DNA of 25,548 nucleotides, from IMG/VR virus record IMGVR_UViG_3300042518_001046, positions 1 through 25,548 of that record; one strand, written 5' to 3'. The stretch is from a virus. The notes beneath the pieces are model-generated. The model saw nothing but the letters and a program-made list of their open reading frames with translations. It made no database searches and was not told where the DNA came from. The stretch's first letter is position 1. Every line of letters begins with the position of its first letter. Below are positions 1-25,548 of the stretch, one piece after another. A program made the translations under genes and the position numbers.

Positions 1-1154
1 GTCCCCTGCTGGTTAGCGAACTCCTTCTGCATCGAGCCAGCAAAAGCAGTCTTGTCGCGGATCAGGTCAAAGCCCTGCTCCACCAGTCGGAGGTTGGTGA
101 GCAACGGCATGATCGCCGCCTTGGACTCCTCACCAAACAATGCACCGGCGACGCTGACCTGCTCCTCCTTCGGGAGCTTGGCCATCTTCTCCAGCACGGA
201 CTTGATGGTCTTCTCCGGGTCCAGCTGCATGCCCTCGGCGAGGCCCTCAGCGATGCTGATCGCCAAGCCCTTGGCCTCCCGCTTGGCCGCACCCTTCCCG
301 CGCTTCAGCGTCTCCGCCATCCCGTCGCCGGCGAACAGCTTGCCCAGGGCAAACGATTGGTTGAGGGTGATCTGCTCGCCCTTGGTGAGGGCGTTGAGGA
401 AATTCTTCAGGCCTGTGCCTGCGACTTCCACCGGTGTGCCGCTGGCCAGAAAGGCCGCGCTCATCCCCGCAACCTGCTCAGCTGTGAGGCCCGCCGCCTT
501 GCCGATGGCACCGATGCGCCGCGTCACCTCCGTCAGGTCGGCCGCGCTGACCGTGCCCTGGAACTTGTCGGAGAGGAAGTTGATGGCGTCGCCGAGGTTT
601 TCAACCTGTGGCTGCGTGAGGCCCATCGATGCGCGGAGAGCCACCATGGCATCGCCCGCTTGATCGGCGGACATCTGGAATGCCACGCCCATGCGTGCAG
701 CCGCGCGCGTGAAGGGGATGATCTCATCCTCGGCGTAGCCGGCGAAGCCAGCGGAGGCTGCGATCTTGCTCAATTCCGCAGCGGTGTAGGGCAGCTCCGT
801 GGAAAGCTTGATCAGCTGGTTGCCAAACCGCTTCAGGCCCTGCTCGCCGTCCTTGAAGTCAATGGCCTTTCGCACATCGGCCATGGCCTTGTCGAACTCG
901 ATCGCGGCCTTCACCGACAGACCGATGGCCCCAGCGAAGGCAGTCGCGCCGATCGTGGCCTGCTGCCACAGCGCCGAGTTGAAGGTGTCCTTGAAGCCCT
1001 TGCGGCCAGCGATCGCCGCGTCGTTCATCGTCCGCGAGACGTTCCGACCCAGAGACGAAACCTGCATCTGCGCCGCGCGGATGCTGCTCGTCAGGCTGGC
1101 GGCGATCTTGCCGCCGATCTCAACCGTGATTTTCTGGGGGCCGCCGCCGATCAT
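1..1154 (-). CDS. Tail tape measure protein, N-terminal part (runs off window)
   Basis: This is the scaffold around which the tail tube polymerises; it sets tail length and is later ejected with the DNA. About 384 codons are present and the frame stays open to the left edge, so the C-terminus is missing. From about residue 86 the protein reads FDKAMADVRKAIDF and then a long Ala-rich helical stretch with SADQAGDAMVALRASMG and a later GLTAEQVAGMSAAF. This is the pattern of the TP901/P2 gpT-type tape measure core (PhageMin_Tail family). A hydrophobic patch lies near residues 66-80. The ATG at 1154 overlaps the stop of the chaperone extension frame by four bases (ATGA), and a GGAGG lies about 10 bases upstream. 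Its place directly after the chaperone genes matches the P2 order E-E'-T. Family assignment is strong. Confidence 0.9.
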   Translation of the reverse strand, partial: MIGGGPQKITVEIGGKIAASLTSSIRAAQMQVSSLGRNVSRTMNDAAIAGRKGFKDTFNSALWQQATIGATAFAGAIGLSVKAAIEFDKAMADVRKAIDFKDGEQGLKRFGNQLIKLSTELPYTAAELSKIAASAGFAGYAEDEIIPFTRAAARMGVAFQMSADQAGDAMVALRASMGLTQPQVENLGDAINFLSDKFQGTVSAADLTEVTRRIGAIGKAAGLTAEQVAGMSAAFLASGTPVEVAGTGLKNFLNALTKGEQITLNQSFALGKLFAGDGMAETLKRGKGAAKREAKGLAISIAEGLAEGMQLDPEKTIKSVLEKMAKLPKEEQVSVAGALFGEESKAAIMPLLTNLRLVEQGFDLIRDKTAFAGSMQKEFANQQG

Positions 1155-1366
1155 GTCTTCATCGCCTCCGCGATCTCGTTTTCAATGATCTGCGCCTGCT
1201 CCAGCCACAGCCAGAGGTCATCCAGGTCCAGCTCCATGATCTCGGCCAGCCCCCAGCTGGTGGCTTTCGCCAGGAGGATCACCGCACGGCGAAGGGTCGC
1301 CACCTCTACGAACTGGCCTTCGTGAAAGCCACGTACTGAGCCTCCAGCAGGCTCCAGTTGGCCTGG
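1151..1366 (-). CDS. Chaperone -1 frame extension (gpE'-like)
   Basis: This open frame has no good independent start. It lies at -1 relative to the chaperone frame, between a TGA at 1367-1369 and a TGA at 1151-1153 that overlaps the tape measure ATG. After the shift region it encodes roughly 57 residues, including AVILLAKATSWGLAEIMELD and LWLWLEQAQIIENEIAEAMK, a helical, W/L/E-rich composition typical of E'-type extensions. A shift near GCT-TTC would give a product of about 143 residues. No textbook X-XXY-YYZ heptamer is present; the best site is TTC slipping to TTT, with a poor P-site match. A GTG at about 1301 could be an independent start, but it has no properly spaced ribosome binding site. 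Confidence 0.65.
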   Translation of the reverse strand, partial: PGQLEPAGGSVRGFHEGQFVEVATLRRAVILLAKATSWGLAEIMELDLDDLWLWLEQAQIIENEIAEAMKT

Positions 1367-1581
1367 TCAAATGCGGCCACCTCATCCAGTGGGATTTCGC
1401 AGAGGGATGCGACAACGGCCGCGGCTTGCTCCACTGGGTCCTTGTAAGCCTTGCTGGCGGCGATGTTGTCGCGCACCTTCGGGCGCCGCATTACCAGATG
1501 ATCCACCTCCACACCGCCAACCTTCTCGGGGAAGGCCAGCATCACCTTCACGGACTGCTCAGGCAGCTTTTTGGTGCTCAT
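1306..1581 (-). CDS. Tail assembly chaperone (P2 gpE / Mu gp41-like)
   Basis: This 91-residue soluble protein is the short form of the tail assembly chaperone, which in P2-like phages binds the tape measure and helps tube assembly. The sequence has the family's core, with VMRRPKVRDNIAA near residues 30-42 and an acidic/helical second half ending QANWSLLEAQYVAFTKASS. It starts three bases after the tube gene stop, with GGAG about nine bases upstream. The adjacent downstream -1 frame stays open from 1366 to the tape measure start. This fits the P2 arrangement in which a minority of ribosomes shift frame to make a longer E+E' product. Size, position and neighbours all agree; similarity is by recognition only. 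Confidence 0.85.
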   Translation of the reverse strand: MSTKKLPEQSVKVMLAFPEKVGGVEVDHLVMRRPKVRDNIAASKAYKDPVEQAAAVVASLCEIPLDEVAAFDQANWSLLEAQYVAFTKASS

Positions 1582-1584
1582 CGA

Positions 1585-2085
1585 TCAGGCTCCGATTGCA
1601 GTGCGGATGTCAGCAAGTTGATCAACGCCGTTCACACGGCGCACCATGTTCACCTTGTCGATCTCCATGATCTCACGGCCATCGACGGTGAGCTTGTAGT
1701 ACCGCAGGGTGAAGGAGAACGTGGGCATGCTCGACTCCCCGGCCTTCCAGTCGCCGGGCTCCACCTGCTTGACCATTCCGGTCATATTGACCACGACCGC
1801 CACCGCATCTTCGCCGTCGCGCCGGATGGCGCCCCGAGCGGTGAGCTGCACGTTGGCCTGACCCAGGAGGGCCATGATGTCGGGGCTGTACTCCTGCAAC
1901 TGGAAAGTTCCCTCCAGCTTTTCCATCCCCATGTCGTGCTCCACGGGGGCGTCCATGCCGCCGCCGCGGAACTCCTCCATCTTCAACGCGATGGTGGGGA
2001 GAGTGAGGGTCTCGATGAGGCCAGCGAGGCCGCGACCATCGACAAAGAGGGAGAAGTTCTTGAGGATCCGGGGGATCTGGGCCAT
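1585..2085 (-). CDS. Major tail tube protein (P2 FII-like)
   Basis: This 166-residue protein is the subunit of the inner tail tube through which DNA passes. It opens MAQIPRILKNFSLFVDGRGL, the conserved start of the P2 FII tube family. It continues with TLPTIALKMEEFRGGGMDAP near residues 28-47 and ends in the typical strand pattern FTLRYYKLTVDGREIMEIDK. Length is as expected for the family. It follows the sheath gene by 29 bases and precedes the chaperone by three, the standard sheath-tube-chaperone-tape order. The upstream ribosome binding site is weak (ACGAGAA). Confidence 0.93.
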   Translation of the reverse strand: MAQIPRILKNFSLFVDGRGLAGLIETLTLPTIALKMEEFRGGGMDAPVEHDMGMEKLEGTFQLQEYSPDIMALLGQANVQLTARGAIRRDGEDAVAVVVNMTGMVKQVEPGDWKAGESSMPTFSFTLRYYKLTVDGREIMEIDKVNMVRRVNGVDQLADIRTAIGA

Positions 2086-2114
2086 GGTTCAGTTCTCGTT
2101 GGGGTGGGGGAAGA

Positions 2115-3527
2115 TCAGCGGAAGAGCTCAACCACGTAGCTGTTGACCAAGTGCGAGCGGAAAGTGACGCGCTCCGCTGGCGTGGGAGGCGTGAACTCGT
2201 AGTCGAACACCACCTGCCCTGCGCTGATCGATGCGGGTGTGTTCAGCTCGGGATCCACCCAGACGTCGCCGCCCAGGATTGCGTTACGGGCCTTGAGGCT
2301 GCGCAGGTACTCGCGCACGCTCTCCTGCACCTCCTCTAGGTAGGTGGCGGTGATGCAGCGATCGACGGCCCATAGGTGGCCTCGCTTGATCGACTCGTTC
2401 ACCATGTCCGCCGTGCGGCGCACGGAGAGGAACGCGTACTTGGGATCGCTCGCCAGAGAACGGTTGCCCCAGAGCCTGAAACCCTGCTCGCGGATGATGA
2501 CGGCGATTTTCTGCTCGTTGAGCAGGTTGGCCCGGCTGTTGTAGTCGCCCAGCTGAAAATCAATGGCCCGGGCTGTGCCCTCAATGCCAGCGATCTCGTT
2601 GTTGCTGGGGGACCACCAGAAGCCGCGCTCGTTGTCCACCCGGTTGATGAGTCCAGCGACAGCAGGTGACGCGGGGAACGCCGCACCATCACGCAGCACC
2701 CAAGGATCGACAACGAAGATTCGATCGGATCCGAAGTCGCCAGCGACCTCGATCACGGCAGAGTCCGTGGTGCTTGGCCCATCGGCAACGATCACGGCAC
2801 CTAGCCGCTGAGCGATGCCGACCATCTCGGCCAGCACCTCCGATCGGACGGTGCCACGGGTGACGGTGCCGGCCACCGCTTGAACGCCACCTGCGGGGGG
2901 GGCGCCGATGGTGATGGTGGGGTTGGTGGTGTAGCCCTTGCCCGGGTCGTCGATCACGAAGCTGACCACCTTGCCCGCGTTGGCGCCGGTGCCCAGCACC
3001 GCACGCACCACCGCGCCGCTGCCACCGCCACCCGAGACCGTGACAAGCGGGGGCGTGGTGTAGCCCTCACCCTGGGTCTGAACTGCGATGGTCAGCAGGC
3101 CGTTGCTGGTCCGCTGATGGGTGAAGCCAGGGGCGATCAGGATGCGGGGGGAGAAGCCCACGGCGTTCTCAGCCGCGAGGAACGCATGCACACCCTCATA
3201 GGCGCCCGTGGTCGTGTTGATGCCACCAACCACGTTGTCGATCGTGGCCGCTTCGTTGTTGCCCTCATCGATCCGAACCACCACGACGACTGCACCGGCC
3301 TGGTCGTAGATCAGATCCAGCGAGGGCTGCAGCGTTCCCTCCTCACCGAGTCCGACCATCTCACCACGGCGCGTCACCAGCACGGGGGTGTTGAGCGGGA
3401 ACGCAGAGGCATCCGCATCAGGCGCAGTGCCGATCAGGCCGATCACACTGGAGCGAACGGTGCTGATGGGTCGTGCACCAGTGTCGATCTGGAGCACCTC
3501 CACGCCGTGGAGGAAGGTGGTGGGCAT
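2115..3527 (-). CDS. Contractile tail sheath protein with inserted domain (P2 FI-like)
   Basis: This is the 470-residue sheath subunit that surrounds the tube and contracts to drive it through the host envelope. The N-terminus (FLHGVEVLQIDTGARPISTV) and the conserved ILIAPGFTHQ at 129-138 are FI-family signatures. So are LGAVIVADGPSTTD (242-255), the DNERGFWWSPSN region (298-309) and the C-terminal strand-exchange arm. Between IAPGFTHQR and VLAEMVGIAQRLG there is an extra segment of about 85 residues (141-226). It carries two copies of a GxGYTTxPxxT(V/I) motif, at 153-164 and 197-207, rich in Gly and beta-strand residues. I read this as a surface domain inserted in the sheath fold. A strong AGGAGG lies nine bases before the ATG. 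Confidence 0.93.
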   Translation of the reverse strand: MPTTFLHGVEVLQIDTGARPISTVRSSVIGLIGTAPDADASAFPLNTPVLVTRRGEMVGLGEEGTLQPSLDLIYDQAGAVVVVVRIDEGNNEAATIDNVVGGINTTTGAYEGVHAFLAAENAVGFSPRILIAPGFTHQRTSNGLLTIAVQTQGEGYTTPPLVTVSGGGGSGAVVRAVLGTGANAGKVVSFVIDDPGKGYTTNPTITIGAPPAGGVQAVAGTVTRGTVRSEVLAEMVGIAQRLGAVIVADGPSTTDSAVIEVAGDFGSDRIFVVDPWVLRDGAAFPASPAVAGLINRVDNERGFWWSPSNNEIAGIEGTARAIDFQLGDYNSRANLLNEQKIAVIIREQGFRLWGNRSLASDPKYAFLSVRRTADMVNESIKRGHLWAVDRCITATYLEEVQESVREYLRSLKARNAILGGDVWVDPELNTPASISAGQVVFDYEFTPPTPAERVTFRSHLVNSYVVELFR

Positions 3528-3554
3528 GTGGAGAGTCCTCCTGTCGAGTTGAGT

Positions 3555-3692
3555 CTAGCGGCCCTGGCCGCGCTGCTTCTTCCGCCCACGTCGCCGTGGG
3601 CGAGAGTGAAGGCCTTGCCCCTGCCGGGTGGTTTTCGGCGGGCCTGGCTTGTGGTCGATGTGGGCGGCGCCCATCGTGCTGCGAACTGCCAT
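3555..3692 (-). CDS. Small highly basic protein (45 aa), function unknown
   Basis: A short frame fills the interval between the fibre gene and the sheath gene, starting three bases after the fibre stop. It encodes 45 residues with 13 Lys/Arg: MAVRSTMGAAHID, then HKPGPPKTTRQGQG (14-27), then an Arg/Lys-rich tail ending QRGQGR. An internal Met at residue 7 is an alternative start. The KPGPxKTxQGQ plus terminal RGQG(R/K) pattern is one I associate, from memory only, with tiny basic proteins in cyanophage tail regions. No function is known to me; binding nucleic acid or an acidic protein partner would be a guess. Because it is short, existence as a gene rests on the motif, its clean fit between stop and start, and the tight packing of the operon. 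Confidence 0.6.
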   Translation of the reverse strand: MAVRSTMGAAHIDHKPGPPKTTRQGQGLHSRPRRRGRKKQRGQGR

Positions 3693-3694
3693 GG

Positions 3695-4270
3695 TCACTC
3701 GTAGAAAAGGTTGATCTGGCCAGCGTCAAACGCTGCGGTGCCGTTGGCCGACACGACACGCAGGTAGTTCAGCGCCCCGGCCAGGGTGACCACACCGCCG
3801 GAGACGATGCACCCTGCTGTGCCGGTGCTCACGAACTGGCCGGATGCCAGCCAGGTGTTGCCGCTGATGTTCGTGAACACCAGCTCACCGAAATGGTTGT
3901 AGCTGGCAGCGTTGTTGAACACTGGAATGCCGGCCGTGGAGCTCACAGGAACCACACCACTGGCCCAGCTGAAGACGGCATTGCCGGTGTAGCCCGACGT
4001 GGTTGGTGCTCCGCCTGTGCCGAGCTGAGCGAGGATGTCGCTGGCGCCGTTCGTGCTCACCCCGTTGAACAGCAGGGTGATGCGTCGGGCCCAGGAAGGG
4101 ATGCCGGTGAACTCAACAGCCACACCAGATGTGGTGGCTTTGGCTGTGTCGCGGACGATCGCGGTTGCACCGGCCGCCAGGTCGACGGCACCAACACTGC
4201 CGTCTTGGATGTCGCTTCCTGTGATGGTTGCGTCCGACACCATGGCGCCGGGGATCCTTTGCAGTGGCAT
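3695..4270 (-). CDS. Tail fibre protein (short, paralogue of upstream fibre)
   Basis: This 191-residue protein has a short N-terminal shaft (ITGSDIQDGSVGAVDL) and a C-terminal tip domain beginning near residue 45 (ATTSGVAVEFTGIPSWARR). The tip aligns end to end with the last ~150 residues of the neighbouring fibre at 4273-5397. Shared blocks are TGIPSWARRIT, FTNISGN/FRNISGN and (V/T)xANGTxxFDxGxxNxxYE. It lacks the long N-terminal baseplate-attachment region of that neighbour, so it may join the fibre as a second tip subunit or act as a decoy or accessory tip. The ATG lies two bases after the upstream gene's stop. Surface binding is inferred from fibre-like composition (Gly, Ser, Thr, Ala, Val) and position, not from a recognised catalytic motif. 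Confidence 0.75.
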   Translation of the reverse strand: MPLQRIPGAMVSDATITGSDIQDGSVGAVDLAAGATAIVRDTAKATTSGVAVEFTGIPSWARRITLLFNGVSTNGASDILAQLGTGGAPTTSGYTGNAVFSWASGVVPVSSTAGIPVFNNAASYNHFGELVFTNISGNTWLASGQFVSTGTAGCIVSGGVVTLAGALNYLRVVSANGTAAFDAGQINLFYE

Positions 4271-4692
4271 GATTATTCGTAAAGAATGTTCACGGTACCG
4301 AAGTCAAACACGTCAGTGCCGTTTGCAGTCGTGATGCGGAGCCGATCGAGAGTGCCGCTCAGGTTAATGCTGCCAGCCATCATCGTTGTGCCAGGCACTC
4401 CACCAGCAACGTAGGCAAAGACTCCATCACAACACCACGCATTGCCAGAGATATTTCTGAATGTAATTGACCCGCTGAATCCTTGCGCCGCACCGCCGCC
4501 GTACATCTCGAAGCCCGTCAGAGAGCCAAATGATGCCACACCATATCCGACTGAGCTGGCAAATGAGAGATACCCCGATGCGGTGACACCAGCAGATGTG
4601 CCGAGTCGATAGGTGATGTTGGAGATCCCGCTGATGCTTACTTCCCGGAGCATCACGGTGATGCGTCGGGCCCAGGAAGGGATGCCGGTGAA
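4076..4692. repeat. 36-bp direct repeat in two fibre genes
   Basis: Identical 36-bp copies lie at 4076-4111 and 4657-4692. Both encode FTGIPSWARRIT-type sequence at the start of the paralogous fibre tips. They flank about 545 bp, so recombination between them would swap or delete a tip. Confidence 0.9.
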
Positions 4693-5397
4693 GTCAATCG
4701 CCGTTCCGCTCGTTGTCGCCACTGCTGTGGCAAAGGTCAGCGGCTGAGACAGCTTGGTGGGCGTCACGGCACCATCGCCGAGCTTGGGCGTCGTGACGGC
4801 ACCATCGCGCAGCTTCACGGTGGTCACCGTGTCATCGCCTGGCGCCCCCTCAGATGACACGCCTAGGGCGAGCACCCGCACGATGGTGCCGACCGGCACG
4901 CCTTCGCTCAGCGTGAGCACCGTGCCTGTCATGTTCAGGCTGTACTCGCTGGTCGGCTGCACCACGCCATCGACGGTCACCAGCGCCGAGGGCTTGTTGA
5001 TGACCGGGGTTGCCAGCGTGAACGCAGCCTGGCCCGCTGTGGCCACAAACACCATCTCCGTTTGCGTCTGCCCCTGGACGTAGCGGGCATCGCTCTCGGC
5101 CTTCGTGAAGACGTCCTCAGCATTGGCCTTCTCGCCCAACTGCGTCATGACCGTCGCCGCGAAGTTGGGGTCATCCCCAAGTGCGGCCGCCAGCTCGTTC
5201 AGTGTGTCGAGGGCCCCAGGGCTGCCGCTGATCAGATCTGTGATCAGCTGGTTCACCTCCGCCATGGTCGGACGCGCGGTCACGTCCGTGTCGATTGCGG
5301 CAAGCGCGTCGCGTAGGCGTGGAACGTCGTCCACCAGGAAGTTGCCTGCGTTCGGCAGCTTGTAGTTGCGGTTCGTTGTCCGATCGTCGATGGGCAT
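4273..5397 (-). CDS. Tail fibre protein (receptor-binding)
   Basis: This 374-residue protein is a likely host-recognition fibre. The N-terminus (residues 1-50, with YKLPNAGNFLVDDVPRLRDA) resembles fibre attachment domains. Residues 54-95 hold the common fibre segment LISGSPGALDTLNELAAALG followed by DDPNFAATVMTQLGEKA. Residues 115-180 form a beta-rich block. Residues 191-216 contain short repeats of the form DGAVTxxKL that look like a shaft linker. The tip (about 221-374) is shared with the downstream gene at 3695-4270. It sits after the DUF4815 pair and before the sheath, where P2-like phages carry gpH/gpG fibre genes. The tip-encoding DNA is less GC-rich than the rest of the gene. Confidence 0.83.
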   Translation of the reverse strand: MPIDDRTTNRNYKLPNAGNFLVDDVPRLRDALAAIDTDVTARPTMAEVNQLITDLISGSPGALDTLNELAAALGDDPNFAATVMTQLGEKANAEDVFTKAESDARYVQGQTQTEMVFVATAGQAAFTLATPVINKPSALVTVDGVVQPTSEYSLNMTGTVLTLSEGVPVGTIVRVLALGVSSEGAPGDDTVTTVKLRDGAVTTPKLGDGAVTPTKLSQPLTFATAVATTSGTAIDFTGIPSWARRITVMLREVSISGISNITYRLGTSAGVTASGYLSFASSVGYGVASFGSLTGFEMYGGGAAQGFSGSITFRNISGNAWCCDGVFAYVAGGVPGTTMMAGSINLSGTLDRLRITTANGTDVFDFGTVNILYE

Positions 5398-5401
5398 GGG
5401 A

Positions 5402-6826
5402 TCAGATCACCACGAGACGAAGTTGCCGCACCTGCGGCCTGGCCGCAGCGGTGCCGTTCAGCGTGAGGCGCACGCGGGTGCTCGTCCCGCCAGCTGAGAA
5501 GTTCGCGATGGTGTGGACCTGCTCCACCCAACCGTCACCCACCGGAGAGCTGGAGGTCAGGGCAACGGTTTGCCATGTGCCGTCGCTCTTCTGGAACTCA
5601 ACTGTCACGCTTGATGCGCCAGGCAGGAGCGACTCAAAGGTGCAGCTCACCCGCGCGCCCGCAGCGCATGGGATCGCCCGAGAGATGTAATTGCCGCTCT
5701 CGGCCAGGTTGGCCAGCAGGCCCTGGGTGCCAGCGAACAGGTAGGGGCTTTCGGTGGTCGTGCCTCGCAGCACAGCGGACAGGCTCAGAGCCACGTTGAC
5801 GTCCTCAGCCAGCTGGATCCGGGCGTTGTCGCCTCCACGGATCTCGCTCCCGTCGGGCCGGGCGAAGAGGAACTCCACGTCGGTGGAGCTGCTGACCCGC
5901 TCGACACCTGCCAGGGCTGCAAGGTCTGTCACGTCACCCACCACGGCGAGGATGGTGCCGGTCGCGGGGGTCGCGGGCGTGCCGACGACGGGGAAGGTGT
6001 AGGTCGCGGGGCCCGTCGATGTGATGGTCACTGCGCCGTTGTACTCAGCCTGGGTGGCACCGCTGTGGACCACCTTCTGGCCAGTCGTGAACGGATGCCC
6101 CCCGTCCATGGTGGCCGTAGCGGTGGACCCCGATCGAGTGATCGTCACCTGCCCTGCTCTGAGCTGGCCTAGGTCAACAGTCCGGGTCGTGCTGGTGAAC
6201 GTGGCAGCGTAGAGCCGGAACGCCAGGTCAGCCTCCTGCACCGGTGTCCACGTTGATGCATTGCTGCTTTTCAGCAGGGTGCCAATGGTGTAGGGCTGGC
6301 TGGTGACGAAGGCGTCAGCAGCAGAGTCGAGCTTGCCCAGCTCCGCCAGGGCCACCGCATGGGTGGCGTCATCGGTGAGCAGCACCATGGCATACTCCAC
6401 GCCAGCCTGGAGGTAGACCGGCCGGGTCAGGCTGATCTTGTTCCAGCCGCCGGTCGTGATCGCACTGCCCTGCAGCACCCCCTCCGCGAGAGTGACAGCA
6501 TTCGGGAGGCCCAGCTCCGTCTCGCGGATCTCGACCACCACCTTGTTGCTGTTGCCGCCCTTGGCCGTGAACCAAACGTCCAGAGCGGTGACGTGCCGCG
6601 AATGATCGAGGCGGAACGTCTGAGCCAGGGGATCCCAGAACCTGGTCTCGATCGTGGTGAGCTGCCGCTGCGTGCGGCTGATGATCGTGCCGTCGCCGAT
6701 GAACCGCGCGGCGCCGAAGGAGCCCTGGCCGCCCAGGAAGGTTACGCGCTTCGTGCCGGTTGGCACGTTGGACGGGATCGTGATCGACCCCGTGATCTGA
6801 CCGTTGCTGTTTGCGGTGAGGGGCAT
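5402..6826 (-). CDS. Phage structural protein, probable split C-terminal half of DUF4815 protein
   Basis: This 474-residue, beta-rich virion protein begins with a Big-like beta sandwich (ITGSITIPSNVPTGTKRVTF, residues 11-30). A DPLAQTFRLDHSRHVTALDV segment follows at about residues 65-84 and a jelly-roll-like region (WFTAKGGNSNKVVVEIRETE) after it. The C-terminal ~100 residues resemble carbohydrate-binding or fibre beta domains. DPLAQTF is a motif I know from large phage tail/baseplate proteins in which it follows the DUF4815 region in one chain. Here the frame is the same as the upstream gene and only TGA-TAG plus six bases separate them. I infer a fission of one ancestral gene, or a two-subunit version of it. 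No strong ribosome binding site is seen, so coupling is likely. Confidence 0.75.
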   Translation of the reverse strand: MPLTANSNGQITGSITIPSNVPTGTKRVTFLGGQGSFGAARFIGDGTIISRTQRQLTTIETRFWDPLAQTFRLDHSRHVTALDVWFTAKGGNSNKVVVEIRETELGLPNAVTLAEGVLQGSAITTGGWNKISLTRPVYLQAGVEYAMVLLTDDATHAVALAELGKLDSAADAFVTSQPYTIGTLLKSSNASTWTPVQEADLAFRLYAATFTSTTRTVDLGQLRAGQVTITRSGSTATATMDGGHPFTTGQKVVHSGATQAEYNGAVTITSTGPATYTFPVVGTPATPATGTILAVVGDVTDLAALAGVERVSSSTDVEFLFARPDGSEIRGGDNARIQLAEDVNVALSLSAVLRGTTTESPYLFAGTQGLLANLAESGNYISRAIPCAAGARVSCTFESLLPGASSVTVEFQKSDGTWQTVALTSSSPVGDGWVEQVHTIANFSAGGTSTRVRLTLNGTAAARPQVRQLRLVVI

Positions 6827-6835
6827 GACTCGCTA

Positions 6836-8776
6836 TCAGGCAGGGGTGACGTCGATCCCGTCGAACAGGACCTCGGTGAGGGTTTCACCCGGGTCGAATC
6901 CATCGATGGTGAACGCGACGGGGATGGGGCGGAGAAACTCCGCCGGCCGCTGTGACTCGCTCAGCAGCTCGGTGCGTGTGGCGCTGGTCTGCACTGCCCC
7001 GAAGGTTCGAGCATTGCCGAGGCGGATCGCCACCTGCTGCGTCACTGGTGATGTCCAGGTGGTGTCGATCACCGTGAAGCGATCGACAGAGGGCGACAGC
7101 GTGACGGCCGCAGGGATGGGATCGAACGCTTGGTAGGGGTTGATCGGGCTGCTGCCTGTTCGCTGCACTTGCTGCAGCACGATCTCCTCGGTGTATGGGA
7201 GGAGCCAGTCCTGATTGTTGTTTGTCGGGGCCAGGTAAACGGTTGGCGCGATCGGGAGCTGAAGGGTGCCATCGACGATGGACGCCGTCTGCACGAGGCC
7301 TTGATCGCGCAGGTCGTCATCGAGGAACGGATCCACGAACACGCCCCGTTTGCTGCTGGGCTCGCGGCTGCTGATGTCGCTCTTCAGCCGCTCCTGTGCC
7401 ACCAGGTCGAACAGGTCTACGATCAGCGAGCGCATGCGCTCCAGCTGGTCGAACGGTATCGCGCGGATGCCATCGTTCGACACGACGGGCGTCTGCCCCC
7501 AGCGTTGCTCGATCGTCGCCAGGCTCAGCAGGTTGCCGGGCACCACGGGGGGCAGCACCGTGAACCTGGAGGGGATGCCGCGCACCAGGGAGAAGACGCC
7601 CTGGCGATCCAGGCAGAGGCGATCAATCCTTGGCAGCTTCCACCTGTAGTCGGTGAGCACCAGGGTGCCGTTGACAGCGCCGGTCACGGCGAAGGTGCCT
7701 GCCTGCAGGTTGACCGACGATGGTGTTGCGGCCCCGAGGTAGCGGTAGGTGATGCTGTAGCTGCTGCCAGGGGCGGGCTCCGAACCGCCAGGGGACCAGT
7801 CGACCTTGTCACCGTTGAGGAAGTAGTCGGTGTTGGCAACGTAGGTGGTGGCCCCCTGCGTGATGCTCTGGATGCTCAGGATGCTCACGTCTGGCAGTGT
7901 GTCCTGGCCGCCGCTCGTGCCACCACGGGTGATGCTGACGGTCTTCTCCCGAGTGATCACCACCTCCAAGATGCTCTCCAGCGGGAAGCGATTCAGCTGG
8001 ATGGTGGCGGTCCCACCAGTGGACCCGGTGAAGGTGTCAGGCTCTGCCTCGACCACCTCCAGGTCTGGATCCTCGGTGAACGTCAGGCGGGTCGAGGACA
8101 GCTTGTCCACTTTGTAGCCGACGATGTTGCCGGTGCCGTCCCGGACGCTGAAGGTGTTCACGCCAGCGATCAGGCCCAGGGCGGAGACGCTGAGGCCAGA
8201 GACGATGTAATTCCCGTTCGACTCGCGGTCGTAGCGGGCCAGCGCCTCGCTGAATGCGTCGCCGGTGTTCTCCCCCCCCTGGCCCAGCAGGGCGCCATCG
8301 ATCACCACCCACACGGGGTAGAACACACCGGAGCTGCCATCGCCTTCACGGCCCCATGTGGGGGTGACGCGAAGGCGGCTGGCGCCGGGTTCGTTGAAAT
8401 TTTTCGTGGCTGTTGCCGGGTCACGCAGCCCCGGATCCTGGAGCTCAGTGATCTCCTCATCGAGGAGGAACACACCGACGCGGGCGAGGCCCGTGGTGGG
8501 GATGGTGAAGGAGCGCTGCGGCACCTCGCGCACAGCTCCGCGCATGTAGATCCGGCTGATCGGGCAGGTGATCGTTGACCCGCTGATCGTCGGAGGGGTG
8601 CCGGAGATCACAGCACCGTCGCGGAAGACCGCATCAGCAATCCGCTTGAGGCGATCCAGAATCGTGCTCTGGATCTCATTGGCCTCGGCCGACTGAAAGC
8701 CCTTGCCTGCCCTGAACAGCAGCTCGTCGTAGCGCAGGGCCGGGTCAAACCGGTTGTAATAATTCGACAAGGTCAT
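6836..8776 (-). CDS. DUF4815 domain tail/baseplate protein
   Basis: This 646-residue protein opens MTLSNYYNRFDPALRYDELL and continues FRAGKGFQSAEANEIQSTIL, the characteristic start of DUF4815 proteins found in baseplate/fibre regions of contractile phages. The middle has alternating beta-rich segments (ITYRYLGAATPSSVNLQAGT) and a helical stretch FDQLERMRSLIVDLFDLVAQ. It then has a segment DPFLDDDLRDQGLVQTASIV. It ends GFDPGETLTEVLFDGIDVTPA, followed by two consecutive stops. Role is probably structural, joining baseplate wedge and fibres; no enzymatic motif is recognised. The start overlaps the previous gene stop by one base (CTGATG). Confidence 0.85.
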   Translation of the reverse strand: MTLSNYYNRFDPALRYDELLFRAGKGFQSAEANEIQSTILDRLKRIADAVFRDGAVISGTPPTISGSTITCPISRIYMRGAVREVPQRSFTIPTTGLARVGVFLLDEEITELQDPGLRDPATATKNFNEPGASRLRVTPTWGREGDGSSGVFYPVWVVIDGALLGQGGENTGDAFSEALARYDRESNGNYIVSGLSVSALGLIAGVNTFSVRDGTGNIVGYKVDKLSSTRLTFTEDPDLEVVEAEPDTFTGSTGGTATIQLNRFPLESILEVVITREKTVSITRGGTSGGQDTLPDVSILSIQSITQGATTYVANTDYFLNGDKVDWSPGGSEPAPGSSYSITYRYLGAATPSSVNLQAGTFAVTGAVNGTLVLTDYRWKLPRIDRLCLDRQGVFSLVRGIPSRFTVLPPVVPGNLLSLATIEQRWGQTPVVSNDGIRAIPFDQLERMRSLIVDLFDLVAQERLKSDISSREPSSKRGVFVDPFLDDDLRDQGLVQTASIVDGTLQLPIAPTVYLAPTNNNQDWLLPYTEEIVLQQVQRTGSSPINPYQAFDPIPAAVTLSPSVDRFTVIDTTWTSPVTQQVAIRLGNARTFGAVQTSATRTELLSESQRPAEFLRPIPVAFTIDGFDPGETLTEVLFDGIDVTPA

Positions 8777-9261
8777 CAGAAGGTCACCACGAATTCAAAC
8801 AGCTCTCTGGTCGTTGGCTGTCGCACGATTGGCGCTCGCCGCTCATGAAGCAGCATGTAGCCCGGTTGCGCAACTTGCGCAGGGGTCAAGTAATACTGAC
8901 CCACGGGAACGCCAGCTGCCATCACAGTGTCGAGGAAAACAGCAGTCTCTCGAATGGTGGCACCAAGGCCATCGTCAAACTCAAAGTGAAACTTGAAATA
9001 TAGATTCCTGGTTGGTGTTGCGCTGATAGCAAACTTGCCTTCAGGCACGCTGATCTCACCGCTGGCATCTGGCGCGCAATAGTCGACTAGCGTCGCCTTG
9101 CGCCTCGCAATCTCAGCCACCAACGCCGTGGCGCTGGGAGCAGGCGCAGGAGGGTTGCTCCCCCATGCCACGTCTCCAGTCCCCCAGGCCAGGTGCGCAG
9201 TCCGCTCCCTGACGTAGGTTGCCAGGGCAACGCGCGCACTGATGGTCAGGATCGGCGCCAT
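8776..9261 (-). CDS. Conserved small phage tail protein between gpI and DUF4815
   Basis: This 161-residue protein has a conserved-looking layout: HLAWGTGDVAWG near residues 23-34, EIARRKATLVDYCAPDASGE at about 50-69, ATPTRNLYFKFHFEF near 81-95, and a closing VRQPTTRELFEFVVTF. I recognise this layout from phage baseplate operons, where it follows gpI and precedes DUF4815, but I know of no experimental function. Lack of signal peptide or membrane segment fits a virion or assembly role. The coding DNA is noticeably less GC-rich than its flanks in the 8770-9020 stretch. The stop overlaps the DUF4815 start by one base. Confidence 0.72.
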   Translation of the reverse strand: MAPILTISARVALATYVRERTAHLAWGTGDVAWGSNPPAPAPSATALVAEIARRKATLVDYCAPDASGEISVPEGKFAISATPTRNLYFKFHFEFDDGLGATIRETAVFLDTVMAAGVPVGQYYLTPAQVAQPGYMLLHERRAPIVRQPTTRELFEFVVTF

Positions 9262-9285
9262 GCAAACCCCCGTTCGTCGCTCATC

Positions 9286-10200
9286 TTAGGCGGTCTCTGT
9301 TGTGACGGCACTTGAGGCCACCACGTTGGTGGTCACCCATGTCGTCTGCTGTTGCCAGGTGAACGCGCCCCAGGTCTGCCCCTCATATTTCGCACCCTCG
9401 CCGCGAAGGGTTGTCAGCAGCGATGGATGGTTCACCTGATGGCTGTCCTCGCTCAGGCGGCTGTGGCTGAGGATGAAGCGATCGTCGATCTCGACCAGCC
9501 CTGCACTGGCTTGGGTGTGCGCACTCCTGGCGACGATGCCAAGCTGAACCGAGCCAGCGTGGATCTGCCCGAAGGAGATCTGCGGCAGATCAGGATCCAA
9601 CCTGACGCCAGAGTGATCGCTCAGCAGGTCCCCACCGCTCAGCAGGCTGTGGCTAAAAATGAAGCGCCTGGAATCATAGACCGCGTAGATCCGCTGCAGT
9701 CGGCTGCGCACTGGGCTGCTGATCCGGGTGACCGCTGCGATGTTCTCGAACAGCGCATCACCAGAGATGGCCGCGGCCAACCCCAGCTGGTACTCGGCCC
9801 ACCGCGCGCTGCCGCCCTCCGACTCGTCGATGAAGCCGTCCACACCGATCCAGCTGAGCGCGATCCGCACTGCTGCGGGGGTGCCCCTGATCCGTTGCCA
9901 CAGCACGCCCTCGGCCAAGGCGCGACGCTGGTTGTTCCCCAGGTAGGGGAGGATTTCTCCCAGCCCGTATTCGTAGATCAGCCAGGGGACAACTGAGCTG
10001 GGGATGGTAGTGCGCTTCGCGGTGCGCAGGTTGAGCAGCACCCGCTGACTGCTGAAGACGTCCTCCTCGAAGACGCTTGCGTCAAACACCTCCTGGGTCT
10101 CGCCAGGCTTGATGCGCTCCAGGCTGGAGATGGCGCGCGAGATGTCCCGCTCCAGTTGCGTCGCGTTCGGTGGCAGCAGGTCATAGCGACACGCCGTCAT
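9286..10200 (-). CDS. Tail protein I / baseplate wedge (P2 gpI-like) with C-terminal extension
   Basis: This 304-residue baseplate wedge component opens YDLLPPNATQLERDISRAIS (residues 6-25). The conserved core WLIYEYGLGEILPYLGNNQR spans 73-92 and GTPAAVRIALSWIGV 106-120, both typical of the P2 gpI family. Family members are often about 200 residues; here residues from about 175 onward form an extension. The extension carries two related blocks, RRFIFSHSLLSGGDLLSDHS (178-197) and RFILSHSRLSEDSHQVNHPS (241-260). It may present fibre attachment sites. The ATG overlaps the gpJ stop by four bases, so translation is coupled in the usual J-I order. Confidence 0.9.
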   Translation of the reverse strand: MTACRYDLLPPNATQLERDISRAISSLERIKPGETQEVFDASVFEEDVFSSQRVLLNLRTAKRTTIPSSVVPWLIYEYGLGEILPYLGNNQRRALAEGVLWQRIRGTPAAVRIALSWIGVDGFIDESEGGSARWAEYQLGLAAAISGDALFENIAAVTRISSPVRSRLQRIYAVYDSRRFIFSHSLLSGGDLLSDHSGVRLDPDLPQISFGQIHAGSVQLGIVARSAHTQASAGLVEIDDRFILSHSRLSEDSHQVNHPSLLTTLRGEGAKYEGQTWGAFTWQQQTTWVTTNVVASSAVTTETA

Positions 10201-11036
10201 CGATCACGCCCTGCCATCGTCAGAGAGATCGCGCCGAGGGCTGGCGCCTGGCTGGGCCCGCACTGCACGTCGGCTGCTGGAAGGGTGAGCACAACACGCT
10301 GGACACCGGCGGGGTGTAGCTGAGCCACGAGCCACGAGCGGGTGACGTTCCAGCCGAGGCCAGACGCTGCTGTGAACGCCTCCGCGAGGTTCGTCTGCAG
10401 GCTGTTGAACACCTCGATCGGGGTGTCAGGGTAGAGGTAGACATCAGCCGTCACTGGCACGGTGAGGATGGTGGCGCTGGCCACTGTGACGGTGTCCGTG
10501 ATCACTCGCACGCTGTCGCTTTGCAGGACGTCATCGACGGTTTCGAGCAGCTCGCTGCTGGCAGTGCCATCACCCTGAGTCGAGAGGATGTTGACCAGCA
10601 CCTCACCCGGGGCGGGGGAGCTGACGGCCGCATCCCGCACCAGCTCGCTGGCGGACAGGGCTTGGTAGCGGTACCAGGCGGCGCCACCGGCAGTCGAGCT
10701 GCCCATGATCCTCTCGACCGTGCGCACGCGCATCGGGTCGTCCGACTCCTGGGGCAGCCTGCTGACGCCGTAGAACGCGGCGAGGTTGTCCAGGTCTGCA
10801 CCGTTGGCGTAGCGCAGGAGCGTGGCTCGCAGTGCGTCGTTCACCCGCTGCCGCAGGATCAACTCACGCGCGGCGGCAACCTCCAGGATCTTCACCCCAG
10901 GGTCTGATTCCAGGATCGCGGTATAGCTCGGATCACGTGCCTGCAGATCAGCGATCATCGCCTGCAGGATCTGCTCGAAGTCCAGCTCCTCGATGATCTC
11001 AGGCGCTGGCAGTGAGTTGAAGTCGATCGTCGCCAT
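10197..11036 (-). CDS. Baseplate assembly protein J (P2 gpJ-like)
   Basis: This 279-residue protein forms the baseplate wedge ring linking spike to sheath. The N-terminus has the conserved pattern PAPEIIEELDFEQILQAM, then DPSYTAILESDPGVKILEVA (35-54), ARELILRQRVNDALRATLL (56-74) and ANGADLDNLAAFYGV. All are hallmarks of the Baseplate_J family, and length fits. It overlaps gp25/gpW by one base upstream and gpI by four bases downstream. That gives the classic V-W-J-I order, with a PAAR gene between V and W. Confidence 0.95.
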   Translation of the reverse strand: MATIDFNSLPAPEIIEELDFEQILQAMIADLQARDPSYTAILESDPGVKILEVAAARELILRQRVNDALRATLLRYANGADLDNLAAFYGVSRLPQESDDPMRVRTVERIMGSSTAGGAAWYRYQALSASELVRDAAVSSPAPGEVLVNILSTQGDGTASSELLETVDDVLQSDSVRVITDTVTVASATILTVPVTADVYLYPDTPIEVFNSLQTNLAEAFTAASGLGWNVTRSWLVAQLHPAGVQRVVLTLPAADVQCGPSQAPALGAISLTMAGRDR

Positions 11037-11374
11037 CAGATCACCAGCCCTTCGATTTCGACGCGACGACCGTCAAGCAGATAGTAGCCAACCAGGCTGA
11101 GCTCGATCTGACCATCGGCTGTCACGCGATCGATGTTGATCCGTTCCAGTCTCAGGCGTGGCTCCCATCGGTTGAGGGCGTCCGCCGTGGCGGCAACCAT
11201 CTGGGTGACCAGGCTGGGGTTGATCGGGCGATCGACCAGCAGGGGGAGGTCGCTGCCGTAGTCGCGACGATGCACCCTGCTCCCGAGGGGGGTGGAGAGT
11301 ATGTCGCGAATGGATTGGCGCAGGTGGTCAAACCCCCCCAGCGCCTTGCCTGTGGTCGCGCTCATCCCGCCCAT
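11036..11374 (-). CDS. Baseplate gpW / T4 gp25-like protein
   Basis: This 112-residue baseplate protein belongs to the gp25/gpW family, a small lysozyme-fold-related wedge protein that nucleates sheath assembly; it is structural despite the historic lysozyme name. Conserved pieces are HLRQSIRDILSTPLGSRVHR (17-36), the near-invariant RDYGSDLP (37-44), and WEPRLRLERI at about residues 70-79. It starts exactly where the PAAR stop ends and overlaps gpJ by one base. A second Met (residue 4) is an alternative start. Confidence 0.92.
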   Translation of the reverse strand: MGGMSATTGKALGGFDHLRQSIRDILSTPLGSRVHRRDYGSDLPLLVDRPINPSLVTQMVAATADALNRWEPRLRLERINIDRVTADGQIELSLVGYYLLDGRRVEIEGLVI

Positions 11375-11634
11375 CAGTTCACCTCCACGTCAGGACTGCC
11401 ACCCTGGAGTGTGGCACCACAGGCCGTGGTGTCGCCCACGCGCGCGACGGCAAGGCCGTTGACGGTGGTATCGGGGCTGCCAGTGACGATCGGGTTGGGC
11501 CCATGGTCCGGGCAGTCGTAGGTGTCGCCCACGCGCGCGACGGCAAGGCCGTTGACGGTGGTATCGGGGCTGCCTGTTGTGACGGAGCCACCGTGGCTGC
11601 CTGGGTCACCGATGCGAATGACTGCTGGCATCAT
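11374..11634 (-). CDS. PAAR-domain spike tip protein
   Basis: This 86-residue PAAR protein should cap the gpV spike with a sharpened, metal-binding cone. The repeated unit GSPDTTVNGLAVARVGDT occurs at residues 21-38 and 52-69, followed by a partial third copy starting GGSPDVEV at the C-terminus. Likely metal ligands are His14, Cys41, His44 and Cys72, in the usual PAAR spacing. The two full units are identical at DNA level over 54 bp. A double Met at the start leaves 11634 or 11631 as the initiation codon; the first overlaps the gpV stop. Position directly after gpV is diagnostic. Confidence 0.93.
   Translation of the reverse strand: MMPAVIRIGDPGSHGGSVTTGSPDTTVNGLAVARVGDTYDCPDHGPNPIVTGSPDTTVNGLAVARVGDTTACGATLQGGSPDVEVN
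11428..11574. repeat. Exact 54-bp direct repeat within the PAAR gene
   Basis: Copy one is at 11428-11481 and copy two at 11521-11574; the copies are base-for-base identical and offset by 93 bp. Each encodes the 18-residue PAAR unit. The 39-bp spacer holds the Cys/His-containing loop. Confidence 0.95.
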
Positions 11635-12245
11635 GCTCCGGGGTTGAGTTTGATCTCGGGCGCAGACAGGCTGATCTGCTCCTCGGCCTGAACGATGAGG
11701 CGCTTCACCGTGATGGTGGCCTCAGGCAGGTCATCGCCGGAGGCTTCGGCATCGACGGAGATCTCGGCGGTGCACAGGCGGATGCGCCTGGCACGGAAGA
11801 TGATCTCGGACGTGCTGGCGCCAGCATCGACGGTGAGAGTGTGCGCCTCCCGGTCGTATTCAACGATGGTGCCATCGTCGTAGGAGCGGCGGTGAAGGCC
11901 TGCGCGATCACCGTTGGCATTGCCGTTGGAGAAGAGGCCAGGGATGGCGACGCCTGCGCCGAGCTCGCCAGAGGGGGCCAGCACCATCACCACCTCGCCC
12001 ACCTCCGGCGGATCCCAGACTCGATCCTTGCCTGCGCGGGGCGTGAACCAGGGCAGCCAGTCGGTGAGGATCGCGCCGTCCTGGAGGGAAACGCGGATGG
12101 CGGGAAAGCCCGCCGTCTCGCCGCTGTAGTCCGCTTCCGCCACGGTGCCGTAGCGGGCGACGTTGCTCAGCCGCCGCGCGTGATCGGTGGCCTCACGGCC
12201 GCCAACGCCAGATGTGGTCTGGTCATCCCTGTGGAGCTGAAGCAT
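11631..12245 (-). CDS. Baseplate assembly protein V (spike)
   Basis: This 204-residue protein is the trimeric central spike of the baseplate (P2 gpV family). An N-terminal region NVARYGTVAEADY (28-40) is followed by an OB-fold-like domain with the conserved WLPWFTPRAGKDRVWDPPEV and GEVVMVLAPSGELGAGVAIP (roughly 63-102). The C-terminal third is a run of short beta strands (TIVEYDREAHTLTVDA, IIFRARRIRL, ATITVKRLIVQAEEQISLSA) that fits a trimeric beta-helix. It sits just before the PAAR tip gene, with a four-base overlap. Its start overlaps the preceding small gene by 23 bases. Confidence 0.93.
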   Translation of the reverse strand: MLQLHRDDQTTSGVGGREATDHARRLSNVARYGTVAEADYSGETAGFPAIRVSLQDGAILTDWLPWFTPRAGKDRVWDPPEVGEVVMVLAPSGELGAGVAIPGLFSNGNANGDRAGLHRRSYDDGTIVEYDREAHTLTVDAGASTSEIIFRARRIRLCTAEISVDAEASGDDLPEATITVKRLIVQAEEQISLSAPEIKLNPGA

Positions 12246-12531
12246 GGGCCTGCCACATGGCGCGAGCGAGGAGGGAGGGCTGAGCTGCTGCGGGGCTGTC
12301 CTCGGGGAGCATCAACAGCTGAGCCGCGTGAAGGAAGATCCCCTGCCTGAGGGGATGCGATGGGTACGAAGGGATCGGCGCCTGGAGGAAGTCTTCGGCT
12401 GCTGCGGTTGCGCGATCCAGCGCTGAGGCAGCACGGTCGTGGTCCAGTGGGGTGCCGATGAAGTCTTCCAGGGCGGCGGGGGAGATCTGGAGGGGTGGAG
12501 GCTTGCGTCGACGGCGCGATGCGGTGCTCAT
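12223..12531 (-). CDS. Small protein, possible gp6-like head-tail connector
   Basis: This 102-residue protein begins with a basic stretch (SRRRRKPPPLQ). Helical segments follow: ALEDFIGTPLDHDRAASALD, RATAAAEDFLQAPIPSYPSH and HAAQLLMLPE. The spacing of an acidic/alanine helix, a proline-containing loop and an H-A-A-x-L helix recalls gp6-like connector proteins of head completion, but the resemblance is weak. If correct, it lies away from the other head genes. It overlaps the upstream gene by four bases (ATGA) and gpV by 23 bases. It could also be a baseplate or assembly factor. Confidence 0.55.
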   Translation of the reverse strand: MSTASRRRRKPPPLQISPAALEDFIGTPLDHDRAASALDRATAAAEDFLQAPIPSYPSHPLRQGIFLHAAQLLMLPEDSPAAAQPSLLARAMWQAHASAPQG

Positions 12532-13103
12532 GACGGTGTCGTCTTGGTGATTGTATGTGTAATACCAGTGAGTGTCGGATCATCAGGAGGCCCTTGTGAT
12601 GTATCGGTTTCGATTAACGATGTGACACTGAGGATTGAGTTTGGAACCGATGCGGAAATGCTATCTTCCAGGGGAGGAGGATCCAAAATGTCTTGGGTGA
12701 GGGCTTGAGTGATTCCTGTGTATGTGTCGGAGGTAGAATTGATTGTATAAGAAAAGCCCGCGAAACCCTGAAAGTTTAGACCTTTGAATTGTATTTGCTG
12801 TTCTGAGGAGGAGTTTACAAAATCAATGTAGGAGGTTCCGTTATCGAGTTCTACCAGATCGCTGTTGAACTCAATGGTGCTATTGCCCAGTGTGCAGACA
12901 TATGTGCCAGCGGTGACGATCGTGCCCAGCAACAAGCCATTGGTGCATGTTGGATACTGGCTGCCACCGCCTCCACCGCCTTCTGTGGGCAGGTCTGGCC
13001 AGTCCCCGGCGCGTCGCCACAGACAATTCTCATTCGGTAGCCAGACACCAGTTTCGCCTGGTGTTCTAACGCTACCGATTAGGCCACCATTGAATCCAAG
13101 CAT
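12528..13103 (-). CDS. Probable virion-associated protein, fibre-like, function unknown
   Basis: This 191-residue protein starts MLGFNGGLIGSVRTPGETGV followed by WLPNENCLWRR. I associate that start, from memory, with N-termini of structural proteins from cyanobacterial phages and prophages. A flexible EGGGGGGSQ linker lies near 41-49. The rest is Ser/Thr/Asn/Ile-rich and beta-like, with YPTCTNGLLL, TYVCTLGNSTIEFNSD and a Thr-rich end. The gene is clearly less GC-rich than its neighbours, which suggests recent exchange. It overlaps its neighbours by one and four bases, so it is built into the operon. Function is unknown; surface display or receptor contact is a guess. Confidence 0.6.
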   Translation of the reverse strand: MLGFNGGLIGSVRTPGETGVWLPNENCLWRRAGDWPDLPTEGGGGGGSQYPTCTNGLLLGTIVTAGTYVCTLGNSTIEFNSDLVELDNGTSYIDFVNSSSEQQIQFKGLNFQGFAGFSYTINSTSDTYTGITQALTQDILDPPPLEDSISASVPNSILSVTSLIETDTSQGPPDDPTLTGITHTITKTTPS

Positions 13104-13459
13104 CAGCTGATTTCCTCATAACTGATAACGACATCAACGGCGGTATTGGCCGTGGATTGAATCATCAGCTTGCAGCCTTCAGGGATATAGGTGTAAGCGG
13201 GTCCCCCGATCACAACCTGTGTGGCGTTTTCTGGGATGATAACGCCAGGCGCCATTGCACGCTGCGTGGTGCCATTGTCAAACACCAGTGTAATCCCTAC
13301 AGGATTAGCTGTAATGTTCGCGCAGTAGATTGAGTTGACTTTGAAGACCTTGTTGCTGTCTGCGGGATTGACAAGGAAGTTTGCCAGCGTTGTTGTGGCC
13401 TGGCTACTGGCCGCCCTTGCGTAGATTGCAGAGGGATTTTTGATGTTCGGTGCTGCCAT
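13103..13459 (-). CDS. Small beta-rich virion protein, cyanophage-type
   Basis: This 118-residue protein opens with AAPNIKNPSAIYARAAS. It continues with NKVFKVNSIYCANITANPVG (34-53) and a middle segment ending PENATQVVIGGPAYTYIPEG. It closes CKLMIQSTANTAVDVVISYEEIS. The pattern IYxxxA...GKVFKVNxxxxxN...LEEGD...SYEEIS is one I recall in structural proteins of cyanophages and related marine phages; this is recognition only. It has no signal peptide or membrane segment. It may decorate the capsid or tail. The gene shares CTGATG overlaps with both neighbours and has moderately low GC. Confidence 0.62.
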   Translation of the reverse strand: MAAPNIKNPSAIYARAASSQATTTLANFLVNPADSNKVFKVNSIYCANITANPVGITLVFDNGTTQRAMAPGVIIPENATQVVIGGPAYTYIPEGCKLMIQSTANTAVDVVISYEEIS

Positions 13460-13890
13460 CAGAAGATCATCCCTGCAATCACTGGATTGACGCCAATGTC
13501 GTCCAGGTCATCATAAGACCCGCTTGTGGCCACGGGTGCGAGGCCCGTGATGGTCTCAGCGCTTTGAGTGCCGGTATGGTTTGCCCTGTTGCGGAGGAAG
13601 GTGTCTGAGCTGTTGGCCGTGGCGCCATTGGCGATGCCAGCGAGCTTTGATGCGAACGACGACTGCTGCCACCATGCGGCGATGGTCTCCCACAGGAGCA
13701 AGGTGGACCAGACCTGAAGGCTCTCCGACTCCCCGTCAGTTACGGCTTCGGCAGAAGGGGCCTGGAGACGGGCGTCGTCGGAGTCGACCCTGCCCTCGAT
13801 CGCAGCCTCAAGCGCATCGAGGTTGGCATCGTGCTCCTGAGCAGTGAGCTTGGAGCCTTTGACCAGGCGGCGGACAAGGTTCAGTGGCAT
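13459..13890 (-). CDS. Fibre-like protein with adaptor N-terminus
   Basis: This 143-residue protein starts MPLNLVRRLVKGSKLTAQEH and then DANLDALEAAIEG, the kind of adaptor helix found at the N-terminus of tail fibre and tail-associated proteins. A helical middle (LQVWSTLLLWETIAAWW) precedes a fibre motif, FLRNRANHTGTQSAETITGL at about residues 100-119, which is common in phage fibre shafts. It is short for a complete fibre and may act as an adaptor or truncated fibre. Both ends overlap neighbours by one base with CTGATG. Confidence 0.68.
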   Translation of the reverse strand: MPLNLVRRLVKGSKLTAQEHDANLDALEAAIEGRVDSDDARLQAPSAEAVTDGESESLQVWSTLLLWETIAAWWQQSSFASKLAGIANGATANSSDTFLRNRANHTGTQSAETITGLAPVATSGSYDDLDDIGVNPVIAGMIF

Positions 13891-14501
13891 CAGTTGATCC
13901 GCTCCTGCTGGAAGAATAGTTCGACCGGGGCGACCGGGCAGGCCTCACCGGTGTTGTCGGCAGGGCAGCCTGGCGTGACCTGGCCACCAGGGTAGGCGCC
14001 AGATCTCATGATGTCGTCAGCATCTGGGTCGACGTAGGGATCGCTGCAGGAGCGGTAGGGGCGGTTGTAGTGGACCTCGTAGCGGATGGTGATGGCGCTG
14101 GTGGTGAGCTCGCCCTCAAACTCTGGATCGGCGCCGATGGTGTCCAGGTAAAAGGGATCGCTCGACTCGAAGCCAGGGATTGTCCAGCTCTCCAGGGCGG
14201 CTTCCACCTGCTCCGCGATGACGTCGAGTTCGGCATCGATGTCGCCGTTGCTTTGCGCGACGCACATGATCGAGACTATGGCGCGGCGCCGCTCGAAGCC
14301 ATTCCACCCGGATGCACTGCGTTCGCGGATCTCATCAGGTGCACGGGTGTGGACCATGATTGCCGGCAGCTGTGGCGGCTGATCGTCATCATCAGACAGT
14401 GGCATGAGGCGTCCGCTGTAAACGCGATTGCCCAGGGAGGGGATGGCGCTGCGGAGATGAGAGACGAAGGCGGAGCGGATCTGGGTGCGGGGATGGGTCA
14501 T
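13890..14501 (-). CDS. Tail terminator-like protein (gpU/Z-type minor tail protein)
   Basis: This 203-residue protein opens PRTQIRSAFVSHLRSAIPSL followed by GNRVYSGRLMPL. LPAIMVHTRAPDEIRERS lies near 45-62 and a repeated-strand core with DAELDVIAEQVEAAL after that. This layout is typical of tail-completion or terminator proteins that cap the tube and sheath and join tail to head. The C-terminal ~50 residues, with four Cys (SCSDPYVDPDADD, CPADNTGEACPV), are an extension beyond the usual ~150-residue family size. Location after the head-joining genes supports the role, although fibre-like genes now lie between. Confidence 0.68.
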   Translation of the reverse strand: MTHPRTQIRSAFVSHLRSAIPSLGNRVYSGRLMPLSDDDDQPPQLPAIMVHTRAPDEIRERSASGWNGFERRRAIVSIMCVAQSNGDIDAELDVIAEQVEAALESWTIPGFESSDPFYLDTIGADPEFEGELTTSAITIRYEVHYNRPYRSCSDPYVDPDADDIMRSGAYPGGQVTPGCPADNTGEACPVAPVELFFQQERIN

Positions 14502-14517
14502 GACTGGTTGGGGGATA

Positions 14518-15318
14518 CTACAGCGTGGGCTCTGTTAACTTGTAAGGGTGGTCGTTGGGCAGCAGGGCGGTGAAGCCCAGATCGTGGGCGGCACGGCCTT
14601 GCACGCGATACCAGTCCTCGTTTGATAAAGCACCAAAAAAAATAAGCTTCAAAACGGCCCAGCCATTCATGCCAGAGTTGGTTGCGCTGAAGTCATTGCC
14701 TATTCTTGACCTTGCTATGTTTTGATTGGCACTTGCTGTTGTGCCAGCAACAAATGGACCGCCATTCAGAGAAACTCTGCCCACTGTCCCATTGCGTTCT
14801 GAGCTTACAAGGCACCATTGATTGTCAATGGCAGCAGTCGTCGCGATTGTTCTGTTATTTCTGTACAACGCAATGCCAGTGGTTACGCCATAAAGCAAAG
14901 CCAGTCCGTTGTCATTGCTAAAGTCTTGTTCGCCTTGAGCCGCAAACGAAAACAGGCGGCCGACGCTAGCTGCAGGAGAACTTCTGCTATTTAGATGCAC
15001 AGAAAAACAGCTGATCTGGTTCCCGCCAAAAGCGAACGCGCTATCAAGGTACTGTCTTGTCGGTTGACTGCCTGGTCCGTTGATTATTCTGATCGCGCTA
15101 AACCCGTTTTGTACTGCAGTCTCATAAGTGGGACGGTTGCTTACAAGAGTTTGCGTGTAGTGGCGGTTGTTGCCGCTCAGGTCGCTCCATTGGGCAACCC
15201 CAGCCCCTACGAGCTGAACCGTTTCGCTATATCTTGCGTCGAGCCACACTGCAGGCGATAGCTGCGCGTAGGTCCATGGCTGGCTTGCCACCACCTTCCG
15301 CCTTGGAACAATCAGCAT
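14518..15318 (-). CDS. Lectin-like (LamG/concanavalin-type) phage surface protein
   Basis: I place the start at the ATG at 15318 because GGAGG lies seven bases upstream. Starting there gives 266 residues and removes an overlap with the upstream gene; a longer frame begins at 15405. After a short N-terminus, LSPAVWLDARYSETVQLVGA is followed by AQWSDLSGNNRHYTQ, the usual opening of jelly-roll lectin-like domains in phage and bacterial surface proteins. The ending SNEDWYRVQGRAAHDLGF also matches that class. The likely role is binding host glycans. The gene is less GC-rich than its flanks, consistent with exchange of a receptor-binding cassette. No catalytic motif is seen. Confidence 0.72.
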   Translation of the reverse strand: MLIVPRRKVVASQPWTYAQLSPAVWLDARYSETVQLVGAGVAQWSDLSGNNRHYTQTLVSNRPTYETAVQNGFSAIRIINGPGSQPTRQYLDSAFAFGGNQISCFSVHLNSRSSPAASVGRLFSFAAQGEQDFSNDNGLALLYGVTTGIALYRNNRTIATTAAIDNQWCLVSSERNGTVGRVSLNGGPFVAGTTASANQNIARSRIGNDFSATNSGMNGWAVLKLIFFGALSNEDWYRVQGRAAHDLGFTALLPNDHPYKLTEPTL

Positions 15319-15355
15319 CTTGTTGCCTCCCAGATATGGCCCACGGCGCCACTCC

Positions 15356-15970
15356 TTATTGTTCCAGCACATTTGCCCAACCGGTCGCCAGGTCAAAATC
15401 CTCACCCGCTCGGATTTGCTGGCGAAGTTCTTCCGCCCGCTCTTCGTTTTGGAACCCAGCCTGAACCAGAGACTGGTGACGCTTCAGCAGGCCGATCATG
15501 AACGGCGTCGCGGTCCCATCCTGATCCCGCCGGATCGCCTCGGCCAACAGGACGCCCAGCATTGGGTCCTCGTTGGAGGGATACACGCGGGAGTTGGCCA
15601 GCAACCTGGCCGCTTCGACCTGGTTCAACAGCTCCTCCTCTGGCCGGCGCAGCACCTCCAGCGTCTCTTCCCACGTCCCAGCGGGGGCGCCAGGCCTCGG
15701 ATTGGGGTAGTCCACAGGCCCCCAGCTGGCCCTCTCGTAAAAAATCTGAGGATCGTACTCACGCACCTGAGATTCACCTTTTAGGTAGAACCGAATCTCG
15801 GTGCCGTCGTAGGCCTGTCCGAACAGATTGGGCCACCTGACGCCACCTGGATTGGTCGCTCGCTCGCCGCGCACCGGCACGAATAGATCAACACTCTGCC
15901 CCTCCCGAGGGCCTTGTTCTTCGTAGAAGCGCACCCCGGTGTCGGGATTGGTTTTGATGGTGTCAGTCAT
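15356..15970 (-). CDS. Hypothetical phage protein in fibre cluster
   Basis: This 204-residue protein has no domain I can name. The N-terminal half is polar and beta-like (GVRFYEEQGPREGQSVDLFV, TEIRFYLKGESQVREYDPQI). The C-terminal half is helical (EEELLNQVEAARLLANSRVY, DPMLGVLLAEAIRRDQDG, ERAEELRQQIRAGEDFD). The split layout could suit a fibre-associated or chaperone-like protein that binds the neighbouring fibre products. It lies between a fibre-like gene and the lectin-like gene, two bases after the stop of the former. GC content matches the bulk of the window, unlike the lectin-like gene. Confidence 0.6.
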   Translation of the reverse strand: MTDTIKTNPDTGVRFYEEQGPREGQSVDLFVPVRGERATNPGGVRWPNLFGQAYDGTEIRFYLKGESQVREYDPQIFYERASWGPVDYPNPRPGAPAGTWEETLEVLRRPEEELLNQVEAARLLANSRVYPSNEDPMLGVLLAEAIRRDQDGTATPFMIGLLKRHQSLVQAGFQNEERAEELRQQIRAGEDFDLATGWANVLEQ

Positions 15971-15972
15971 GG

Positions 15973-16479
15973 TCAGACAGCAGAACGGGTAAAGAGAAAT
16001 TGAGCGAACAGGCCTTGGGCATCAGTGCCCACGCCAATCAGGTCGACGCCGATTCGATCGCCAGCGGTGAATGTTCCGCCGGTGATCGTAGCCGACACGT
16101 CAACCAGGCTGGCGCCTGATGCCAGCGTGGCGTTGCCGGTCAGCACCGATGTCTTGGTGCCTGCGGCGGTCCGCCGGTAGGCATTGAAGGTGCTGCTGCT
16201 GCTGCCCTTGGTATCAATGTGGCAGCCGAACTGCACCGCTGTCAGCGTGAAATTGCCCGACGGCACCGGCACCGGCACCTCCGCATAGTTAGTGCCAGCC
16301 GTCGCCGTCTCGCCGCGGTTGCTGATCATCAGGATGATGCCGTCGCCGATCGTCGGGGTGCCCCACGCCGCAGGCTGCCCGGGGCCCTGACTGATCGGCT
16401 GCTGCCCTGCAATGCCGGCCGAGCCGCCAAGCAGCAACCTCGCCTTCAGGTCTAGATCAGTCAGAAACTCTCTTGCCAT
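15973..16479 (-). CDS. Fibre-like / tail-associated protein
   Basis: This 168-residue protein begins REFLTDLDLKARLLLGGSAG, an N-terminal module of the same general kind as the upstream fibre protein (FTDFDFQEVSKPI). It continues into a Gly/Pro-rich linker (QQPISQGPGQPAAWG) and a beta-rich C-terminal domain (NFTLTAVQFGCHIDTKGSSS; GGTFTAGDRIGVDLIGVGTD). The similar opening suggests the two neighbours attach to the same virion site with different tips. The start overlaps the previous stop by one base (CTGATG). Receptor binding is inferred from architecture. Confidence 0.65.
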   Translation of the reverse strand: MAREFLTDLDLKARLLLGGSAGIAGQQPISQGPGQPAAWGTPTIGDGIILMISNRGETATAGTNYAEVPVPVPSGNFTLTAVQFGCHIDTKGSSSSTFNAYRRTAAGTKTSVLTGNATLASGASLVDVSATITGGTFTAGDRIGVDLIGVGTDAQGLFAQFLFTRSAV

Positions 16480-17270
16480 CAGCCAAGCACCACGACGCGG
16501 TAAGCATTAGATGCTGGAGCCGTTGCAAATACAACCGCCACAGCATTCACGCTCGTGCGCTGCACGTCCACCTCCACGTCATCAAACGTGCCCGAGTTTG
16601 GGAACACTCTCACGATCACATCGCGGGTGTTGAAGTTGTGGGTAACCGTGTAGCTGGTGGCGCTGCCATCGCCCACGTTCGCAGAGAACTTGCGCAGCCG
16701 CCCGCTCCAGTTCGCCAGCGTCTGCGGTGACACCGCCAGATCAGCAGCGGTGCCGGCATCGGTCTCGGGCTGCGTCGCCAGGCGCATGATTCCCGCCTGC
16801 GTGGTGCTGGCTGTTGGCGCACTGGTGCCCAGCGTGGTCCAGCTCACCGCCGTGCTGCCCAGCGTGCCGTTCACCGCCGTCTGCCGGTAAGTCACGCCAG
16901 CGCTGGTGCCTTCCTCTACCGTCGTGATGGCCTGCTCCAGTTCCGCGAACGTGCTGGCATCCAGCGCCCTGGTCATTGCCGACGCGGCACCGTTCCAGAC
17001 GTAGATGCCGTTCTCAGCCCCGGCCGTCTGCGCACGCACCAGCACCCGATCGACGCTGGCCATCGTGATGCCGTCGATGCTCGCGCCGGGGCTGGCCAGG
17101 TTCAGGTTGGCCTGCGTCGCAACGCGACACGAGTCTTTCCATGCCAAGCCTTCAACGGCTGAATCGACATAGGCCTTGTTGGCTGCATCGCCGTTGTTGG
17201 TCGGCGACGGCAGGTTGATGGGCTTCGAGACTTCCTGGAAGTCGAAGTCGGTGAAAATTGAACGGGGCAT
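16479..17270 (-). CDS. Tail fibre-like protein
   Basis: This 263-residue protein has an N-terminal anchor followed by SPTNNGDAANKAYVDSAVEG (22-41), a classic fibre motif. It continues with LAWKDSCRVATQANLNLASP and a beta-rich block (VDRVLVRAQTAGAENGIYVW; AMTRALDASTFAELEQAITT) seen in many phage fibre proteins. Next comes another fibre joint, TQAGIMRLATQPETDAGTAA followed by DLAVSPQTLANW. The last ~60 residues (SYTVTHNFNTRDVIVRVFPN onward) form a small beta domain. That domain matches the tip of the next-upstream gene at 17278-17682. Host-surface recognition or an adaptor role is likely. Confidence 0.8.
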   Translation of the reverse strand: MPRSIFTDFDFQEVSKPINLPSPTNNGDAANKAYVDSAVEGLAWKDSCRVATQANLNLASPGASIDGITMASVDRVLVRAQTAGAENGIYVWNGAASAMTRALDASTFAELEQAITTVEEGTSAGVTYRQTAVNGTLGSTAVSWTTLGTSAPTASTTQAGIMRLATQPETDAGTAADLAVSPQTLANWSGRLRKFSANVGDGSATSYTVTHNFNTRDVIVRVFPNSGTFDDVEVDVQRTSVNAVAVVFATAPASNAYRVVVLG

Positions 17271-17277
17271 GGTGTCC

Positions 17278-17682
17278 TCAGATCAGGCGGGCTAGGCCAG
17301 CAGTTGCTGGGTTCAGTGTAACGAGGGTTTGATTCACGCTCGGATGTGCAATCTCCGCGTCAATCTCTTGCATCCCACTGTTGAACAGTTCGACGCTGGG
17401 ATACCGTCCCAGGTTGTGATTGATCGTCCAAGTCGTCGCTGGCGTGGACTGCGTGTGGACGTAGGCGGCGAGGCCGCCGCCAGTGGACCCCAGCGCGGCA
17501 TAGCGTGCGTCGCCCTTGTCCTGGGTGAGATAGCCAGGGTGCGGATCGGCCGCAGCAGCATGAGCCGCTACGGCGGTAGCGGCAGTACCTGACGACTCCT
17601 TCCCGTCGATCGCCTCATCCAACGCGACCAGCGTCTCGCGCAGCTGCTGTCCACTGAACGGCAGTGATGGAATCGTTGTCAT
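17278..17682 (-). CDS. Short fibre-like protein with shared tip domain
   Basis: The start is set at the ATG at 17682, which overlaps the joining-protein stop by four bases; a longer frame from 17781 would overlap that gene by about 100 bases and is unlikely. The 134-residue product has an adaptor-like helix (QQLRETLVALDEAIDG), an Ala-rich linker, and the fibre motif GYLTQDKGDARYA. A C-terminal ~50-residue beta domain follows, beginning TTWTINHNLGRYPSVELFNS and ending GLARLI. That domain has the same T-x-x-HN pattern, then alternating strands, as the tip of the downstream fibre gene. Confidence 0.7.
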   Translation of the reverse strand: MTTIPSLPFSGQQLRETLVALDEAIDGKESSGTAATAVAAHAAAADPHPGYLTQDKGDARYAALGSTGGGLAAYVHTQSTPATTWTINHNLGRYPSVELFNSGMQEIDAEIAHPSVNQTLVTLNPATAGLARLI

Positions 17683-18062
17683 GCTCCCGCCGTGATAATT
17701 GTGTTCGCTCGAATGATCGTCTCCGCGTAGATCAACCCAACGCTTTCCGCTGCACTCACTCGATGCAACATCAGCAACCACCCGCTGTGGCCATCAGGCT
17801 GCGGATCTCTCACCTGATATAACCCGCCTCGCACTTCTACACTGTCGCCCTGCCTCGGCTTGAACTGCAGATCCTCGAAGTTCACCAGCAGCACCGGCTG
17901 CGTGCTGTTCACACGCACGCCGGTCTCTGGATCCAGTCCGATGTGCGACGCTTGGAAAACACCCTTGGCAACCACGACCTGCCCAGACCGGGTGTAGGTG
18001 ATGGGTTCCCCCATCACCCGCACAACGGCCCTGAGCGCCCTGTTCGCCAGGTCGTTCAACAT
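17679..18062 (-). CDS. Head-tail joining protein (lambda FII-like)
   Basis: This 127-residue protein likely sits at the head-tail interface. It begins MLNDLANRALRAVVRVMGEP, then ITYTRSGQVVVAKGVFQASH, and has the beta-rich core VNFEDLQFKPRQGDSVEVRG followed by LYQVRDPQPDGHSGWLLMLH. This beta pattern and length fit the lambda FII / short prophage head-tail joining class. It directly follows the decoration-like gene, the expected place for a head-completion protein, and overlaps that gene by one base. Assignment is by pattern and position. Confidence 0.72.
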   Translation of the reverse strand: MLNDLANRALRAVVRVMGEPITYTRSGQVVVAKGVFQASHIGLDPETGVRVNSTQPVLLVNFEDLQFKPRQGDSVEVRGGLYQVRDPQPDGHSGWLLMLHRVSAAESVGLIYAETIIRANTIITAGA

Positions 18063-18427
18063 CAGTCGAGGCGCACCTGCGCGGCAGCATCCGTGGTGGC
18101 CTTGGGCGCCAGGAACTTGCCGATCGGCGTGTTGGCGGGGCTGGTGCCGGCAACCGGCGTCACCCGACGCGCACCGCTGGCATTGTCCCAGTAGGCGATT
18201 GCACCCTGTGCCGCATCGGTGCTGGCACCAGTCGCAGCGGTCAGACCATAGGCCCCTTCAGTGTCGATGTTGATTACATCGCCCTGCACGCCATCAACAA
18301 CGCACACACCAAACAGTGTGCCAACAAGCACACCCTCCCCGCCCTTTCGGGCATAGGGCAGGGTCACCTCGACATAGCGGCCGTTCTGGATAAACCCCAG
18401 ACCAGTGCTTGGATCAAAGCCTTTCAT
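18062..18427 (-). CDS. DUF2190-type capsid decoration protein
   Basis: This 121-residue protein matches DUF2190 layout: FIQNGRYVEVTLPYARKGGE, then GVLVGTLFGVCVVDGVQGDV, an INIDTEGAYGLTAATGAST segment, AIAYWDNASGARRVTP and the ending IGKFLAPKATTDAAAQVRL. DUF2190 proteins lie next to major capsid genes and are thought to decorate the capsid surface, in a role like lambda gpD. The gene follows the capsid fusion gene after 41 bases, with AGAGG about nine bases before the ATG. Confidence 0.85.
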   Translation of the reverse strand: MKGFDPSTGLGFIQNGRYVEVTLPYARKGGEGVLVGTLFGVCVVDGVQGDVINIDTEGAYGLTAATGASTDAAQGAIAYWDNASGARRVTPVAGTSPANTPIGKFLAPKATTDAAAQVRLD

Positions 18428-18452
18428 GGAAGAAACCTCTCGATAGGTGGAT

Positions 18453-18474
18453 CAGTGATGGGCCAGGATCACTG
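18453..18474 (-). other. Hairpin overlapping the capsid gene stop
   Basis: A 7-bp inverted repeat (CAGTGAT / ATCACTG, 8-base loop) covers the stop of the capsid fusion gene. An alternative 5-bp stem GGCCA/TGGCC overlaps it at 18461-18477. No U-run follows on the transcribed strand, so it is not a standard terminator. It could be an RNA processing or stability element between capsid and decoration genes, or chance. Confidence 0.3.
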
Positions 18475-20394
18475 GCCGCTGGAGCGGAAGAACGCCTGGT
18501 GCTGAGGCACTGTGGCGCCAAAGCTGTGGCGCAGGTAGACGGTCACACCATCAGGATCGCGGCCGGACACCGACTCGATGTTCGGGCCGCCCTCGCCGTC
18601 GAGGTAGCCGAACAGCAGTTTGTCCACGCCTGGATAATCACCAACGATGTAGAACTGAGTCAGGGACTTTGCGTCCAAACGAGGCTCAACGACCTTCTGC
18701 AAATAGCCTGAGAAGATGTTGACGTTGCTGGTCTGGTTCGGAACAATCGTGGTGTTGAACTTGTCAAACGCAGTCTCCAATGCAGTCGGTAGCAGAATGT
18801 AACGCGGCTCCACATACAGCGGTGTGGTGCCGTCGAAACCTTTCTGGTTCCGAATCTTTTGCCGCGCTTCGCTAATCGAGGTCTCGCCGATCACTCCGGT
18901 GCCGGTGTTGTTGTGATCAGCGTGGAAGAGGGCCTTGCCGTCCATCATGCAGGTCGCGCCCAAGCTGCCTGTAGTCAGCAACGCCCACATCTGGTTGGCC
19001 TCGAATACTGCAACGCCACGGCCGAGGATCTGGATCGCACGGGTGATGTAGCCCAGGTGGTCGTTGATAATCAGCCGGCGACCGACCGTCACCTTCTTCC
19101 CGTACTCGCTCAGCTTCCAGGAGCCCTTCGACTCCTTGATGGTCCCAGACTTGTACTCGCCGCCTTCCCTGAGCTCCTCGGGCAGCATCTGGCCGCCAAC
19201 CTCGATCACGCTCATCTCACGGAAGTCAGGCAGGTTCTCCTGTCGCGCCATCGCTTGCCAGGTTTGACGTTCCTCGCCATAGGCCGCCTTCAGCGTCACC
19301 CGCTGAATGCTGGTAAGCAGCAGGGGGAAGTCGGTGGTGGAGTGCATGGCACGGCCGGCCAGCTCGTCCTTGCTCATCCCCTTCGTGCTCACCCCCGAGC
19401 GCTCGACGCACTCGCGGGCCATGTCCAGCAGGGTGGTGCCAAGGTACTCGCGGGCGCCGCCTTCATCCCAGCTGCGGATGTTGGAGCGTGCCTCTAGGGC
19501 ATGCAGCATCGCCTCTCGGCGCCGCTCGCCATGTTCCACGCCTACTTCCACCCGGCTGGTGCCAGACGGCGCCTGGCGCTCGGTGGCAGCGCGAGCGTCG
19601 ATCAGCTGCGCGCGGGCTTGGTCCAAGCTCACGCCTTGCTCGATCAGCCCATGGGCGATCGTGTCCTCCACGCCCAGCTTGCGAGCTGCATCAAGAATGC
19701 CAGCCGCGCGGCGCCGCTCCTCGGCGCGGATCTGCTCGGCGCTCACCACATCCACTCCCACCGTGACGGCGGCAGGGGCGGCGGCGGCAGGCACAGCTGC
19801 GCGGGTCTCAATGGTGGTGTCAGGCGCAGCCTCAGCGGCCGGCGCCCCCTGGTTCAGTTCGTCCACGGATCTCTCCTGGGGTTGGGTGGGGGTGGGCTCC
19901 TCCGAGCGCACCTGGGAACCGGCATCAGCCGGGATCGGGACCAGCGAGAGCTCATACGGCTCCCAGTCCACTGCGCGCTCGATCGGCGTGACACCGGTCT
20001 CGTCGCGTTCCGTGCGATGGACCTTGTAGCCCACCGACACGTTGCGGTAGATGCCGTCGCGCACGTCCCGAAAGATCGGCTCGACGTCATCCCGCGCGCT
20101 GAACTTCACCAGGGCGCGGCCCTCGGTTCCGGTCAGCCAGGCGCGCAGCACCACCCCGATCTGATCTCGAAGGTCGTAGCTGCTGTGCGAGTTCAGCAAC
20201 GGCGCGCCGCCGTTCAGCCGGTCCAGACGGACCGCGCCAGGCGCCAGGCTCAGCTCCTCGATGTAGTCGCCACGAGACCAGCTCGCGCGCTTCACCTGGG
20301 CGCCAGTCGTCCACACCATCTCGACCGTCCGCTCCTCGACGTTGATCGTCGAAGGCTCGAACATCGCCCTCGTGTGCAGCAACTGATCCGCCAT
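18469..20394 (-). CDS. Prohead protease-scaffold-major capsid fusion protein
   Basis: The single chain combines the head maturation protease, an internal scaffold and the HK97-fold capsid subunit. I choose the ATG at 20394 (641 residues) because AAGGAG lies six bases upstream; an in-frame ATG at 20412 has no such site. Numbering from 20412: the protease domain covers about 10-165, with PLLNSHSSYDLRDQIG carrying probable catalytic His76, YRNVSVGYKV carrying Ser126, and WEPYELSLVPIPADAGS at 150-166. A low-complexity Ala/Pro/Glu linker and helical scaffold region span about 167-295. The capsid domain runs from about 296 to the end, including GKKVTVGRRLIINDHLGYIT and the Mu gpT-like MMDGKALFHADHNN. 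One gene supplies protease and capsid, so self-cleavage must release capsid from the protease-scaffold part. Confidence 0.92.
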   Translation of the reverse strand: MADQLLHTRAMFEPSTINVEERTVEMVWTTGAQVKRASWSRGDYIEELSLAPGAVRLDRLNGGAPLLNSHSSYDLRDQIGVVLRAWLTGTEGRALVKFSARDDVEPIFRDVRDGIYRNVSVGYKVHRTERDETGVTPIERAVDWEPYELSLVPIPADAGSQVRSEEPTPTQPQERSVDELNQGAPAAEAAPDTTIETRAAVPAAAAPAAVTVGVDVVSAEQIRAEERRRAAGILDAARKLGVEDTIAHGLIEQGVSLDQARAQLIDARAATERQAPSGTSRVEVGVEHGERRREAMLHALEARSNIRSWDEGGAREYLGTTLLDMARECVERSGVSTKGMSKDELAGRAMHSTTDFPLLLTSIQRVTLKAAYGEERQTWQAMARQENLPDFREMSVIEVGGQMLPEELREGGEYKSGTIKESKGSWKLSEYGKKVTVGRRLIINDHLGYITRAIQILGRGVAVFEANQMWALLTTGSLGATCMMDGKALFHADHNNTGTGVIGETSISEARQKIRNQKGFDGTTPLYVEPRYILLPTALETAFDKFNTTIVPNQTSNVNIFSGYLQKVVEPRLDAKSLTQFYIVGDYPGVDKLLFGYLDGEGGPNIESVSGRDPDGVTVYLRHSFGATVPQHQAFFRSSGQ

Positions 20395-20418
20395 TGCGTG
20401 CTCCTTCGCCATTTGATT

Positions 20419-21969
20419 CTAGGGGTTGTTCGCAGCAAGGCTTCCGGCCGCTGGCGCGGGCGCAGGTTGCATCGGCGGTGCGCCAACTGGTGGCAACACC
20501 GTGCCGGCCGGGCGGCCCTGCGTCAGCCCCGCAACCGACACCTTCCGTGGATCACTGTCCAGCGTGATACCCTCCCCGTCCATCAGCGCCATCCACTCCG
20601 TCCACAGCCTGATCACGTCCTCTGGCTCATAGCCCTCTGCACGGATCGCCTCCTGCGGCGGCAGCAAGCCTGCTCGAATCCTCTGGATGATTGATGCAAC
20701 CTCAGACTGCGGATCAAACAGCTCACGCTTCGGTGGGGTCCAGTCGCCCATCAGCCCGTCCGTCGAGATCCCAACCACCGCAGCTGCAGTCGCGAACCAC
20801 TCCCAACACCGCCGAAACACCACGGGCTCAAGCAGCTGCCACGTCTCCGCCTTCAGCCGACGCTGAAAACCGATCCATCCCATCCGCCCTTGCGTGAAGC
20901 TGCCCCCGCTGTAGTCGCCCGTCAGCTCCTCATAGGTGATGCCAATCCCCGCCGCGATCTCCAACAGGTAGCTCCTGATCGTCTGAGGCAGCTCATTCGT
21001 CGTCGGAGGATTGATTGCTCGGATGTCCTGCCCTGGGGACAGCCGAACCACGCCACCCGGCTCAATCTTTGAACCGATCGTGCTCTTCTGGTCACCCATG
21101 CCATCTGGATCAACGATCGCCACCGCCAGGCAAGCGCTGATCTTTTCCTTCAGCAGCCGCGCATCCATCAGATCCTGCAGGTCACGCAAGCGCACCAGCA
21201 CCGGCGCCAGGCAGCTCACGCCACGCGTCATCCCAGGCCGCTCTGGCGTGAACAGGTGGATGATCTGCTCCGCAGGCACCGTGTTGCTCAGCGTGCTCGT
21301 CACACGCAACGCACTCTCCCCTGGGTGGTAGTTGTAGAGCCGATACGCTTTCGGCTTGTCCTCTGCGTCGTAGACGATCCCGCGCTTGGTGTACTCACCG
21401 CTTTCGCCACCCGGGGTGTCATGCGCTTCGTCAATCCAGTCGCCCTCCATCACCTGCAGCTGCAATGGAATCCGGAGGCCAAGGCGAGCCATCGTCGCGC
21501 TGCTTGGCGTCCGCCAACGGATCAGCACCTCACCGCTTCCCTTCCATGCCTCCACCGCCTGAGACATCAGGCCATCAAAATTGCTGCGCCCGTAGTAATC
21601 GCACTGACGCGGGTCGCTCATCCACTCCTGCATCAGCCGAGTCACATCACGGCCGCGGCGACCGTTCACGCGGCCGTCCTTGGCCTTGAAGCTCCAACCC
21701 TCACCGATCAGGTTGTCGCTCCATGAGCGGACAGCTTTCCGGGCCCATGGATTGTTCCTGATCTGATCCCGCGCGCGGTCGCGAATATCCGCGAACCCCA
21801 GCGCACTTACCGCATCCGCTGAGCCGCGCGATGGAAACCAGTTATCCGTCCGCCTGCCACGCCCTGCTGCGTCGTACTTCCTCAGTTGCTCCAGCTGGAG
21901 GCGCGCCGCATGGCGCTTTACCGCCAGCCTTGGAGCAAACGTCGACAGCAGCTTCTCGAACGGATTCAT
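20419..21969 (-). CDS. Portal protein (lambda gpB family)
   Basis: This 516-residue protein forms the dodecameric ring at the head vertex through which DNA enters and leaves. Signatures of the lambda-family portal are ARLQLEQLRKYDAAGRGRRT near residues 22-41, DNWFPSRGSADA, and IRNNPWARKAVRSWSDNLIG, followed by EGWSF. Later come GEVLIRWR, IDEAHD...GIVYDAEDKPKAYRLY, AEQIIHLFTPERPGMTRGVS and LTGDYSGGSFTQGRMGWIGF. The C-terminal tail is Pro/Ala-rich. The start overlaps the gpW-like stop by four bases (ATGA). Order terminase-gpW-portal-protease matches lambda. Confidence 0.95.
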   Translation of the reverse strand: MNPFEKLLSTFAPRLAVKRHAARLQLEQLRKYDAAGRGRRTDNWFPSRGSADAVSALGFADIRDRARDQIRNNPWARKAVRSWSDNLIGEGWSFKAKDGRVNGRRGRDVTRLMQEWMSDPRQCDYYGRSNFDGLMSQAVEAWKGSGEVLIRWRTPSSATMARLGLRIPLQLQVMEGDWIDEAHDTPGGESGEYTKRGIVYDAEDKPKAYRLYNYHPGESALRVTSTLSNTVPAEQIIHLFTPERPGMTRGVSCLAPVLVRLRDLQDLMDARLLKEKISACLAVAIVDPDGMGDQKSTIGSKIEPGGVVRLSPGQDIRAINPPTTNELPQTIRSYLLEIAAGIGITYEELTGDYSGGSFTQGRMGWIGFQRRLKAETWQLLEPVVFRRCWEWFATAAAVVGISTDGLMGDWTPPKRELFDPQSEVASIIQRIRAGLLPPQEAIRAEGYEPEDVIRLWTEWMALMDGEGITLDSDPRKVSVAGLTQGRPAGTVLPPVGAPPMQPAPAPAAGSLAANNP

Positions 21970-22172
21970 TCGTAGTCGCGCACGAACGTCGGATAGTCGA
22001 TCCGCACCGATGGCGACGAAACCGCCAGGCTGCTCTTGATCATTGCACGGGCCTTCAGCAGATCCCCCATGCTCTGATACTTGACCACCTTGTCGTCATA
22101 CCGGACCTCAAGGTAACCACCGGCGATCGCCTCCTCGATCGCAGCCAGATGCGCCTCCGTGAACGTGCTCAT
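21966..22172 (-). CDS. gpW-like head-tail connector
   Basis: This 68-residue protein matches the small gpW-type connector placed between terminase and portal. FTEAHLAAIEEAIAGGYLEV is followed by RYDDKVVKYQSMGDLLKARA, that is, a helix, a beta hairpin with a Tyr-x-Ser/Asp turn, and a second helix. gpW plugs the portal after packaging. A strong AGGAGG precedes the ATG. The start lies inside the end of the terminase frame by 65 bases, and the stop overlaps the portal start by four bases. Confidence 0.85.
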   Translation of the reverse strand: MSTFTEAHLAAIEEAIAGGYLEVRYDDKVVKYQSMGDLLKARAMIKSSLAVSSPSVRIDYPTFVRDYE

Positions 22173-24114
22173 CCAGCCTCCTCCTCTCGCGACATGCTAC
22201 TCCGTCCCAGAACGATGATCCGCCATCATCGTCATCCCTCTGCCTGGCCGCAGCAGGCGCATCCTGTTGAGGGACAGTCACGCCCCCACGCTCTTGCGCC
22301 CAACGATCGTCGCTCCACCGATCGGCACCAACCAGCGCCGCGCATGCCCGCGCAATGATCCGGCAGTCCAGGGCCTCGTTCCGTGGCCGGGTCTTGATCC
22401 ACTCGAACCGGGTGTAGCCCCGACGGTCGATGGTGTTGGTCAACCTCTCGGCGCACAGCTGCCTGAAAAATTCCTCCCCATGCTGTGGGAAGTGGCACCA
22501 GCCATGGGGCAGCTCCTCACTTTCTTCAGGCAAGCCTCGGCGGAGCCAGCCGTAAAGCTCGCCCTTCGCGGTGCTCACCCCAATCGGCCAGACCTTCACG
22601 CCACCGCGCAGCTGGCGCCCGTTTCGCAGCACTTCGACCTTGCCTGGCGTGCCGATGATTGACTGCTGACCATCAATGCCTTTCGTCGCGATCACCCTGT
22701 TGCCCGCTTGGCTTCGCACCCAGCGGTAGACCTCCTGACTACGGAAGCCGCTGTCCACGCCCGTCATCCGGATGGGCAGCCGCTGGCCATCGCCGCGGCC
22801 AAACTCTGAACGCACGAATTTCGACAGCTCGCGCCACACCGCCGGTTGCGCTGTGTCGCCCGCCAGCACCTGATAGTCCAGGCTCCAGCTCTCCATCCCA
22901 GGGCCCCAGCCCACCACCTCCAGTTCCAGGCGGTCCATCTGGACGTCCACCCCGCAGGTGATGAACACCACCCCGTCTGGCACGGTGCCGAGCTGATACA
23001 GCTCGCGGCGCGCGTAGAGGGCTTCCCAGTCCGGGGCCTCGCCGTCGCTGTTGTACGGCATGGCCAGCACCGTGTTGACGAACGGCTGCTCCTTCGACGG
23101 GTCGTCCTTGGTCTTGATGAACTCCAACACCGCCTGGTTCCAGCTAAACCAGCCCAGGGGGGAGTAGAGCGCGTTGCAGTGGTACCCCTGGTGGAGGGTT
23201 CGCTCAGGAAACTTCGCCTCCCACCACCCGTCGTCCCACACCTCCGGGTCATACCACCACGCCTTCGCGTCCTCGCTGATCCCCTCGCCGCATTCCACGC
23301 ACATGATCACCGGCGGCACCGTCAGCCGTTCCGGCAGGCCCGGGTCCTTCTCGTCCCATCGCATCTGCTCCCACTCCAGCTGCTGACGGTGGCCGCAGTG
23401 AGGGCACGGCAACTTCAGCGTGTTCTGGCTGCTCTCCTCCCACTTCCCCCAGATCGCGCTCGTGCCCGCAAGCTTCGGCGTCGAGGTGTTGGCCTGCTTG
23501 CCACGGCTGCCGAACGTCCGCCGGCGTGCATTCACCACCGCCAGCGGGCTGCCCTCCTCGTCGACGTTCAATGGCCAGCGGTCGATCTCATCATTTGCCG
23601 CGAACCGGATCGGCATCGATGCCAGGCCGCTTGCCGCGTTCGCGCCGCGCATGCTCAGCTGACCGTTGGGGAAATCCTTCTGCAGGATCGTGTTGCCGCT
23701 GTCGCGCGACTTCGCCTCCTTGACCTTCTCTCGAAGCGCTGGCGTCGCTTCGATCATCGGTTGGATCCTGGTCTTCGAGTATTCCTTCGCGCGGTCGATG
23801 GTCGGCTGGACGTAAAGCGTCGGGCCCGGCGCGATGTCCATGATGTAGCCGATCCAGTTGTTCAAGCCTTCGCTCTTCCCCATCTGGCTACCGAACACCA
23901 GCGTTACCTCCTGCACCTTGCTGGTGACCGAAAGGTCATCCATCGGCCGCCGCAGGTACGGGGTCCGCGCCGTCTTCCACGGGCCGTGCTCACTCGATGC
24001 CTTCGGGCTCAGCCAACGCCGCTGGTCCGCCCACTGGCTCACCGTCAGCAGCGGGTCCGGCCGCAGGCCCTCCCAGAACGACCGCTCAATCGCCTCAGCT
24101 GTTGCCAGCGCCAT
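22108..24114 (-). CDS. Terminase large subunit (GpA family)
   Basis: This 668-residue DNA packaging motor cuts concatemers and pumps DNA into the prohead. Walker A is GSQMGKS (75-81) and Walker B is FAANDEID with Asp175/Glu176. Probable zinc ligands are CPHC (237-240) and CVEC (272-275). The nuclease domain carries CGVDVQMDRLELEVVGW (388-404), TGVDSG (451-456) and ALDCRIIARACAAL (581-594), giving the expected acidic residues Asp390, Asp454 and Asp583. Up to about GGSSFWD the C-terminus looks like family members. The remaining ~31 residues run into the gpW-like gene and look like read-through in an overlapping frame. It overlaps the small subunit by 20 bases. Confidence 0.96.
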   Translation of the reverse strand: MALATAEAIERSFWEGLRPDPLLTVSQWADQRRWLSPKASSEHGPWKTARTPYLRRPMDDLSVTSKVQEVTLVFGSQMGKSEGLNNWIGYIMDIAPGPTLYVQPTIDRAKEYSKTRIQPMIEATPALREKVKEAKSRDSGNTILQKDFPNGQLSMRGANAASGLASMPIRFAANDEIDRWPLNVDEEGSPLAVVNARRRTFGSRGKQANTSTPKLAGTSAIWGKWEESSQNTLKLPCPHCGHRQQLEWEQMRWDEKDPGLPERLTVPPVIMCVECGEGISEDAKAWWYDPEVWDDGWWEAKFPERTLHQGYHCNALYSPLGWFSWNQAVLEFIKTKDDPSKEQPFVNTVLAMPYNSDGEAPDWEALYARRELYQLGTVPDGVVFITCGVDVQMDRLELEVVGWGPGMESWSLDYQVLAGDTAQPAVWRELSKFVRSEFGRGDGQRLPIRMTGVDSGFRSQEVYRWVRSQAGNRVIATKGIDGQQSIIGTPGKVEVLRNGRQLRGGVKVWPIGVSTAKGELYGWLRRGLPEESEELPHGWCHFPQHGEEFFRQLCAERLTNTIDRRGYTRFEWIKTRPRNEALDCRIIARACAALVGADRWSDDRWAQERGGVTVPQQDAPAAARQRDDDDGGSSFWDGVACRERRRLDEHVHGGASGCDRGGDRRWLP

Positions 24115-24673
24115 CCGCCATTGCCTCCAGTGCTCCGACCAGGTGCCGCTCGATCACCAGCAGCACATCCGCCCGCTGGTCCGGCGTCAGCCCGCCGGCT
24201 GCCTTCGCAATCTCGCCAATCATCTGCGGACCAATCCTCAGCACAGCATCCCTCACGCGACGGCCAGACTCGAACCGCACCCGGCTCATCTCCTCCGCAC
24301 TCACCAGCTTGCCGCTGCGCTCTTCAAACTCAAGCTGCAACAGCTTTGCCTGGTAGGCCGTCTTGATCGCCTGGCCTTGGGCCATCGTCGGCATGCTGGC
24401 CGCGGCAGCCTGCCCCTCCCGCTTGTGCTCAGCCAGGCTTGAGTGCGCCGCAGCCTCTGCCATCTGCCGCTGTCGACCCGCCTTGATCGCCGCTCCCTGC
24501 CGATATTGCGGCGCTGTGTTCTTTCCCCACTCCTCGTTCGCAACCTTCGGATCAATCAGCCAGCTGCGCCCCTCACGCTTCGCGCCCTTCTTGATCCGTC
24601 CCTCCGCAATCGCTTTCCTTACCGCTTGCGGAACAACACCAACCGATTCTGCATATTCTGCAAGTTTCAGCAC
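24095..24673 (-). CDS. Terminase small subunit (Nu1-like)
   Basis: This 192-residue DNA-recognition subunit of the packaging complex begins with a winged-helix-type DNA-binding region. LKLAEYAESVGVVPQAVRKA (2-21) is followed by IAEGRIKKGAKREGRSWLID, like Nu1/excisionase folds. A helical middle and a conserved LLQLEFEERSGKLVSAEEMS segment (111-130), then RVRDAVLRIGPQM, complete the family pattern. The gene ends inside the large subunit gene (20-base overlap), the lambda Nu1-A arrangement. It would bind the phage packaging site, which is not identified here. Confidence 0.88.
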   Translation of the reverse strand: MLKLAEYAESVGVVPQAVRKAIAEGRIKKGAKREGRSWLIDPKVANEEWGKNTAPQYRQGAAIKAGRQRQMAEAAAHSSLAEHKREGQAAAASMPTMAQGQAIKTAYQAKLLQLEFEERSGKLVSAEEMSRVRFESGRRVRDAVLRIGPQMIGEIAKAAGGLTPDQRADVLLVIERHLVGALEAMADGAGNS

Positions 24674-24969
24674 GACTCCACTTTGTAGCCGAACAAATGC
24701 AACATCGATTGCAGCCTAAGCCTATCGAACACTGGCGCCTTCTCCAGGTTCTTGATCAACACCTTCTCAGGCGCACGCACCATGCCCGCAACCAAGTGCG
24801 CCAGCTGCTCTGGCGCCATCTCCGTCCAGCCCTGCCCCCGAAGCATTCCATCAACTGTCGTCTCGTCTCCCACCTCGCCCAACTCCACACGCAGCGGCGA
24901 TGCCACCACAGCCCCGCAACTCCAGCTCGCCCCGAACCGGACCGCCTGGACGCTGATCATCCTGCTCAT
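24667..24969 (-). CDS. Hypothetical protein upstream of terminase
   Basis: This 100-residue protein of unknown function begins MSRMISVQAVRFGASWSCGA. A strand-rich half (VVASPLRVELGEVGDETTVD) precedes a helical half (MAPEQLAHLVAGMVRAPEKV, then LIKNLEKAPVFDRLRLQSML). No motif is recognised and no membrane segment is clear. It overlaps the terminase small subunit start by seven bases and follows the ParB-like gene after 16 bases, so it is part of the same operon. The second Met (residue 4) may be the true start. Confidence 0.62.
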   Translation of the reverse strand: MSRMISVQAVRFGASWSCGAVVASPLRVELGEVGDETTVDGMLRGQGWTEMAPEQLAHLVAGMVRAPEKVLIKNLEKAPVFDRLRLQSMLHLFGYKVESC

Positions 24970-24985
24970 GCCGTGGCATCGCAGC

Positions 24986-25513
24986 CTAACCCTTGCCAGG
25001 CACCCATGCCTTGCTCAGCGCTCCCGCTCGACCCTTCGTCACCTGCGCAGGCATCCCCGCACGGTTCACCAACCGCAACACCTCCTCGCGCTCCATCCCC
25101 AACCGCTTCTGGATCTCACGCTGAGGCACGCCATCATCCATCATCCCCCGCACAATCTCCGCCATCCGCAGCACCGCATGGGTCCCCCGGGCCCGGTTGT
25201 GCCGGATCGTGCTCATCATCCGATGCACAGGATCCAACAGCACCTGCACCGTCGGCACCATGCCACCCGTCAACGCGGCCACCCTTGGATCTGCGCTCAG
25301 CGTCCAGCGGTGGAAGCCGTCCACGATCTGGAAACAGCCATCATCTCCCTCGGGCAGCGTCACGATCGGCTGCGTCCAGCCATCTTCCAACAGGCTCGTC
25401 AGCAGCAGGCCCAGCTCCGGCGCCGCAACGTGGTTCGGGTTGTAGTCGTTGGCGCGCAGACGATTGCGTGCCAGCCACCGCACCTTCGACACCGGTTGGT
25501 TCTTCACGCTCAT
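24986..25513 (-). CDS. ParB/IbrB-like N-terminal domain protein
   Basis: This 175-residue protein has the ParB/sulfiredoxin-type domain in residues 10-110. LRANDYNPNHVAAPEL (19-34) is followed by LLLTSLLEDGWTQPIVTLPE (36-55) and the hallmark FQIVDGFHRW (61-70), then MVPTVQVL. Residues 125-150 (MMDDGVPQREIQKRLGMERE) look like a helix-turn-helix, and the C-terminus is basic. Such solo proteins are common upstream of phage terminases and include IbrB-type regulators. They may bind DNA or hydrolyse nucleotide (CTP), but activity here is not shown. GAGG lies about eight bases before the ATG. Confidence 0.85.
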   Translation of the reverse strand: MSVKNQPVSKVRWLARNRLRANDYNPNHVAAPELGLLLTSLLEDGWTQPIVTLPEGDDGCFQIVDGFHRWTLSADPRVAALTGGMVPTVQVLLDPVHRMMSTIRHNRARGTHAVLRMAEIVRGMMDDGVPQREIQKRLGMEREEVLRLVNRAGMPAQVTKGRAGALSKAWVPGKG

Positions 25514-25548
25514 CTGCTACCCTCGTCTCGGTCTGAATCGGAACCCCA

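Follow-up and report, generated by a model that had tools for sequence, protein, structure and literature searches.

A cargo slot of exchangeable fibre- and lectin-type genes, putatively receptor-binding, in a phage of probable picocyanobacterial hosts

What do eight small genes between the head-closure and tail-end genes of a freshwater phage contribute to the virion, and are they a loose array of host-contact proteins or the parts of one fibre? The phage probably belongs to the freshwater picocyanobacterial phages. In the window (the whole stretch of DNA analysed, 25,548 nucleotides), the island consists of contiguous, mostly overlapping minus-strand ORFs lying between Hc1 and a small gene before gpV. 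A preliminary description had proposed eight genes at this position with a tail-terminator-like gene in their midst, and a second fibre set at 3695-6826; all eight were found as ORFs, the terminator-like gene matched phrog_4204, and the second fibre set is real. The small gene before gpV had been called connector-like: its position is conserved in relatives, but it matched no PHROG family and the label is unproven. The features are as follows.

17679-18062, minus strand: Hc1, head closure/head-tail joining protein of the lambda gpFII type (Pfam Phage_attach 6.2e-17; phrog_82 2.1e-19)
17682-17723, minus strand: TII-type C-terminal tail of Hc1, ETIIRANTIITAGA; the tail type matches the next adaptor
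17278-17682, minus strand: A, putative first fibre segment; adaptor aa 1-26 (17605-17682), socket domain aa 65-134 (17281-17490)
16479-17270, minus strand: B, putative second segment; N-terminal plug MPRSIFTDFDF, body, C-terminal socket (phrog_2647 6.6e-61)
15973-16479, minus strand: C, putative third segment; plug aa 1-12, MAREFLTDLDLK, inside an N-terminal region of aa 1-42; tip aa 42-168
15356-15970, minus strand: D, 204 aa, candidate partner of the C tip, with which it always occurs
14518-15372, minus strand: E, variable lectin-like tip; N-terminal plug EWRRGPYLGGNKMLIVPRRK, replaceable tip (phrog_10356 7.6e-16)
13890-14501, minus strand: tail terminator, fixed boundary between slots 1 and 2, syntenic in related loci (phrog_4204 1.1e-14)
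13459-13890, minus strand: F, putative second-slot fibre; FN-type adaptor aa 1-34, small tip
13103-13459, minus strand: G, accessory protein, 118 aa; its family also occurs in the third cargo slot, after gpI
12528-13103, minus strand: H; GFNGGLIG-type N-terminus, Ser/Thr-rich tip
12223-12531, minus strand: small gene before gpV, distal boundary of the island

A tblastn search with the tail terminator brought up no relative in cultured phages, and the protein had no PDB match. The start of E is most likely the ATG at 15372, because relatives begin there with the conserved peptide EWRRGPYxGGNxMLIV. That A, B and C are fragments of one broken gene was rejected, as two other loci (L015 and L053) have the same separate genes intact.

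Contents of the slot among related loci

Hc1 and the tail terminator are syntenic in all 39 related loci, and the gap between them (slot 1) is empty in 6, 142 nt long in 2 and 1.2-3.9 kb long in 31, although the loci share ancestry and such counts are not numbers of independent events. The fibre and lectin genes in the 31 filled gaps differ, and their cargo includes Mtd_N and tail-protein families. Slot 2 is occupied in 4 of 33 loci and slot 3 in 4 of 19. Relatives do not, then, all carry the same eight genes, the finding that would have spoken against exchange. In a sibling phage, whose island flanks are 76-96% identical, a single fused fibre of 504 aa stands in place of A-B-C and still has the adaptor of A (81% identical across its 26 aa) and the tip of C (85%), and the sibling E shares only its 24-aa plug with E, the tip being unrelated. 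More generally, the EWRRGPY plug of E precedes unrelated tips in relatives (Laminin_G_3, Lcl_C, Gly_rich_2), and Mtd_N adds a further tip fold to those found in related loci. Distances among B sequences do not follow those of the major capsid protein (MCP; rho 0.09, p 0.23; MCP-portal 0.91 in the same taxa), and this independence is evidence for exchange. Taken together, contents from nothing to 3.9 kb, tips replaced behind a constant plug and differing tip folds support the earlier suggestion of exchangeable host-contact genes: the island appears to be a cargo slot, a hot spot of fibre- and lectin-type genes with a putative role in receptor binding.

When viral contigs were searched with E, G and H, only a twin contig, the sibling and a handful of more distant loci came up; close relatives of H are confined to the twin and the sibling. 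AlphaFold modelled E poorly (pLDDT 56); by its sequence the E tip is lectin-like and may recognise carbohydrate. Matches of F to antibody chains in the PDB were judged to be chance.

Linkage of segments, tails and adaptors

The adaptor, joint and tip pattern noted in the preliminary description goes far beyond chance. An A-type socket lies directly upstream of B in 79 of 79 cases and B follows the socket in 73 of 73, counts that include phages of Thermus, Microcystis and Rhodococcus. The bodies that carry the socket are unrelated and 96-822 aa long, yet the socket always ends directly before B, and the A adaptor likewise occurs on many different bodies. The gene after B carries the plug in 71 of 81 cases, against a background of 82 in 2167, and a short N-terminal plug is all that these downstream genes have in common. 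The sockets of A and of the B C-terminus are homologous (hhalign probability 96.7, E 3.7e-10). A gene with the C tip stands directly upstream of D in 46 of 46 cases, three apparent C tips without D being an artefact of the search range; the tip is conserved, and relatives fuse it directly to other adaptors and keep D. Because the linkage of A socket with B, B with plug, C tip with D and D with E plug is so strict, an array rather than one fibre is not supported as it had been stated, and the sequences point to a single chain built of segments (A-B-C-D/E), with F-G-H as a second set.

D itself, earlier counted among eight fibre-like, lectin-like or unknown genes, does not look like a fibre: its AlphaFold model (pLDDT 85.8) has a beta part and three helices. 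It shows weak structural similarity to phage DUF4376/'tail assembly chaperone' proteins (BFVD, E 0.03-0.35), and one of its relatives matches DUF4376 at a weak E of 0.069. Searches of cultured phages, PDB sequences and PDB folds gave no match to D, and by sequence it had none of significance to chaperone families. It is probably a fibre-assembly chaperone, or a cap or folding partner of the C tip.

Two types of Hc1 tail were found, TIIxANTIIxA with an AN adaptor and VFxxGVFxxGVF with an FN adaptor, and 57 tail-adaptor pairs are matched and none crossed (TII/AN 16+4; GVF/FN 34+3). Many filled slots use other adaptors, and there Hc1 is without a tail in 25 of 25 cases. With an empty slot the tail is absent in 4 of 5; the exception, L042, keeps a GVF tail on Hc1 and has its FN fibre beyond the terminator, in slot 2. 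In L056 an FN adaptor lies behind an Hc1 without a tail. Near-identical Hc1 cores swap the tail along with the adaptor (L028/L032 vs L037/L073), and the same tails also occur on a tail terminator and on Hc1-like proteins that belong to a different family. Codon differences within the tail (101 synonymous vs 90 nonsynonymous) indicate that it is constrained as protein. The FN adaptor follows either Hc1 or the tail terminator; the window holds no GVF tail as a partner for that of F, and other filled second slots likewise have the FN adaptor without a GVF tail, except L042. A limited literature search found no description of such a tail code, whose novelty is not proven.

A proposed neck root and its alternatives

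Because the Hc1 tail covaries with the first adaptor, the chain is probably rooted at the neck, through Hc1 rather than gpV or gpJ. Tail and adaptor are usually adjacent DNA, and only L042 separates them; because of this adjacency, much of the matching could arise if the two are transferred together and do not bind. We consider it likely that modular receptor-binding fibres, borne on the neck and rooted on Hc1, are the cargo of the slot. The chain would begin on the head-closure ring, where a TIIxANTIIxA-type Hc1 tail would bind the N-terminal adaptor of A; the C-terminal socket of A would receive the plug of B, and the homologous socket of B that of C, which would end in the conserved tip matched to D. 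E would make host contact through a freely replaceable lectin-like tip on its constant plug, and F-G-H would form the second set. Since the docking peptides sit at gene ends and the genes overlap, one recombination could swap tail and adaptor together, one segment, or the tip alone. With somewhat less assurance we predict a portable docking code of two levels, in which exchangeable tails on unrelated neck proteins select adaptors and sockets and plugs then link the segments. Such a code would let unrelated phages load arbitrary host-binding tips on the same neck site.

The family name of B suggests another interpretation, that the locus encodes exchangeable capsid decorations or head fibres, proteins on the capsid surface that stabilise it or bind the surroundings. 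Phrog_2647 is annotated 'head decoration', B matches PDB 9nx3, 'Capsid decoration protein' (4e-22), its relatives include Bixzunavirus gp103, near capsid genes, and capsid fibres bind hosts in other myophages, e.g. phage 7-7-1 (PMC12796354). However, what comes closest to 9nx3 in sequence is the C-terminus of gp232, a 1151-aa protein encoded beside minor tail genes, so that the 'capsid decoration' name is not decisive; the E3 relative is named tail fibre protein in one record, the slot-1 cargo of relatives carries the Mtd_N and tail-protein families mentioned above, and the adaptor tracks the tail of the neck protein Hc1, not a capsid or decoration protein. We therefore regard a capsid location as unlikely.

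It is also improbable that these are ordinary baseplate tail fibres whose genes lie in the head-tail gap by chance, the Hc1 tail only marking a recombination block. The adjacency of tail and adaptor would agree with this, as would the members of the G family and further fibre genes that phages with an empty or almost empty slot 1 have behind gpI, where P2 classically has its fibres, and the FN-like adaptors that lie behind the tape measure in Achromobacter siphophages; yet the tails are constrained as protein, recur on unrelated neck proteins and are absent with empty slots, and the GVF tail of L042 stays on Hc1 though the FN gene of this locus lies on the far side of the terminator. That each protein attaches to the virion alone, neighbour linkage being operon conservation only, would suit F, which carries an adaptor of its own and is set off from the chain by the terminator, and H, whose N-terminus is different, but we hold such independent attachment to be quite unlikely: the A socket keeps its place before B on unrelated bodies, the genes after B share only the plug, and the C tip moves between adaptors with D retained.

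Neck fibres are known from few structures. If rooting on Hc1 is right, a tail of 13-14 residues would predict from sequence the presence and kind of a neck fibre, and the socket and plug rules would make it possible in annotation to piece together fibres encoded by several genes, which at present appear as rows of hypothetical or 'head decoration' proteins. The island would also offer a direct test of neck-based host sensing.

Comparison with known systems

The nearest parallel in architecture is Vibrio phage XM1, in which collar-spike trimers of gp40 bind the head-completion protein gp4 and the tail terminator gp5 (PMC10457771). In that contractile phage the neck spikes sit on the same two proteins that flank slot 1 here, where a neck location is predicted, and a second spike set on the baseplate (PMC10457771) is a further parallel. 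In the island, fibre-family and lectin-type sequence matches indicate fibre- or spike-like bodies with putative host-binding tips. The systems differ in that gp40 is one gene and docks by a 100-residue Ig-like domain (PMC10457771), whereas in the island the proposed docking parts are a short Hc1 tail and a short adaptor, and the fibre is divided among a number of exchangeable genes.

Branched receptor-binding complexes (G7C, CBA120, the KP32/Menlow groups and phiKp24; PMC6872550, PMC9700779) are alike in having an anchor protein with a docking site, short conserved N-terminal peptides on the secondary binders, broken synteny and tip exchange. The island likewise has conserved N-terminal peptides on divergent binders within broken synteny (the plug after B and the EWRRGPY plug). 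The known complexes, however, use T4 gp10-like docking domains and mostly carry depolymerase spikes on the tail (PMC6872550, PMC9700779), whereas neither the socket profile nor B matched a T4 gp10 chain in a PDB sequence search, and the probable root is the neck.

Synechococcus phage S-LBS1, an isolate in culture, carries the GVF-FN pair: within A08-A11 (PMC6157547), the Hc1-like gene A08, whose product ends in VYVPDVFQAGVYL, is immediately followed by A09 with the FN adaptor, and a gpU-like gene is preceded by one for a tail fibre. It differs in being a siphovirus and in lacking the A-B-C-D-E chain; a term search of its published analysis (PMC6157547) turned up no neck, collar or whisker. The pairing of C tip and D recalls Mu Tfa, Alteromonas A5 gp8-gp9 and V22 gp26-gp27 (PMC10579305), where a tip and the small protein following it are swapped as a unit; D differs from these in having no significant sequence match to chaperone families and only weak structural similarity. 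Finally, the neck passage structure of lactococcal phage TP901-1 (PMC4493119) is a comparable non-essential fibre at the portal vertex or neck, but it is encoded where the structural module ends, whereas the island lies in the head-tail gap.

Island layout and exchange of its cargo

The window spans the entire IMG/VR record (25,548 bases), and record L002 is its essentially identical twin. On the minus strand, the gene order is ParB-like gene (24986-25513, immediately ahead of the terminase genes), terminase, gpW, portal, fused protease-capsid, DUF2190-type decoration, head-closure protein (Hc1) and island, followed by gpV, PAAR, gp25, gpJ, gpI, two large phrog_877 proteins, two fibres, sheath and tube. 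The small separate PAAR protein directly after gpV (11374-11634) is probably the spike tip. Gene reading bore out the preliminary description of eight island genes with a tail terminator in their midst:

17679-18062, minus strand, Hc1, lambda-FII-like
17278-17682, minus strand, A, A-type adaptor (AN) and C-terminal socket
16479-17270, minus strand, B, socket-like C-terminal domain
15973-16479, minus strand, C, ending in a tip
15356-15970, minus strand, D
14518-15372, minus strand, E
13890-14501, minus strand, tail terminator
13459-13890, minus strand, F, F-type adaptor (FN)
13103-13459, minus strand, G
12528-13103, minus strand, H

The start of E is probably at 15372, because relatives have the peptide EWRRGPYxGGNxMLIVxRR in common at that point.

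The island had also been proposed to be an exchangeable set, and the comparison across phages upheld this. Among 80 related loci collected via the capsid protein, 39 contained both Hc1 and the terminator; the slot between them (slot 1) was empty in 6, measured 142 nt in 2 and ranged from 1.2 to 3.9 kb in the other 31. Slot 2 (terminator to gpV) was filled in 4/33 loci and slot 3 (gpI to the next gene) in 4/19. The cargo varies among phages and includes Mtd_N, Laminin_G_3, Gly_rich_2 and tail-fibre families. B distances showed no correlation with capsid-protein distances (rho 0.09, Mantel p 0.23), whereas capsid and portal distances agreed in the same taxa (0.91). In four loci (L011, L024, L026, L075) slot 1 is empty or nearly so, with a G-family gene and other cargo straight after gpI, as if slot contents were movable from slot to slot.

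A natural swap is seen in a sibling phage (L003 and L232, joined by 794 identical bases of overlap), whose flank proteins are 76-96% identical to those of the window. A single 504-aa protein, retaining residues 1-26 of A plus the C tip, replaces A, B and C; D is retained, E keeps 24 residues followed by an unrelated tip, and F, G and H are retained at 79, 83 and 67%, respectively.

Matching of head-closure tails and adaptors

Two short N-terminal adaptors (AN, FN) recur among the loci, and adaptor scans revealed that the upstream gene ends in a tail whose type depends on the adaptor. Beyond its core C-terminus (GWLLMLHR), Hc1 carries TIIxANTIIxA in 9/9 cases where the next gene has AN, and VFxxGVFxxGVF in 13/13 with FN; these tails are absent in 25/25 cases with another adaptor type and in 4/5 where the terminator follows directly, the sole exception (L042) having a GVF tail on Hc1 and an FN gene beyond the terminator. 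Over all loci, FN was matched 37 times (34 strict pattern, 3 near variants), AN 20 times (16 and 4), and none were crossed (Fisher test 8e-16, a guide only, as relatedness of loci is ignored). Nearly the same Hc1 cores switch tail along with adaptor (L028/L032 vs L037/L073; also the window, L011 and L042), and the same tails are also carried by Hc1-like proteins from a different PHROG family and by one tail terminator.

Because tail and adaptor adjoin, the matching could arise by co-transfer without function. Tail codons have fewer replacements than expected from neutral drift (TII, 101 synonymous and 90 nonsynonymous differences; GVF, 104 and 100). L056, with FN behind a tail-less Hc1, departs from the rule, and the window has no GVF tail to match F; terminators end in a PxxAELFSQEEPIN-type C-terminus with or without an FN gene following. 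A further type of first gene, MIRPARxDITIPQRxTFRxRM, was noted in L020, L021, L033, L036, L039, L043, L054, L058, L071, L072 and L237 behind an Hc1 that lacks a long tail and ends in LHRTSNR or a similar sequence; this type likely has a different attachment mode.

The proposed A-B-C-D relay

The socket, formed by the last 70 residues of A, is also found at the C-terminus of widely differing proteins, and B invariably comes next: of the distinct B genes whose upstream DNA could be read, 79/79 have a socket immediately ahead, and in 73/73 a socket is followed by B. Thermus, Microcystis and Rhodococcus phages share this pairing. B itself ends in a domain homologous to the socket by hhalign (probability 96.7, E 3.7e-10). 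The genes that follow B (62-606 aa) are dissimilar apart from a short N-terminal plug, which starts 71/81 of them vs 82/2167 background ORFs. The tip of C adjoins D in 46/46, whichever adaptor it is fused to. D, modelled with good confidence (pLDDT 85.8), weakly resembles DUF4376/tail-assembly-chaperone proteins and, by analogy with PMC10579305, may be a chaperone or cap.

The name 'head decoration' for the B family is not decisive, because the closest sequence to the solved structure 9nx3 (PDB, 'Capsid decoration protein') lies at the end of a large virion protein whose gene adjoins minor tail genes. The Bxz1 group (Mycobacterium phage ET08; L228 9792-10697, L229 4204-7659) has B-type domains twice: once in gp103, near capsid genes, and once at the C-terminal end of gp232 (1151 aa), whose gene neighbours minor tail genes; 9nx3 matches the gp232 domain best.

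Host lead and proposed neck-borne chain

In S-LBS1, a cultured freshwater Synechococcus phage with a tail fibre gene ahead of a gpU-like gene, A09 carries the F-type adaptor (84%) and A08, directly ahead, ends in VYVPDVFQAGVYL. Among bacterial genome bins, the closest capsid proteins come from MAGs of Cyanobium and Synechococcaceae (69 and 73%; L236, L237). Picocyanobacteria are therefore a likely, though unproven, host group. In L237 the capsid gene is divided into two ORFs.

Anatomy, synteny, replacement, linkage and matching are observed in these loci; binding, neck location and receptor type of the chain are what we infer. The fibre chain would most likely be anchored to the head-closure ring through the Hc1 tail, and A, B, C and a replaceable tip would follow outward. 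In Vibrio phage XM1, gp40 trimers on the neck contact gp4 (head completion) and gp5 (terminator) (PMC10457771), which provides a precedent for such a neck-borne chain.
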